Positions 1 through 64,000 of a stretch of DNA of 64,000 nucleotides are shown here, piece by piece; within the stretch, counting starts at the first letter, position 1, and each line of letters opens with the position of its first letter. The DNA comes from Hellea sp. Its GTDB lineage: Bacteria > Pseudomonadota > Alphaproteobacteria > Caulobacterales > Maricaulaceae. The stretch spans positions 1-64,000 of the forward strand of contig JAHDDC010000009.1 of the NCBI GenBank assembly GCA_020629545.1, written 5' to 3'. The position numbers and the translations under genes are program-made. Under the pieces are notes generated by a model. The model did no database searches. It was not told where the DNA came from and saw only the letters and a program-made list of their open reading frames with translations.

Positions 1-510
1 CAATTTCTTGAGTTCCATGAAATTCCCCCAAGATCACTATATCTTTAGAGTAAACCTGACTATGGCGCGCGCTTTTCTGTGAACATGCCGACAAAGAAAG
101 AGATACAATGAATATGCAGCAAATTTTAATATTTAAAAATTTGATACCGCCTTTTCGGACTTTCACGGGTTCTACCTTTCAACTTAACAACAATATTCAG
201 ATAACTGGATATTCTTGGAATGAGGTCTTTCGATATAAACTTATAAGAGCATACCCATTCGTATCGTCAACACTCTAGTGTTTGGAAAGAGTTGTCTAGA
301 GGATGAAGTTGCGAGCAGCTTATTTTGGGCGTCTTTAGCCTCTAGCCTTCGCTCACTCTGCCCCCACGATACGCATCCGACGGCCGAATAGAGACTCCCG
401 CTTTTAGGAACAAACGCACATCAGAAAATGGAAAGTCGATTCACCGCTGGAAGAACGGCGGGCCAGTTAGACAGTTAAACCCGCCCGAATATTTCGGCTG
501 CGCCTTTCGT

Positions 511-690
511 TTACTTCCGCAGATATAGCGTAGGATATCCCCCATAAGGATGATTGACGGTCACGAGCTCCCAACCGTCAAGGGCCTGGCGGTTAAGGGC
601 TTCGGTCAATTGATCGTCGCGTTTGGCCTGTGATGAAAAAGTGCTTATTTTGATCGTTAAAACCTTATACTGCCACCTACGTTCCGACAT
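511..690 (-). CDS. DUF4177-like small protein (59 aa), MSERRWQYKVLTIKISTFSSQAKRDDQLTEALNRQALDGWELVTVNHPYGGYPTLYLRK
   Basis: Translated by hand on the minus strand; ATG at 690, TAA at 511. YKVL...LN..ALDGWELVTV pattern typical of DUF4177. Below the 60-aa cutoff of the ORF track; start overlaps the 3' end of the upstream CPBP gene. Confidence 0.8.
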   Translation of the reverse strand: MSERRWQYKVLTIKISTFSSQAKRDDQLTEALNRQALDGWELVTVNHPYGGYPTLYLRK

Positions 691-1543
691 GAAGATTGCC
701 TTTCATTTTTTTCCATACAAATAATGTAAGAGCTGCCATGGCGACAAATCCGCCAATACCTACCAGACCTCTCCAGGGCATATCGGCCGAGGTCTGAGAC
801 ATAATCGCAACTCCCGCGAGCGCGTTGATCGTCCCGTGGAGAACACAGGCGCTCCAGACTGATCCGCTGCGCTCTCGCAAATAGCTGAAAATGGGAGAGA
901 ACATCAGGCAATAGGCGATAAATACCATGACGCCTAGGGCTGGTGACAATGACGGATAATTATATCCCATCGCGATAATAGGCGCGTGCCAGATACCCCA
1001 TAAGAGGCCCGTAATCGCGGTGGTTTTCCAAAACCCAGACGGTCTGAGGAAATCCCACAACCACCCTCTCCATCCAAGCTCTTCTGATAAAAGCAGCGGC
1101 GTATTAATGGCGGCCCCCAAAGTGACAGCAGATAAAATCACAATCAGCCCTGTCATCGGCTCCTCAAGCGGTGGCGGGACCTCCATTCCAGCGGCAAGGA
1201 CCTGATCGCGAAGACCAATGACCGGATTTTGCAAACTGATATCACCGGGAAGAATTGAGATAAGAAGGGCCAGGATCGCCATTCCGATTCCAATGAGCCA
1301 GGCCCATAAAAGCCAGACGTTCAGGCCATTTCGGACCCCACCCTTAAAGCCAAGCGCTTCAAGACGCCGTCCCTTTTCAAACAAAAACGCGCAAACTATG
1401 GCGCCAATGGCGGGCCCTAACATAAATAAGAACAGATAGAGCTGTGCGAGAGGTCCCGACAATCCATCTCCAAAAAACATAAGCCCCGCAAGCGCCCAGC
1501 TAAAGCCAAGGCTAACAATAATAAAGGTCATCAGTTTTTTCAT
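677..1543 (-). CDS. CPBP family intramembrane metalloprotease (CAAX protease-like)
   Basis: EELGWRGWLWD, GIWHAP and HGTINA motifs plus multiple TM segments. Confidence 0.85.
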   Translation of the reverse strand: MKKLMTFIIVSLGFSWALAGLMFFGDGLSGPLAQLYLFLFMLGPAIGAIVCAFLFEKGRRLEALGFKGGVRNGLNVWLLWAWLIGIGMAILALLISILPGDISLQNPVIGLRDQVLAAGMEVPPPLEEPMTGLIVILSAVTLGAAINTPLLLSEELGWRGWLWDFLRPSGFWKTTAITGLLWGIWHAPIIAMGYNYPSLSPALGVMVFIAYCLMFSPIFSYLRERSGSVWSACVLHGTINALAGVAIMSQTSADMPWRGLVGIGGFVAMAALTLFVWKKMKGNLHVGT

Positions 1544-1737
1544 GACTTGTCCTTTTGTTCTTTGGTGACAATGGGGTCACTCTTTGTTTCTTTTAATCGG
1601 CCCTGCCGCCTGAGAGCATCGCGCAGAACATACTCAATCTGCGCGTTGACAGACCGAAGCTCATCATCAGACCAGCGCTTCATGGCCTTAAGAACGTCTG
1701 CATTGATCCTAAGCGGATATGATTTTTTATCGGGCAA
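1540..1737 (-). CDS. Arc-like ribbon-helix-helix small protein
   Basis: PLRINADVLKAMKRWSDDELRSVNAQIEYVLRDAL resembles Arc/RHH; overlaps the downstream CPBP gene by 4 nt (ATGA). Confidence 0.6.
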   Translation of the reverse strand: MPDKKSYPLRINADVLKAMKRWSDDELRSVNAQIEYVLRDALRRQGRLKETKSDPIVTKEQKDKS

Positions 1738-1758
1738 TTTCGCAGCGAACCGACGCGC

Positions 1759-2631
1759 TTAGTAAAGCGTGCCGGTGTTCACAACCGGTTGTGTTGCACG
1801 ATCAGAACACAAGACGACCAGAAGGTTGGAAACCATTGTCGCCCGGCGCTCACTATCAAGCTCAACAACACCTTTGGCCGATAGTTCGTCCAAGGCATGC
1901 TCGACCATACCAACGGCACCTTCGACGATTTTTTGGCGAGCCGCGATGATAGCGCCGGCCTGCTGACGCTGGAGCATGGCTTGGGCAATTTCTGGCGAGT
2001 AAGCCAAATGAGAAATTCGGGCTTCGATCACATTAATGCCGGCCTGGGCAAGGCGGTCCTGAATTTCGTCTTTCAAACGATCTGAAATTTCAGCCGGGTG
2101 CGACCGTAAGGATATTTGTCCTTCTTCATGTTGATCATAGGGATAGCTGGTTGCCATAGCCCGGATAGCCGCTTCGGACTGAATTTGCACAAAACTTTCA
2201 TAACTATCGACGTTAAACACAGCTTCAGCGGAGTCTGAGACTTCCCAGACGACGATCGCCGCGATCTCAATCGGAGACCCATCCAGTTCATTGACCTTAA
2301 GCTTGCCACTTTCAAAGTTTCTAACCCGCAAGCTGACTTTTTTCTTGGAATAAAAGGGGTTGTTAAAGCGCAGGCCCGGCGTTCTCACTGTGCCAATATA
2401 TTTTCCAAACAAGGATAGGACGGCCGATTGATTGGGTTCGACCTTATACAGTCCCGAAAAGCCAAACATTGTCGCAATAAATAAAAGAACCCCGCCAATC
2501 GTTTTCACAGCATAGCGCGCCTCAATGCCCGTTATGAATAAGAAGGCCGCAGCCGCCAACATAGCCAAAAGCACGACTAAAAAGGGAATTCCGCTAACCG
2601 AACCCACATTTCTTTCTCTGATGTCACTCAT
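1759..2631 (-). CDS. SPFH/Band 7 domain membrane protein
   Basis: N-terminal TM helices then VEPNQSAVLSLFGKYIGTVRTPGLRF...; slipin/prohibitin-like. Confidence 0.85.
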   Translation of the reverse strand: MSDIRERNVGSVSGIPFLVVLLAMLAAAAFLFITGIEARYAVKTIGGVLLFIATMFGFSGLYKVEPNQSAVLSLFGKYIGTVRTPGLRFNNPFYSKKKVSLRVRNFESGKLKVNELDGSPIEIAAIVVWEVSDSAEAVFNVDSYESFVQIQSEAAIRAMATSYPYDQHEEGQISLRSHPAEISDRLKDEIQDRLAQAGINVIEARISHLAYSPEIAQAMLQRQQAGAIIAARQKIVEGAVGMVEHALDELSAKGVVELDSERRATMVSNLLVVLCSDRATQPVVNTGTLY

Positions 2632-2752
2632 AATTCTCTCCTGTCAAATATTGTGATATCATTTTGATATCGTTTTGTCAAAATGGGAATTGTGCAATTT
2701 TTTTCAAGAGCTATACGACGAATAATTTTTCGGTTATGGTGATTTAGGTTTT

Positions 2753-3667
2753 TTGGGGATCTATATGAGAAAGTTTTTATTATTATCAGCAATCGCTGTA
2801 TTACCGCTGGCAGCCTGTAACCCGGCGACAGAGTCTAACGTAGAAGCAAATGTAACAACAAATTCTGAGACTGCAGTCGCGCCAGGTTTGGACGCCATAC
2901 TCGACAGTCAAAAAGAGGCCGTGAAAGCCCGTTACACCTATCGGCACCCCCAACAAACAATAGAATATTTTGGAATCAAACCCGGCATGACGGTTGCGGA
3001 AGTTTTACCTGGAGGCGGCTGGTACTCATCAATTTTGCTTCCCTATCTCGGAGATGGCGGGCAGTTGATCGGCATTGATTATGATGTCGATATGTGGGCC
3101 AAATTTGGCGGTTTTGCGACCCCCCAATTTTTAGAACAGCGGAAAAGCTGGGCCGAAACCTGGACAGCCGATGCAGAGAAATGGCGCTCAGGATCAAATG
3201 CAGCAATCAAAGCCTTTGCTCTAGGCGACAATCCCAAGGACCTAAAGGATACGGCCGATGTCGTCCTTTTAATCAGAGCGATTCACCATTTACACCGATT
3301 TGATCAAGCCCATCTCGGCGATGCGCTCAATGACATAAAACTTATCCTCAAGCCCGATGGTATTGTCGGGATCGTTCAGCACCGGGCCAATGAAGATCAG
3401 GCCGATGCCTGGGCCGCAGGCGATAATGGCTATATGAAACAAAGCCGCGTGATAGAGATCATGGAAGAAGCGGGCTTTGAGCTGGCCGCAGAGCCGAGCG
3501 AAATTAATGCAAATCCAAAGGATAATGCGACCTCTGACAATAAGGATAGTGTTTGGCGACTACCGCCATCCTTGCGAGTGCCCAAAGACGACCCAGAGCT
3601 TAAGGCGAAAATGGAAGCGATTGGAGAAACTGATCGTATGACCTTGAAGTTCAAGCTCAAAAAATAG
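2753..3667 (+). CDS. class I SAM-dependent methyltransferase-like lipoprotein
   Basis: Lipobox LPLAAC; YFGIKPGMTVAEVLPGGGWYSSILLPYL motif I. Confidence 0.75.
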   Translation: MGIYMRKFLLLSAIAVLPLAACNPATESNVEANVTTNSETAVAPGLDAILDSQKEAVKARYTYRHPQQTIEYFGIKPGMTVAEVLPGGGWYSSILLPYLGDGGQLIGIDYDVDMWAKFGGFATPQFLEQRKSWAETWTADAEKWRSGSNAAIKAFALGDNPKDLKDTADVVLLIRAIHHLHRFDQAHLGDALNDIKLILKPDGIVGIVQHRANEDQADAWAAGDNGYMKQSRVIEIMEEAGFELAAEPSEINANPKDNATSDNKDSVWRLPPSLRVPKDDPELKAKMEAIGETDRMTLKFKLKK

Positions 3668-4852
3668 TTAGGGTCCTCCGGAACCGCTCATACCGGGTCG
3701 CAAAGGCATTAATGGTTGCTTTGGCCCTAGCCGCATCCAATCCCGTTTCGGGTTGTCATAGACCTGATCCATAACCTCCAAGGCAAGACCGGCAGGCCTA
3801 TAATGATTGCTGTTCCAAAGAACAGCAATTCCGGTTTTGCGTTCCGGGTCAAATAATATCTGGGCGCGATAACCTTCCACAGCCCCTCGGTGACCAATAA
3901 CCGTGTTCTCACCGTAATCATAGATACGCCAGCCCAGACCATATTTGGCGTTCTTCAGGGCCCCATAATAGCGGCGCATTTTTCTGTCTTCATATGGCGT
4001 CGCAATTCGGGGCGTGTGCATTGACTCACGGACATAAGGACTAAGGGCTGAACCGTCCATTTGCCCCTGCATCCATTTAGCCAGATCAAGCACCGAAGAA
4101 TTGACGCCTGCAGCTGCGGGCAAACGGTAATAGGTCGGCTTGACCTTATAGATTGGATTTCCCCGGCTATTGTGGGGCTTGGCCCAATCCACTGACTGCT
4201 CGAGACCCTCCAATGTAATACTGGCGGTATTCATGCCCAGCGGTTGAAAAATATTTTTCGCGACAACGGTCTTGTACGGCAAACGCGTAACGGATTCGAT
4301 GGCTTCGGCAACAGCGTCAAAGGCAACATTTTGATAGCTGTGACACGCTCCGGGTTCACAAATTCGTTCAACTGTACCCAGATCAGCCCGAACATGTTTG
4401 GCAGCACGGCCATCTTCTATTCGGCGATCATAAGCATTGTTTGTAAGCCCGGTCCGATGGGAAAGAACATCTTCGACCGTCACATCATGGCGCGCCTCCG
4501 GCAGGCTCAGGGATGGCGCGAGCCGATCAATCGGCGTCTGTAATTCCATGTCCCCCGACTCGGAAAGCTGCAGAACAGCTGTTGCGGCAACACCTTTGGA
4601 AAGTGACGCCCAACGAAACACCGTATTTTCACTTACGCCATGGCGCCCGCCCTTTTGGGTAACGCCATAACCCTTGGCAAAAACGATCTCGCCATTCTCG
4701 ACAATAGCGACGGCCATGCCGGCCATTTCCGGTCTTTGCATCAAATGCTCAATACGCTTATCAATTTCCGTGCGGTTTATGCCCGAAGCGTCAGCCTGAC
4801 CGAAGACACACGCCGCCAACACAATGGCAATGATATGGCGCAATGTAGGCAT
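3668..4852 (-). CDS. serine hydrolase, beta-lactamase/PBP4 class C-like
   Basis: SLSKG (SxxK) and YQN motifs, signal peptide. Confidence 0.8.
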   Translation of the reverse strand: MPTLRHIIAIVLAACVFGQADASGINRTEIDKRIEHLMQRPEMAGMAVAIVENGEIVFAKGYGVTQKGGRHGVSENTVFRWASLSKGVAATAVLQLSESGDMELQTPIDRLAPSLSLPEARHDVTVEDVLSHRTGLTNNAYDRRIEDGRAAKHVRADLGTVERICEPGACHSYQNVAFDAVAEAIESVTRLPYKTVVAKNIFQPLGMNTASITLEGLEQSVDWAKPHNSRGNPIYKVKPTYYRLPAAAGVNSSVLDLAKWMQGQMDGSALSPYVRESMHTPRIATPYEDRKMRRYYGALKNAKYGLGWRIYDYGENTVIGHRGAVEGYRAQILFDPERKTGIAVLWNSNHYRPAGLALEVMDQVYDNPKRDWMRLGPKQPLMPLRPGMSGSGGP

Positions 4853-5655
4853 TAGAATATAAGCCAGCCCAGAATAATCAGACCTAACAGAACTCTATAA
4901 ACCATGAACGGAAACATTCCGATACGGCTCACGAGTTTCATGAAAAATGCTATGGCGATATAGGCGGACACAAACGAGAGCGCTGCAACTATCAGGCCAG
5001 CGTTAAGGCTCGCTTCGGCTCCGGTCTCAGCCTTCGAAAGCTTGAGCAAAGCGTAAAAACCACCTGCCGCAATAATCGGCAGGCTCATGAGCATGGAAAA
5101 CCGCGCGGCTTCAACACGGGTCATATCCATCATGCGGGCTGCGGTCATCGTAATCCCTGAGCGCGATGTTCCGGGAATAAGCGCAATCATTTGCGCCAGA
5201 CCCATTCCAAAAGCGCCTTTCCAGGTCAGATCTTCAGTGGTTTTTTCGCGGGCATATTTTACATCTGCCCACCAAAGCAAAATTCCAAAAAATATCGATG
5301 TGAAAGCGATAATCCAGCCATTACGCAAAAGATCATTCCAGCCATTCATCGCCAATAACGCCCCAAATATCAAAGCTGGCGGCGTTGCCACGATAAGGTT
5401 GAGCGCGAGGGCTGAGTTTTTATTCAACCGCCGACGGCAAAGATCAAAAAACCCGATGATCATGTTCCCGACATCGCGTTTGAAATAGAGAATAACCGCA
5501 AAAAGCGAACCAAAATGCGCCATCACGTCAATGAGCACGCCTTGCTTCCCCACGCCCATTAACTCGGGCAAAATTAAATGGGCCGAGCTCGAGACGGGCA
5601 AGAACTCCGTCAGGCCCTGAATAATGGCCAAAAGAATCAAATATAAAATAGACAT
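4852..5655 (-). CDS. uppP: undecaprenyl-diphosphatase
   Basis: QGLTEFLPVSSSAHL and PGTSRSGIT signature motifs. Confidence 0.95.
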   Translation of the reverse strand: MSILYLILLAIIQGLTEFLPVSSSAHLILPELMGVGKQGVLIDVMAHFGSLFAVILYFKRDVGNMIIGFFDLCRRRLNKNSALALNLIVATPPALIFGALLAMNGWNDLLRNGWIIAFTSIFFGILLWWADVKYAREKTTEDLTWKGAFGMGLAQMIALIPGTSRSGITMTAARMMDMTRVEAARFSMLMSLPIIAAGGFYALLKLSKAETGAEASLNAGLIVAALSFVSAYIAIAFFMKLVSRIGMFPFMVYRVLLGLIILGWLIF

Positions 5656-6094
5656 GTGGCGGGTCTAAGCCTGAGGCGTTACCAGAGTATTATCTCCGCT
5701 TTAAAAGGCATTCATGCAGCTGTCAGCGCGAAAATACAGCTTTAGATTCCCCAAAAACTGTTATTTTTATTTTTAAATGACAGATTGTCGCATAATGTAT
5801 CCCATGAATATGTTTATTATATTGTTTATATTCAACGACTTATGTTGAGTGATATTGAAATTTATGAATTCAAACGACAGTTTGTCGCATCTTGATTTTG
5901 TGATTTATCGTAGAAATTGGCGTAAAACGCCCTATCCCACGCGCATTAACCCAAAATTAAGTCCCGTCCACTCGAATATTGATTTATTTTTCTAATTTTT
6001 ACCAATATTTTGGCAATAAATGCCTTTTGACGTGGATTTTTTCGTCCTGATATAAGGCCGCTCGGGCGAAAACACCCTTTTCAATTGTTATAAA

Positions 6095-7534
6095 ATGGAG
6101 CTGCACATGCCCCAGCGCATGTTACAATTCGTTGATACTGAGCGCCAAATGCCAGACAAACGCGAGGCTAAGGCCCGCGCTGAAGACTTTGCCGAAATTT
6201 ACGGTGATTACCTAGAGGCAAAGGCGGAAGAACAAGCCTCCCGTTGTTCGCAGTGCGGCGTCCCATTTTGTCAAAACCATTGCCCGCTGCAAAATAATAT
6301 TCCGGACTGGCTGAAACTTACGGCCGAGGGCCGCCTTAAGGAAGCCTATGCCATATCCGCATCAACCAATTCCATGCCAGAAATTTGCGGACGCATTTGC
6401 CCTCAAGACCGCTTATGCGAAGGCAATTGCGTCATTGAGCAATCCGGTCACGGAACCGTAACCATTGGATCTGTTGAACGATTTTTGACAGATAATGCCT
6501 GGGAGCAAGGCTGGGTTGCGCCGTTAAATCCTCGCACCGAACGGGATTTGTCCGTTGGCATTATTGGCTCTGGTCCCGCAGGTCTGGCGGCAGCGGAAAG
6601 CCTGCGCGAAAAAGGCTGGCAAGTCACAGTTTACGACCGCGCCGACCGCGCTGGCGGGCTACTGATTTACGGCATCCCTAACTTCAAACTTGATAAATCG
6701 ATAGTGCAAAGACGCACACAACGCCTGGAAGACGGTGGTATTAAATTCGAATTGGGTGTCGATGTAGGTCTCGATATAAGCTTTGATAAACTTCGCGAGA
6801 AACATCAGGCCGTCTTGATCGCCACCGGCGTTTACAAAGCGCGTGATCTGGAATGTCCCGGCGCGGATGCAGACTCTGTACGGCCTGCCCTATCTTATTT
6901 GATAGATAGCAATAAGCGAGGTCTGGGCGATGAGATTGAGACGGATACCGCGCAAGGGAAAGACGTTGTCGTGATTGGCGGCGGCGACACAGCAATGGAC
7001 TGTGTTCGAACAGCTATTCGGCAAGGGGCGAAGTCCGTGAGCTGCCTGTATCGCCGGGACGAGGCCAACATGCCGGGTTCAGCCCGGGAAACCGAGAATG
7101 CCAAAGAAGAAGGTGTCGAGTTTAAATGGCTGGCCGCGCCGCAATCTATATTGGTCAACGACGGAAACGTAACCGCTGTGCGCGCCGATAAAATGCGACT
7201 TGGCCTTAAGGACGCGTCGGGTCGACAAAGCCCGGAACCCATTTCGGGCGCCGAATTTGACGTCAAAGCAGACCTCGTCATTAAAGCGCTCGGGTTTAGC
7301 CCGGAGAATATGGAAAACCTATCCCCGGAGCTCGTGACGACGCGATGGGGCACGGTTCGCGTCAATCCTTTGACATTCGAGACAAATTTGCCGGGCGTCT
7401 ATGCAGCCGGTGATATTGTCCGAGGCGCGTCTCTGGTGGTTTGGGCTATTCGCGAAGGTCGCGACGCAGCCGAGTACATGCATAAATATTTGGAAGCTCT
7501 TCAGCTCTCGCAGCAATTGGAGGCCGCAGAATGA
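6095..7534 (+). CDS. gltD: glutamate synthase small subunit
   Basis: N-terminal CSQCGVPFCQNHCPLQNNIPDWL, FAD GSGPAGLAAAE, NADPH GGGDTAMDC. Confidence 0.95.
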   Translation: MELHMPQRMLQFVDTERQMPDKREAKARAEDFAEIYGDYLEAKAEEQASRCSQCGVPFCQNHCPLQNNIPDWLKLTAEGRLKEAYAISASTNSMPEICGRICPQDRLCEGNCVIEQSGHGTVTIGSVERFLTDNAWEQGWVAPLNPRTERDLSVGIIGSGPAGLAAAESLREKGWQVTVYDRADRAGGLLIYGIPNFKLDKSIVQRRTQRLEDGGIKFELGVDVGLDISFDKLREKHQAVLIATGVYKARDLECPGADADSVRPALSYLIDSNKRGLGDEIETDTAQGKDVVVIGGGDTAMDCVRTAIRQGAKSVSCLYRRDEANMPGSARETENAKEEGVEFKWLAAPQSILVNDGNVTAVRADKMRLGLKDASGRQSPEPISGAEFDVKADLVIKALGFSPENMENLSPELVTTRWGTVRVNPLTFETNLPGVYAAGDIVRGASLVVWAIREGRDAAEYMHKYLEALQLSQQLEAAE

Positions 7535-7956
7535 CACACCCCATTAAAGGTCAATGCCTGTGCGGAAGCGTAAAGTTTGAAACAGCCCTGCCGGATCATA
7601 TCGACGCCTGTCATTGCAGTATGTGTCAGAAATGGGCCGGCTCTGTATTTATAGGCGCCGATTACCGCAAGAGCGACGCTGTCAAAATTCTATCTGATAC
7701 AGATCTGACTTGGTATGAAAGTTCGGAATGGGCAAAACGCGGGTTCTGCAAAGTCTGTGGCTCCAGCTTGTTCTATCGCCTTAAACAGGTTGAAGATTTT
7801 TGGGCCGTCTGTGCGGGCAGTCTCAACCTGCCGAGCGGGCTGTCTCTGAATAAAGAAATTTTTATCGACGAAAAATCCGACATGTTCGAATTATCCGGGG
7901 ATCACGACAGATTAACCGGTCAAGAATTTTTCGCATCTCTACAGTCCAACAGCTAA
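7531..7956 (+). CDS. GFA family protein (glutathione-dependent formaldehyde-activating-like)
   Basis: GQCLCGSVKFE...CHCSMCQKW...FCKVCGSSLFYR; 4-nt overlap with gltD. Confidence 0.9.
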   Translation: MTHPIKGQCLCGSVKFETALPDHIDACHCSMCQKWAGSVFIGADYRKSDAVKILSDTDLTWYESSEWAKRGFCKVCGSSLFYRLKQVEDFWAVCAGSLNLPSGLSLNKEIFIDEKSDMFELSGDHDRLTGQEFFASLQSNS

Positions 7957-7968
7957 GGCAATCCTGCG

Positions 7969-10900
7969 ATGAGTAACTGGCTAAAAACCTATGAGAAAAA
8001 CCGCGACGCCCTCATCAAGGCCGGAGCCTATGATCCTGCGGACGAACATGATGCCTGCGGCGTTGGTCTCGTTGCATCTATCGATGGGACCCCGCGGCGG
8101 GATGTCGTCGAGAAATCAATTCAGGCTCTTAAAAATGTCTGGCACCGGGGCGCGGTAGATGCCGATGGTAAAACCGGAGATGGCGCGGGCATAAGACTGG
8201 ATATCGCCCAGGAATTTTTCAAGGCGCAGGTCGAACGGACCGGTCACAAAGCCGGAAACTCAAAGATCGCCGTTGGCATGATATTCCTGCCGCGCACTGA
8301 TTTCGCCGCTCAAGAAGAGGCGCGAACCATTGTTGAGTCGGAACTCCTGCGCGAAGGTTTCTATATATATGGATGGCGACAAGTCCCGATCAATGTCGAC
8401 GTCATTGGGAAAAAGGCTCAAGCCACACGTCCCGCCATTGAGCAGGTGTTATTCCGCGACAGCCGCGGCCGAAAAGGCGACAAGCTGGAGCGCGAGCTTT
8501 ACATCATACGGCGGCGGATTGAAAAACGCGTTATCGCCGCGGCGATACCCAGTTTTTACATATGCTCATTATCGGTACAAACCATTATCTATAAGGGCAT
8601 GTTCCTGGCCGAAGATATTGACGCCTTCTACCCTGATCTGTCGGATGAAAGATTTGTGTCGCGCGCGGCGATTTATCACCAGCGCTATTCGACCAATACA
8701 TTCCCGCAATGGTGGCTGGCGCAGCCCTTTCGTATGCTGGCTCATAATGGCGAGATTAATACCGTTAAGGCCAATACGAATTTCATGAAGAACCATGAGA
8801 TTAAAATGGCGAGTAGCGCTTTTGGGGACCGGGCCGGTGACGTTAAACCGATTATACAAAAAGGCAGCTCGGACTCTGCCGCTCTGGACGCTGTTTTTGA
8901 GCTTCTGGTTCGGGCCGGCCGAACCGCACCCATGGCCAAGACTCTACTCGTCCCGGAAGCCTATTCCAAACGCGGAGATCTTATGCCTGATAGTTGGCGT
9001 AATCTCTATGAATACTGCAACGGGGTTATGGAACCTTGGGACGGACCGGCGGCGCTGGCCGCCTATGATGGACGCTGGTGTATGGCCGGGCTTGATCGAA
9101 ACGGTCTGCGGCCTATGCGCTACGCCATTACATCTGATGGTATACTCGCCGTGGGATCAGAAACCGGCATGTGTCCGATTTCCGAAAGCAAAATTGAGAA
9201 GAAAGGCTTTATCAAACCTGGACGCCTGATTGCCGTCGATCTTGATGAAGGCAAATTTTATCACTCATCCGAAATCCTCGACAAAATGGCCAGCGAGCGG
9301 CCTTATGCGAAGTGGCTCAAAAAGGTCGTCAATTTGGATGAAAAACTCTCCGGCGATGAACCTGCGCCAAGCCTATCGGGTGAAGCGCTTATCAGACGTC
9401 AATTCGCTTGTGGCCAAACCCTGGAAGACATGGAGTTGATTTTATCGCCCATGGCCGAAAACGGAAAAGAATCGGTCGGCTCTATGGGGGATGACACGCC
9501 GCTGGCTGTACTATCAGAGATTTACAGACCGCTATCGCATTTCTTTCGCCAAAAATTCTCTCAGGTTACCAATCCGCCGATTGACCCGCTGCGCGAAACT
9601 CGGGTGATGGGATTAAAAACCCGTTTCCGAAATCTGCGGAATATCCTGTCCGATGGCGAAAGCCAAACTCGCGAAATGCTGGTTCTTGATAGCCCGGTTA
9701 TGACTAACGGCATGTATGAGCGGTTCACGGATATGTTCGGTGAACAAACCTATGTGATCGATTGTAGTTTTGAAAAACCAAAAGCCGATATTCGTGCGGG
9801 TCGCACGCTATCGAAGGAACTCAAACGTATTCGCGAAGAAGCCGAGAAAGCGGTACGCGACGGACATGAGAACATTGTGATTAGCGATAAAAGCGTTACA
9901 GCTGATCGTCCTGGCATGCCAATTATTCTCTGTACGGGCGCAATCCATTCTCACTTGGTCAAGACTGGTCTCAGATCATCATGCTCCATTATTGTCCAAA
10001 GCGCGGAATGCCTCGATACTCATTACTTTGCCGTGATGATCGGCGCTGGCGCGACAGCGATCAACGCTTATATGGCGCAAGATAGCCTGACAGATCGCAG
10101 TCAGCGCGGCCTGCTGGACATGGACCCCAATACGGCGGCAGCCCAATATAAAAAGGCCATAGAAGCAGGGCTTTTGAAAATTATTTCAAAGCTCGGCATC
10201 TCCGTGATCTCGTCCTATCGCGGGGGCAATAATTTTGAAGCTCTGGGCTTATCGCGCTCACTCGTGGGCGAATATTTTCCCGGCATGACAAGCCGTATAT
10301 CGGGTATCGGTTTGGCGGGTCTTGAGAAAAAGCTTCTTGAAATTCATGAGCGCGCATTTGACCCTTCTGTGATCACATTGCCAGTTGGCGGCCTTTACCG
10401 CGTTCGCGCGAAATCAGAGCGCCACGCCTATACGGCCGATATGATCCACATGCTGCAAGAGGCTGTGACCCGTGAAGACTACGAACTTTACAAACGATAT
10501 GCGGAGGTGGTGAATAATCAGTCGCCCATACAAATTCGCGATCTACTCGATGTGAATCCAATCGGTAAACCTTTGCCCCTACGCCGCGTCCAAAACGTCA
10601 ACGAAATTCGGCGCAGATTTTGTACGCCCGGCATGTCCCTAGGGGCGCTTTCGCCAGAAGCCCATGGCACGCTCAACATTGCAATGAATCGGATTGGCGC
10701 AAAATCTGTTTCTGGTGAAGGCGGTGAAGACCGTTCACGCTACAAGCCGCTTCCTAATGGCGACAACCCGAACTCAGCCGTCAAGCAAATTGCCTCAGGT
10801 CGTTTTGGCGTTACCGCCGAATACCTCAATCAATGCCGCGAGATCGAAATTAAAGTCGCTCAGGGCGCCAAGCCCGGCGAAGGCGGGCAGCTCCCTGGAT

Positions 10901-12483
10901 TTAAAGTCACAGAGATGATCGCAAAATTCCGAAATGCGACGCCGGGCGTGACCCTCATCAGCCCCCCGCCTCACCACGACATCTATTCCATCGAAGATTT
11001 GGCGCAGTTGATCTATGATTTAAAGCAGATCAACCCAACCGCCCGGGTTGCTGTTAAACTTGTCGCCTCATCCGGCGTGGGCACTATCGCGGCCGGCGTT
11101 GCCAAAGCCAAGGCAGACACAATCCTGATCGCCGGGCATAACGGCGGAACTGGAGCGTCCCCCAATACGTCCCTTAAATATGCAGGCATGCCATGGGAGC
11201 TTGGTCTGTCCGAAGCCCATCAGGTTTTAACGCTCAATAATCTCCGTGACGGTGTTACCCTGCGGACTGACGGCGGACTGAAAACTGGACGTGATATTGT
11301 GATCGCAGCCATGCTCGGCGCCGAAGAATACGGGATTGGAACGCTCAGCCTCGTGGCCATGGGGTGTATCATGGTACGCCAGTGTCACTCCAATACCTGC
11401 CCCGTCGGGGTTTGCGTTCAAGACCCAAGATTGCGCGAAAAGTTTACCGGCACACCTGAGAAGGTTATCAATCTGATGAGCTTTATTGCTGAAGAGGTTC
11501 GGGAAATTCTGGCGGAGCTTGGCGTCGAGTCGCTTTCGGAAATCATAGGTCGCACTGACCTTTTGGCACAGGTGTCACGCGGCGCAGAACATTTGGACGA
11601 TCTTGATCTTAACCCGATACTCGCGCGGGTCGATAGCCGCCCCGTTAAAGATACGCGCGCGGAACGCGTCGACGTACCCGATAGTCTTGATCCATCAATT
11701 ATTACCGATGCCCAACAGTTCTTTGAGCGCAAAGAGAAAACCCATCTGACCTATACGGTTCAAAATGTGCACCGCGCGGTCGGAACCCGGACAAGCTCGG
11801 AGATTTACAAGCGATTTGGGGATGCTGATTTGCCGCCGGGTCATTTGACCGTGCGGCTGCGCGGATCGGCGGGACAATCCCTGGGCGCATTTGGCGTCAA
11901 AGGTCTGCGGATTATCGTTGACGGTGATGCCAATGACTATGTCGGAAAAGGCCTATCCGGCGCCGAGATTTTCGTTTCGCCGCAAGGCCGCGCCCCGATC
12001 AATGCTCATTTATCCGCTATCATCGGCAATACGTGTCTTTACGGCGCGACGTCTGGAACCCTCATGGCTGCAGGACGCGCGGGCGAGCGCTTTGCCGTTC
12101 GTAACTCAGGGGCCAAAGCCGTTGTTGAAGGGCTTGGAACAAATGGGTGCGAGTATATGACAGGCGGAGTAGTGGTGGCCCTTGGCGCTGTCGGTGATAA
12201 TTTCGGCGCGGGCATGACCGGCGGTATGGCCTATGTCTATGATCCCGAAAACCGTTTCGAAACGGCTGTTAATCCCGATAGCGTTATATGGCAAAAATTC
12301 GGTACGGCCCATTGGGAAAATGAATGTAAAGCCTTGATCGAAGAGCATGCACGCGTGACTGGCTCTGAGTTTTCGGCCAAAATCATCCGCGAATGGGATC
12401 TAGAGCGCGGGCATTTTTGGCAGGTCATTCCCAAGGAAATGCTGAACCGGATCGAAGAACCTTTATCGATGGCCGCAGAATAA
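7969..12483 (+). CDS. gltB: glutamate synthase large subunit
   Basis: 1504 aa, CGVGLVA amidotransferase N-terminus, GEGGED...GAKPGEGGQLPG FMN domain. Confidence 0.97.
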   Translation: MSNWLKTYEKNRDALIKAGAYDPADEHDACGVGLVASIDGTPRRDVVEKSIQALKNVWHRGAVDADGKTGDGAGIRLDIAQEFFKAQVERTGHKAGNSKIAVGMIFLPRTDFAAQEEARTIVESELLREGFYIYGWRQVPINVDVIGKKAQATRPAIEQVLFRDSRGRKGDKLERELYIIRRRIEKRVIAAAIPSFYICSLSVQTIIYKGMFLAEDIDAFYPDLSDERFVSRAAIYHQRYSTNTFPQWWLAQPFRMLAHNGEINTVKANTNFMKNHEIKMASSAFGDRAGDVKPIIQKGSSDSAALDAVFELLVRAGRTAPMAKTLLVPEAYSKRGDLMPDSWRNLYEYCNGVMEPWDGPAALAAYDGRWCMAGLDRNGLRPMRYAITSDGILAVGSETGMCPISESKIEKKGFIKPGRLIAVDLDEGKFYHSSEILDKMASERPYAKWLKKVVNLDEKLSGDEPAPSLSGEALIRRQFACGQTLEDMELILSPMAENGKESVGSMGDDTPLAVLSEIYRPLSHFFRQKFSQVTNPPIDPLRETRVMGLKTRFRNLRNILSDGESQTREMLVLDSPVMTNGMYERFTDMFGEQTYVIDCSFEKPKADIRAGRTLSKELKRIREEAEKAVRDGHENIVISDKSVTADRPGMPIILCTGAIHSHLVKTGLRSSCSIIVQSAECLDTHYFAVMIGAGATAINAYMAQDSLTDRSQRGLLDMDPNTAAAQYKKAIEAGLLKIISKLGISVISSYRGGNNFEALGLSRSLVGEYFPGMTSRISGIGLAGLEKKLLEIHERAFDPSVITLPVGGLYRVRAKSERHAYTADMIHMLQEAVTREDYELYKRYAEVVNNQSPIQIRDLLDVNPIGKPLPLRRVQNVNEIRRRFCTPGMSLGALSPEAHGTLNIAMNRIGAKSVSGEGGEDRSRYKPLPNGDNPNSAVKQIASGRFGVTAEYLNQCREIEIKVAQGAKPGEGGQLPGFKVTEMIAKFRNATPGVTLISPPPHHDIYSIEDLAQLIYDLKQINPTARVAVKLVASSGVGTIAAGVAKAKADTILIAGHNGGTGASPNTSLKYAGMPWELGLSEAHQVLTLNNLRDGVTLRTDGGLKTGRDIVIAAMLGAEEYGIGTLSLVAMGCIMVRQCHSNTCPVGVCVQDPRLREKFTGTPEKVINLMSFIAEEVREILAELGVESLSEIIGRTDLLAQVSRGAEHLDDLDLNPILARVDSRPVKDTRAERVDVPDSLDPSIITDAQQFFERKEKTHLTYTVQNVHRAVGTRTSSEIYKRFGDADLPPGHLTVRLRGSAGQSLGAFGVKGLRIIVDGDANDYVGKGLSGAEIFVSPQGRAPINAHLSAIIGNTCLYGATSGTLMAAGRAGERFAVRNSGAKAVVEGLGTNGCEYMTGGVVVALGAVGDNFGAGMTGGMAYVYDPENRFETAVNPDSVIWQKFGTAHWENECKALIEEHARVTGSEFSAKIIREWDLERGHFWQVIPKEMLNRIEEPLSMAAE

Positions 12484-12510
12484 GCGGCCATCAACAAGCC
12501 TTTGGAGACG

Positions 12511-15264
12511 TTAATCTGCCATAAGGGCCTTGGCCAGTTCGTTACTTTTTTCGGCCTTTAGCGCCGCGCATAACTCTATTGATTCCAGCGTCTGCGCCAG
12601 GCGCCGTTCGTAGCCCGGAATAATATCAGCTTTGGAGTTGAAAAATGTTTCGACTTCATTGCGCTCATCCGCTGAGCAAAATCCGCTTGCATAGCCGGCC
12701 ATGCCAGATGCCCGTACAGATGGAACACGCTTTTCAACATATTCATCGAAATTGTCTTTGAGCCATTGCCATGTCGCTTTGCCATGTTTGTCATGGCCGA
12801 TCAGGCCGAACACAATTGAGGTGCTTTGACGACCCGTGAACGGGCCATTTTCGTCGAGCGCCATGTCCAATAATTTGGCGGCAAGCGCAGTGTCTTCAAC
12901 GTCTGTTAGCGCGCTGAGGGCCGCACTCTTTTCAAGCGGCGAGCCATTTTTGGCAATTTCCAGTAATGGCTCAAATGCAGAATTTTCCCGGCGCATAACG
13001 GCCGCGCCGAGTGAACTTGATAAAAGATTGCTGGCAACCGCGGACTTATCAGCGTCGCCGTCAAGGCCAAGATAGGCTGCCCCTTTGGCGGAATATGTAT
13101 CGATGATTTTTGTGTTCTTTGCCCGGTAAATCAAATTGCTTAAAAGCGCAGGCGCTAGCAACTGGCCCTCCATACTGTCTGTGCCGACAATTTTGATGAA
13201 ACGATCAACATATAAATCACTGACAAATTCCTGATAGGCTGGCATTGCGTCATCAGGCAGATGGTTTCCCATCCATCCAAGAAGATCACCCGCCTTATTG
13301 ACCACGTCATATTCCGGATGGGCGGCCAGAACTTCAACGCCCTTAAGATAAACAGAACTTTCAACCTCCCCGGCCCTGTAGGCGGCCAAAAGGCTGTCCT
13401 GCATGGCCAGAACTTCGCGGGTATTGAGTTTATCAATATTTGAAAGCAGCGAATTCCAACCCGCACTATCCATTGTAAAACGATAGTAACCGGATCCATT
13501 TTCATTCGGCATGATATAATCAGCGCAAGTTTTACCATCTTGGGTTATGAAAAATTTCTGATTGTTTTCGATCGGATCCAGCAGCGTACAACTTTTCTCG
13601 ATATCATCTCCCGTCCCAAATTTGACACAGACCGGAATTCTCCATTGTTGACCTTGACGGGTTTTAGACCCCAGAGGCGCATATCGGCTTTGCGTCAGAT
13701 TGACGACCGTCGTTTTATTATCGTCCATACAGCTGGCCTGTGCCGTAACGAGGGGAAGGCCGGCTTGATCTACGAAACTCTTCATTGCGGATACGACTTC
13801 CGGGTTTTCAGATCCATCTGCCAGGCTCTGAAAAAAATCGTCTGCACTCGCCACATCATGTTCAAACCGTTCCATATGGAGCCGAACGCCCTTTTGGAAT
13901 GCCTCTTCGCCGAGATAACTTTCAAACATGGACAAGACCCCGCCGCCTTTGCGGTAGGTAATGCCATCAAATTGCAGCATAACATTCTCGGATCGATCCA
14001 AGGGTTCACGCACTTTTCGGGTTGTTGACAAGGAGTCTATATTCATAGCCCCCAGAGCGGATTTTAGCGTATTGCGATCATAATGTCCTTCGGGTTGCCA
14101 CAAGGTCGTGCCTTTATTTCCCATCCATGTCGCAAAGGCTTCATTGAGCCAAATGTCTTCCCACCAATAAGGTGTCACCAGATTTCCGAACCATTGATGC
14201 GCCAATTCATGGGAATGCACCCGGGCATAAGCCCGTTTTTGCGATAGGGGTGCCGTCTCGTCCATCAATAGGAGATATTCCCGGTAAACAATTGCGCCGG
14301 GGTTTTCCATGGCTCCAAACGCGTAATCGGGCGCGGCGATCAGATCGATTTTTTCATAGGGATATGGAATTCCAAAATAGTTTTCTATGGCCTCGAGAAT
14401 ACCGGCTGTATTGGCCAAGGCATATTCAAAGTTTTTGCCTTCTCCCCTGGCCGCAACACCGCGTAGTTTTATCGGCCGCTTGCGAAGTTGAGTTGCCGGC
14501 AGGTCAGCGTATTCCACGACATCATAAGGTCCGGCACCAAAAGCAATAAGGTAAGTCGGAAGCGGTTTTGTGGTCGCAAACTCATGACGGACCCAGCCGC
14601 TTCCATCGGATAATTTGGCAATAACCGGCGTATTGGCATAGACAAAATCCTCTTCCGGCGCCGTTATGGATAGGGTGAATGGAACTTTGAAACGGGGTTC
14701 ATCAAAACTCGGAAAAGCTTCACGCGCCCCCAGCGGTTCAAATTGCGTGACAACATAAGCATCATCGCCGCGAACAACTTTATAAGCGGAATCCAAATTC
14801 AAATTAAACGGTGTTTCAAAAGGCAGAGACAACACATGTTTCCCGGCCGGAAGCGGAAGTGGCGACTCTAAATAAGCGATACCCGACGGCGCTTCTGAAG
14901 CGGGGAGTTCTGTAAATGTCAGGGGAATAATCCCGGCATTAGCGGATTTTGATACCGGGTTGGTAACGGTCATGTTTTTACCGTGTAGCCAAATCTTTTG
15001 CGTCGGTTCTTTGATGGTAACAGCGATATCAACAAGGCCCGAATAGCCATCATCATCCGGATTCATTCTTAAACTAATCTGATAAGATTCCGGTATAACA
15101 TTGTCTCCCAGCATAGCATGGGGGACGGCGTCTGGATTGACGGGTTCCGTTTTCGTATTATCAGGAACCGTATTTTGGGAGGCGTCATGCTGGTCCTTAA
15201 GCTCGGCTTGACCACATGCACTTAAAAAACATACCCCGAAAATTACAGCTAATAAAACGCGCAT
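12511..15264 (-). CDS. M1 family metallopeptidase (aminopeptidase N-like) lipoprotein
   Basis: GAMENPG, HELAHQWFGNLVT...NEAFA; lipobox FLSACGQ. Start trimmed to MRVLLAV. Confidence 0.92.
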   Translation of the reverse strand: MRVLLAVIFGVCFLSACGQAELKDQHDASQNTVPDNTKTEPVNPDAVPHAMLGDNVIPESYQISLRMNPDDDGYSGLVDIAVTIKEPTQKIWLHGKNMTVTNPVSKSANAGIIPLTFTELPASEAPSGIAYLESPLPLPAGKHVLSLPFETPFNLNLDSAYKVVRGDDAYVVTQFEPLGAREAFPSFDEPRFKVPFTLSITAPEEDFVYANTPVIAKLSDGSGWVRHEFATTKPLPTYLIAFGAGPYDVVEYADLPATQLRKRPIKLRGVAARGEGKNFEYALANTAGILEAIENYFGIPYPYEKIDLIAAPDYAFGAMENPGAIVYREYLLLMDETAPLSQKRAYARVHSHELAHQWFGNLVTPYWWEDIWLNEAFATWMGNKGTTLWQPEGHYDRNTLKSALGAMNIDSLSTTRKVREPLDRSENVMLQFDGITYRKGGGVLSMFESYLGEEAFQKGVRLHMERFEHDVASADDFFQSLADGSENPEVVSAMKSFVDQAGLPLVTAQASCMDDNKTTVVNLTQSRYAPLGSKTRQGQQWRIPVCVKFGTGDDIEKSCTLLDPIENNQKFFITQDGKTCADYIMPNENGSGYYRFTMDSAGWNSLLSNIDKLNTREVLAMQDSLLAAYRAGEVESSVYLKGVEVLAAHPEYDVVNKAGDLLGWMGNHLPDDAMPAYQEFVSDLYVDRFIKIVGTDSMEGQLLAPALLSNLIYRAKNTKIIDTYSAKGAAYLGLDGDADKSAVASNLLSSSLGAAVMRRENSAFEPLLEIAKNGSPLEKSAALSALTDVEDTALAAKLLDMALDENGPFTGRQSTSIVFGLIGHDKHGKATWQWLKDNFDEYVEKRVPSVRASGMAGYASGFCSADERNEVETFFNSKADIIPGYERRLAQTLESIELCAALKAEKSNELAKALMAD

Positions 15265-15393
15265 CAAACTCTCTCCCAATCTCAAGTGGTGATATCAATG
15301 CCGTCCGCGACCGTAAAGCTATTTGAGACGATAACATTCCCTCTATTCAATGCATTTGGTTATGCTATAACGCCCGCTGAATTAGGTGCGTGC

Positions 15394-16377
15394 ATGACTG
15401 AGGAAACTCTCAAAACAAAAGAAGACTATATTGCGCCCAGCCTGCGAGGACGGCCTGGCCGCACACCACCGGACGAATCCGCAAAAATTACGCGAAAGAT
15501 TACGGCCCTTGCCATGTGCGTTGGAATCTTTTTCGCGGTGACGAAATTTTTTGTATGGCGCGAAACCAACTCCATTGGAATGTTGTCATCTCTTGTGCAT
15601 TCCGGGCTTGATTTGTTTGCCTCATTCTCAAGCTTTATGGCCGTGCGCTATGCTGTCCAAGCCCCGGATGGGAATTATCGTTTTGGACGCGGCAAAGTTG
15701 AGAGCTTTGCGGCTGTCTTGCAGGTCTGCCTGATAATTGTCGCGGCATTTCACCTTTTAGGGGAGTCTATCGGTCATTTAGAGCACCCGGAGCCCGTCAC
15801 TCAATCCAGCCTGGCAATCGGCGCAATGCTGTTATTCATTGCCATTAGCACATGGTTATTGATCGCTCAGGGGTGGGCCATTCGCGAAACAGGATCAATT
15901 GCCGTACGCGGAGATCGCGCGCATTATCTGGCTGACCTTGTCGCAAATGTGTTTGTGATAATCGGGATCGTTTTTGCCGTCTACACGCCCTTTACCCGAG
16001 CCGACACCATTGTAGGGATTTTAATGGCCCTATGGTTGTTCTTCACGGCCTATCGCCTGACCCGTCTGGCCTGGGCACAGCTTATGGATATGGAACTCCC
16101 CGACGAAGAGCGTGATTTGATTGTAAAGCTGGCCATGTCTGACCCGGCCGTGGTCGCCGTCCATGACCTTCGGACGCGCGCGTCAGGACCTCACATTCAT
16201 ATTCAGATGCGACTCGACCTGGATAGCAAGCTGTCATTATCAGGCGCTCATGATGTCATTATCGAAGCGGAACAGCGAATGATGCAAGTCTATAAAGCCG
16301 CCGATATTCTTATTCATCCCCATCCAACGGGCTGTCAGGAAACTCACGGAAATGTTCGCTTTCGCGAGGATGATTAA
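15394..16377 (+). CDS. cation diffusion facilitator family transporter
   Basis: CDF architecture with FGRGKVESFA and RGDRAHYLADLVANV. Start chosen at MTEETLK rather than the longer ORF. Confidence 0.88.
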   Translation: MTEETLKTKEDYIAPSLRGRPGRTPPDESAKITRKITALAMCVGIFFAVTKFFVWRETNSIGMLSSLVHSGLDLFASFSSFMAVRYAVQAPDGNYRFGRGKVESFAAVLQVCLIIVAAFHLLGESIGHLEHPEPVTQSSLAIGAMLLFIAISTWLLIAQGWAIRETGSIAVRGDRAHYLADLVANVFVIIGIVFAVYTPFTRADTIVGILMALWLFFTAYRLTRLAWAQLMDMELPDEERDLIVKLAMSDPAVVAVHDLRTRASGPHIHIQMRLDLDSKLSLSGAHDVIIEAEQRMMQVYKAADILIHPHPTGCQETHGNVRFREDD

Positions 16378-16412
16378 TAAATCATTACCGCTTATGGATG
16401 TAAGTAAACTCT

Positions 16413-17090
16413 ATGCGCACCCTCTACCATTGGCCACTCGATCCGCAATCGCGACAATCCCGTATCGCACTTGAGGAAAAACGGCTGCGGTTTAAACTGG
16501 TTGCGATTGACCCCTGGAACCTGAGCGAAGACTTTTTAGTGATGGCCCCTGAGGGCGTTCCGCCTGTGCTGACAGAGGTTGTGGCCGGCGGCAAACTTAC
16601 GATTTCAGGCGCGCGCGCGATTTGCGAATATGCTGAGGATCATGGCGGTAAAAATTCTATTCTTCCGGGCACTCCGGGAGAGCGCGCAGAAGCGCGGCGA
16701 CTATGTGCCTGGTTTGACGGAAAATTTCAGGACGAAGTTAATGCCTATATTTTACATGAACGCGCCGAGAAGACTCTGATCGGCGGAGGATCGCCTCATC
16801 CTCCGACCTTGCGGGAAGGCCGTAAGCAATTGCAATTTCATCTGGACTATCTCACCTGGCTCTTAAAAGATCGGGATTGCCTGGCCGGACATCAATATTC
16901 GCTCGGTGATATCGCAGCGGCCGCGAATATTTCATGTCTGGATTATTTTGGCGAAATCCCCTGGAAAGATTATGGGCGCCTGAAAGACTGGTACCAAAAG
17001 GTGAAGTCCAGGCCAAGCTTCCGCCCTATCCTAAAAGATCAATTGCCGGGTCTTATTCCGCCCAGACACTATGCGGATCTGGATTTCTAA
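16413..17090 (+). CDS. glutathione S-transferase family protein
   Basis: RTLYHWPLDPQSRQSRIALEEK thioredoxin-fold N-domain and GST C-domain. Confidence 0.85.
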   Translation: MRTLYHWPLDPQSRQSRIALEEKRLRFKLVAIDPWNLSEDFLVMAPEGVPPVLTEVVAGGKLTISGARAICEYAEDHGGKNSILPGTPGERAEARRLCAWFDGKFQDEVNAYILHERAEKTLIGGGSPHPPTLREGRKQLQFHLDYLTWLLKDRDCLAGHQYSLGDIAAAANISCLDYFGEIPWKDYGRLKDWYQKVKSRPSFRPILKDQLPGLIPPRHYADLDF

Positions 17091-17092
17091 CC

Positions 17093-18136
17093 ATGACAAC
17101 CGCATTGTCGAAACGGGTTTTGAGTCGTTGCCGGGATTTGGGATTTACGGCCCCGCACATTGCGAGCTTGGACGAGTTTGGCGATGAACATGGTGAGCGC
17201 CTCAAAGAATTTGTCCGAAAGAATTTTCAAGGCACTATGGATTGGATCGACGAAACCCTGGATCGCCGATCACACCCCCAAGCGATGTGGCCTGATGCCA
17301 AAACAGCGATTATTCTGGGCATGAATTACGGGCCGGATTTGGACCCGCTAGAGAATTTATTATATCCTGAAAAAGGGTCAATTTCTGTTTATGCCCGGAA
17401 CCGCGATTATCATGATATTATCAAGGGCCGCCTCAAGGAGGTGGCTGGCCTCATTGCCAGAGATACGGGTGAGGCCGTAAAAGTTTTTGTCGACACGGCG
17501 CCTTTAATGGAAAAGCCATTGGCCATGCAATCCGGTCTGGGCTGGCAAGGCAAACATACAAATCTGGTCAGCCGGGATTACGGAAGCTGGCTTTTTCTCG
17601 GGACAATTTTATGTGCCGCAGATCTGACGCCAACGCCCGCAGAAATTGACCATTGCGGAACATGCCGCGACTGTCTCGATATTTGTCCAACCAATGCCTT
17701 TCCCGCGCCCTATCAACTGGATGCGCGTAAATGCATATCCTACCTCACCATCGAACATGCCGGTCCGATTGACGAGGGTTTACGCCCGAAAATCGGCAAC
17801 CGCATTTATGGATGTGACGATTGCCTTGCCGTTTGCCCGTGGAACAAATTCGCCAAAATGGGCCAGGAGGCGAAACTAAGGGCCCGGGAAGATCTCAACG
17901 CGCCGGAGCTCTCTGATCTGGCAGAACTTCGGCCCGAGACATTCAAAAACCTGTTTTCAGGCTCCCCCATTAAACGTATAGGCTGGAGCCGATTTATACG
18001 AAATGTGCTCTATGCTATTGGGAATAGCGGTTCAGTCAATTTGATCCCGTCGGCGGCCCGGTATTTAGACAATGAAGATCCGGTTTTGTCCGACGCGGCA
18101 GGCTGGGCCATAAAACGATTGGAAAACCATGTTTGA
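17093..18136 (+). CDS. queG: epoxyqueuosine reductase
   Basis: CGTCRDCLDICPTNAF...CISYLTIEH...GCDDCLAVCPWN; ATG at 17093 rather than the ORF-track start. Confidence 0.94.
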   Translation: MTTALSKRVLSRCRDLGFTAPHIASLDEFGDEHGERLKEFVRKNFQGTMDWIDETLDRRSHPQAMWPDAKTAIILGMNYGPDLDPLENLLYPEKGSISVYARNRDYHDIIKGRLKEVAGLIARDTGEAVKVFVDTAPLMEKPLAMQSGLGWQGKHTNLVSRDYGSWLFLGTILCAADLTPTPAEIDHCGTCRDCLDICPTNAFPAPYQLDARKCISYLTIEHAGPIDEGLRPKIGNRIYGCDDCLAVCPWNKFAKMGQEAKLRAREDLNAPELSDLAELRPETFKNLFSGSPIKRIGWSRFIRNVLYAIGNSGSVNLIPSAARYLDNEDPVLSDAAGWAIKRLENHV

Positions 18137-18554
18137 GTTACACTCTGACCTCATCCGCGACGGTATCGATTTAGGTGCCTTTCCTCTGTGCCGGGTATTG
18201 ATGATAAATGACAAGTCCTATCCCTGGTTCGTTCTGGTGCCGCAGCGCGCGGATATTCGGGATACCATTGATCTTGAGCCAAAGGATTATGATCAATTGT
18301 GGCGTGAAAGCCGAATTTTTAGCCAAGGTATTATGGAGCTATTTCAAGGGGAGAAACTCAACGTTGCCGCGCTTGGGAATATGACGCCCCAGCTCCACGT
18401 CCATCATGTCGTACGATATAAAAACGATGCAGCCTGGCCCGGACCCATTTGGGGCCAACAGCCTATGATACCTTACGCATCAGAAGACTTGAATTCCGTC
18501 AGGGATCGATTATCTCGCGCTAACATGATCGGGTTTGAGCCTTTGTCACAATAG
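18129..18554 (+). CDS. HIT domain-containing protein
   Basis: LHVHHVVRY variant HIT motif (HxHxH). Confidence 0.85.
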   Translation: MFELHSDLIRDGIDLGAFPLCRVLMINDKSYPWFVLVPQRADIRDTIDLEPKDYDQLWRESRIFSQGIMELFQGEKLNVAALGNMTPQLHVHHVVRYKNDAAWPGPIWGQQPMIPYASEDLNSVRDRLSRANMIGFEPLSQ

Positions 18555-18617
18555 CCCAGAGTATTTTGGTTTTTCGCAACGGGCATTGATAGTGGCCATT
18601 TTCTTCAAAGAACAATT

Positions 18618-18824
18618 ATGACAGATCTTACATATACGATATCAGGTCTTGTAGCTTGCGCCCTTATCGGGGCTTTTGCTTTTTACAAGCATTTCAAAAA
18701 ACATGATGGCTTCAAGGCGCCCATAATCCCGTGGATTATTCCCTGCCTGGCAGCGCTGGCAACCGGGTTTATGTTACTCGTGCACTTGGTCAATATTTTG
18801 GGGATTGAAACGGGACGCCGCTGA
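18618..18824 (+). CDS. small membrane protein, unknown function
   Basis: 68 aa with two hydrophobic segments. Confidence 0.5.
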   Translation: MTDLTYTISGLVACALIGAFAFYKHFKKHDGFKAPIIPWIIPCLAALATGFMLLVHLVNILGIETGRR

Positions 18825-18833
18825 GTAGAGTAA

Positions 18834-18877
18834 CCAAGCGCCAATATAGGCGATAAACAATTTCCAGAACCGCCATT
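18834..18877 (-). pseudogene. degraded fragment matching the coq4-like gene at 25607..26419
   Basis: 44 nt match 25838..25882 with one mismatch and one 1-nt deletion; the deletion breaks the NGGFGNLFIAYIGAW frame. Confidence 0.65.
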
Positions 18878-18935
18878 CAAAGCAGACATGATCTGGTTTA
18901 GCAGCCTGCCTCTTCATATTTGAAAAGTGTACGAA

Positions 18936-20651
18936 TTAGAACAAGCCGAAGAAAGCTTTAGCACCCGAGACATTATCGGTCTCAATAGCGCCTTTTTCGA
19001 TGGCGTCGGCGAAACTGATTTGTCCAACCAGGACACCAATCATCGTTCTTCGGTCGACTGTTATGGCATTGGTTGTTGGATTTGGATGTCCCGCAACTGG
19101 CCGGACGGTCGCGACACCTTTGCGGACAGTTATCATATTGGTTTCATCTTCGCCTTTGAACTTAACAATCCAGCTTTCTTTAACATTGGCACTGTCTTTC
19201 ATATTGACGCGAGGTGTCAGTGCTTCGACCAGTTTGATATTTTCGACGCTCCCCAAAAGTCCGCCCACATCCAGAAGCGGTTTCTGTTTGGAGCGGTCAA
19301 GCTCGTCTCTTAGCATTAGGGCCTCTGTGAGGAGGTAGTTTCTTTGGCTCGTGCTCTCTGAGGCATAGGCGGCGCTGTTGAGCGCGCTGACTAAGATCTC
19401 TTCGGCGTCTTTATCGTCGGGATTGATGATTGTTGCGGCCTGCGCCAATTTTGAAGCCCAGCCAAAGTCGCCTCTGTCATAAGCATCTTTAGCGGCGCTG
19501 AGCATAGCATCTCGACCACCGGCTAGTAACATCAAATTTTCAGCCACTTCATTGGGGGTGGTTTCGATAAGCTCGACAGGATCATCCCCGTACCAACCGC
19601 CAAGGCGGCTGTAGAGACCACGCCAGACATAGCCCATGGTATGATAGTGCCATTGCAGGTCGGGATCATTTTTAAGATGAGCGGGAATCTCAAGATTAGC
19701 TAGCGCTATATCACGAGGCGTACCGCTATTAATGGCGCGCACTACAGAGTCTGTCAGGAACTGGATCATATCGCGGGCATTCATGAGGCTTTTTCTGACG
19801 TCATCCGCGCCCAAAACAGCGCGGCCATGGCCCGGGATCATGGCTTCAGCGGGATAGTCGAGGAACATATCAAGGGAACGAATAAAAGCGTAAGGGTCTC
19901 GGCCCAATTCATTACGCGGCGTTGAGGCATAGGGGCCCGTACCGCCCCAGGCATCACCAACCGCCAGAACTTTGTCATCAGGGAGCCAGATACCATATTC
20001 ATCGTCAATATCGGACGGCGCATTAATAATCTCTATGCGCACACCATCAATGTTGAGCTTCTCGCCGCCCGCCAGTAATTCGCTGGGCGGGAAATAGGTG
20101 GCGCGTCCATCCATTGTTGTAATACCTATTCCTGACCCAACATTATCGGGCAGTAACGGCCCCATCTGATCTACGGCACGTTTGAGGATAAAAGGCATGC
20201 GCGACGACACGGTTTCATTACGGTAACGCTCATAATTGACATGACCGTAAATCGGTATGCTGCCGTCCGTAAATGCAGCGACACCACCTACGTGGTCTCC
20301 GTGGCCATGTGTATAAAATATATGCGTGATAGGCTTATCTGAGATTTTTCGAAAGTCCGCCAGTGCTTTCTCGGCTGGTCCCGTCCACCAACCCGTGTCG
20401 ATCATGATGATACCATTATCAGCCTCAACGAAAGCAAAATTGGAATAGCTATAACCTTGCGCCATATAGACCCGATCGCTCATTTTCACGAGTTGGGGCT
20501 TGGCGAACTTTTCCATATGCTTTGCAAGCTTGGAGTTGACAGCAGGCGTTGGCGCTGCGATCGAAAAATCTGTCTCAGATGTTTCAGTATTTGCTTTACA
20601 CCCAGCCAGAACCAATCCGCCAACGGCGACCATAAAAACCAGTTTTTTCAC
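18936..20651 (-). CDS. MBL-fold metallohydrolase, alkyl/aryl-sulfatase-like lipoprotein
   Basis: THGHGDHVGG motif and C-terminal SCP2-like region; GGGGAGG RBS then GTG start (VKKLVFMVAVGGLVLAGC). Confidence 0.82.
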   Translation of the reverse strand: MKKLVFMVAVGGLVLAGCKANTETSETDFSIAAPTPAVNSKLAKHMEKFAKPQLVKMSDRVYMAQGYSYSNFAFVEADNGIIMIDTGWWTGPAEKALADFRKISDKPITHIFYTHGHGDHVGGVAAFTDGSIPIYGHVNYERYRNETVSSRMPFILKRAVDQMGPLLPDNVGSGIGITTMDGRATYFPPSELLAGGEKLNIDGVRIEIINAPSDIDDEYGIWLPDDKVLAVGDAWGGTGPYASTPRNELGRDPYAFIRSLDMFLDYPAEAMIPGHGRAVLGADDVRKSLMNARDMIQFLTDSVVRAINSGTPRDIALANLEIPAHLKNDPDLQWHYHTMGYVWRGLYSRLGGWYGDDPVELIETTPNEVAENLMLLAGGRDAMLSAAKDAYDRGDFGWASKLAQAATIINPDDKDAEEILVSALNSAAYASESTSQRNYLLTEALMLRDELDRSKQKPLLDVGGLLGSVENIKLVEALTPRVNMKDSANVKESWIVKFKGEDETNMITVRKGVATVRPVAGHPNPTTNAITVDRRTMIGVLVGQISFADAIEKGAIETDNVSGAKAFFGLF

Positions 20652-20670
20652 AATTTCCTCCCCGGAAAAT

Positions 20671-21534
20671 TTACATATTTTTCGGATTAATCCCGAAAGC
20701 CGGAACCATGGCGGGATCATGGCTTAGATGTTCGTCCAGCTTCGAATTCCAGATTTTTCGCATGCGGTAAAAGGGTACAGCCGGATAGAGATGATGCGTT
20801 AGGTGGAAATTCTGATACATCAAAACCGGCGACCACAACCAGTAAGCGCCTTCGCGGTTATTGGTGGCTTTATAAGGGTCTTCTTTTTCAGAAATCGTAT
20901 GGGGTGTATGCGGCAGATAGACAAAAACAATGGCCATAAAAAATATCGATATGCGCTGCGGGATAATCCATAAAACCAGTAACTCCCAGCCATAGCCAGC
21001 GAGCGTAATCCCGCCCCACAAAATGACGGTGAAAATAAACATGAGAACAATATTGCGCTTCTCGCCTGCGGGACGAACTTTCCAAAATTTCAAATATTGC
21101 CACCCATAGGACAGATCCAGAAACGGCCAAACCAGAGGGCGTAAAAAGGCAGGCTTGATTTTAACGATGGCGTCGGCTTTGTCCTCGGGACCATTGGCAT
21201 GACGATGATGTCTGAAATGAATGAAGCGCACGACTTCAAACGGCACAACTGTCGAAAAATAAAACAAGGAGAGCCGCCCGATCCAGTCATTGACGTGTTT
21301 GTTCTGAGACACGGCGCGGTGCAAACCGTCATGGAGCGGTGTAAAGTAAATATAGCCGACAATGCCGTTGATAAAACAGGCGAGCCATATGGAAATCTGT
21401 CCAGAAATCGCCGCATAGCTACTGCCAAGGAGCACCCCAAGGCTTACAACAAACATAATAATAGTGGGCCAGGCATAGCGCGGCGGTTGTCGCAATTGCG
21501 CGAAAAGTTCTTCATTGTTGATCGCATTGGACAT
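20671..21534 (-). CDS. fatty acid desaturase family protein
   Basis: HDGLHR, HFRHHRHAN and HLTHHLYP histidine boxes. Confidence 0.9.
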   Translation of the reverse strand: MSNAINNEELFAQLRQPPRYAWPTIIMFVVSLGVLLGSSYAAISGQISIWLACFINGIVGYIYFTPLHDGLHRAVSQNKHVNDWIGRLSLFYFSTVVPFEVVRFIHFRHHRHANGPEDKADAIVKIKPAFLRPLVWPFLDLSYGWQYLKFWKVRPAGEKRNIVLMFIFTVILWGGITLAGYGWELLVLWIIPQRISIFFMAIVFVYLPHTPHTISEKEDPYKATNNREGAYWLWSPVLMYQNFHLTHHLYPAVPFYRMRKIWNSKLDEHLSHDPAMVPAFGINPKNM

Positions 21535-21602
21535 AGCGCTGACTCCTGCTTGATTTCATAGATAATTAAAAATAGGCTGTAAAGCCTATTGGGAGATAAC
21601 GG

Positions 21603-23213
21603 ATGGGATCAAAATTTTTGGCGATTGGATTCGTCGTTGCTATCATTGGGATTGCGGGCTGCACAAAAACCGAGACCCATTCTGCGGCTCCGCCCCAACA
21701 TCCTTTTTTGATGGCCGATAGCGTCTATCCCATGATCCATTTTGATGCGGCACAAACGGATTACACAGAGCTTCCCATGTGGACAGGTACAGAAACCATT
21801 GATCCGTCTCGCATAGCCTTCGCCCCGACAGGGATTGGCAATATCGGGTTTGCTCACCGAACCTATCCCAATGGGGATGAGGTTGTTTTTCTATCTGGAC
21901 CCAGTCACGTCGCCAAATATCGTCTCCCGCCCAAAGGCGGCCTGGAATATATTGACGAGATCACTATTCCGGGATTTGAGCAGCACTATATCTCTCCGGA
22001 AGAGACAGGCGCGCTTGTGGCCGACCTTGATGCTCTTGCCCGCGATGAACCTGCCTTTATCGAACGTGCACAAAAGACCTTACGGGAAAAAGACATAACT
22101 CTGCACAGTTATGCCAGCGGCGTTTACACATTAATGGATAAAGACGGGCATTATTATGCCGGTTACGGCACCAAGCTCATTCGGGTTTCTGATGTGACCA
22201 AGGATGATCCGTCTTCCAAAATCCATATTTCCGGCCGCCGTGATTTACGAGACGATATGCCCAAAGAGCTGAGAGATACCATCAGCCGTTTCATCGGCAT
22301 GAATATCACCTGGGATGGTCATATCGTTGTGGCCTTATCCGGTGCTGTGGCAGTTGTGGATCGAAATATGCGATATGCAAAAGTCGCTCCCATTACTGGC
22401 GAATTTGTCGATAACTCAATTACAGTTGATGATCGAAACGGCATTTATCTGGTAACCGATCAATATATGCGAAAGCTGGTCTGGACGGGCGAGCGGCTCT
22501 CCTTTGATGAAAAAGACGGGGCCTGGAAAGAAGGTTATGACTGGGTCAAAAAACCGACCTCACTGTCTCGCGGTGCGGGAACAACGCCGACCGTCATGGG
22601 GTTTGGAGATGATGACCGGCTGGTGATTATCGCCGATCAGGGTGACCCGGTGAAAGCCGTTGCTTTCTGGCGTGACGAAATCCCGGCCGATGCCCGAACA
22701 GTTGAAGGCGCTCCATCCAAACGTACAGCCGGGCATTACGAACTGACCATTCCCGTTAAATCGACGGTCGAATGGTCGCCCCATGTCAGCGGGTATGGCG
22801 TCATGATGTTTGGGTCTGACTTTCTGGATCCGGTACGTTGGGAGCACGGCTTTGATCTCGTCTCAACCTGCGTCACAAGCGGGCTAACACGGCCCGCCCC
22901 TACAGGGGCTGAGAAATTTCATTGGGACCCTGAGGAGAACCGCTTTGTCGGCGACTGGAGCTATGCCGATAAAGGATTTACCTGGTCACTGGCACCCGTT
23001 TCCGGCGCTTCCAATTCCGTTCATCTCGCTACCATTGAAGACGGCGTTTACAGCTTGACGGGATTTGACTGGAGAACAGGGAAGCCTTTAGGTGAAATCA
23101 CTCTGGGCAAAAGCGTCAAGTTTAACACCTGCGGCGCATTCCACATCCCAATGCCTGACGGGTCGCTTTACATGACGTCATTATTCGGTGGTGTCCGGAT
23201 CATGCCGAGATGA
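21603..23213 (+). CDS. predicted lipoprotein, beta-propeller-like, unknown function
   Basis: Signal IIGIAGCTKTE lipobox; 536 aa; no confident family. Confidence 0.6.
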   Translation: MGSKFLAIGFVVAIIGIAGCTKTETHSAAPPQHPFLMADSVYPMIHFDAAQTDYTELPMWTGTETIDPSRIAFAPTGIGNIGFAHRTYPNGDEVVFLSGPSHVAKYRLPPKGGLEYIDEITIPGFEQHYISPEETGALVADLDALARDEPAFIERAQKTLREKDITLHSYASGVYTLMDKDGHYYAGYGTKLIRVSDVTKDDPSSKIHISGRRDLRDDMPKELRDTISRFIGMNITWDGHIVVALSGAVAVVDRNMRYAKVAPITGEFVDNSITVDDRNGIYLVTDQYMRKLVWTGERLSFDEKDGAWKEGYDWVKKPTSLSRGAGTTPTVMGFGDDDRLVIIADQGDPVKAVAFWRDEIPADARTVEGAPSKRTAGHYELTIPVKSTVEWSPHVSGYGVMMFGSDFLDPVRWEHGFDLVSTCVTSGLTRPAPTGAEKFHWDPEENRFVGDWSYADKGFTWSLAPVSGASNSVHLATIEDGVYSLTGFDWRTGKPLGEITLGKSVKFNTCGAFHIPMPDGSLYMTSLFGGVRIMPR

Positions 23214-23810
23214 TTAGGCAAACAGACTAAATAATCTGTCAGACGTTTTCTTATCCAGACTGTGAGAAATCAGACTGAGATATTGCCTGAAAGCCTTACG
23301 TACAGCTCCGGTATTGCGCCCGGTCTCTTGGCCTACTTCCCGCAGATATTCCAAACCAAAGCGAACAATGATGACGGTGTTAACCGACAAATCAGTAAGA
23401 CGATCTTGAGGGTAATTCATATGACCTGCCTCGATCAAAGCTTTGTAGAATTCGACAAATTGAACACGGGTCTCTTCATAAAGCTTGGGAATTTCGCCCA
23501 TAAATCGCTCATTATGCTCGCCATAATCGGCCTGATCCCGATAAAGAAAACGATACTCCCGAAGTTCGTTGGAATAGGCCGCCAAAAATGTACAGAAATC
23601 GTCGACGACCATATCCGCGCCACTTGGCCGGATTTTGGCACGTTCCAACAGGTCTGCCGTAAACTGCTCCGTGATGGCTTCGATCAAATCCTGCTTAGTC
23701 TTGAAATGATACCAAAGATTGCCGCGAGCAATGCCGATTTCACTGGACAGCATTTCAATAGTGACCTTGCCAAAGCCCTGTTCATTAAACAGGCGGCGGG
23801 CCGTCAGCAA
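23214..23810 (-). CDS. TetR/AcrR family transcriptional regulator
   Basis: LTARRLFNEQGFGKVTIEMLSSEIGIARGNLWYHFKTKQDLIEAI; start codon uncertain. Confidence 0.88.
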   Translation of the reverse strand: MLTARRLFNEQGFGKVTIEMLSSEIGIARGNLWYHFKTKQDLIEAITEQFTADLLERAKIRPSGADMVVDDFCTFLAAYSNELREYRFLYRDQADYGEHNERFMGEIPKLYEETRVQFVEFYKALIEAGHMNYPQDRLTDLSVNTVIIVRFGLEYLREVGQETGRNTGAVRKAFRQYLSLISHSLDKKTSDRLFSLFA

Positions 23811-23850
23811 TATTCTATCTTTGGTTTTTATGGCAATTGCCCCTCACTGA

Positions 23851-25482
23851 TCAGAGGTCTTTGTAGTGATCTCCGAACATTTTGCGCAAGGGTTTTTTGT
23901 CAATTTTACCTGTCGCGGTCAGCGGCATATCCTCAATAAAGACCACGTCATCCGGCAGTTGCCATTTGGCGTGTTCTTCGGCAATTTTGGCAATGATGCT
24001 TTCCTTGCTAGGGTTCATACCTTCCTTTTTGACAACGACCAAGAGAGGCCGTTCTTCCCATTTTTTATGGGCGATGCCAATGCAGGCCGCAATTTGGACT
24101 TCTGAGTGACCAACGGCCGTATTCTCGATATCGACTGATGATATCCACTCCCCGCCTGATTTTATTACGTCCTTGGCGCGGTCGGTGATTTGCATGTTTC
24201 CGTGCTCGTCAATATTGGCCACATCACCGGTATCAAACCAGCCCTCGGCATCGAGCGCGCTTTGTTCTGCCTTGTAATATCGCTCTATCACCCATGGGCC
24301 TTTGACCATTAATTTCCCAGATGTCTCACCATCATGCGGCAGGATGTTTCCGTCCTCATCGACAATTTTCATGTCCACGCCAAAGGCTGGTCGGCCCTGC
24401 TTGCAGCGCACCTGCATGCGTTCTTCATAGGACAGATCATCCCAATAAGGCAGTGGTCGGTTCATGGTACCCAGCGGACTCATTTCAGTCATCCCCCAAG
24501 CCTGAATGACGTCCACTTCATAATCGCGTTCAAATCGTTCAAACATGGACCGCGGAACAGCGGACCCACCGATAAAGGTTTCGCGTAAATGTGGCAGCTT
24601 TAATTGATTGGCGTCGAGATAATCGAGAAGCCCTGTCCATACGGTTGGCACGGCACCGGACACTGTACATTTTTCGGCGGTCGCCAATTCATAGACACTT
24701 TTGCCGTCCATATGAGGCCCGGCCATGACGAGCTTGGCGCCGACCATAGGCACCCCAAAAGACAACCCCCAACTATTGGCGTGGAATTGCGGCACGATCA
24801 TAAGAAAGCTGTCTTGCGCGGTAATATTAAAAACGTCGGCCCCGCCAGCTGTCAGGGCGTGAATGATATTTGAACGGTGCGAATAGAGCACGCCTTTCGG
24901 ATTGCCTGTCGTGCCAGAAGTATAGCAAAGGGAGCTGGCGGCATTCTCATCAAATTCCGGCCAGTCATAGTCTTCTGGTTCATCAGCCAGCATATCTTCA
25001 TAACATAATACCGGGATAGAAATATGGGATGTGTCCGGCATGTGTTCTCGGTCGGTTAAAAGGATCAAGCCCTCTAGCTTGGGCAGGCGGTCCAGAACAT
25101 TGGCGATCACAGGCAAGAATGTAATATCCAAACAGATAAAACGGTTCTCAGCGTGATTAACGATGTAATCTATCTGATCCGGGAATAGTCTTGGGTTCAG
25201 TGTATGCGATACCGCCCCCATACCCCCAATGGCGTACCAGCACTCCAAATGGCGCCAGCTATTCCAGGCCATTGTCCCAATAACATCGCCATGTTTTATG
25301 CCGAGCCGATCCAATGCATTGGCGAGTTTTTTGATACGCTGATACAAAGCATAATACCCGATGCGATGTATGCCGCCCTCTACCGTGTTCGTGACCACCT
25401 CTACGTTCGGATGCCAACGGGCCGCATGTTTCATGATGCTGATCAGATTAAATTTCTCAACCTGCATATTTCCTTGGATCAT
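23851..25482 (-). CDS. long-chain fatty acid--CoA ligase (AMP-binding)
   Basis: [47 protein letters not shown]. Confidence 0.92.
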
Positions 25483-25606
25483 AGAGCCTCCTTTGCCTTT
25501 AGGCTATTTAACCTAATCTTGGACAGCTTGTCTACGAACATCCAGAAAGATGCATTTAATGTCAGGGCTCGGGAAAACGATGAGCCAGTAAAAAGGGTAC
25601 GCGTTA

Positions 25607-26419
25607 TCAAGCGGCTGAGAGCTGCCCCTCATAACCTTCTGCGTGCAGTGCCTTCAGAGCGGCCTTATAGGCGACGGGCTCCGGAATATTCATACGCTGC
25701 CGAGCCTGGGTTAAGGGTTCTCGCAACAGGTCTACAATATCCTCATGCATCAAAGGCAGGCTATTGCGACCATTAAATCTGGCTTCTTTGATGCTGGACA
25801 TGACTTTGGCAGATCGCGGCGCGAGCTTAGCCAGCTCCCAAGCGCCAATATAGGCGATAAACAAATTTCCAAAACCGCCATTATGCCCGTGACTAAACGC
25901 TAAGACCGATGTCTCTCCGAGCTGATCGCGACCATATCCGGTCAGAACATGCAACAGGTCGTGGGTATCGCGCATCCGGCGACCATAAAATTCAAGATCG
26001 TCTTCGAACCGTTCCTGATCGTCCCACCATTTCTCACTCTCTTCGACAAGACCAGCCGCCGATAATCCTTCGCGCTCCATAAACGCGACATAAGCGCGGC
26101 CCACAGTGCCCTCTGGCAGGGCCTTTAAAGTTTCATGATCGTCTAAAATTTCGGGCAATTCCCGCCGCGCATCCATCCGCGCTTTACCGCTGTCAGTCTT
26201 GACGAATGCTGTGAGTTTTCGTGTCGATGAATTCCCGTTAAGGGCGTCCATGATATGGAAAACCTGTTCTGTATCTTCTTTGTCCGCCAGCAAGGCCCGC
26301 ATATGTTTGACAGCTTTCAGCGGTCTCAACTTTGGTGTGCGGCGGCGCTCGTCTATATACGGTTTCATGTTATCCTCGATTTTCATCGCTCTTTTATGCC
26401 GATGACATGTGCAGGTCAA
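25607..26419 (-). CDS. Coq4 family protein (ubiquinone biosynthesis-like)
   Basis: RMRDTHDLLHVLTGYGRDQLGE zinc motif (HDxxH region). Confidence 0.85.
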   Translation of the reverse strand: MTCTCHRHKRAMKIEDNMKPYIDERRRTPKLRPLKAVKHMRALLADKEDTEQVFHIMDALNGNSSTRKLTAFVKTDSGKARMDARRELPEILDDHETLKALPEGTVGRAYVAFMEREGLSAAGLVEESEKWWDDQERFEDDLEFYGRRMRDTHDLLHVLTGYGRDQLGETSVLAFSHGHNGGFGNLFIAYIGAWELAKLAPRSAKVMSSIKEARFNGRNSLPLMHEDIVDLLREPLTQARQRMNIPEPVAYKAALKALHAEGYEGQLSAA

Positions 26420-26556
26420 AACATAATCCTTGATATCAACTATGCAGAATTGAATTAAAAAGCGTTTAGATTCTGATTCATCACCTTGAACCCTAGAGAT
26501 TATAAATTAAATCTTGAGGGCTGGAAAACATAGATCAAAAAGCAAAGGAAAATCAT

Positions 26557-27987
26557 ATGCGCAAAATTTTGCTGGCATCTGTTCTTGGGGTCGCCTTGAT
26601 TTCGACACCCCTAGCCCTTTCAGAGGGCTTGTTCTCATCACCCAAACTTATTGGACAAAGCAGTGCTCTGACCCTCGACAAAGCCCGGGGCGTTTTGACA
26701 ATGTCGCCCTTGCTTGAGCGCGTCACCCCTGCGGTTGTCAGCATTCGAACAGAGGGAAAAACAACGTCATCCAGAATGCAGAATAAAGAAGCCGAAGAAT
26801 TTTTTGAGCGGTTTTTTGGACAGCCACTTCCGGACTCCGGACCGCAGCGCCGCGGCGGATCCATTGGTTCAGGCGTTATTGTTGACGCATCTAATGGTTA
26901 TGTTTTGACAAATCATCACGTCGTCAATGATTCTGGTGAGATATTTGTGACCCTAAAGGATAAGCGAGAACTGAAAGCCGAACTTGTCGGCGGTGATAAA
27001 AAAACAGACATCGCTATCCTGAAGATTGATAGCGATAATTTGCGCGAAATAGATTTCGCGCCCAGCGATTCAACCCGTGTTGGGGATTACGTCATAGCCA
27101 TCGGAAATCCATTTGGATTTGAACATACGGTCACGTCAGGCATCGTTAGCGGCACAGGTCGCTATATGCAGGGCGGTGATCGGCTTCAGGATATGATACA
27201 AACCGACGCCTCTATTAATCCCGGTAATTCCGGCGGGGCTCTGATCAATTCCAAAGGTGAACTAATCGGCATCAATACGATGATCGTCTCCAGATCCGGC
27301 GGCAATAACGGGATTGGTTTCGCCGTTCCTGTAAAAATAGCCAAAGCGGTTATGAACCAATTAGTGTCTTACGGCGAGGTTCGCCGCGGACGGATTGGCG
27401 TTACCATCAGAGATATTGATCCGGCCTTGCAAGAAGCGATGGGCCTTGGGACTCTCAACGGCGCGCTGGTCAATGATGTTGGTTCCGATAGTCCTGCCGA
27501 AAAGGCCGGGCTGGAATCCGGGGATATTATCATCGGCTTTAATGGCGAAGACATTTTAAATTCCAACGATATACGCAACGCCGTCGGATTGGTTGAACCC
27601 GGGACACGCGCCGATCTGACCTATCTGCGCGACGGACGGCGCCGGACAACCCGCATAACGGTGGAAGTATCTGATGAACCCTCACAGGTCGCCAGCATTG
27701 ACAGCGATACATCATCAAAAACGGAAAGTTTTTCAGGCGCCGAGTTGACCGAAATTCCCGAGGACGTCGAACCCCGGGGCGGTAATGATGGGGTTTATGT
27801 GGCCCGCGTAACTTCGGGTTCCAATGCATCTCGAGCGGGCTTGCGCCGCGGAGATATCATCCGAAAGATTGCCGGACGAAAAGTTTCAAGCCTGGCGGAA
27901 TTTGAAGCGGCTATTGATGGGAAAACCGGACCTTTCGCGCTCAGCGTCGAGAGAAATGGCAGCAATCTGTTCCTGGCCGTACGGTAG
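26557..27987 (+). CDS. DegP/HtrA (Do) family serine endopeptidase
   Basis: TNHHVV, DIAILKI, NPGNSGGALIN catalytic triad regions; two PDZ domains. Confidence 0.93.
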   Translation: MRKILLASVLGVALISTPLALSEGLFSSPKLIGQSSALTLDKARGVLTMSPLLERVTPAVVSIRTEGKTTSSRMQNKEAEEFFERFFGQPLPDSGPQRRGGSIGSGVIVDASNGYVLTNHHVVNDSGEIFVTLKDKRELKAELVGGDKKTDIAILKIDSDNLREIDFAPSDSTRVGDYVIAIGNPFGFEHTVTSGIVSGTGRYMQGGDRLQDMIQTDASINPGNSGGALINSKGELIGINTMIVSRSGGNNGIGFAVPVKIAKAVMNQLVSYGEVRRGRIGVTIRDIDPALQEAMGLGTLNGALVNDVGSDSPAEKAGLESGDIIIGFNGEDILNSNDIRNAVGLVEPGTRADLTYLRDGRRRTTRITVEVSDEPSQVASIDSDTSSKTESFSGAELTEIPEDVEPRGGNDGVYVARVTSGSNASRAGLRRGDIIRKIAGRKVSSLAEFEAAIDGKTGPFALSVERNGSNLFLAVR

Positions 27988-27997
27988 CCTTAGCGCC

Positions 27998-28900
27998 CTA
28001 TGTCGACGCCCCTGGAACATATTCCTTGGGCGGCGGCTTGGGGAGCTCAATCTCAGGAACAGGTTCAATAACTTCCGCATGTTTCTGCAAGATGTGCGGA
28101 TGCTCCGGGATCACGTCGAATGCATAAACGGATTGCGGTAAGGATTCTTGAGATCCAAACATCAGGAATCCCTCATGTTTGACAATCGATGATAGACTTC
28201 TGATGACCCGGATACGCGCCGGCGAAGAATAGTGAGCCAAGCTGTTCCTAAACAGCACGACGTCAAACTGTCCGAGAGAATCCAGTTTTGAAAGCAGGTG
28301 AAATTCTTTAAATTCAACCTGAGCCCGTAACTCCGGCTTGATGACCCAGTCTTCACCGACACGATCAAAATATGTGATGAGGTCCTTGATCGGGAGGCCG
28401 CGCTGAACTTCAAAATGTGTATATTGCCCGGCTTTGGCCCGGGATAATGCTGGAGAAGGATAATCAACGCCCAATATTTTTACGGATAGGTTTGGATTAG
28501 CCTGCAGAAACCTTTGCATCATTATCGCAACGGAATATGGTTCTTGGCCGCTGCTGCAGGCAAAAGACAATATCCTGATAGGGCCCTTGCTGCCCTGCCG
28601 GTATAATGTCGGCAACACATAATGTTCGAGCGCTTTCATTCCTGTTGGATCAGGGTTGAAGTGGGTATCTCTTTCCAGCAAAGACGAAACAACCTTGATA
28701 GCCAGGCGGGTTTGACCCTGACCAAATAAGTCATCGACCATCTGGTTCAGGCTATTATAGCCCTCTTGCCGCGCCAAAGCGCCAAGACGGGTCTCCACCA
28801 GAAATGCATGATCATCGCCAAGATGAATCCCGGCAAGCTCTAGGGTCAGGCGTTTAAGGGCTTCATAATAGCTGGGTTTAAGGCTCAGGACCGTACTCAT
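27998..28900 (-). CDS. cheR: CheR-family protein-glutamate O-methyltransferase
   Basis: ILSFACSSGQEPYSVAIM and FDVVLFRNSL motifs. Confidence 0.88.
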   Translation of the reverse strand: MSTVLSLKPSYYEALKRLTLELAGIHLGDDHAFLVETRLGALARQEGYNSLNQMVDDLFGQGQTRLAIKVVSSLLERDTHFNPDPTGMKALEHYVLPTLYRQGSKGPIRILSFACSSGQEPYSVAIMMQRFLQANPNLSVKILGVDYPSPALSRAKAGQYTHFEVQRGLPIKDLITYFDRVGEDWVIKPELRAQVEFKEFHLLSKLDSLGQFDVVLFRNSLAHYSSPARIRVIRSLSSIVKHEGFLMFGSQESLPQSVYAFDVIPEHPHILQKHAEVIEPVPEIELPKPPPKEYVPGAST

Positions 28901-29268
28901 TAGCCAAGAAGTCCGGCTTGAAGAAATTTGGACGCGACAATATCGCTGTCAAAAGGCTTCATAATATACTCGTCAGCCCCGGCATCCAGTGCCTCGGCTA
29001 TTTTGGAAATATCCCGCTCAGCTGTGCAAAATAACACAACGGGTTGTGATCCATTTGGCTCAAGACGCAGTGATTTCAAAAAGGTCAAACCGTCCATGAC
29101 CGGCATATTCCAGTCTAATAAAATAGCGTCCGGCATATTAGCCCGGCAATGGCTAAGAGCTTCTTGACCGTTTCCAGCTTCTTCGGCGTTGAATTTCAGA
29201 TCAGCCAATATTCGGCCCGCGACACGGCGGATCATTTTTGAGTTGTCCACAACGAGGCAGGTCTTCAT
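28900..29268 (-). CDS. CheY-like response regulator
   Basis: 122-aa receiver; LLDWNMPVMDG; 1-nt overlap with cheR. Confidence 0.92.
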   Translation of the reverse strand: MKTCLVVDNSKMIRRVAGRILADLKFNAEEAGNGQEALSHCRANMPDAILLDWNMPVMDGLTFLKSLRLEPNGSQPVVLFCTAERDISKIAEALDAGADEYIMKPFDSDIVASKFLQAGLLG

Positions 29269-30251
29269 GACGCGGCTCCCTGGATCAATTTATCGGGGGA
29301 TCGTCCATCCAGCGGAATGCCCAGCATTTCTGTTCTTATCTCCCCGTTATTCTCTGTCAGGACAAAGCGGCCTCCTAAGGCTTCAATCTCAGACTGAAGC
29401 GCCTGTGACCGGATTTGAGACGGCAGCTTACCCTCACAACTCACAAGAATATTCAAACTGTCATTGTCTAATCGTGTTGTGACAGCCAGATGCGCGGACC
29501 GGCTAATATTTTGCGCCGCCCGAATTTCGGGTGTTGAAACGCAATCCTGCACAAGCGAATTCCCGACCCTCAGAATTATTGACTGCAGAGCTTTTAAGGT
29601 TTCAACATCTATATTGACGTCATCCGATGCCACAGAGACGCTTATGCTTTTCTGATTGGTTCTGGCCAGACGAAGCCAATGATTGGTCAGTGACGGCATA
29701 ATCACGCCTACTTTCCGTTTTACAGGCTTTTTCTGCTTCGGTTTATCATTGGCGGCCCGGCTCAACAGACTGATCAGGTTTTTCTGATCCGGTTTATCGG
29801 CAAATTTTATGAGAGGTCCAAGGATCTTCGCCGCTTCTGTCTGTTGCGATAGATCTGAAATAATTGCCGGACCTTTTCCGGGGGCTTTTTGAGCGTTTAC
29901 GGGATTTGTTTTTGCTTTTTTAGGCGATATTTCGGTCAGGCCCTCATCATATTGCCGAATGAGGTTTTGGAGGGTCAAAACTGAACCCACGCATTCAGAA
30001 ACCGATTGCCGCCGGGTTAAATCATCAATGACAGTCTGAGCCGATCTATATATGGATCGGGCATGCATGAGTTTGGCCTGACTTTGGATATCAGCCAATC
30101 TCATAATGACATCAGAAAACGGGATCTTATGGCCAGAGAAAATTTCAGACATGTTTGACTGGCACAGATTCATGAATCTGCGGGCAGCAATCAGATCATC
30201 TCCTGTCGCTTCCGTCATACTATCCTCTGGCAAGGCCTGATTCGCGTTCAT
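29265..30251 (-). CDS. hypothetical protein in chemotaxis/phosphorelay operon
   Basis: 328 aa; 4-nt overlap with the response regulator gene; no confident domain. Confidence 0.6.
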   Translation of the reverse strand: MNANQALPEDSMTEATGDDLIAARRFMNLCQSNMSEIFSGHKIPFSDVIMRLADIQSQAKLMHARSIYRSAQTVIDDLTRRQSVSECVGSVLTLQNLIRQYDEGLTEISPKKAKTNPVNAQKAPGKGPAIISDLSQQTEAAKILGPLIKFADKPDQKNLISLLSRAANDKPKQKKPVKRKVGVIMPSLTNHWLRLARTNQKSISVSVASDDVNIDVETLKALQSIILRVGNSLVQDCVSTPEIRAAQNISRSAHLAVTTRLDNDSLNILVSCEGKLPSQIRSQALQSEIEALGGRFVLTENNGEIRTEMLGIPLDGRSPDKLIQGAAS

Positions 30252-30339
30252 CGCGCTCAGGCTGAAACTGTTCGGACAGTGCCAACAAATCGTTAAAATC
30301 GACTAAAAAATGCTAGTTTTATGGGGTTTTAAAAGGGTT

Positions 30340-31029
30340 TTACGCTGCGTTTTGCGCCTTTTCGGCCGGGAGAAAAGCGGTGATGGTTACAGTTTCGCCA
30401 TCGATAGAACTATCGATCCTACCTTGCATCTCCCTCACCATCAAACCCGCATAAAAAGGCTGGATCGTCCGGCCGTCAAATCCGTCCTCTGGCGCCTTAC
30501 CCGAAAGAGCCCTGCTAAACTCTTCATAAATTCGGGCTTTGGGACCTGTCGCGACAAAACTCATGATTTGAGCACTTGGGCCTTCATCAATTTGGATACT
30601 CAGCGTGCCGCCGCGAGGAATAGATTGCAAACTAATCATAACGAGATTGAGCAATAGCCGCGCGTGATTTTTTTCCAATCCTTCGAGGCTGGTCTTCCAG
30701 ACTAAATCAGCCTTACCCTCGCCATACATATCGTGTACCAAGGCCTTAACCTGATCCATTCCAATCAAGCCGGGCGCTGAGGTTCCGGCTCCAAAGGCCA
30801 GTCGTAAGAATTTGAGCTTATTAGTGGCTTGAGCCGCGGAGGTTTTAACAAGATCCATCGCGTCTTCATGCATATCTTCATTGCTCTCATCGCCAAGAAC
30901 TTCCAACGCCGCCCCCAGAGCCCCAATTGGACTCACCAGATCATGGCAAATTCTCGCGCACATCAAAGCCGCTAGGTCAGAAGGGGTAAGTTTTGAAATT
31001 GTTTTGGTCATGAGCCGAATCTTCTTCAA
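30340..31029 (-). CDS. chpT: histidine phosphotransferase ChpT-like
   Basis: LAALMCARICHDLVSPIGALGAALEVL DHp helix; degenerate ATPase-like C-domain. Confidence 0.85.
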   Translation of the reverse strand: MKKIRLMTKTISKLTPSDLAALMCARICHDLVSPIGALGAALEVLGDESNEDMHEDAMDLVKTSAAQATNKLKFLRLAFGAGTSAPGLIGMDQVKALVHDMYGEGKADLVWKTSLEGLEKNHARLLLNLVMISLQSIPRGGTLSIQIDEGPSAQIMSFVATGPKARIYEEFSRALSGKAPEDGFDGRTIQPFYAGLMVREMQGRIDSSIDGETVTITAFLPAEKAQNAA

Positions 31030-31086
31030 ATGTTTGAAGGATTAAACTTCACTGATCCGGTAAATCAAATGTTAAAATTAATCAGA

Positions 31087-31470
31087 TCACCCAATTGTGA
31101 TCCAGTTTCCTGTACTATCTAGAACTTTTTCACCCGGTTTGGCTTTGGCGACTAATTTCTCGCCGGTAATTGTCGCAATTACGTCAATTTGCACATTCTG
31201 TTCACGGGCTTTTTTCGTATATACAGACTTCCTGCGAATATTAATCTCGTTCATTGCATTGACAATTTCGGGACTGGCAGAGCTCCCGGTCAAGGCAAGA
31301 TATCCAGCGATAGTTTCACCGACCAATCCCGCAGATTTGGCGTTATCAACAATCTGCTTGGCTTCGCTAAGCTGTGCCTGCGCGGGCTTTGATATCACGG
31401 GACTCATCGCCAGACTTCCACTCACGAAAGCGGCGCTTAAAATTGTGAAGAATATTTTTTTCATAGTCAT
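31087..31470 (-). CDS. YdbL family (DUF1318) protein
   Basis: Signal peptide, AKSAGLVGETIAGYLAL pattern; next to ynbE/ydbH-like genes. Confidence 0.85.
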   Translation of the reverse strand: MTMKKIFFTILSAAFVSGSLAMSPVISKPAQAQLSEAKQIVDNAKSAGLVGETIAGYLALTGSSASPEIVNAMNEINIRRKSVYTKKAREQNVQIDVIATITGEKLVAKAKPGEKVLDSTGNWITIG

Positions 31471-31489
31471 TTCTTATCCGATTGCAGAC

Positions 31490-31681
31490 CTAGAATAAAT
31501 CCGGGTTATCCGCGATAAGATCCTCTACTTCCTGATCCAGCCGGACCCTGACTTCTTGATCAATCTTGACATTAAGGTTGATCTCAATCGGACGTTCCGG
31601 AGCAATAATCTGAACCTTCGGCGCACAGGCGCTGGCTAGCACGACCGCAAAGCCCAAGGACCCAACAAAATTTTTCATCAT
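31490..31681 (-). CDS. YnbE family lipoprotein
   Basis: ASACAPKVQIIAPERPIEINLNVKIDQEVRVRLDQEVEDLIADNPDLF. Confidence 0.88.
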   Translation of the reverse strand: MMKNFVGSLGFAVVLASACAPKVQIIAPERPIEINLNVKIDQEVRVRLDQEVEDLIADNPDLF

Positions 31682-31747
31682 CTGTGCCTACCCTTTTTCG
31701 CCTGAACTTGCGATTAACACGCTGTTCATCCAAATCCTACTTTAAAA

Positions 31748-34700
31748 TCAATTGTCCGGCATTGGGCTATCCTGCTGAATAGCCCGAGAGACTTCCTCGG
31801 CGATGCGGTCGCCTAACTTAAAGTTCCGGGCGATATTCAATAATTCACCTTCCAGTTTGACATTAAACTTGAATATTGCCCCGCCTAAAACTTTGGGATT
31901 AGAGCCTTCAAATTTCAGACGTAACACAATCAGTCCATCAAGCGGTCCGTTGAAAATAGCTTCCAGCTCATCATAATGAAGCTCTTTCAACGCATCAAAA
32001 GCATATCCAGCGATTTCATTCTCGGCCGTTGCCGCATCGGTTTGAGACGATTGGTATCGAATGATCCCCCCGTCTTTGACCGCCAATCGACCCTCTTCTA
32101 CCTCAACATTAACTCCGGAAATCACGACTGGCAAAACACCATTGACATTGCCGGTGGCCTTAAAGTTTTTTGCGCCGAAAAACTCGCCGAGTTCGACATT
32201 TTCAATTCGCATTTTCATCCGGTTTTCTGGGGCTGAATATTTCCACTCCGTTGGATCAAGCGAAACGGAACCGGATCCGAGCGGCCATCGGGCTTTATGG
32301 ATCATGACACCATCAGGCACGGTCTCAAAAGTAACCTCGCCATCAGGCAAGGGGAAACCCGGATCAAATGATTTCAATGTAATTGTCTGGTGACCGTCCG
32401 TTACAAGCGGAAAAAAGGACGAGAACTTTAGCTCTGAATTTAATCCGGTAATGGGTCCCGGCAAGGTTCCGAGACTGACATCGTTGAGCCGCGCCCAACC
32501 TGAGGATGTCATAGGCTCCCCTTCTGCGAACTCGATATGTATGCGAGCCTGCGCTGTCCCCCGAACATCGGCGATCTTACCCCGAAGCGCCGGAATAAAC
32601 ATTTGCGGCTGTAATTTGCGCGGCGAAAAAATCATTTCCGGAATATCGACATCCGCAATTCCCCTGCCATTTTCCAGAGAGTAAGTAATGTCCAGAGGTG
32701 TTTTTGCGCCAAATGGCAGAAAACTATCGGCCTTACCCCGCCACGCATTATCAGCATAATTGACAAAACCGGTCATGTTAAATCCGGGAAGCTCATCATC
32801 CCGTAAATCCACAACACCATTTCTATAATCAATTCGGAACTGCTCCGGGACCCCTTCGGCTTTAACCGACAATCCGCGGGCCTTGACCATATCGGTTCTG
32901 ATATCGGCACTTGGCGTTTCCAGGGAAAAATTCGGCGATTGCCCCTCCCTGATTTCGAGCACAAGGTTCGAGTTTGCCGCGGTCATAACCGTTCCCGCAC
33001 TTGGAATATTATCTGATGTCATGGTTACAGCTTCGCCAATGACATGCCATTTTTGTTGCCCTGGATTAATCTGGGCTTGAATATCGGCTCTTTCATAAAT
33101 CAGGTGCATAGACCTAAGGCCGTCCGCGCTCGTGAGGTCAGTTTCAACGCCCCGAATCTGCGCCCGAAGATTTCCGCCTTTATCACTCCGCGCAAATAAA
33201 GGGATGTGTTGATCGGGCGTCAGCGTAAATTTAACATTGCTGGCAAGCCAAGGGGCCTGGGTTTCAAATCGCGCCATTGTCACAAGCGAATTCGCCTCCG
33301 GCGTAAAATAAACTTTAGGGCCGCCATCTACATCTACGTGCAATTCGCCTTGGGCCTTAAGTCCCATAACCTTGCCGCCCGGAATGTTTCCATCATAAGC
33401 AATTTGCCCGATCATTTTGAGATTGCGGTTCTTTCCCCCTTCATAATTGACGCGGGCCTGAGTTGGCATGAGTCTGACCGCCAGCCCATCAGACGTTGAA
33501 CCCGACCAGGCTCTCGGGAGGCTGACATTGGCGCGAAAGCTATTTACGCCTTTCAGGTTTCGGCCATTTGTTGATCGAATGGCCAAATGCCCGTTTTGGA
33601 TCTTGAGCGGTAGATCCGCGTCGAGCTCGGCATTGAAGGCCAGGTCGATAAGAGCGTCATCTCGATGATAACGATACACGGCTTTATTTTGAACATTCTG
33701 GGCTATGATTTTGTAGCGTTCATTGTACCAATTCAGACTTTCGGACAGATGAATATTTGTCGAGTTCTCATCCTTTGCAATCGTCCCGGATGCGCGGGCT
33801 CCCGCGCCTTTCAATAAATCGGACAAGATATTGGATAAGGGTTTTGCGAAATTTTCTGTCACGGGTGCTTTGGACAAAGAGTCGTAAAGCGCCACTCGAT
33901 CTGCAATAGCCTTACGGCGCGTTCTGTCGGGCATGGCAATTTCGGTGACATCAGCCTGCCAATCACCGACCGCTTCGATGACACCGTCAGCTCGCCGGGG
34001 GATTGAAACGCGGCCTTGCCAGCCAATTTGACCGCGCTTTGTGAAGACAGCGCGCCCCGCAAAACTGTCAAAACTGGCCGCATAGTTTCCGGAAATATCG
34101 ACGCCCAAAGGACCGGTTGCCAAACGGCCGTCACCGGTTAACTTGACGCCTGATCCGGATAATTCCTTATATCGCCAATTCGGCACGTTAAGATCGACTT
34201 CATAATCCGGGTGTTCAGCTATTCGTGATATTGCAATCGGCCCGCTAATATTAGCTGACAGGTCTCCATAGGCGATATCAGACGGAGACAAATTGATGCG
34301 CGCAGAAAAGTTGTTTTCCGCTTGATACTCAGCGTCGACATCAAGGCTTACAAGACCAATGGGCGATTGAATAATCGCTGATGAATCCTTGATCTCAACC
34401 CGTTCAATAGCAGGATCATTCGAACTGTCATTTGACCCAATTTTATCAAGAAAAGACAAATCAGGACGAAGGTCCTCCCCGAGGGTCAAGGTGATCTCGG
34501 CTCCTGAAATCACAAGGGTTTTAAACTGACCCTCCATGGCTGAACGCCAGACATATGTGATATTGGCATTTTCCGCGGATAAAAACGACTTTCCCTGATC
34601 TCGCAGCACGATATTTTCAACTTGCGCAGAGGTTTCACTCAGCCCTGTAATATCAAACTCGGCATCAATGCCCTGCGCCTCAAGTTGAGACTTCACCTCT

Positions 34701-34864
34701 TTTTCAATGATCTCAAATCTTTGGCTCCAAAGCCATCCGATCACCAAGAGTGCCAAGGCGATCAACGCAAATACAACCCATAGGGCAATAACCCATTTGG
34801 AGCGACGCCTTTGCGGGGAATGCGCTTGGGTTTTTGCTGCGTTATGAACAGGGCGTAACGACAT
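31748..34864 (-). CDS. YdbH family AsmA-like intermembrane protein
   Basis: 1038 aa, N-terminal TM, extended beta-rich body; conserved ydbL-ynbE-ydbH order. Confidence 0.85.
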   Translation of the reverse strand: MSLRPVHNAAKTQAHSPQRRRSKWVIALWVVFALIALALLVIGWLWSQRFEIIEKEVKSQLEAQGIDAEFDITGLSETSAQVENIVLRDQGKSFLSAENANITYVWRSAMEGQFKTLVISGAEITLTLGEDLRPDLSFLDKIGSNDSSNDPAIERVEIKDSSAIIQSPIGLVSLDVDAEYQAENNFSARINLSPSDIAYGDLSANISGPIAISRIAEHPDYEVDLNVPNWRYKELSGSGVKLTGDGRLATGPLGVDISGNYAASFDSFAGRAVFTKRGQIGWQGRVSIPRRADGVIEAVGDWQADVTEIAMPDRTRRKAIADRVALYDSLSKAPVTENFAKPLSNILSDLLKGAGARASGTIAKDENSTNIHLSESLNWYNERYKIIAQNVQNKAVYRYHRDDALIDLAFNAELDADLPLKIQNGHLAIRSTNGRNLKGVNSFRANVSLPRAWSGSTSDGLAVRLMPTQARVNYEGGKNRNLKMIGQIAYDGNIPGGKVMGLKAQGELHVDVDGGPKVYFTPEANSLVTMARFETQAPWLASNVKFTLTPDQHIPLFARSDKGGNLRAQIRGVETDLTSADGLRSMHLIYERADIQAQINPGQQKWHVIGEAVTMTSDNIPSAGTVMTAANSNLVLEIREGQSPNFSLETPSADIRTDMVKARGLSVKAEGVPEQFRIDYRNGVVDLRDDELPGFNMTGFVNYADNAWRGKADSFLPFGAKTPLDITYSLENGRGIADVDIPEMIFSPRKLQPQMFIPALRGKIADVRGTAQARIHIEFAEGEPMTSSGWARLNDVSLGTLPGPITGLNSELKFSSFFPLVTDGHQTITLKSFDPGFPLPDGEVTFETVPDGVMIHKARWPLGSGSVSLDPTEWKYSAPENRMKMRIENVELGEFFGAKNFKATGNVNGVLPVVISGVNVEVEEGRLAVKDGGIIRYQSSQTDAATAENEIAGYAFDALKELHYDELEAIFNGPLDGLIVLRLKFEGSNPKVLGGAIFKFNVKLEGELLNIARNFKLGDRIAEEVSRAIQQDSPMPDN

Positions 34865-35015
34865 TTTAATTTGCGGGTCCGGGCCTTTTTTGTCTAAAAG
34901 AGCTCCGAGATTTAATTGAGTTATCTCGGGGCGGATAATTTTATAAAGCGTTAACCATAGCTAGGGCATTTAGGGAGCTTCTGGAAATGAATTTCTCCGA
35001 AAGAATTCAGTACGC

Positions 35016-36443
35016 ATGGTATCCCGTAAAGCAAAATGGTCCGCTTTGTTTAAAGAAGAAGCGCTGGAACCGCTAAAAATACGCCTAGAGGCATTTGTAA
35101 ATATGAATAACACCCGCATTTATCACGACAAACGATTCAAGTTCATCGGTGCAACAGCGCTCGTGGCAGCGGGCCTTATATGGATAGCGCCCGAAAGCCC
35201 TCCGGCGGAAGCAAAAGTCGATACCGATATTGTCAAAGCGGCCACGCCTGCAATTGATCTTAGCCGCGATGATATTTATCTTCTAAGCCATCCAGCGCCA
35301 GAAAAAGCCAAAACGCTAACGCTAAAATATGGCGACTCTCTTGGCCCGCTTCTGCAGAAAAATGGAATTGAGCCGAATGAGGCCTATGCGATTACCCAGA
35401 GCTTTGCCTCAGTTTATGACCCTCGCAAAGTCAAAGCCGGACAAGACTTTAAGCTTTTTTACGAGAATGGGCAGGTCAGCCACTTAACCTATAAGCCCAC
35501 AATCGAAAGAACCGTCTATGTGTCGCGGCAAGGCGAAATGGATTTTTCCGCGAAAGATGTGACAGCCGAGTTCAAAATGGAAACGGTCAGCGTCAAAGCC
35601 TCAATTGAGAATTCAATCTATCTTGATGCCAACTCGCTCGGGACACCTGACAAAGTCATTCAACAATTCGCAAATATATATGAGTATTCGGTCGATTTTC
35701 AGCGCGATATTCAGCCTGGCGATGAGTTCGAAATGTTCTTCGAGGTCGCAAAAGATAATAAGGGCAATATCGTCAAGGCCGGGGATCTTTTGTTCACAAG
35801 CTTTTCCCCGCGTGGAAAAAAGCTCGATTATTATCTCTATACCGACTCCAAGGGCCGCGAAAATTTCTATGACGCATCCGGAAAAACCGCAAAACGGAAA
35901 CTCCGGGCAACACCTGTGAATGGCGCCCGTCTTTCGTCGTCTTATGGGCGGCGACGTCACCCGATCCTCGGATACCGAAAAATGCATACGGGCGTAGATT
36001 TTGCGGCCCCAACGGGAACACCTATCATGGCTGCGGGAAACGGCACTGTTGAATATGCCGGGCGAAATGGCGGTTATGGAAATTATATAAGAATTCGCCA
36101 CACAGATGGTTACAAAACGGCCTATGCCCACCTATCCAAATTTGCGACCCGCAAAGGCCGCTATGTCAAACAGGATCAGATTATCGGTTATGTGGGATCA
36201 ACGGGCCGGTCAACGGGGCCGCACCTGCATTACGAAGTTCACCATCACGGTAAGAAAATCAATCCGCGACGCCTGTCACAGCTTTCAGGGAAACCGCTTT
36301 CAAACAGCGAAATGCCGGCCTTTGAAAAACGTCGCGGCGAGCTTGACCGTCTGCGGGACCAAGCCCCAATACTACAAAAAGAGCCGGTCCAGAGCGTAGA
36401 ATTAATCAATAGCGAAAGCCCTGAAATACCGGCGATCGATTAG
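35016..36443 (+). CDS. M23 family metallopeptidase
   Basis: HTGVDFAAPTGTPI...GYGNYIRIRH...YAHLSKF...GRSTGPHLHYEV. Confidence 0.93.
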   Translation: MVSRKAKWSALFKEEALEPLKIRLEAFVNMNNTRIYHDKRFKFIGATALVAAGLIWIAPESPPAEAKVDTDIVKAATPAIDLSRDDIYLLSHPAPEKAKTLTLKYGDSLGPLLQKNGIEPNEAYAITQSFASVYDPRKVKAGQDFKLFYENGQVSHLTYKPTIERTVYVSRQGEMDFSAKDVTAEFKMETVSVKASIENSIYLDANSLGTPDKVIQQFANIYEYSVDFQRDIQPGDEFEMFFEVAKDNKGNIVKAGDLLFTSFSPRGKKLDYYLYTDSKGRENFYDASGKTAKRKLRATPVNGARLSSSYGRRRHPILGYRKMHTGVDFAAPTGTPIMAAGNGTVEYAGRNGGYGNYIRIRHTDGYKTAYAHLSKFATRKGRYVKQDQIIGYVGSTGRSTGPHLHYEVHHHGKKINPRRLSQLSGKPLSNSEMPAFEKRRGELDRLRDQAPILQKEPVQSVELINSESPEIPAID

Positions 36444-36450
36444 ATTTTCA
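36443..36450. repeat. target site duplication (left copy) GATTTTCA
   Basis: Identical 8-mer flanks the element at 39457..39464. Confidence 0.93.
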
Positions 36451-36470
36451 GGCAGTGGGTCAGTTTGAAA
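36451..36470 (+). repeat. left terminal inverted repeat
   Basis: GGCAGTGGGTCAGTTTGAAA. Confidence 0.94.
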
Positions 36471-36512
36471 TTAGGCCCTAGAATATATATGATTTGACCT
36501 TATATATCTCTC

Positions 36513-36737
36513 ATGACCAAAATTACATGTAGTTGCGGCGCGGTTTACTTGGAAAAAAAGCACAAACTGACAATGCGAGATAAAGACAAAAAGCACTGTC
36601 AGCTTTGCGGTGAAGTTATTAGTTCTTGGAACGGCGCAGTTATGTACACATATGAGCTAATATCGCGACCAGAAAACTCCAATGATTTAAACTTATCAGC
36701 AAAATCTATTGTTGATAAAATCACCAAATCTAACTGA
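36513..36737 (+). CDS. small zinc-ribbon-like protein (74 aa)
   Basis: CSCGAVY...KKHCQLCGEVISSWNG: CxC and CxxC knuckles. Inside the transposon. Confidence 0.7.
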   Translation: MTKITCSCGAVYLEKKHKLTMRDKDKKHCQLCGEVISSWNGAVMYTYELISRPENSNDLNLSAKSIVDKITKSN

Positions 36738-37887
36738 AGAGCGGCAACCCCTCGCCAGGCTTATAGGACTTTTTCTTGAATGGGTCGTATGTCATTTTAG
36801 GGGGCCGCGCCTTGTCACGAATTTCTAAAATTTGCCGTGAAGCAGTATAATACCTTCCGCGCTTTTCACCATTCGCAATTAAAAGTCCAGCTTCAGCTAT
36901 AGCTGTAAGGTCTCGACTTCCAGTATTCTCAGATACATCTGCACTTAAAATATATGAGGCGCGGCGCACTTTTAGGCCCATAGAGGCCTCAACTAGCGCC
37001 AGTGCACATCTTGGCGGCAAGTTGTTGTCTAAGACGAGTGTGTAAAACTCCTTGAAGGTATTGTTTACCTCTTGAATACGTCTTAGGTGTGTCCCGGCCT
37101 GCCTGTAGTGCGCGGTCAAACAAAATCTAACCCACGGTTTAGCGTCGCGCTCAGGATTCCAGCTTCCACCCCCTACTTCCGCCAGTACGTCGTAGTATTC
37201 TTGTTGGTTGTGCCCGATATACTCTTCAATGCTAGAGAAGATTGGAGCAATCACACCATCATTGGCCATAACGGCAGTCTGCAAGCCCCTAGCGACACGT
37301 CCGTTCCCATCTGAAAAGGGGTGCATTATTGTTAGATTTAGGTGGGTCATAGCAGCCTGAAGCATTTTGGCCTCATTTGGCGCGTTCATATATCTTATCA
37401 ACTCGTCAAGAAGATCATTTAATATTGCTCTATCTGCCCCCTCGTGAACATATTCGCCTGTGCGAGTGCTTCTCACGCCGATCCAGCCGGGCCTTAGCTG
37501 ACCCGGACGCGCTTTAAGGTCATGCTGGGTAATCATATAATGGATCGCGAGGATATTATCTAAGCTGAACTTAAAGCTTGGACGTCTTACCTGCTGCAAA
37601 ATAAATCCCATTGCCTCTTGATACCCGCGAACAGCAGAGTAGGTTTCACGGTCTGCTTCTGATGGGTCAGTATTATCGATGACAGCTAGCGCATCTTCAT
37701 CCGATACGTGAATATCCTCAATCTCATTTGTTGCACGCAGCGCCTTTGCTCTAGTAATTCGGGATAGCAATCCGCTCCAGCGCCTTGGCTCTTGCTGGAC
37801 GTAACTTCTAAGCGCTTCCCTCATCTCAAATATGCGGTTTACGACGCGAAGCTCATCCTCATCATAAGAACGATATGTGAACAACAT
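36730..37887 (-). CDS. Fic family protein (putative AMPylase), C-terminal winged-helix-like region
   Basis: HPFSDGNGRVAR matches HPFx[D/E]GNGRxxR. Start set to MLFTYRSYDEDE at 37887. Confidence 0.92.
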   Translation of the reverse strand: MLFTYRSYDEDELRVVNRIFEMREALRSYVQQEPRRWSGLLSRITRAKALRATNEIEDIHVSDEDALAVIDNTDPSEADRETYSAVRGYQEAMGFILQQVRRPSFKFSLDNILAIHYMITQHDLKARPGQLRPGWIGVRSTRTGEYVHEGADRAILNDLLDELIRYMNAPNEAKMLQAAMTHLNLTIMHPFSDGNGRVARGLQTAVMANDGVIAPIFSSIEEYIGHNQQEYYDVLAEVGGGSWNPERDAKPWVRFCLTAHYRQAGTHLRRIQEVNNTFKEFYTLVLDNNLPPRCALALVEASMGLKVRRASYILSADVSENTGSRDLTAIAEAGLLIANGEKRGRYYTASRQILEIRDKARPPKMTYDPFKKKSYKPGEGLPLFS

Positions 37888-37937
37888 GAGTGTTTCCCTT
37901 TTAGTATTTGTCAAGGAGATATTATAATAACAACCAA

Positions 37938-37958
37938 ATGTCAATTATTAATTGACAT
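37938..37958. promoter_or_regulatory. 21-bp perfect palindrome (odd centre) between divergent fic and transposase genes
   Basis: ATGTCAATTA-T-TAATTGACAT; a second imperfect inverted repeat, ATAACACC-AAAT-GGTGGTTAT, overlaps it by 2 nt at 37957..37977. Confidence 0.7.
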
Positions 37959-37986
37959 AACACCAAATGGTGGTTATATAAACACC

Positions 37987-38874
37987 ATGAATAGACCGGA
38001 CACAAAAGAACGCGCTCAAATCCTGCAGATGCTTTGTGAGGGCATGGCAATCCGCGCCGTCGCTCGCATTACTGGAAGAAGTAAAAATACGATCTCGAAG
38101 CTTCTGGTGGATGCTGGCAAGGTCTGTAGCGCTTATCAAGACGAACACTTCCGCGATCTGGAAGCGCGCCGCGTTGAGGTCGACGAAATCTGGTCATTCG
38201 TATATACCAAGAAAAAGAATGTAGCTAAAGCTAAGGATGCGCCAGAAGGTGCGGGTGATATCTGGACTTGGACTGCAATCGACGCTGATAGCAAGCTGGT
38301 TATGTCTTGGCTCGTTGGTGGCCGCGACGGCGAATACGCATTGTCGTTCATGGACGACATGAAAAGCCGCCTTGCTAATCGGGTCCAGCTTACTTCTGAC
38401 GGTCATAGAGCGTATCTGGATGCTGTAGAAGAAGCTTTCGGCGCTGACGTAGACTATGCCCAATTGGTTAAGATGTATGGCAATGCGCCGGAAACCTTTA
38501 GAGGCCGCTACAGCCCCGCAACATGCACAGGCATCAAGAAAACCCGTATAGAGGGAGACCCTGATACTCATAAGGTCAGCACTTCTTACGTTGAGCGCCA
38601 GAACCTGACAATGCGGATGCACAATCGCCGCTTTACTCGCCTGACAAATGCCTTTTCAAAAAAGGTCGAAAATCATGAGGCATCAATCGCTCTTCACTTC
38701 ATGTACTATAACTTCGTCAAGATCCACAAGACGCTGAAATGCTCACCTGCTATGGCCGCAGGCGTCACCGATAAGCTTTGGGAAATGACCGATATCGTTT
38801 CAATGATTGAGCGCGCAGAGGAGCAAGGACGCCCAAAGAAACGCGGGCCATATAATAAAAAGAGGGCGGCGTAA
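37987..38874 (+). CDS. IS1-family-like DDE transposase (single ORF)
   Basis: HTH AVARITGRSKNTISKLLVDAG; VEVDEIWSF, LTSDGHRAYL and YVERQNLTMRMHNRRFTRLTNAFSKK catalytic blocks. Confidence 0.9.
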   Translation: MNRPDTKERAQILQMLCEGMAIRAVARITGRSKNTISKLLVDAGKVCSAYQDEHFRDLEARRVEVDEIWSFVYTKKKNVAKAKDAPEGAGDIWTWTAIDADSKLVMSWLVGGRDGEYALSFMDDMKSRLANRVQLTSDGHRAYLDAVEEAFGADVDYAQLVKMYGNAPETFRGRYSPATCTGIKKTRIEGDPDTHKVSTSYVERQNLTMRMHNRRFTRLTNAFSKKVENHEASIALHFMYYNFVKIHKTLKCSPAMAAGVTDKLWEMTDIVSMIERAEEQGRPKKRGPYNKKRAA

Positions 38875-38876
38875 AA

Positions 38877-39278
38877 ATGCCAATTAGTTTTTTCCCAAGA
38901 GCAGGGCAAATTTTTACCTGCAACTTTAAAGGCTTTGTTGCTCCAGAAATGGTCAAAATAAGGCCGGTTATTGTTATTTCACCGAGGCTGCCGGGCCGAT
39001 CTGAAATCGTAGCTGTGGTACCGATAAGCCTTACGCCCCCAAACAAGGAATATCCGTTTACTGTCCGGTTATCAAAAAATTACCATCCAGACGAAGAGGA
39101 TGATTTACCTTGCTGGGCCAAATGTGATATGATTTTGAATATTTCAAAAGATAGGCTTTCTTCATTTAAGGTTGGTCGAAGGAAGTGGCATACACCGAAC
39201 GCCTCAGCAGAGGATTTACGAGCGGTTAAGGACGGCGTGATACATGGATTAGGTAGAGGGGACTTGCTAAGTCAGTAA
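38877..39278 (+). CDS. PemK/MazF-like toxin family protein
   Basis: AGQIFTCNFKG...KIRPVIVISPRLPGRSEIVAVVPIS fold signature; 2 nt after the transposase stop. Confidence 0.82.
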   Translation: MPISFFPRAGQIFTCNFKGFVAPEMVKIRPVIVISPRLPGRSEIVAVVPISLTPPNKEYPFTVRLSKNYHPDEEDDLPCWAKCDMILNISKDRLSSFKVGRRKWHTPNASAEDLRAVKDGVIHGLGRGDLLSQ

Positions 39279-39298
39279 AAAACCCTTATATATTCTGA

Positions 39299-39420
39299 GT
39301 ATCCCGGTCTTCGGGCTTTAAGACCTAGATTACTAGGCAGGGTGCTCACCGAGCGATGACAAGCTCAGAGTAGCCTAGATAATGTCAATGTCCTTAACCC
39401 TGCTCCGGCAGGGTTTCGTA
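39299..39420 (+). ncRNA. putative structured noncoding RNA at right end of the transposon
   Basis: No ORF; helices GGTCTT/AAGACC, ATTACTAGGC/GCCTAGaTAAT, GAGC/GCTC and 8-bp AACCCTGC-TCCG-GCAGGGTT; promoter-like TTGCTA-17nt-TTATAT just upstream. Confidence 0.6.
39396..39416 (+). terminator. terminator-like hairpin AACCCTGC-TCCG-GCAGGGTT-T
   Basis: Perfect 8-bp stem with tetraloop, but only a short U run. Confidence 0.5.
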
Positions 39421-39436
39421 TTTCTGGAAAACAATT

Positions 39437-39456
39437 TTTCAAACTGACCCACTACC
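39437..39456 (-). repeat. right terminal inverted repeat
   Basis: TTTCAAACTGACCCACTACC. Confidence 0.94.
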
Positions 39457-39464
39457 GATTTTCA
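39457..39464. repeat. target site duplication (right copy) GATTTTCA
   Basis: Matches 36443..36450. Confidence 0.93.
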
Positions 39465-39527
39465 GGGTGACTTGTAGTTTTGCTTTTTGATCCCTAGATT
39501 AAAGACCAAAGCCATCAGGAGCACGCC

Positions 39528-40208
39528 ATGAAAGACTTTTTCAATTTCTTCTTCTCTTTTGACAAGTTGATGAAAGATAAGTTGGTCCCGGCCTTTTATT
39601 GGGCGGCCCTTATTTTCCTTGCGATCGTATTCAGCCGGAATTTTCTGGATAAAACAATTGTCTTCAGCTTTGTAGCCAGCATTACCGGGCCGCTAGAATT
39701 TATTGCCCGTCTGGTTATGGCATTTGTCGGTCTGCGCTTGGCCTGTGAACTGGCTATCGCAATTTTCCGGATCAATGACAATTTATCCCCGGATGGCGGA
39801 AAGTCGGAAACGGCCGATATTGATCCGCTGGCAGAGGCCAGAAAGGCCGCAGAAGAAGCCGCGAAATTAGCGCGTGAAGCCACAAGTAAAGCCGTGGACA
39901 AAACCAAATCAGCTGCATCTAACCTGAAAGACGGCACGACGAAAACGGCGAGCAAAGCGGGACGAAAGGCCAGCGATGCCGTCGAAACAGCCGATGATGT
40001 GATTGAAGAGGCGGCGGAGAAAGTGAAATCAACCGCGAAGAAAATCGCAACGCCCAAAACAAAAACGACGCGAAAGACGACGGCTAAGACATCAACGACA
40101 TCGACGCGCAAAAAACCAACTGCAAAAACGTCAACCGCAAAATCATCGACGGCAAAGAAAACGCCTGCTAAAAAAACGGCAACTAAAAAGCCGTCGACTA
40201 AAAAATAG
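39528..40208 (+). CDS. DUF4282-like membrane protein with Lys/Thr/Ala-rich histone H1-like C-terminal tail
   Basis: N-terminal FFNFFFSFDKLM...; C-terminal KTTRKTTAKTSTTSTRKKPTAKTSTAKSSTAKKTPAKKTATKKPSTKK. Confidence 0.75.
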   Translation: MKDFFNFFFSFDKLMKDKLVPAFYWAALIFLAIVFSRNFLDKTIVFSFVASITGPLEFIARLVMAFVGLRLACELAIAIFRINDNLSPDGGKSETADIDPLAEARKAAEEAAKLAREATSKAVDKTKSAASNLKDGTTKTASKAGRKASDAVETADDVIEEAAEKVKSTAKKIATPKTKTTRKTTAKTSTTSTRKKPTAKTSTAKSSTAKKTPAKKTATKKPSTKK

Positions 40209-40221
40209 ATTCCTATTTATG

Positions 40222-40872
40222 TCACAGGTTTTTCGTCGTCCAAAGGGCTAGCCCAAACAATATGAAATGCGCCGCGTTCATTGCGATAGGGAAGACGTAA
40301 AGACCAATCGTTGTCTTGAAGAAATATAGGCCAAACATGATGGCCAGCAGGATTATTGGGCTAAAGAGGGACATCCATTTCGGGAAATTGGTTTTTCCAC
40401 CTAAGATGAGATAAATCCAAATACCGGAAACCAAAATCATAGCCACCCGGAGCACATTGACGAAGGGTTCATTATGGTCTGAAAACAGGCCAAGCAAAGG
40501 TGCCAAAGGCTGACCATTGGCAATTTCATGCACAGTCGAGGCGATGAAAAATCGCTGTCCAATCCAGGCCGTTCCGATGGCAAATGCGTAAGCGCCTATC
40601 AAGAAAAATATCGTCCCCAATCGACGGTTGGCGGGTTCCAGCTGTTTTGACAGAAACCAATAGCCGAGAATATATAAGGGGGCGGATAGCACCGCGATGA
40701 AATGCCCAAAAGATAGCCGGGAGGCGGAGATGTCGTTGAAATAGGCATAGGCCTTTACATCTTCAATTCCGCCATGAGGGGTGAATTGCATTGAGAACTC
40801 ACCTATCCCGACCAGAATAGCCCCGAGAAGTCCGGCCCATCCGCAGAGCCTAGTTACAGAGTCGGCCCTCAT
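40222..40872 (-). CDS. integral membrane protein, unknown function (DUF4386-like)
   Basis: Several TM segments. Confidence 0.55.
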   Translation of the reverse strand: MRADSVTRLCGWAGLLGAILVGIGEFSMQFTPHGGIEDVKAYAYFNDISASRLSFGHFIAVLSAPLYILGYWFLSKQLEPANRRLGTIFFLIGAYAFAIGTAWIGQRFFIASTVHEIANGQPLAPLLGLFSDHNEPFVNVLRVAMILVSGIWIYLILGGKTNFPKWMSLFSPIILLAIMFGLYFFKTTIGLYVFPIAMNAAHFILFGLALWTTKNL

Positions 40873-42440
40873 TTGACTGCTACTTCCAAGGTTGTGCCCG
40901 CCGCTATATCAGAGTTCATCTCAGTCTCTCCATTTTGAAACTCTATTTTCAAGGACGCGGAGACTGCGTTCCCTATTCCGAATATCATATCCCGGCCTTG
41001 GTCTGAGCCCATACCTTGGGAAGTTAAAAATTGGCGCGTTTGCGTAAGTTCACCATCTGTCACAGTGACCCGTGCATTGATAGAAGACGCTGTATTGGGG
41101 AGTCTGACCTTTATCCAATTACGGTTAGCGCCATTATTGATATAAGCCAGGGAAGGCCCATCAAAGTTTGCCCAGACAAGATCGGGCCAGCCATCTCCAT
41201 TGAAATCGGAGACGATGGGTGCAATTCCAAATTTTGTATTCTTTGCACCTGCCGTTTTTTCTACTGGCGCAAATCGGTCTCCATAATTTAAAAGAATTTT
41301 TCCCGGATATTTTGCTAACAATTTATTGGCAGGAAATCTCGCATAGTTTTGCGCAGCTAGAATATCCTCACGACCATCCAGATTCATGTCGGCAAAAATG
41401 GTTCCCCAACCGAATCCATAGCGGTCCGCATTCATTTCATTAGCCCGGTCTGTAAATTTGAGCCCGCCATTATTGTGAAACAACATATAGGCGGGGTTAA
41501 AAACATCATCGTCTTCCAGATTTCCGCGGAGAATGGCTGGCGGTAAAGTATATCCGACATTCGAAAAATAGAGATCAATCAAACCGTCATTATCATAATC
41601 GCCTGCCGCGACTCCCATCGGGTATGAGAAATCTGAAGGATTGGGAATTGACTTAAATTTTTGAGCGCCAGTGTTCTCATACATTTCAACTTTCCCGGTG
41701 TCTTGTGCGATAATCAGGTCGCTATCCAAATCATTATCGAGATCGGCAAAGAGGCCAATAAAGGTATTGTGTTGACGCCAAACGCCAGCGGTCTTTGATA
41801 TATCCTCCCAGTTCCCGTTGCCTTTATTGAGAAACAAATGACTATAACCGCCATAGCCGTTCGAAAAATTCGTTTCGCCTTCGACGCGTTCGATCTTGAG
41901 ATATCCAGCAACATACATGTCGGCGAGACCATCTTTATTGATGTCACCAAAGCCGATCGAAAGAGGGGTCGTATTTTCTGCGATGGGCAAATTTAGATTT
42001 ACGCTCCCGAGTTCACCCTGTGTGTTCTCATGGTACCAAATTCCGCTCTCACGTGCGGTAAACAAATCCACATCACCATCATTATCAATATCCATCGAAG
42101 CGGCCCCATGAGTCGCATCGGAACGGTCTTTGGTAAGAGAGATTGGAAGGGCTTGAAATCGGCCTTCATTGAAAGTAAATATTTTGTCTGCCTGATCATC
42201 GCCGCCGCCTAGGAACAACTCGTCCTGCCCGTCACCATCAAGATCAAAAGCCGCGCTACCCAGGAACGGTAAGGAACCTGTCAGATCGGCTTTATGGATA
42301 AATGGGAGATCAACGGATCGGAAAGACAAGTCTGTCTTTCCTTGGGGTCCTTTTTCCGCTTGCCATATTCGCAGCGCTACAAATGCACCAATGATGACAA
42401 TAACGATTATGGCAAATAGCCATTTTATAAACTTAAACAT
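40869..42440 (-). CDS. FG-GAP/VCBS repeat protein (CRTAC1-like)
   Basis: Repeated DxDxDGxxD motifs (DLDGDGQDELF, DIDNDGDVDLF, DYDNDGLIDLY, DFNGDGWPDL). Confidence 0.88.
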   Translation of the reverse strand: MFKFIKWLFAIIVIVIIGAFVALRIWQAEKGPQGKTDLSFRSVDLPFIHKADLTGSLPFLGSAAFDLDGDGQDELFLGGGDDQADKIFTFNEGRFQALPISLTKDRSDATHGAASMDIDNDGDVDLFTARESGIWYHENTQGELGSVNLNLPIAENTTPLSIGFGDINKDGLADMYVAGYLKIERVEGETNFSNGYGGYSHLFLNKGNGNWEDISKTAGVWRQHNTFIGLFADLDNDLDSDLIIAQDTGKVEMYENTGAQKFKSIPNPSDFSYPMGVAAGDYDNDGLIDLYFSNVGYTLPPAILRGNLEDDDVFNPAYMLFHNNGGLKFTDRANEMNADRYGFGWGTIFADMNLDGREDILAAQNYARFPANKLLAKYPGKILLNYGDRFAPVEKTAGAKNTKFGIAPIVSDFNGDGWPDLVWANFDGPSLAYINNGANRNWIKVRLPNTASSINARVTVTDGELTQTRQFLTSQGMGSDQGRDMIFGIGNAVSASLKIEFQNGETEMNSDIAAGTTLEVAVK

Positions 42441-42513
42441 GACCCGACCTCTCTTGTATAAGAAAGATTAGTGCAAAATTTGGCGATCACTGTCGAGTCA
42501 CAAAAAAGCGAGA

Positions 42514-45090
42514 CTATCCTGAGCTTAGCACGATCTTTTTGTCTTTGACGTCGACGTGAACCGTTTGGCCATCGGCCAATTTGCCGGCTAATACCATCCG
42601 GGCCAGTTCATCCTGAACCTGTTTCTGGATGACCCGTTTTAAAGGTCGTGCCCCATAAGACGGATCATAGCCCATCTCGCCGAGCCGCGCCTTGGCGCCG
42701 CTTGAGAGCTTGATCTTGATCTGCCGATCTTTGAGCCAGCTCTGAAGGCGCGCGATCTGGATATCGACAATAGCGCCCATATGCTCGGGCTTGAGCCGTT
42801 CAAACAGCAGGATTTCATCCAATCGGTTGAGGAATTCGGGCCTGAAATGCGCGTTGACTTCCGCCATTACGCCAATCCGGGCGGCGTTGACATTATCCCC
42901 TTCGGCGAGATTAAGCAGATGTTGAGCCCCGATATTTGACGTCATAATGATCAGGGTGTTGCGAAAATCAACCGTTCGTCCCTGCCCGTCCGTCAATCGG
43001 CCATCATCCAAAACCTGGAGCAAAACATTGAACACGTCCGGGTGGGCTTTCTCAATTTCATCAAACAAAACGACTTGATAGGGCCTGCGGCGCACAGCTT
43101 CGGTCAAAGCCCCGCCCTCGTCATAACCAACATAGCCGGGAGGCGCGCCGATCATGCGGGATACAGAATGCTTTTCCATATACTCGCTCATATCCATGCG
43201 GGTAATGGCGGTGTCATCGTCAAACAGAAACCCGGCGAGCGCTTTGGTCAGCTCTGTTTTACCAACACCCGTCGGACCTAGAAACATAAATGACCCGATA
43301 GGACGGGCCGGATCTTTCAGCCCGGCTCGCGCGCGGCGGATAGCATCCGAGACGGCCCTAACCGCATCTTCTTGGCCAATCACGCGTTTTCCGATGACGT
43401 CTTCCATAGAAAGAAGTTTTTCCCGCTCACCCTCAAGCATTTTTTCAACAGGTATTCCCGTCCATCGCGATACGACGGCTGCGATGGCTTCGGATGTCAC
43501 CGTCTCTGCGGCCAAGGCGCTGTCGGATGTTTCGCTCGCTTCCAGCGCGGCGACTTTCTCCTCAAGCTCCGGTATGTCTTCATGTTGCAATCGCCCGGCT
43601 TTTTCATAATCGCCGCGCCGCACAGCATCAGCCAGGGCGAAGCGAGCCTGTTCGAGCTGTTCCTTCAGCTCGGCGGCCCCGGCAAGCTTGGATTTTTCGG
43701 CTTGCCAAATGGCGGTTAGTTCTGCGCTCTGGGCCTCAAGGTCATTAATTTCGGCCTGGCGTTTCTGGAGGCGGTCCTTGGAGGCTTTGTCGCTTTCTTT
43801 CTTGAGCGCCTCGACTTCGATCTTGAGCTGAACCACGCGCCGGTCGATTTCGTCGAGTGCTTCGGGCTTACTATCGACCTGCATGCGAAGACGCGAAGCG
43901 GCCTCGTCCATTAAATCGATCGCCTTATCCGGCAAGAACCGGTCCGTAATATAGCGATGCGAAAGCTGGGAGGCCGAGACGATTGCGCTATCGGAAATCC
44001 GAATGCCATGATGGACCTCATATTTTTCCTTAAGACCGCGCAAAATGGAAACTGTATCCTCAACACTGGGTTCGTTGACAAAAACGGTCAGGAAACGCCG
44101 GGCAAGAGCCGCATCTTTTTCCAAATGTTTCCGATATTCATCCAGCGTCGTCGCGCCGACACAATGCAGCTCGCCGCGCGCCAGTGCCGGCTTAAGTAAA
44201 TTAGCGGCATCCATAGCCCCGTCGCCTTTACCTGCACCGACCAATGTATGAATTTCGTCAATGAACAAGATGATCTGGCCGTCTGCCTTTTCTATTTCCT
44301 TGAGCACGGCCTTGAGCCGTTCTTCAAATTCTCCGCGATATTTTGCGCCCGCGATCAGGGAGCCCATGTCCAGAGCCAATAGTCGTTTATCCCTGATACT
44401 CTCCGGGACATCACCAGAGACAATCCGGTTCGCCAGTCCTTCGGCGATCGCTGTTTTGCCGACGCCGGGCTCGCCGATCAGAAGCGGATTATTTTTAGAC
44501 CGCCGGGATAGCACTTGTATCGTCCGGCGGATTTCTTCGTCGCGGCCAATCACCGGGTCCAGCTTGCCGTTTCGGGCCGCTTCCGTAAGGTCCCGGGCAT
44601 ATTTGGATAGCGCCTCATATTGATCTTCTGCGGCGTCGGATGTCACAGGATCATCCTTGCGGACGGATTTAATGGCTTCGGAGAGATTATCCTTATGGAC
44701 CTGTCCGGCAGTCAATGCGGTTTGAAGGTCCTTATCCGCGCCCAGCACACAGGCGAGCAAAAGCCGCTCTAGGGTCACAAAGGCATCTCCGGCTGATTTG
44801 GCCGATTTTTCAGCATTAGCAAAAATTTTGGTGAGCGGCTTTGATAATGACAGGCCAGAGCCGCCCTCAACCCGAGGGAGTTTATCAAGACCCGCGTCAA
44901 TAGCGGCCTTAAGCGCCGGAATTTGAGCGCCCGACATTTGTAATAGTTTTTCCGGCAGCCCGCCATCTTCTGCCAGTAGCGCATATGTGAGGTGAAGCGG
45001 GACCATTTGTTGATGGTCCCGGGTTATGGCTTCGGTTTGCGCGCTCTGGATCACAGCCCGGCCGCGCTGGGTGTAAGCTTGGATATCCAT
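42514..45090 (-). CDS. clpB: ATP-dependent chaperone ClpB
   Basis: 858 aa; [15 protein letters not shown] and [15 protein letters not shown] Walker A motifs; middle coiled coil. Confidence 0.96.
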
Positions 45091-45176
45091 TTATGTGCCT
45101 CTTATAAGAGATTTTAAGTTCCTATCAGAGGTAGGAATAAATTCTCTCTATTCAAGAGGATTGATCGCGGACAAAT

Positions 45177-45452
45177 TTATCCCAATAAAGAGAGCTGCGA
45201 AGGTTCTTTCGATGTGATGGCTGGTGACAGATTATCGCTTTGGGGGGATTTTCTACGGGCTTCCATCGCAGCGATCAAATGGACCTCGGCCCGCTCGACC
45301 ATTTTAACCTGAGGCGCGCGCCAAGCATAGATCCGGGCCAGCTCACTGCCGCGCGGACAATACCAGCGCTTAACACTCGCATCCCAGCGGCCGCCCAGGC
45401 TTTTGACTAAATCTTTGTCTTTATAAGCGACGTTTAAATATTGTTTTGCCAT
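45177..45452 (-). CDS. DUF5710 domain-containing protein
   Basis: YLNVAYKDKDLVKSLGGRWDASVKRWYCP. Confidence 0.85.
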   Translation of the reverse strand: MAKQYLNVAYKDKDLVKSLGGRWDASVKRWYCPRGSELARIYAWRAPQVKMVERAEVHLIAAMEARRKSPQSDNLSPAITSKEPSQLSLLG

Positions 45453-45580
45453 GCTCTAACTCCAATCAGAAAAAGAACATAACAAGAACATTTAAATAAA
45501 TCAAGCCAATTCCGCACGGATTGTTCTGGCGTCCAATCTCGCTTTTGAATAGTGTTCATCAGATCAGTTTGGAGGATCTT

Positions 45581-46186
45581 ATGTTTAGACGCTTGTTAAT
45601 CGGATTGGCGTGTACAGCCGCATTGACGATGTCCGCGTGCGGAAGTTCAGCCGAGGCCGAACGGCAAGGTGACTGGATATTATCGGGCGACCAGTCTGGC
45701 ATGACCTATATCACGATCAAATTGGCTGAACTGGCCGAAATAAATACGTTTCGAAATATTAGCGGACGCGTGTCCACGGACGGACAAGCCCGCATCGAAA
45801 TTGATCTCGATAGTGTGGATACCAATAATGGAACCCGCGATCCCCGCATGAAAGAATATTTGTTCGAAACCCACCGCTATCCCTTAGCCGTTGCGACGAC
45901 AACATTGGATATGGCCAAATTTCAAACGCTCTCCATTGGCGAAAGCCAAACGGAACTTCTCGATCTCACCATAGATATTCACGGCCAAAGCCAAAATTTT
46001 GATTATTACGTCCTGGTCACCCGTCTGGGCGCCAATAAGGTTTCCGTCACCAATAAAGCCCCGCTTTTGCTGGATGCTCGTGATTTTGAAATGGAAACAG
46101 GTCTGGCAAAATTACAGGAACTGGCAGGCCTGGACAGCATCACACCCGTGGTTCCGATCACCATGTCATTTGTTTTTGAACGGTAA
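45581..46186 (+). CDS. YceI family lipoprotein
   Basis: Lipobox TMSACGSS; YceI-like lipocalin body. Confidence 0.75.
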   Translation: MFRRLLIGLACTAALTMSACGSSAEAERQGDWILSGDQSGMTYITIKLAELAEINTFRNISGRVSTDGQARIEIDLDSVDTNNGTRDPRMKEYLFETHRYPLAVATTTLDMAKFQTLSIGESQTELLDLTIDIHGQSQNFDYYVLVTRLGANKVSVTNKAPLLLDARDFEMETGLAKLQELAGLDSITPVVPITMSFVFER

Positions 46187-46292
46187 ATGAAATCAAGTGA
46201 TCTGAACTGCGTTTAGAAGCGCGCCCAAGAGTTTGCACGGAAACCGCGGACGATTCGCTTCCCAATCACGTTCGTTAATGCTAGAACTCAGT

Positions 46293-46892
46293 TCAATTGT
46301 GCCGGGCCTTTAGAACGTCAATCACGTCCGAAAGCCTCACATCCCGCGCCGCTAGAATAACAATCAAGTGATATATCAAATCTGCCGCTTCACCTTTAAG
46401 CGCGCGTTCGTCTTCGGCTACAGCGGCAAGTGCCGTTTCTACGCCTTCTTCTCCAACCTTTTGCGCAGCTTTATGAAGAGGCCCAGACAGTAATTTAGCC
46501 GTATAAGATGTCGATGGATCGGCTCCTTTTCGCTCATTAATCAAGTCCTCCAAATAGGATAAGAATGACAGAGTTGAATTGGCATCATCACCGAAACAAG
46601 ATCGTGTCCCTGTATGACAGGTTGGGCCTTTGGGTCTGGCCGTTACCAAGAGGGCATCATGATCGCAGTCGACTCTTATATCGACAAACTCAAGATAGTT
46701 CCCGGAGGTCTCCCCTTTGGTCCAGAGCCGGTTTTTAGAGCGCGAAAAGAATGTCACCTTTCCGAGCTCATGTGTTTTTTCCACAGCAGCTTTGTTCATA
46801 TAGCCCAGCATTAAGACAGTGCCGGTTTGCGCATCTTGAATGATCGCCGGAACAAGGCCTTTGCCTTTTTCAAAGTCTATTGTTTCAATCAT
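46293..46892 (-). CDS. hisIE: phosphoribosyl-AMP cyclohydrolase / phosphoribosyl-ATP pyrophosphatase
   Basis: [19 protein letters not shown]...DCDHDALL...[21 protein letters not shown]-domain. Confidence 0.95.
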
Positions 46893-47663
46893 AGTCTAAT
46901 CTCAATGCCCGCATCTTTTAGGGCGCGTTTCAGATCAGGAATAGCGATCACAGATTTATGAAATACGCTGGCCGCAAGTGCGCCGTCCACATTTGCCTGT
47001 TCAAAAACATCTTTGAAATGAGACACGGCGCCCGCGCCTCCAGATGCTATCAAAGGCACAGGACACTGAGCTCGAACTGCGGAGAGCTGTTCAATATCAT
47101 ATCCTTTGCGGACGCCATCCTGGTTCATACAATTTAGCACAATCTCGCCAGCGCCGCGATCAACGACTTCCCTGGCCCAGTCCAACATGACCCTGCCGGT
47201 TTCGCGCATTTTGTCGGGATCACCTGTATGGGATTTCACGCGATAGACGGGACCGTCTTCTGTCATCTCTTCAAAACTATCAATCCCGATCACGATACAT
47301 TGCGTACCGAAAGCCGCGACAAGATCATTGATTAATTCTGGACGCGCAAGCGCTGGAGAGTTGATAGAAATTTTGTCAGCGCCGGCCGATAGGCGCGCGC
47401 CCGCGACCTCAACACTGTCAATTCCGCCAGCCACACAAAACGGAATGTCAATCTCGCTGGAAATCAAAGAAATCCATTCCGGGCTCACGGATCGATCATC
47501 AACACTGGCCGTAATGTCATAAAATACCAGCTCATCGGCGCCCTCATCGCGGTAACGCATGGCCAGCTCCAAAATATCGCCGACATCTTCGTGATTTCGA
47601 AACTGGACACCCTTGACCACCCTTCCATCACGGACATCTCGGGATTATTCTCCGCGCTAGCAC
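46889..47663 (-). pseudogene. hisF: imidazole glycerol phosphate synthase subunit HisF, apparently frameshifted at codons 8-10
   Basis: GTG at 47663 reads MLARRIIP, then a 5-nt shortfall; frame resumes [13 protein letters not shown]... to 46889. Intact ORF only from an internal GTG (47620). Confidence 0.75.
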
Positions 47664-48393
47664 GCGACGCGATTGCCTCATCGACTGAGAATTTATTTTC
47701 GTAAAGCGCTTTGCCGATGATAATGCCATGGGGCTGCAACGCCTTGAGGTCTTTAACATCATCCAGCGTCCCAACCCCGCCGGACGTAATCAGATCAAGT
47801 GACGGATAATTATTGGCAATGGCCCTATAGAGGTCAACATTAGAGCCTTGTAAAACGCCGTCCTTCTCAATGTCTGTGACCAAGATCGTTTTCAGTCCCG
47901 CCGGTTCATATTCATTCAATAATTGCCACAAAGATTTTTCACCGGTTTCTTTCCAGCCATGCGAAGTCGGAAATGGCACGCCCTCAGCATTCAGTTTCAC
48001 ATCTAGCGCTAGGACTATTCTCTCTGGCCCGAGATCCTCCATCCAGCGCCGAATGAGAATGGGTTCTTTTAGCGCCAGTGATCCGATGACCACTCTCTCT
48101 ATGCCCCCTGCGAGTAATCGTTCGACTTGTGCCCGTTCACGAATGCCGCCGCCGGTTTGGACCTTAAGGCCGCTCTGCTGTGCAATATCAATAATGAGCT
48201 GAGATTGTTGCGCATCAGCATCTTTAGCGCCGTCAAGGTCAACGACATGCAACCATTTGGCGCCAGCAGCCTTAAAGCCCTGCGCGACTTCCACAGGATC
48301 CGCATCATAATCGGTACGCTGATTAAAGTCGCCTTTATACAATCGCACGCAGCCGCCATCCATAAGGTCAATCGCTGGAAAAATCTGGGTCAT
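47485..48393 (-). CDS. hisA: phosphoribosylformimino-5-aminoimidazole carboxamide ribotide isomerase (3' end extended by frameshift into hisF)
   Basis: [22 protein letters not shown]...; terminal ~60 residues are out-of-frame hisF sequence. Confidence 0.92.
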
Positions 48394-48989
48394 GCGCTAA
48401 GCTCCACAAAGTTTTTCAATATCTGCGCCCCGACCTTACTGCTGCGCTCTGGATGAAATTGGCATCCCATGACATTGTCTTTCCGCGCAACAGCGGTGAA
48501 AGGATTACCATAATGGCACGCGGCGATTGAATATTCCGATAGAGGCGCGCCATAGGAATGAACGAAATAGGCATAGTCGCCGGGCTCAATATCATTCATC
48601 AATGCAAAGTCTGAGACCGGGTATAATTGATTCCAACCCATATGAGGAGATGGCAAGTCCCGCGTATCCAACGCGCCGACATGACCCGGAATGAGCCCCA
48701 ATCCATCGATCATTTCTCCGCCTTCTTCCAGACTATCATATAAAAGCTGCATCCCTAGACAGATCCCCATGAGCGGCTGTCTGGCTGTTTTGATGATATC
48801 AATCAGATTTTTTTCCCTGATATTATTCATGGCATAAGGTGCCGCACCTACGCCGGGTAGAACCAATTTATCCGCGCGGCGAATAATACCAAAATCATCT
48901 GAAATTTCGGGTTTGACACCTAGCCTTTCAAAGGCAAATTTCACACTGGAAAGATTAGCGCAGCCCGTATCGATAATGACAAGCCGCAC
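48390..48989 (-). CDS. hisH: imidazole glycerol phosphate synthase subunit HisH
   Basis: GICLGMQLL amidotransferase nucleophile motif; CQFHPERS. Confidence 0.95.
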   Translation of the reverse strand: MRLVIIDTGCANLSSVKFAFERLGVKPEISDDFGIIRRADKLVLPGVGAAPYAMNNIREKNLIDIIKTARQPLMGICLGMQLLYDSLEEGGEMIDGLGLIPGHVGALDTRDLPSPHMGWNQLYPVSDFALMNDIEPGDYAYFVHSYGAPLSEYSIAACHYGNPFTAVARKDNVMGCQFHPERSSKVGAQILKNFVELSA

Positions 48990-50644
48990 TAAATAACACC
49001 TTTAGTCGATGGGATGTCTGTTGTTGGTCCGCGAGAAATTGCTGGACGCAATGCTCTCCCGACACCTTTGAAGCAAGCCTCAATCATATGGTGGGTATTA
49101 TCGCCTTTCACATCAATTTGGATTGAGGCCCCCAGGCTTTGGGACAGGCTCTGGAAGAAATGCGGACACATTTCGGCTGCAAATGCACCGACATTTTCTG
49201 TAGGAAAATTCCCATTAAAAACAAAAGCCGGTCGGCCTGACAAATCTATCGCGACCCGGGCCTGCGTTTCATCCATGGGCATGACAAACCCATAACGACC
49301 AATTCCGGCTTTGTTGCCAAGGGCCTGTTTAAGCGCTGTGCCAAAAGCCAAAGCCGTATCTTCGACGCTGTGATGGCTATCGATATGCAGATCACCTGCG
49401 CATTTAAGGGTCAGGCCCATGCCGCCATGTTTCGCGATTTGCTCCAGCATGTGATCGAAAAAACCAAGTCCTGTTTCAATGGCGACGGTCCCAGGGTCGT
49501 CCAGATTAACCCGTACGGATATATCAGTTTCCTTTGTTGTTCGAAACGCTTCGGCGACACGTTCATTAATTACGGCCTCAGGCGTAATCCCAAGCGCAGA
49601 TAACAACAGATCATTTTCTTCTGGCATGCCAACGGAAATTCTGAAATGACCCGGAATTTTTGATCTAAAATCTCTAATCTTGATATTAAACCGCGTAAGC
49701 GACGCCAGCAATGCGTCGTCATCTTTTGCTTTAAGTAAAATGAAATTTGCATCAGACGGATAGACTTTCGCGATCATATTGCAATCAGGCAGGGCTTCCA
49801 TAAGCCGGGCACGTTCTGACATCCAAATTGCCATTCGGCTATCGTGAACGGCCATTGCTGATGGCGCGAGAGCCTTCATGACGGCCTGTTCAACCGGACG
49901 TGGGACCGGATAGGGCGGCAAGACTTTGAGCATGAGATTAATGATTTGCGGATTGGCCAGTGCAACCCCGGCTCTTACGCCTGCGAGTCCATAAGCTTTC
50001 GACAATGTCCGCATTAAAACCAAATTCCGGTTTTTATCGAGTAGATCAGACAAGTTTCCGCGCGCCGCAAACTCACTATAGGCCTCATCAACCATAATCA
50101 GAGTGTTTGGATGTTCAGCACATAAACTCTCGATGAAATCCGAGGGAACTGAATTGCCAGTGGGATTATTTGGCGAACACAGCATCGCGATTTTTATTGC
50201 ATTCGTCTCGAGCGCTTTTTTGACAGCAGCCTGATCGATGTCATAGTTTTTATCCAGAGGCACTTTCACAATACCCGCGCCCTGAACCTGCGCAGCAATA
50301 TCAAAATATCCAAAGCTTGGCGGGCAGATAAGCACATTGTCTTCGCCGGCTTCACAAAACGTTCGCAGCAACACATCGATCGCTTCATCGGCGCCTCGAC
50401 CCAAAAGAATATTTTCAGCGGGGACTCCGTAAAGCCCTGAAAGACGCGCCATTAGGACGGGTGGTTGTTGCGCCGGATAACGATTATAATCTTCTTCCCT
50501 TGGTCCGGCCGGGGGCGGTGCCCACGGACTTTCATTGGCATCCATATGAAGCGCCTTTGTTGAAGCGCCTCGGGCACTATAAGCCTTAAACCCAGCAATG
50601 ACCGGACGGGCGAGTTGATTGGCCCACTTAAAATCCTCAACCAT
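48989..50644 (-). CDS. hisC-hisB: fused histidinol-phosphate aminotransferase / imidazoleglycerol-phosphate dehydratase
   Basis: Residues ~1-355 HisC (TLSKAYGLAGVRAG PLP Lys motif); ~358-551 IGPD (GLGFFDHML, DSHHSVEDT, THHMIEACFK). Confidence 0.92.
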   Translation of the reverse strand: MVEDFKWANQLARPVIAGFKAYSARGASTKALHMDANESPWAPPPAGPREEDYNRYPAQQPPVLMARLSGLYGVPAENILLGRGADEAIDVLLRTFCEAGEDNVLICPPSFGYFDIAAQVQGAGIVKVPLDKNYDIDQAAVKKALETNAIKIAMLCSPNNPTGNSVPSDFIESLCAEHPNTLIMVDEAYSEFAARGNLSDLLDKNRNLVLMRTLSKAYGLAGVRAGVALANPQIINLMLKVLPPYPVPRPVEQAVMKALAPSAMAVHDSRMAIWMSERARLMEALPDCNMIAKVYPSDANFILLKAKDDDALLASLTRFNIKIRDFRSKIPGHFRISVGMPEENDLLLSALGITPEAVINERVAEAFRTTKETDISVRVNLDDPGTVAIETGLGFFDHMLEQIAKHGGMGLTLKCAGDLHIDSHHSVEDTALAFGTALKQALGNKAGIGRYGFVMPMDETQARVAIDLSGRPAFVFNGNFPTENVGAFAAEMCPHFFQSLSQSLGASIQIDVKGDNTHHMIEACFKGVGRALRPAISRGPTTDIPSTKGVI

Positions 50645-51938
50645 TTAAAGCCTCCAATCTGAAGCTGATCGCTCGTTTATGAGCTTCTAGGTCTTCCATT
50701 TCTGCCAAAGTTTCAACAATTGGGCCGAGACGCCGCAATCCATCCTCTGTCAGGTTTTGAAAGGAGATAAATTTAAAGAAACTCTCAAGGGTTACGCCGC
50801 TATAATTACGCGCAGCGCCATTGGTTGGCAGGGTATGATTGGTTCCGCTCGCATAATCTCCGATGCTCTCGGGCGTCCAAGGCCCCACAAATACAGAGCC
50901 GGCATTTACCACTTTCGACGCGATTTCATCCGCGTTGACGGTCTGTAATATTAAATGCTCGGGCGCATAATCATTGATAATCTCGAGAACACTACCAGGG
51001 TCGTTGGCGATAATCATCCGGCTTGCCGCCATGGCCTCACGCGCTATCTCAGCACGAGGTAAACTTGCCAACTGCCGATCCACTTCTTTTGAAATGTAAT
51101 TGGCTGTTTCCGCATCGCTTGCGACGCAAATGACTTGCGCCAAAGTGTCATGCTCAGCCTGAGACAGAAGATCTGAGGCAACAAAAACCGGATTTGCGTG
51201 CTCATCTGCGACGACCATGGCTTCGGACGGTCCAGCCGGAAGATCTATCGCAGGCCCGCCCGCAATCTGAGACGCTTTAACCTTGGCCATTGCCACATAT
51301 GAATTGCCTGGGCCGAAAATTTTATCACATTTTGGAACGGTCTCTGTGCCATAGGTCATGGCGGCAATCGCTTGTGCGCCCCCGCAGGCATATACATCTG
51401 TTGCCTCGCAAAGATAGGCTGCGGCAAGTATGGCTGGATTGATTTGGCCGTCTCGGCCCGGAGGCGTTACGATCACGCGGCGCACGCAACCCGCGACTTT
51501 TGCCGGAACCGCCAACATTAACGTTGTTGATACCAAAGGCGCGGTCCCGCCCGGAACATATAGTCCTACCGTCTGCAGCGGCCTAGGTTCTCGGCGGCAA
51601 ACAACGCCTGGCATCGTCTCGACTGAGATAGATTTGGGCGTTTGCGCGATGTGGAATTTTTCAATATTGACCTTGGCCGTTTTCAGCGCGTTCTGAGCCG
51701 CTAAAGGCAGTGCGTTCCAGGCTGATTTACATTCGGATAATGGGACGGAAAGAAGCTCCGTATCAGGAGCGTCGAATTTTCGCGTATAGTCAAGTAAAGC
51801 CTTGTCGCCGCGCGACTCCACAGCGGACATTATCTCGGCAACAGTTTTTTCGACCGAAGCATCAGTCAAACCTGCCGGACGCGCCAAAGCGGCGAGACGT
51901 TCACTGGATGATAGCTTATCCCAGTTCAAAATTTGCAT
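50637..51938 (-). CDS. hisD: histidinol dehydrogenase
   Basis: GLYVPGGTAPLVSTTLM; IDLPAGPSEAMV; TLPTNGAARNYSG. Confidence 0.95.
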   Translation of the reverse strand: MQILNWDKLSSSERLAALARPAGLTDASVEKTVAEIMSAVESRGDKALLDYTRKFDAPDTELLSVPLSECKSAWNALPLAAQNALKTAKVNIEKFHIAQTPKSISVETMPGVVCRREPRPLQTVGLYVPGGTAPLVSTTLMLAVPAKVAGCVRRVIVTPPGRDGQINPAILAAAYLCEATDVYACGGAQAIAAMTYGTETVPKCDKIFGPGNSYVAMAKVKASQIAGGPAIDLPAGPSEAMVVADEHANPVFVASDLLSQAEHDTLAQVICVASDAETANYISKEVDRQLASLPRAEIAREAMAASRMIIANDPGSVLEIINDYAPEHLILQTVNADEIASKVVNAGSVFVGPWTPESIGDYASGTNHTLPTNGAARNYSGVTLESFFKFISFQNLTEDGLRRLGPIVETLAEMEDLEAHKRAISFRLEALNG

Positions 51939-52825
51939 CAGGCCATCATCTTTTCAATTGGCAAGACCAGCACGGCGCGCGCACCGAGGGCTTTTAGCTC
52001 TTCTAATGTTTCCCAAAATATATTTTCTGTACATACGGCCTGTAGAGCCACCAAATCCTCTGTCCCGGCCAGCGGCATAATCGTCGGAGCATCAGCCCCC
52101 GGCAGGAGCTCGGTGATGGCGGCCACCTGAGACTTGGGCGCATTCATCATGATATACTTCGTTTCAGCCGACTTTATGACACCATCAATCCGGCTCGTCA
52201 GCTTGTCATATATTTCCTGCTTTTCAGGGCTCAGGGTTCGAGCTGATTTAATGAGTACAGCCTCAGATTTCAAAATAGTTTCAAATGCCGTCAGCCCATT
52301 TGCCTCAAGCGTTGCGCCCGATGATACGAGATCACAAATACTTTCCGCAATATTGATTGACGGAGCAAGTTCGACGGCACCTTTCATTTCAACTGATTTG
52401 GCGTTGATATTGTTGTGTTGAAGAAAACGCCCGAGAACCCCAGGGTAGGTCGTTGCTATCCGCGTCCCTTCGAGATCAGCAACGGATTGAATTGAGCCAC
52501 TTTCAGGCGCGGCGAGACAAAGCTTACACCGCGAAAACCCAAGACGCATTTTGATATCAGCATCAAGTCCATCTTTTGCTGTAAGTTGCTCTTCAACCAA
52601 GACGTTTTCACCAACAATCCCAATATCAGCCGCGTTATTCGCGACAAATGATGGAATATCGTCATCCCTAACGAGCAAGAGGTCAACAGGCATATTTTTC
52701 ACCCTTGCCAATAATCCTCCGCCTCGAATAGCAAATCTTAGTCCGCATTTTTTGAGTAGCGCATAGCTGTCATCTGCGAGCCGCCCCTTTTTCTGCAAGG
52801 CGATCCGCAAGCGTTGTTCAGTCAT
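51938..52825 (-). CDS. hisG: ATP phosphoribosyltransferase
   Basis: RLRIALQKKGRL; DLVSSGATLEANGL. Start trimmed to MTEQRLRIALQ. Confidence 0.95.
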   Translation of the reverse strand: MTEQRLRIALQKKGRLADDSYALLKKCGLRFAIRGGGLLARVKNMPVDLLLVRDDDIPSFVANNAADIGIVGENVLVEEQLTAKDGLDADIKMRLGFSRCKLCLAAPESGSIQSVADLEGTRIATTYPGVLGRFLQHNNINAKSVEMKGAVELAPSINIAESICDLVSSGATLEANGLTAFETILKSEAVLIKSARTLSPEKQEIYDKLTSRIDGVIKSAETKYIMMNAPKSQVAAITELLPGADAPTIMPLAGTEDLVALQAVCTENIFWETLEELKALGARAVLVLPIEKMMA

Positions 52826-52826
52826 T

Positions 52827-53117
52827 TTAGTGATCCTTAATTCTGTCCAAAACGATACGATAGCCCTGATGCGGTTCGTCCTTGAGAAATCTTGCAACGC
52901 GCCCAATTGTTGTTGTTGAGACACCGGTCTGAGCCGAAATATCACGATACGACATATCGGTTTCGTCAAGTAGACACGCAACATGCCACCGCTCTGATAA
53001 TGCTCGAAGTTCAGCTGGCGTACACAAATCAACCAGAAAACGCCGTATTTCATCCGGTGAATTCAGCTGACTTAAAGCGCCATATAAGCTCGTATTATGT
53101 TTGAATGTATCGGTCAT
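52827..53117 (-). CDS. YerC/YecD family TrpR-related transcriptional regulator
   Basis: LCTPAELRALSERWHVACLLDETDMSYRDISAQTGVSTTTIGRVARFL. Confidence 0.9.
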   Translation of the reverse strand: MTDTFKHNTSLYGALSQLNSPDEIRRFLVDLCTPAELRALSERWHVACLLDETDMSYRDISAQTGVSTTTIGRVARFLKDEPHQGYRIVLDRIKDH

Positions 53118-53138
53118 AGCGTATTAACACGCTAATAC
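53118..53138. promoter_or_regulatory. TrpR-box-like palindrome adjacent to yerC start
   Basis: GTATTA-ACACGC-TAATAC (53121..53138) overlapping AGCGT-ATTAAC-ACGCT (53118..53133). Confidence 0.6.
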
Positions 53139-53313
53139 ACTCCAAGCCAAAGATGTCAAGCGGCAAGGCTGTTAAAAATCCAGGAATACGAAGTGGGCCC
53201 CTGAAGACGGTGCTCACCAAAAATAGAATAAAAAGAGATCGCCTTTAAAGGGGGCAATCCCTACGGGGAGATAAAGGTAGTCTTTATAAATGTAAGAAAA
53301 GACACAGCAGAAC

Positions 53314-53496
53314 CTATGTTGCCGCGACAACCTCGTCTTTTACGCTTTCCCACTTTCCTGTATTGCCGCCGCCCAAAGCCGTTAAGCCTGCGATCATTGC
53401 TAGGGTTAGGAGAGCCAAAATAAGTCCATATTCGATGGCTGTTGCGCCCGATTCATCTTTCAAGAATCTTTTTAATTCTGTGTAGCCCTGTTTCAT
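53314..53496 (-). CDS. Flp family type IVb pilin
   Basis: FLKDESGATAIEYGLILALLTLAMIAGL signature. Confidence 0.92.
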   Translation of the reverse strand: MKQGYTELKRFLKDESGATAIEYGLILALLTLAMIAGLTALGGGNTGKWESVKDEVVAAT

Positions 53497-53918
53497 TCAT
53501 ATGCCCGGCCCTTTTGAAGCCGGTCCTTTATTTCTTCTGCAAGCGGGATATCCGCCGGCACAAGATTTAATTGCGTTATGCGATCAGGGAAAACCCACTT
53601 GATCACTTGTCCCTCTTTGGGCTGAGCGAACCCATCCCATTGCCGGCACAAATATAAAGGCATAAATAGATGGAACGTCTCATAAGCGTGAGAAACGAAA
53701 GAAAAGGGCTGCAAACACCGCTCACACGGTTCTATTCCCAGCTCTTCGCGAAGTTCACGCGTTACTGTTTGTTCGGGACGTTCACCTTTTTCTATCTTAC
53801 CACCCGGAAACTCCCACATTCCCGAGAACATTTTGCCAGCCGGTCGTTGTGACATCAAAATGCGCCCGTCTTGATCGATGAGCGCGCATGCCGCCACATA
53901 CAACAGATTATCAGGCAT
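53493..53918 (-). CDS. NUDIX hydrolase, MutT-like
   Basis: GGKIEKGERPEQTVTRELREELGIE Nudix box. Confidence 0.92.
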   Translation of the reverse strand: MPDNLLYVAACALIDQDGRILMSQRPAGKMFSGMWEFPGGKIEKGERPEQTVTRELREELGIEPCERCLQPFSFVSHAYETFHLFMPLYLCRQWDGFAQPKEGQVIKWVFPDRITQLNLVPADIPLAEEIKDRLQKGRAYE

Positions 53919-53972
53919 ATAGATAAATCCTTAATTTCCTAGTAAGGAAAGGGGAGAAAAAGCAAACAACTC

Positions 53973-55211
53973 TTAACTTCTGTAATCAGCGTTAATATCT
54001 ATATAACGATGAGTCAGATCGCAGGTCCAGGCAGTATAACTGCCGCCCCCCAGACCAATATCAACCTTAATCTCCAAATGATCGCGCTTCATATAGGCCG
54101 CGCCGTCTGCTTCAGTATAACCTCTGGCAAGCTCGCCTCTTTCGGCCAATAGATGTGGGCCCATCGAGATAGACAATTTTTCGGGATTAGCAGGCTCTCC
54201 CGATTTTCCAATCGCCATGACAATACGGCCCCAATTCGCGTCCTCACCCGCAATCGCAGTTTTAACCAGAGGTGAGTTTCCGATGGCCATGGCAATCGTT
54301 CGCGCGCTATCATCAGATACAGCGCCGTTCACTTCAATCGCTATAAATTTCGTAGCCCCCTCGCCGTCTTTTATAATTTGATGGGATAGGCCCAGCATCA
54401 CCTTCAAAAGTGCATTTTTGAAATCGTTAAGTGCCGAGTCGTGAGGATCTGTCATGACTGCATGTTTGGCCGCACAGCTCGCTGCCAGTAATACTGTGTC
54501 CGAGGTTGATGTATCGCTATCGACCGTAATGGCGTTAAATGTAAGAGCTGTGAAGCCGGACAATATCGTTTGCAAGGCGGCCTGAGAAATATTGGCGTCG
54601 GTAGCAATAAAGGCAAGCATGGTTGCCATATCCGGCGCGATCATGCCTGAACCTTTGGCAATCCCGTTAATCCGGACCTCTGTATCACCTATTTTTGCTG
54701 TGGCCGTTGCGCCTTTGGCATAAGTATCTGTAGTCATTATCGCACGGGCAGACGCCTCCCAGAGGTCTTCCGTCATACTTTTTTTCATATCGGGCATGGC
54801 GCGAACAATCTTGGCGACATCAAGCGGCTCGCCGATCACGCCGGTCGAAGCCAGCATAACGGCTTTAGCATCTACATCGAATACTTTTCGGGCAACATTT
54901 GCCGTCAGCTCTGCCGCCTTGTCACCGCTGCGTCCCGTGAAAACATTTGCGTTTCCGGAATTAACAACAATGACCCGCGGAAGCTCGGGATCGTTTGGCG
55001 CGAGCAGCGCACGGCGCGACCAGACCACTGGGGCACCTGGCATAAGACTTCGGGTAAAAACCCCTGCGATCTGCGTGCCAGGCTGACCCCGCAAAACCCA
55101 AAGATCATCTCGATCTTTATAGCGAATGCCAGATGCCTTCACGGCCATATCAAATCCCTTTACGGGTGGCATTTCGGGAAAAGACTTGGGCGCAAAAGGC
55201 GAAACGTCCAT
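53973..55211 (-). CDS. argJ: bifunctional glutamate N-acetyltransferase/amino-acid acetyltransferase
   Basis: KGSGMIAPDMATMLAFIATDA autocleavage motif. Confidence 0.96.
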   Translation of the reverse strand: MDVSPFAPKSFPEMPPVKGFDMAVKASGIRYKDRDDLWVLRGQPGTQIAGVFTRSLMPGAPVVWSRRALLAPNDPELPRVIVVNSGNANVFTGRSGDKAAELTANVARKVFDVDAKAVMLASTGVIGEPLDVAKIVRAMPDMKKSMTEDLWEASARAIMTTDTYAKGATATAKIGDTEVRINGIAKGSGMIAPDMATMLAFIATDANISQAALQTILSGFTALTFNAITVDSDTSTSDTVLLAASCAAKHAVMTDPHDSALNDFKNALLKVMLGLSHQIIKDGEGATKFIAIEVNGAVSDDSARTIAMAIGNSPLVKTAIAGEDANWGRIVMAIGKSGEPANPEKLSISMGPHLLAERGELARGYTEADGAAYMKRDHLEIKVDIGLGGGSYTAWTCDLTHRYIDINADYRS

Positions 55212-55213
55212 AA

Positions 55214-56158
55214 TTATTCTTCTTTATCGTCTAGTTGGGATGTGTCGTGAGCTTCTGGAGTCGATTTCGGTGACTCCGAATAAACAATTTCCGCCTCTGA
55301 CTTTAGTTGCTCCATAAAAGTTTGCAATCCCTCGGCTCTTAGCAGAACCTCGATAGCGTTCCGCCTGGTTTCAAAACTTGGTATCGGTTCGATGCGCTGA
55401 GATAAAATCTCTACAACATGCCAGCCATCCGGCGTTTCAAACGCTTCCAGCCGTCCATTTTCGGATTTGGCGAAGATTTGTTCGCTCAGGAGAGGATCGA
55501 GCATGTCTGAACTTATATAGCCAAGATCGCCGCCAGATTCCCGGCTGGCTCTATCTAGCGAAAAGGCCAGAGCTAGCGACGCAAAACTATCGCCTTTATC
55601 GAGCCTACGGATAATTTCTTTAGCGGTCGCAGCATCGGGCAATACAATCTGACGCACTTTCTTTTGAAGTCTCGACGGATAAAGGTCTCGTTCCGCTTTG
55701 TAATAGGCCCGTACATCGTCTTCTGTCACTGTAGTGTCCAGATATGTTTCGACCATCGCAGCGGCAAGAATTCGATCCTTTGCCAGACGTAATTCATTGC
55801 TGATCTTTGGATCATCCATCAAACCGCGATTAGTCGCCGATTGCGCCAGTAGGCGCTGCTGAATCAGATATTCCAGAAGCTGGGCCTGATCGTCTGCCGG
55901 AGGCTCTTCTTTATCTTGATCGCTTTGCCCTGCAAAAGGCCGGACGAGCCGGATTTGGCTCTCATAAATCGGGATATCATTTACACTGGCAAGGATGCGG
56001 TCATCTGGTGATGCGACTATCTGGGGCTCGACAATTTCTTCGGAACTCCCGCTAAAAATTGCAATTACACCCAATAACATGACGGCGATTGCACATAGTC
56101 CGGCCATCGCCAGCACGCGTTTACGTGGAAAATTCTGATTTTTGTCGATCTCGGACAT
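55214..56158 (-). CDS. PpiC-type peptidylprolyl isomerase, membrane anchored
   Basis: N-terminal TM; SLDRASRESGGDLGYISSDML parvulin motif. Confidence 0.87.
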   Translation of the reverse strand: MSEIDKNQNFPRKRVLAMAGLCAIAVMLLGVIAIFSGSSEEIVEPQIVASPDDRILASVNDIPIYESQIRLVRPFAGQSDQDKEEPPADDQAQLLEYLIQQRLLAQSATNRGLMDDPKISNELRLAKDRILAAAMVETYLDTTVTEDDVRAYYKAERDLYPSRLQKKVRQIVLPDAATAKEIIRRLDKGDSFASLALAFSLDRASRESGGDLGYISSDMLDPLLSEQIFAKSENGRLEAFETPDGWHVVEILSQRIEPIPSFETRRNAIEVLLRAEGLQTFMEQLKSEAEIVYSESPKSTPEAHDTSQLDDKEE

Positions 56159-56270
56159 GATATATTTTGGATTAAGATTTCAGCGATTTATTGACTTACA
56201 GTAGCATCGTTCTTAAGTCACCCCCGAAGAATTCAAGAATTTAGGCGAAGTATATTCGTCAGGAGATCAC

Positions 56271-58988
56271 ATGCTCGGCATAGCCAAGAAAATTTTCGGC
56301 ACAGAGAACGACCGGAAACTCAAAAAAATGCGTCCGCTCGTCAATACGATAAACGCGCTGGAGCCAGAGTTCGAGAGTCTATCGGATGAGGGCCTTCAAA
56401 ACAAAACGAAAGAATTTCGTCAAAGGCTAGCAGACGGCGCGACGTTAGACGATCTGCTCCCAGAGGCCTTTGCAACCGTTCGGGAAACCGCCAAGCGGAC
56501 TTTGGGTCAACGGCATTATGACGTACAGCTCATCGGCGGCGTTACGCTCCATCGGGGCGAAATCGCCGAAATGCGAACGGGCGAAGGTAAAACTCTGGTG
56601 TCCACCCTCGCCGCCTATTTGAACGCCTTAACCGGTAAGGGTGTTCATATTGTGACAGTGAATGACTATCTGGCACGACGCGACTCGGAATGGATGGGCA
56701 AGATCTACAACTTTCTAGGTCTGACCGTCGGATGCATTAATAATCACGAGCCATGGGACCCGGCTCGTAAACAAGCCTATGAATGTGATATCACATACGG
56801 CACAAATAATGAATTTGGGTTCGATTATCTGCGGGATAATATGAAATATTCCCTGGAAGAGATGCTGCAGCGCGGGCATGTTTATTCAATTATCGACGAA
56901 ATCGACTCTATTTTGATCGATGAAGCCCGGACTCCTCTAATTATATCCGGGCCAACGGATGACAGGTCAGAATTTTATACGACGATAGACAAAATCATTC
57001 CAAGACTATCGGAAGAAGGCTATGAGCTGGATGAAAAACAGCGCTCGGCCAGCTTCAACGAAAAAGGAAATGAAGAGATCGAAGCTATTCTGCGCGCAGA
57101 AGGCCTCTTAAAAGGCGAAAGTCTTTACGACATCGATAATGTCACGATCGTTCATCACATCAATCAGGCCCTGAAAGCCCACAAAATTTTTGTCCGAGAT
57201 AAGGACTACATCGTCAAGAATGACCAAGTTGTTCTGATTGACGAATTTACCGGCCGAATGATGGATGGTCGACGTCTGTCAGAAGGTCTTCATCAGGCAA
57301 TCGAAGCCAAAGAACAGGTCGAAATCAAGCCCGAGAACGTAACACTCGCATCGGTGACCCTGCAAAACTATTTCCGTCTCTATGACAAACTATCAGGCAT
57401 GACAGGCACGGCCGAAACCGAAGCTTCTGAATTTCATGACATTTACGGTCTTGATGTGCTGATTATTCCGACCAATCGTCCCATCCAGAGAATTGACGAG
57501 GAAGATGTCATTTACCGGACCGAACGTGAGAAGTTCGGGGCGATAATCGAAGAAATCAGGTCATGCCAGAAAATCGGGCAACCTGTATTGGTCGGGACAG
57601 TTTCTATCGAAAAGTCCGAAGCTTTATCCACGGCGCTCGGAGAAGCGGGCATCGAACATCAGGTCCTTAACGCCCGTTATCATGAACAGGAAGCGACAAT
57701 TGTCGCCCAAGCCGGCGTTCCGGGAACAATTACCATCGCAACCAATATGGCTGGCCGCGGAACGGATATTCAGCTGGGCGGCAATCTTGAAATGCGCCTG
57801 GAAATGGAAATACCTGAAACGGCGACTGATGCCGAAAAGTCTAGAATAGAAGACAATATTACCACGGAAATTGCGGCTCTGAAGGAACAGGCCCTGGCGG
57901 CCGGTGGTCTATATGTATTGGGAACCGAGCGGCATGAGAGCCGCCGGATCGATAATCAGCTACGCGGCCGAACCGGGCGACAAGGCGATCCGGGTCGCTC
58001 TAAATTTTATCTCTCAACCGAAGATGATCTCATGCGTATTTTTGGTGGCGATCGCCTTAAAAATATGATGGGCAAAATGGGCTGGGAAGAAGGTGAAAAT
58101 CTGACAAACCGATTTATGACCAAGGCTGTAGAACGCGCCCAGGTTAAAGTCGAGACCCGCAATTTCGACATTCGGAAAAACCTGCTCAAATATGACGACG
58201 TCATGAATGATCAGCGCAAGACAATTTTTGAACAACGCCTTGAATTTATGACAGACGATGATGTCTCTGATGTCATTGAAGACTTCCGGCATCAAGTTTG
58301 CGAAGACCTGATCGAAGAATATGTTCCAAAGAAAGCCTTTGCCGAACAATGGAATATTGAAGGCCTCTCAGAAAAAACGCGAGAGATTATGCTCATGGAC
58401 CTTCCTTTCGGTGAATGGGCCAGCGAAGAAGGCATCGCCGATGAAGAAATGCTCGAGCGCCTGCGCGGGACGGCAGACAAAATGGTCGCTGAACTCTCTG
58501 CGACGGTCGATAAAGATCAATACCGGAATGCGGAAAAGCAGGTCTTGTTACAAGTTATCGATACGAATTGGCGCGAACATTTGCAGCATCTTGATGCCCT
58601 CAAATCAGTTATTGGCCTTCGGGCTCATGGGCAAAGAGATCCTCTGAATGAATATAAATCCGAGGCTTTTACCCTATTTGATAAGCTACTAAGTGATCTC
58701 AGAGAAGGTGTTACGCAAGCAATCAACCGGCTCTTGATCAATGTTCAGATTCAGCGTCAACAAGCCCAAATGGAAGAACAGGCGCAGCAAGGACCGTCAG
58801 CGGGACAAACCCGTCAGCAACCGCCTGTGGCTCGATCACCAATGGAAATGATGAATCAAGGCCGCGGATCGGCGGCTGAAACTGCCGCCGACGGGTTTGA
58901 TCTAGCCGCTTTGGAAGGCGTGTCCCGCAATTCAGCTTGTCCTTGCGGATCAGGTAAAAAAGTCAAACACTGTCACGGCAAAGCCTAA
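56271..58988 (+). CDS. secA: preprotein translocase subunit SecA
   Basis: [10 protein letters not shown] Walker [16 protein letters not shown]-terminal zinc motif [14 protein letters not shown]. Confidence 0.97.
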
Positions 58989-59018
58989 ACGCACATTTTT
59001 TTATCACGAACGCACAAT

Positions 59019-59050
59019 AAGCCGCCTTTGCTTTGCAAGGCGGCTTTTTT
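59019..59050 (+). terminator. rho-independent terminator downstream of secA
   Basis: AAGCCGCCTT-TGCTTTGC-AAGGCGGCTT followed by TTTT. Confidence 0.88.
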
Positions 59051-59135
59051 CATCACCAATGAGTCGAACTGACTCCGAATTTACGGTTTTTAGGCGCGGC
59101 AAACCCGTGCCTTTGAGCATATTCAGGAGTTAGAA

Positions 59136-59876
59136 ATGAAAAAATTATTGAAAGCCGCTTTACTTGCATCAACCATCGCTATGGTAGCCCCTACCGCTAG
59201 CGCAGGGGATGTCAGTGTATCCACCTCAATCGACTATGTAACTGATTATGTGTTTCGCGGGGTCAGCCTGGCCGAGAGCGCCATTCAGCCGGGTGTCGAA
59301 ATAGCGTCTGGCGACTTTTACGCGGGCGCCTGGGCATCAACAGGTATTGGAGAAACCTCGATCTTCGCCGGAGATGAACTAGACCTTTATGCAGGTTACG
59401 GATTTTCACTATCCGATACACTTAGCGCAGATGTTGGCGTCACCTATTATCATTATCCGCAAGGCGGCGGCCTATTTGAGACTGAAGACGGGGCGGCCGG
59501 AACCTATGAAGTTTACGGCGGCCTATCACTGGATACGACACTAAGCCCAAGCGTAACGGCTTACTACGACCTAACTCTGGAAGCTTTCACAGTTGAAGGC
59601 GGCCTTGGCCACTCCGTACCGCTTGGCGAGAAACAATCTCTTGATCTTGGCCTCACGGCCGGTCTCGTGGATGGCGATGGATTCAGCTATGAGTATGGGC
59701 AGCTCTCCGCAGCCGTCAGTCACGCTTTTACCGACGATGTGTCAGCTTATGTCGGGGCTAATTATGCTCTGTCATCAGAAGACAGCCTTCTGGATGAGGT
59801 CGATCTTGACCGCGACATCGTCGAATTTACTGATAACAAGTTTTTCTTCGGCGCGGGCATTTCAGCCGGTTTCTAG
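59136..59876 (+). CDS. TorF family putative porin
   Basis: Signal peptide; VSTSIDYVTDYVFRGVSLAESAIQPGVEI. Confidence 0.87.
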   Translation: MKKLLKAALLASTIAMVAPTASAGDVSVSTSIDYVTDYVFRGVSLAESAIQPGVEIASGDFYAGAWASTGIGETSIFAGDELDLYAGYGFSLSDTLSADVGVTYYHYPQGGGLFETEDGAAGTYEVYGGLSLDTTLSPSVTAYYDLTLEAFTVEGGLGHSVPLGEKQSLDLGLTAGLVDGDGFSYEYGQLSAAVSHAFTDDVSAYVGANYALSSEDSLLDEVDLDRDIVEFTDNKFFFGAGISAGF

Positions 59877-59913
59877 GCCCAACGCGTTTACCTTATAAAA
59901 GAAGGCTCTTAAC

Positions 59914-60858
59914 TTATAAAAGCGACCGCCCGATATTGAGGAATTTGTCCTTGCGCTTACGGATTAAATCTTCCGGCGCAAGGCTGCCAAATTCCTCCAG
60001 GGCGGTCATAATTTGCGCGCCGACCATTTTGACCATGGTCTCCGGCGCCCGGTGAGCACCGCCTAGGGGCTCTTCAATAATGTGGTCAATCACGCCTAGT
60101 TCTTTGAGGTCCTGAGCCGTGATTTTCATGGCCTTGGCCGCGTCTTTGGCTTTCGCGCCATCGCGCCACAATATCGACGCACAGCCTTCCGGTGATATCA
60201 CCGAATAAATCGAATGCTCCAGCATCATGACTTTGTCTGCTGTTGCGATAGCCACCGCTCCGCCAGATCCCCCTTCACCTGTGATGATTGTGAGAAACGG
60301 AACTTTTAGTGATAACCCCCGATCAATGGACCGGGCAATGGCTTCGGCCTGACCGCGTTCTTCCGCGCCGCGTCCCGGATAGGCTCCGGCCGTATCGACA
60401 AAAGAGATCAGAGGCAATCCAAAGCGCTCTGCCATATCCATCAGCCTGACTGCTTTACGATAACCTTCTGGCTGAGCCATGCCGAAATTACGTTTGACCC
60501 GGCTGTTCGTATCCTTACCTTTTTCGTGACCCAATACGACAACGCTCTGCCCCCTTATCTTGCCGAGTCCGCCCATCAAGGCAAAATCTTCCCCAAATTT
60601 GCGGTCTCCGGCCAGCGGGGTAAAATCCGATAGAAGACCAGAAATATAATCGCTGAAATGCGGACGCGCCGGATGACGGGCGACAAAGGTTTTCTCCCAG
60701 GCCCCAATTTTGTCGTAGATGGCTCTGAGCTGCTTGTCGGACTTCTCCCTGAGCGCGTTCACATCGGCAGATTCAGGACCTGCGGTCGCGCTGAGTTCTT
60801 CAATTTTGCTTTCGATCTCGGCGATAGGCCGTTCGAAATCCAAATAGGTACGAGGCAT
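59914..60858 (-). CDS. accA: acetyl-CoA carboxylase carboxyltransferase subunit alpha
   Basis: SFVDTAGAYPGRGAEERGQAEAIA; start trimmed to MPRTYLDFERP. Confidence 0.96.
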   Translation of the reverse strand: MPRTYLDFERPIAEIESKIEELSATAGPESADVNALREKSDKQLRAIYDKIGAWEKTFVARHPARPHFSDYISGLLSDFTPLAGDRKFGEDFALMGGLGKIRGQSVVVLGHEKGKDTNSRVKRNFGMAQPEGYRKAVRLMDMAERFGLPLISFVDTAGAYPGRGAEERGQAEAIARSIDRGLSLKVPFLTIITGEGGSGGAVAIATADKVMMLEHSIYSVISPEGCASILWRDGAKAKDAAKAMKITAQDLKELGVIDHIIEEPLGGAHRAPETMVKMVGAQIMTALEEFGSLAPEDLIRKRKDKFLNIGRSLL

Positions 60859-60998
60859 GCAATAGTCCTTATGGGCGCTCTTTTTGAGGCGCCGCACCAT
60901 AGCAAAGCCATTCATAAGCGCAAGCATTCAGGGCGCTTAAATTAAAGTATCAGAATTAGCCCAAATTTGTTACAATCATCCTGAATTGGGAGGTGAAT

Positions 60999-61721
60999 AT
61001 GCGTAAATTAGTCATGAGCTTGTTGATATGTGGGGTTGTCAGTCTACCAATGATCGCACAGGCCCAAGCCGATGAGATTATTGTCACAGCAACAAAACGG
61101 CAGGCCTCGGCCCCGGGTATAGTGCTTGAGAAACGCGGTGACTTTTTATTGCTTGAGGTCGATATCGAAAATGATTCCCGCGGTCTCGATGTGCGTATGA
61201 AGGAAATATCAGACACTGTTGATAACATCATTGAAGCGGCCGCGGCAGACCCCAGCATTGAACTCAGCATTATAGGTGAGAATGATTTGGTTAGGCCGAT
61301 GAGCCGGGAAAACTTTCGGACCGGGATTCGCGGCGGCGCGCGTCCTGATACATCAATTGCGTTTCTAAAGGTGAAAACCGCTATTCCGGATACGGTCGCG
61401 GATTCTTATAAGTTGGCGACCAAACTTGGATCATTTGTCGAAAACATCGAAGAGGTTGGCAGAACTGAAATCAAAGCCAGCGATGAAATTTCCGTCAGTG
61501 TCGTCAATCCTTATCAATACCGTAAAGAGGTTTTATCTCTTGTTCTTGCCGAGATAAAGGACGTGACCTCAACGCTGGGACCAGATTACCGGGCTGTGAT
61601 CACGGGCATAGATGGGGAAGTGCAATGGGCCCGAAGCGGTGATCTGAGCCTCGCTTTCTATCTGCCTTACGAATATAATATTCTGCCAACGTCATTAAAT
61701 ACGTTATGGCCTGACTATTAA
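60999..61721 (+). CDS. secreted protein of unknown function with TonB-box-like N-terminus
   Basis: Signal MRKLVMSLLICGVVSLPMIAQAQA followed by DEIIVTATKRQ. Confidence 0.65.
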   Translation: MRKLVMSLLICGVVSLPMIAQAQADEIIVTATKRQASAPGIVLEKRGDFLLLEVDIENDSRGLDVRMKEISDTVDNIIEAAAADPSIELSIIGENDLVRPMSRENFRTGIRGGARPDTSIAFLKVKTAIPDTVADSYKLATKLGSFVENIEEVGRTEIKASDEISVSVVNPYQYRKEVLSLVLAEIKDVTSTLGPDYRAVITGIDGEVQWARSGDLSLAFYLPYEYNILPTSLNTLWPDY

Positions 61722-62645
61722 TTACGTCTTCTCTGCTAGGGGATGCATATCAAATACCAGAGCCTTCATCCGTTCGTCCAGAACATGGGTATAAATCTGC
61801 GTTGTGGCGATATCGGCATGGCCGAGCAGGGTCTGGACGCTGCGCAGGTCCGCGCCGTTTGCTAGCAAATGGGTCGCAAAAGCATGGCGCAGAACATGGG
61901 GCGAAATTTTAGACGGCGGAAGAGCCGCTTCGATTGCGAGGTCCTTGAGAATTTGAGCAAAGCGTTCTCGGGTCATATGGCCGGATTTGGATGATGACGG
62001 AAACAGGAACTTTTCCGCTCTCTCCTTGGCCTCAATTTTATCCGGTAATGTCGTCTTGCGTATCTTCAACCAGTCTTTAATCGCATCCAATGCCGGCGGC
62101 GTGAGCGGGACGAGCCGCTCTTTCCCGCCTTTACCCTTGATCATAAGGCAGCCATCACGTCTTTGAACGCCGCGAACAGTAAGGCTAACCAGTTCGCTAA
62201 CCCGCAGCCCGCCTGCATAAAGTATTTCAAGCAGGCATAGGCGCCTTATCCCTTTCGGGCTTTGATCTTTTGACGCGGCTTCGAACAATTTATCGACATC
62301 GGCTTCTGACAAAATTTTAGGAAGCGGGCGCCCTTGTTTTGGGCCCCTAAGGTTTTGAGCCGGGTTATCTTTGCGAAGATCATCCATTTGCAGGAATTTA
62401 AAATATTGTTTGACTGCGGACAATTTGCGCGCGCCCGTCGATGGCGCGAGTCCGGCTTTTGCCCAAAGGCTCAGAACCTGTTCAAGATCTTCCGTCCGAG
62501 CCGTAACGAGATCGGAATCTGATTGCGTTAGCGCGGACTGCCATCCATCCAAGTCCCGCTGATAGGCCGCAATTGTATTATCTGATGCGGCCCGCTCTGC
62601 TTGCATCATCTCTAGAAAGGCGTCAATTGAACGCGCCGCATTCAC
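61722..62645 (-). CDS. xerD: tyrosine recombinase XerD-like
   Basis: YAGGLRVSEL, HVLRHAFATHLL, LLGHADIATTQIYTHV catalytic residues. Confidence 0.92.
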   Translation of the reverse strand: MNAARSIDAFLEMMQAERAASDNTIAAYQRDLDGWQSALTQSDSDLVTARTEDLEQVLSLWAKAGLAPSTGARKLSAVKQYFKFLQMDDLRKDNPAQNLRGPKQGRPLPKILSEADVDKLFEAASKDQSPKGIRRLCLLEILYAGGLRVSELVSLTVRGVQRRDGCLMIKGKGGKERLVPLTPPALDAIKDWLKIRKTTLPDKIEAKERAEKFLFPSSSKSGHMTRERFAQILKDLAIEAALPPSKISPHVLRHAFATHLLANGADLRSVQTLLGHADIATTQIYTHVLDERMKALVFDMHPLAEKT

Positions 62646-62648
62646 GGG

Positions 62649-64000
62649 TTAACCCGGTAATCCAGAGAGAAAATCCTCCGCTGCCAACTGCGCGGCCTGA
62701 TCTGTAAGACCAGCGCGGTAGAGCCCATCGATCACGACGAAAATTGTCCCGTCTGATAATTTGCCCTCCCCTGCATTTTCTAAAATAAGCGCGGCGCGGA
62801 GAGCGGCTTCGGCTTGAGCTCTGTTACGAACAGCCGCTTCAAACGCGACCATATCGCCGCTGATCCGCCCGATCACAGCTTTTTTATTCAGGGCGGTCAA
62901 AGCGAAGTCAGACAGGTTTGCGCCCAGCGCATGGGCAATCAGCGCATCGCGCAGCGCCCGGGCCTTTTGACCGGGCTTTTCCAGCCGGCTATCAATATCG
63001 GTTCCCAGAGATCCACCGAAAAACCCATTTCCGAGTGCGTCAGCCGCCAGAGCTATTCGGTCCTGAGACTGAGAGTCATTTTCGAGCTGTGTGTAAATCT
63101 GCTGCAAAGCGCCAAGATCAGAGCGCAGAACCGAAGTGCGCGCGATAAGCGGTATGTCGCCGGGCTTGAGATCTGAATATGACAGGGTCAATAGCGACGA
63201 TTCCAACAAATCTACAAAACGCGGCAAGGCTGACGCCGCCTCGGCGCGGCGTAATAATTCGATAAGGGCCAATTGCCGATCCTCGCCGCCATTGTCGACC
63301 AGTGTCAAAAGCTGACTAAATCCTTTTGCGGACTTATCACTAAGTGCGGAATCCAGGTTGGGCGTGGTTGTCTGGCCCGCCAGGCCGCCAACCAAAGCCT
63401 CTTCAACGGCATTACCTTCAACATTTAACCCTGCGATAATCTCGCGCATTTGCGCATCAGACAAAGCATTCCCGGCCGCGAATAAGGCCTTGAGCCGATC
63501 ATCCGGGCTCGCGACACTGCTATAGGCCATCTGGGCTGCAGCCACAGCCGGCGTTGTTCCGCCCGGCCATTGATATCCCGACTTATTCATCATCACAATC
63601 GATAGCGGCGAAGCGTCAATTTCGGTCAGGTCTGGCATGCCTGGTACGCCGATCATGGGGAGCATGAGCTGTTCAAAACCCTTATCGGAATGACCGGAAC
63701 TTTTCAGAAGGTCTAATGTGACTTCTGCGGCCGCCGTTTCGCTCCGTTCCGCATGACAAAATGCGCGCAGCTTCATCCAATAGCTTTCAGAGCGAGCGTC
63801 CTGAATTGAATCAGAGATGTCGCAAGCCCCCGCTATATCACCCGATAGTAACGCCATATCCGATTTCAAATTTTGTGAATTTGCAAGTCCGCTTGTGCGA
63901 TTGGCAATGTCCCGTGCCGCTCCCATTTCGCCCAGCTTGATCACAGCGTTCATTCGATTCGCGGCATAACTGTTATCTTCATCATTACTGGGAGGCGCTC
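62649..64000 (-). CDS. hypothetical protein, 5' end beyond window
   Basis: Frame stays open upstream of the 63953 ATG to the window edge (…APPSNDEDNSYAANRMNAVIKLGEM…). Confidence 0.6.
   Translation of the reverse strand, partial: APPSNDEDNSYAANRMNAVIKLGEMGAARDIANRTSGLANSQNLKSDMALLSGDIAGACDISDSIQDARSESYWMKLRAFCHAERSETAAAEVTLDLLKSSGHSDKGFEQLMLPMIGVPGMPDLTEIDASPLSIVMMNKSGYQWPGGTTPAVAAAQMAYSSVASPDDRLKALFAAGNALSDAQMREIIAGLNVEGNAVEEALVGGLAGQTTTPNLDSALSDKSAKGFSQLLTLVDNGGEDRQLALIELLRRAEAASALPRFVDLLESSLLTLSYSDLKPGDIPLIARTSVLRSDLGALQQIYTQLENDSQSQDRIALAADALGNGFFGGSLGTDIDSRLEKPGQKARALRDALIAHALGANLSDFALTALNKKAVIGRISGDMVAFEAAVRNRAQAEAALRAALILENAGEGKLSDGTIFVVIDGLYRAGLTDQAAQLAAEDFLSGLPG

Follow-up and report, generated by a model that had tools for sequence, protein, structure and literature searches.

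A conserved RNA linked to a PemK/MazF-fold gene in an IS1-like transposon with interchangeable cargo: a candidate RNA antitoxin

A contig of Hellea sp. (Alphaproteobacteria; assembly GCA_020629545.1, contig JAHDDC010000009.1) raises the question of how an IS1-like transposon comes to carry a Fic gene, a PemK/MazF-like gene and a structured RNA, and which of these belong together. We analysed positions 1 to 64,000 of the forward strand, hereafter the window. The element and the RNA family are themselves established; the explanation that we consider likely as a whole is that of an IS1-family element with interchangeable cargo, in which PemK would be a toxin restrained by an RNA antitoxin. The features of the locus are as follows.

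36443 to 36450: left target-site duplication, GATTTTCA, the same as 39457 to 39464
36451 to 36470, forward strand: left terminal inverted repeat, GGCAGTGGGTCAGTTTGAAA, 95% complementary to the right one and in line with the sibling consensus
36513 to 36737, forward strand: small CxC/CxxC zinc-ribbon-like protein, 74 aa (open reading frame; similarity to the sibling element L179)
36730 to 37890, reverse strand: Fic-domain protein, 386 aa, motif HPFSDGNGRVAR (PF02661, PADLOC SoFic, solved structures)
37987 to 38874, forward strand: IS1-family DDE transposase in a single open reading frame, 295 aa (PF03400 above cutoff)
38877 to 39278, forward strand: putative toxin gene of predicted PemK/MazF fold, 133 aa, with invariant R29 and S51 (PF02452; predicted fold)
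39301 to 39378, forward strand: conserved non-coding RNA core (covariance model R2, 43.8 bits)
39303 to 39315, 39324 to 39337 and 39340 to 39375, forward strand: RNA helices P1, P2 and P3 (covariance model)
39355 to 39362, forward strand: P3 hairpin loop, GAUGACAA (covariance model)
39383 to 39387, forward strand: UGUCA, proposed pseudoknot partner of UGACA at 39357 to 39361 in the P3 loop (family-wide complementarity test)
39396 to 39424, forward strand: intrinsic terminator hairpin and tail closing the RNA (terminator analysis; hairpin also in folding)
39437 to 39456, reverse strand: right terminal inverted repeat (complementarity to the left one)
39457 to 39464: right target-site duplication, GATTTTCA

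The element and its cargo-bearing relatives

The element proper (36451 to 39456; 3,006 bp) contains three genes besides the transposase and one RNA. As the first-pass annotation had proposed, its ends are those of an IS1-like transposon: the 20-nt terminal inverted repeats (TIRs) match at 19 of 20 positions, and the 8-bp target-site duplication (TSD) is exact. It is present in one copy in its own genome (3.59 Mb in 155 contigs). The genes that flank it, for an M23 peptidase and a DUF4282 protein, lie close together in eight congeneric genomes, seven of which have no large insert between them; in the eighth (L283) the gap is about 1.1 kb, versus about 3.1 kb in the window. Taken together, the ends, the TSD and the spacing of the flanking genes indicate a complete insertion that is absent from same-genus siblings.

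The transposase matches DDE_Tnp_IS1 (PF03400, E 1e-07, above the Pfam cutoff), its best NCBIfam model is transpos_IS1 (NF033558; 65 bits, under the cutoff of 100), and its relatives carry the annotation IS1 family transposase. With the IS1 family the element shares a DDE transposase of IS1 type, a TIR of about 20 bp that starts GGT (in full, GGTAGTG) and a duplication within the 8-9 bp range, but it is neither short nor made up of a transposase only. The group to which it belongs differs from IS1 in its single-ORF transposase of 295 aa, its length (2.6-4 kb with cargo) and its usual presence in one or few copies per genome. That classical members carry only a transposase, as the first-pass annotation had it, applies to IS1 proper; this branch departs from it.

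A survey of 385 genomes of the class turned up relatives of the transposase in 37, most of them with a single copy. The TIR consensus GGTAGTG(TC/GG)TCAGTTTGAAA, together with an exact 8-bp duplication, bounds 24 other elements in Alphaproteobacteria, and five further elements with the same ends and exact duplications bring the total to 29 besides that of the window, or 30 in all. Because consensus ends and exact duplications recur in this way, the TIRs and TSD of the window are not due to chance. These elements are mostly 2.6-4.0 kb in length and have varying cargo. Near the left end, nearly all elements of the group code for a small basic protein (MPKGPKGEKRPADVIG...); a Mesorhizobium gene at this position is annotated as 'histone H1'. 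The window element is without this protein and has in common with L179, which carries both, the zinc-ribbon-like protein (53% identity over 51 aa), for which profile searches gave no family match above cutoff. Other cargo comprises XRE plus ImmA/IrrE-type peptidase, P63C, GNAT, SocA/Panacea, HipA-like kinase plus DUF3037, nSTAND NTPase, BRO-N and ParA-like genes. We did not count as cargo the RES-Xre genes beside the Acidiphilium element, which are located beyond its TIR or straddle it. As a rule, members of this IS1-like branch carry cargo of one sort or another, and the group is little noticed; we found no report of it in the open-access literature. The first-pass annotation had regarded relatives lacking Fic, PemK and RNA as evidence that the association is accidental: the full gene set is indeed lacking as a rule, but some cargo is not.

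The Fic protein matches PF02661 (E 2.2e-11), the PADLOC SoFic model (1.8e-46) and solved Fic/SoFic structures. Like class II Fic proteins of the SoFic type, it has the core motif HxFx(D/E)GNGRxxR and an N-terminal segment, TNEIED, that resembles the class II inhibitory motif; this departs from (S/T)xxxE(G/N) in its last residue, D, whereas the sibling Fic proteins of L275 and L276 have SNxIEG. Unlike SoFic, it is borne on a transposon. Homologues 40-43% identical are present in two of the 36 other genomes with this transposase, and in both, as in the window, the gene is divergent from an adjacent transposase, here a decayed IS1-like one, and a TIR-like end lies close by. Since both homologues adjoin decayed IS1-like transposases, Fic is a recurring cargo that is not tied to PemK.

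PemK and its RNA recur independently of Fic. Three intact sibling elements with exact TSDs carry the pair (L105, L110 and L179). The transposases of the window, L110 and L179 lie on separate branches, with well supported branches forcing at least two changes. In L105 and L110 pemK and the transposase diverge; in the window and L179 pemK comes after the transposase. The separate branches and differing orientation argue for repeated pick-up of the toxin-RNA pair as a module. The earlier claim that two toxin-type enzymes (Fic and PemK-like) and an RNA are among the cargo is supported, and their association is not accidental, as each of Fic and PemK plus RNA recurs in related elements. They do not make up a single module: PemK forms a unit with the RNA, and Fic is a separate and interchangeable cargo.

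The PemK-linked RNA

The pemK gene starts 2 nt past the transposase stop codon. Its product matches PF02452 (E 1.6e-16), and a predicted model (pLDDT 94.8) has as its top PDB matches only MazF-type proteins (E about 1e-07); comparison of profiles with those of solved MazF structures gives the same placement. By prediction, PemK is thus a MazF-fold enzyme. Pfam PemK_toxin is the only match in 41 of 41 members, with no match to a ToxN, CptN or TenpN-type family, and no PADLOC model covers this PemK. The invariant residues of the clade include R29 and S51, which would correspond to Arg28 and Thr51, reported as critical in an account of Klebsiella MazF (PMC8086154). In the alignment S51 sits at the catalytic Thr of MazF, where Ser is plausible.

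Folding energy for the RNA stretch of the window is only modestly better than that of shuffled sequences (z -1.8); single-sequence folding energy is uninformative here, and what settles the RNA call is the comparative evidence. In an initial MAFFT alignment P2 was placed in three different registers, and RNAalifold accordingly recovered the inner stem of P3 and the terminator but nothing else. The mixing was solved by building a covariance model from a seed of 14 sequences in one register (alignment A5). In the resulting alignment of 57 sequences (A6), all 21 modelled pairs show compensatory changes on both sides and 97.6% of cells are paired, with a covariation score of 0.758 versus 0.219 for shuffles, which ignore relatedness, and at most 0.107 for slid alignments. 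In A5, aligned without the model, 98.0% are paired and the score is 0.434 versus at most 0.134 when slid. Searching Rfam 15 with the window and 16 relatives gave chance-level matches (U7, snoF1_F2) or unrelated RNAs only.

The P3 loop (GANNNCAA) is complementary to a downstream strand, which is the terminator tail in most groups and, in the group of the window, a UUGUC segment between P3 and the terminator. Loops fit their own downstream strand better than do other loop types (mean run 4.67 versus 3.70; Wilcoxon p 1e-12, relatedness ignored here as in the permutations), and loop and partner covary, GACAA/UUGUC becoming GCCAA/UUGGC in L103 and L104. Full pairings are seen in L089 (GAACGCAAA/UUUGCGUUC) and L255 (GAAUGCAAA/UUUGCAUUC). 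The RNA is probably pseudoknotted, to judge from these complementarities.

Pairing of this RNA with PemK is near-universal in the clade, and the loci at which it lies downstream of PemK relatives have otherwise unrelated genomic contexts. Models R1 and R2 together match in 139 of 145 non-redundant loci (matches accepted per search up to E 0.1 with R1 and up to E 1 with R2; the weakest of them, L123, has E 0.42), and five of the remaining six appear by eye to hold divergent versions. The sixth, the E. coli p5217 PemK (L072), has none, and the divergent PemK of E. coli/Klebsiella plasmids (L293, L295) is likewise without the RNA; an RNA common to all PemK proteins is therefore ruled out. Bacterial carriers include Alphaproteobacteria, Polaromonas, Nitrotoga, Oleispira, Pseudohongiella, Geobacter and an Acidobacteria bin, and mobile carriers include viral contigs, small Enterobacteriaceae plasmids and Vibrio elements classed as Tectiliviricetes. 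The unit resides mostly outside transposons of this kind, on phages, plasmids and chromosomes. Scans of two partly overlapping samples of 385 and 399 genomes gave 18 distinct RNA matches, 14 of them beside a PemK gene and four without PemK nearby (L262, L265, L267, L291). Our searches of the open-access literature yielded no account of an RNA linked to PemK.

An RNA antitoxin and its alternatives

The simplest reading of the pair is that of a toxin with an RNA antitoxin, in a system akin to type III, because no protein antitoxin recurs and because type III systems and AbiF provide precedents. The module would consist of a PemK ribonuclease and an RNA (a core of about 80 nt plus terminator) just downstream. 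PemK would cut RNA and so stop growth; the folded RNA, with three hairpins and a pseudoknot between the P3 loop and the downstream strand, would build up in excess and bind PemK directly, in a manner that we model on the binding of ToxN by ToxI. Upon loss of the element, or shut-off of transcription (by a phage, for example), the RNA would decay faster than PemK, and the PemK so freed would stabilise the element or defend the host. Toxicity, binding, neutralisation and biological role are all inferred. Several observations count against an RNA antitoxin: the RNA almost always lies 3' of pemK in the same orientation, which would suit a 3'-UTR regulator or a cleavage substrate; S51 of PemK takes the place of the catalytic Thr of MazF; there is mostly one downstream copy versus the upstream repeats of known type III systems; four copies have no PemK nearby; and the pseudoknot of the window copy has five pairs only.

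The position of the RNA is what gives weight to the most serious alternative, namely that it is a cis-acting 3' UTR of pemK, either a stability element with a terminator or a site at which PemK cleaves and so limits its own mRNA, and no antitoxin at all. In most loci by far, the RNA begins within about 100 nt after the pemK stop codon, shares its strand with the gene and is closed by a terminator. However, the RNA is on the strand opposite pemK, and convergent with it, in L120 and L145; it lies upstream in L234 (with weaker upstream copies in L097 and L123), flanks pemK on both sides in L253 and occurs as an orphan in four genomes, and in none of these positions can it serve pemK as a 3' UTR. 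These opposite-strand, upstream and flanking copies indicate that the RNA is not merely a 3' UTR and fit a separately acting partner. If the RNA were a 3' UTR, the toxin would moreover have no recurring antitoxin at all, and we regard this explanation as possible but doubtful.

Might PemK instead be an ordinary type II toxin, with a protein antitoxin that is unlinked or drawn from varied neighbours, and the RNA have a separate regulatory task? Partners of MazE type are normal for MazF toxins, and a LexA-like gene precedes pemK in the Vibrio elements. Yet no protein antitoxin recurs among the 145 loci: the commonest neighbour family, phage-repressor-like, is near pemK in 14 and the second commonest, an XRE-type protein, in eight, so that most loci have neither, nor does an antitoxin of MazE/PemI type recur. 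Within transposons, pemK comes after the transposase (window, L179) or a P63C gene (L110). We therefore judge a type II system improbable. Least credible, to the point of being very improbable, is that the RNA belongs to the transposon, as transposase regulator or end structure, and follows pemK incidentally. It does stand immediately before the right TIR in the window and in L178, and a part in transposition control had been suggested in the first-pass annotation. The distribution of the RNA already contradicts this: the class-wide scan, the window's match excepted, gave no RNA match at the 24 IS1-like elements, and many loci in which the RNA comes after pemK show no IS1-like end in the flanks retrieved. 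It goes with PemK, not with the transposase. As the pair recurs across Proteobacteria and phages without a recurring partner protein, this PemK clade probably represents overlooked toxins that an RNA keeps in check.

Relation to known systems and significance

Type III toxins have the MazF/Kid/CcdB fold and are paired with a pseudoknotted RNA (PMC5086642), and the known RNA antitoxins of this type are tandem repeats upstream of the toxin (PMC5086642, PMC12373285). The PemK-RNA pair resembles ToxIN, CptIN and TenpIN in combining a protein of this fold (predicted here) with a structured RNA and an intrinsic terminator. It differs in that the toxin belongs to Pfam PemK_toxin, not to a ToxN-type family, and the RNA is mostly single-copy and downstream. 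With MazEF and PemIK of type II it shares toxin family and fold, but not a recurring protein antitoxin. A conserved RNA adjoining a toxic protein is also found in AbiF with RCd22 (Rfam RF03085), where neutralisation of the toxin by the RNA motif was recently shown (PMC12373285), and in AvcID, described as having an RNA antitoxin beside its toxic protein (PMC10511110). Those toxins (Abi_2/HEPN and deoxycytidylate deaminase, respectively) are unrelated to PemK, and the abiF RNA, unlike that of PemK, is upstream and repeated. We lean towards a widespread new kind of toxin-antitoxin system, in which a PemK/MazF ribonuclease would be matched with a mostly single-copy, pseudoknotted, trans-acting downstream RNA and would move on phages, plasmids and IS1-like transposons, the orphan RNAs being decoy antitoxins.

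If correct, the proposal would assign a partner, in the form of an RNA, to hundreds of genes annotated as 'type II PemK/MazF toxin' that have no antitoxin. The RNA is new to Rfam 15, strongly covarying, easily expressed and found in small Enterobacteriaceae plasmids, which makes the proposal cheap to test. IS1-like elements whose interchangeable cargo consists of toxin- or defence-like genes are, besides, a vehicle for the spread of such modules that has drawn little attention. MazF (type II) and ToxN (type III) are known to have a common fold and different kinds of antitoxin; an RNA-paired PemK/MazF clade would, if real, bridge the two types and open the origin of RNA antitoxins to testing.

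A possible second insertion at the M23 peptidase site and a compound-like structure

In one same-genus genome (locus L283), the genes for the M23 peptidase and the DUF4282 protein, which flank the IS1-like element of the window, are separated by a gap of ~1.1 kb, and this gap is perhaps another insertion at the same site. A compound-like structure of 9.1 kb with an exact 8-bp duplication is found at L037:6723-15846, where a 1302-aa protein is encoded between two transposase copies.

A small basic protein of the sibling elements

Almost every sibling IS1-like element has, close to its left end, a gene for a small basic protein (28 elements) without a Pfam match, for example:

L034:10654-10893, (-) strand, small basic protein

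This protein may serve the element as a conserved helper that binds DNA or RNA.

Copies of the RNA with and without a nearby pemK

In two loci the conserved RNA is encoded on the strand opposite to pemK, and the two genes converge:

L120:3473-3550, (-) strand, RNA convergent to pemK
L145:3422-3510, (-) strand, RNA convergent to pemK

On viral contig L253, a single pemK sits between two differing RNA copies (2427-2507 and 3447-3527). Two 13-kb Vibrio elements classed as Tectiliviricetes (L287, PQ189291; L288, PQ189306) carry PemK as terminal gene, preceded by a LexA-like repressor gene; the RNA match in L287 scores 21.8 bits.

The RNA is also present at L262 (genome G247), L265 (G159), L267 (G169) and L291 (G570) with the PemK gene absent from the fetched flanks; at L262, the RNA follows a small DUF2335-like gene. 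These four copies are possibly orphan antitoxins, or RNAs with other partners.

Follow-up and report, generated by a model that had tools for sequence, protein, structure and literature searches.

RNA-restrained toxins and the pemK locus

In the classical type III toxin-antitoxin systems (ToxIN, CptIN, TenpIN, and AbiQ), the RNA gene is located upstream of the toxin gene, consists of tandem repeats, and shares its promoter with the toxin (PMC5086642). For AbiF/RCd22, direct neutralization of the Abi_2 toxin protein by RNA has been demonstrated (PMC12373285). The toxin of AvcID is also restrained by an RNA antitoxin, and this system was termed type III (PMC10511110).

In the present study, we analyzed a 64,000-nt stretch of a Hellea sp. 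contig (the window), which contains an IS1-family transposon of 3.0 kb (36451..39456, unstranded). The element is bounded by 20-nt terminal inverted repeats (TIRs; 36451-36470 and 39437-39456, 95% complementary), is flanked by the 8-bp target duplication GATTTTCA, and carries a pair consisting of pemK and a structured RNA. The pemK gene (38877..39278, plus strand), the partner of the RNA, starts 2 nt past the stop codon of the IS1-family transposase (37987..38874, plus strand; PF03400, E 1e-7), and the RNA segment is situated between the pemK stop codon and the right TIR. The 133-aa product belongs to the PemK/MazF family of endoribonuclease toxins (PF02452, E 1.6e-16) and, on the basis of a fold predicted with a pLDDT of 95.7 and of MazF structures as the top PDB matches, is modeled as retaining the MazF fold. 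Arg29 and Ser51 were invariant among 43 homologues and, as read from the alignment, would correspond to the Arg and Thr of the MazF catalytic site. In Pfam, all 43 homologues matched PF02452 and none matched a type III toxin family (ToxN, CptN, or TenpN).

The pemK-RNA pair is like ToxIN, CptIN, TenpIN, and AbiQ in combining an endoribonuclease of the MazF/Kid-like fold with a pseudoknotted RNA and a terminator, and in occurring on both plasmids and chromosomes (PMC5086642). However, the pemK RNA lies downstream of the toxin gene, is a single unit without repeats, and has its own promoter-like sequence, and the toxin is a PF02452 protein rather than ToxN, CptN, or TenpN. Because the pair departs from these systems in gene order, promoter, toxin family, and the absence of repeats, we do not file it under classical type III. 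In the broad genetic sense of type III, a structured, pseudoknotted RNA is linked here to an RNase toxin with no protein antitoxin, and the pair probably works like a type III system. As in AbiF/RCd22, a structured noncoding RNA of about 100-130 nt with a promoter and a terminator is found beside the toxin gene (PMC12373285); in AbiF/RCd22, however, the protein is related to Abi_2 and Cas13, and the RNA, which contains two repeated motifs (RF03085), precedes the toxin gene as the leader of its transcript. AvcID shares the RNA-restrained toxin and is set apart by the toxin, a deoxycytidylate deaminase. The PF02452 toxin with the MazF fold is that of MazEF/PemIK (type II), but the adjacent gene for the protein antitoxin (MazE or PemI) is missing and an RNA gene is present instead. 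No prior description of a pemK-linked RNA was found in the open-access literature, and since the search covered open-access papers, we regard the novelty as provisional.

Fold and covariation of the RNA

The predicted transcript of about 120 nt (39301..39420, plus strand) was matched over its full length by the models R1 (127 bits, E 2.8e-24) and R2 (107 bits), both of which include the window RNA itself as one row. A sequence-only reading of the window had proposed a candidate novel structured RNA, and a structured RNA outside Rfam was borne out: neither the window RNA nor its homologues at 14 related loci reached the gathering score of any Rfam 15 family, with weak chance matches at the E-value level, and the covariation described below was strong. 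The folding energy of the segment was -47.0 kcal/mol, compared with -38.3 +/- 3.9 kcal/mol for shuffled sequences (z -2.26; 4 of 200 shuffles folded as well), and the signal of the opposite strand was weaker (z -1.19). No tandem repeats were found in 39200-39470, and the fold is single-unit.

All of the pairings quoted in the sequence-only reading are present, and several of them belong to one conserved fold. Two that it had regarded as competing, CCCG (39303-39306) with CGGG (39312-39315) and CCTAG (39324-39328) with CTAGG (39333-39337), are the plus-strand hairpins P1 (39303..39315) and P2 (39324..39337); both were 100% paired in alignment A2, and in alignment A3 all four P1 pairs changed on both sides, while P2 covaried in A2 and A3. 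The linker CTTTAAGACC into P2 (39316..39325, plus strand) corresponds to mostly invariant columns of A2. The main helix P3a (39340-39347 with 39368-39375, plus strand), which had been missed, showed two-sided changes at 8/8 pairs in A3; the window copy is interrupted by a single G-G mismatch. It encloses P3b, which had been noted as GAGC/GCTC (39351-39354 with 39363-39366, plus strand; 4/4 pairs two-sided in A3), and P3b is closed by a conserved octaloop, GATGACAA (39355-39362, plus strand; consensus GAnnnCAA). The second element that had escaped notice is a pseudoknot (39357..39387, plus strand), in which TGACA of the loop (39357-39361) pairs with TGTCA of the tail (39383-39387). The 8-bp hairpin described for the 3' end is the terminator-like P4, AACCCTGC-TCCG-GCAGGGTT (39396..39415, plus strand), which is followed by a T-rich stretch, was detected by the terminator scan, and was 100% paired in A2.

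Covariation was assessed on two alignments of homologues. In A2 (32 sequences), the structure has 35 pairs including the pseudoknot; 96.6% of the cells were paired, and 19/35 pairs showed two-sided changes. The covariation score was 0.296, compared with 0.157 +/- 0.008 after shuffling (0/500), and the signal was lost when the partners were slid. RNAalifold, unguided by the structure, recovered the same helices except for the pseudoknot. In A3 (54 sequences), two-sided changes were observed in 27/29 pairs, with a score of 0.615 against 0.205 +/- 0.009; A3 was aligned with R1 and is therefore fitted to the structure, and the best slid control was far lower (0.153). Both A3 and R2 were built partly from loci later counted with them.

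For the pseudoknot, the loop paired better with its own tail than with swapped tails (4.61 versus 3.10 +/- 0.20; 0/3000). The same was found outside clade A (3.72 versus 1.96 +/- 0.37; 0/3000) and when only loop variants were used (1/3000). Compensatory variants include GCCAA/TTGGC, ATGGCAA/TTGCCAT, and GAACGCAA/TTGCGTTC. The tail partner of the octaloop is located 5' of the terminator-like hairpin in close relatives and 3' of it in distant ones, and in about a third of the 29 non-clade-A sequences, pseudoknot pairing of at least 4 bp was absent. Judged from these comparisons, the segment is a conserved, structured, pseudoknotted RNA.

Linkage to pemK and the protein antitoxin

Searching 299 genomes of the order at the DNA level returned three strong matches (77-83% identical) plus a fourth, short one; each of the four directly follows a pemK homologue, and a single one adjoins an IS1-family transposase. 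A profile search of genome contigs with the pemK alignment gave 60 loci, and a search of the class gave 13 genomes. The motif follows shortly past the pemK stop codon at nearly all loci, although pemK identity drops to about 31%. The loci, many of them from metagenome-assembled genomes (MAGs), are mostly from Alphaproteobacteria, with others from Gamma- and Betaproteobacteria and one from a Nitrospirae MAG. More copies beside pemK were found in a Citrobacter plasmid, Polaromonas and Fluviibacter plasmids, a gonococcal record, and a tailless Vibrio phage; a DNA-level plasmid search with the RNA gave generic terminator matches only.

Among 63 full-length pemK homologues, 61 have the RNA downstream (R2, E < 0.05; R2 was partly built from the counted loci, and R1 was not built from divergent ones), and the two exceptions (L089 and L121) each have an apparent truncated relic of it. 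In 398 kb of loci, R1, built from 32 sequences, picked up about 31 additional copies; every one adjoins pemK, apart from antisense echoes of the terminator. In 34 of 36 whole genomes there was an RNA match, usually one per genome and at the pemK site, and three extra matches were each beside a second, divergent pemK. Most matches of at least 40 bits in the class and phylum surveys also adjoin pemK. The weak matches of the models in whole genomes (L157-L159, L177, L181, L183-L195, and L203-L206) were rejected as pemK RNA, being mostly gene ends with a terminator. The genes upstream of RNA-type pemK, named by eye, vary and include PheS-like and NAD-synthetase-like genes, IS1 transposase, and a methylase fragment. 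Taken at the level of sequence, the link between the RNA and this PemK subfamily holds regardless of the gene neighborhood.

In several Rhodobacterales-type genomes (L070, L072, and L077-L080), the pemK-RNA pair is right behind an apparent pheS, an insertion site that they share. In the Nitrospirae MAG, an Acido-Lenti-1 RNA (RF01687; L100:3116-3161, minus strand) is just 3' of the pair. The tailless Vibrio phages L163 (PQ189291.1) and L168 have a LexA-like gene and then pemK near one genome end, with about 137 nt between pemK and the RNA in L163. In the small E. coli plasmid p5217 (NC_011799.1; L161), what looks by eye like an inverted and divergent RNA copy is present 3' of a PemK-family gene, but the models gave no match there; no clear RNA was seen in the Klebsiella locus L162.

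As a control, PF02452 genes were collected from the class, where they occur in 36/142 genomes, and 29 other, ordinary loci were fetched. None of the 29 has the RNA. Pfam scans of 22 small ORFs directly upstream of the control genes gave 15 MazE, 2 MazE-like, 2 PrlF, and 1 ribbon-helix-helix matches, among which overlap is possible. A small ORF is directly upstream in 26 of the 61 RNA-type pemK genes examined, and none of the 21 that were scanned matched MazE. Since the control loci lack the RNA and mostly have MazE, and RNA-type pemK is without MazE, the RNA is present at loci that lack the protein antitoxin. Five of the 21 scanned ORFs encode small XRE-type helix-turn-helix (HTH) proteins. 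Such a gene (about 72-95 aa) is recurrent upstream of pemK or of the RNA (L052, L084, L085, L093, L098, and L179), and L179 keeps the HTH gene and an RNA-like copy with no detectable pemK. The XRE-type HTH protein could be a protein regulator or antitoxin, which counts against an RNA antidote.

Possible roles of the RNA

The RNA is probably the antidote of PemK, because it is conserved beside pemK where the usual protein antitoxin is missing, and we consider it likely from the sequences that pemK and the downstream RNA are the two genes of a toxin-antitoxin module whose antidote is an RNA. Weighing against this are the divergent copies in which the pseudoknot is not seen, the HTH genes upstream of five RNA-type pemK genes, the five RNA-like matches that lack a detectable pemK, the partial overlap between the loci behind A3 and R2 and those counted, and the large share of MAG loci. 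In such a module, the RNA would be produced continuously from its own promoter, would fold as P1-P4 plus the loop-tail pseudoknot, and would bind and block the MazF-fold RNase, as ToxI does ToxN. After loss of the element, or once transcription stops, the RNA would vanish sooner than the protein, and the freed RNase would cut RNA and stop growth. On a transposon, the module may serve as stabilizing (addiction) or phage-abortive cargo. With somewhat less assurance, we suppose that the pairs represent a widespread, undescribed class in which PF02452 toxins, now annotated as type II or solitary, are checked by a single-unit, pseudoknotted 3' RNA with its own promoter. If so, one toxin family, PF02452, would have changed its antidote between protein and RNA and would be controllable by either, PemK/MazF genes without an antitoxin gene would be accounted for, one RNA family would be added that Rfam 15 lacks, and IS elements, plasmids, and a tailless phage would be the vehicles of the module. 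At about 0.6 kb, the pair can be tested directly as a unit, and annotation pipelines could use the covariance model to find the remaining copies.

An alternative, which we consider unlikely, is that the RNA acts with the PemK RNase in a ribonucleoprotein effector, as a cofactor or guide by which the enzyme is activated or targeted and not inhibited. A tight association of RNA and protein and the conservation of the active site would fit this as well. However, MazF-family enzymes are active without RNA, no variable guide-like segment was seen, and the presence of the RNA where MazE is missing is a better fit to an antidote.

It is also rather improbable that the RNA is a 3'-UTR element of pemK mRNA that serves its stability, its termination, or autoregulation through cleavage by the toxin, and has no role of its own. 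Such an element would explain why the RNA is usually on the same strand, soon after the stop codon, with a terminator-like hairpin at its end. However, the RNA has its own conserved promoter. The promoter-like box noted in the sequence-only reading is present and is best read as a sigma-70-like promoter (39264..39292, plus strand) with a -35 box TTGCTA (39264-39269) inside the 3' end of pemK, N17, and a -10 box TATATA (39287-39292). It is conserved over 54 loci, in which the -35/-10 pair before the RNA scored a mean of 8.5 of 12, compared with 7.0 +/- 0.12 for shuffled sequences (0/200), and in 28 of which the -10 box ends 7-8 nt ahead of the first position of the RNA model. Furthermore, the RNA gene of Alcanivorax hongdengensis is encoded on the strand opposite to pemK, in convergent orientation, and has its own promoter-like TTTACA-N18-TATAAT. 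RNA-like copies without detectable pemK also exist (L156, L175, L176, L179, and L202) and are possibly orphan antidotes or relics, and the pseudoknot and the full-length covariation exceed the needs of termination. A shortened copy of the RNA was observed beside a HigA-like gene (L197).

A type I-like antitoxin, which would pair with pemK mRNA and block its translation, is very unlikely. The RNA is beside the toxin gene, and the convergent Alcanivorax copy would suit such pairing, but pairing with the pemK start region showed no preference for own partners, at -38.7 kcal/mol against -37.7 +/- 0.75 kcal/mol for swapped ones (521/5000 as good), and the structure is conserved far past a pairing seed.

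The sequence-only reading had suggested a switching RNA or a pseudoknot; the pseudoknot stood in the permutation described above, and the switching was not supported. A riboswitch-like RNA with mutually exclusive helices would account for the several alternative complements in the window sequence, but we give it hardly any credence, since these do not covary whereas one fold does, and there is no consistent downstream gene for it to control. In the proposed GGTCTT/AAGACC helix, 0 pairs were two-sided and 75% of the cells were paired; the ATTACTAGGC/GCCTAGaTAAT helix had 2 two-sided pairs, as in shuffles (1.8), with some other measures slightly above shuffles; and GCAGGGT/ACCCTGC had 0. These alternative helices look like chance complements or by-products beside the conserved fold.

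That the RNA is required for transposition of the IS1-family element, as its position in the window and in Henriciella, with pemK on one side and the right TIR on the other, might suggest, has next to no likelihood and was ruled out by IS1-family loci without pemK, in which the RNA segment is absent, and pemK with the RNA also occurs outside the element, without a transposase. The right TIR beside which the RNA had been placed is real, but the tie to the transposon end failed, as the RNA goes with pemK: the pemK-less IS1 copies without the RNA, together with the four order-level matches 3' of pemK, only one of which is beside a transposase, indicate that the conserved unit is pemK and the RNA, not the RNA and the transposon end. 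The Henriciella element (L046, 1362 to about 4541) is similar to that of the window. Related elements in other genomes have common TIRs, with mostly different cargo or none. The passengers of the window element include an ORF for a cysteine-containing 74-aa protein (36513-36737) and a Fic/DOC protein (36733-37890, minus strand), which resembles SoFic and PADLOC candidate defence models. Fic was also found near a related IS1-family transposase at L029.
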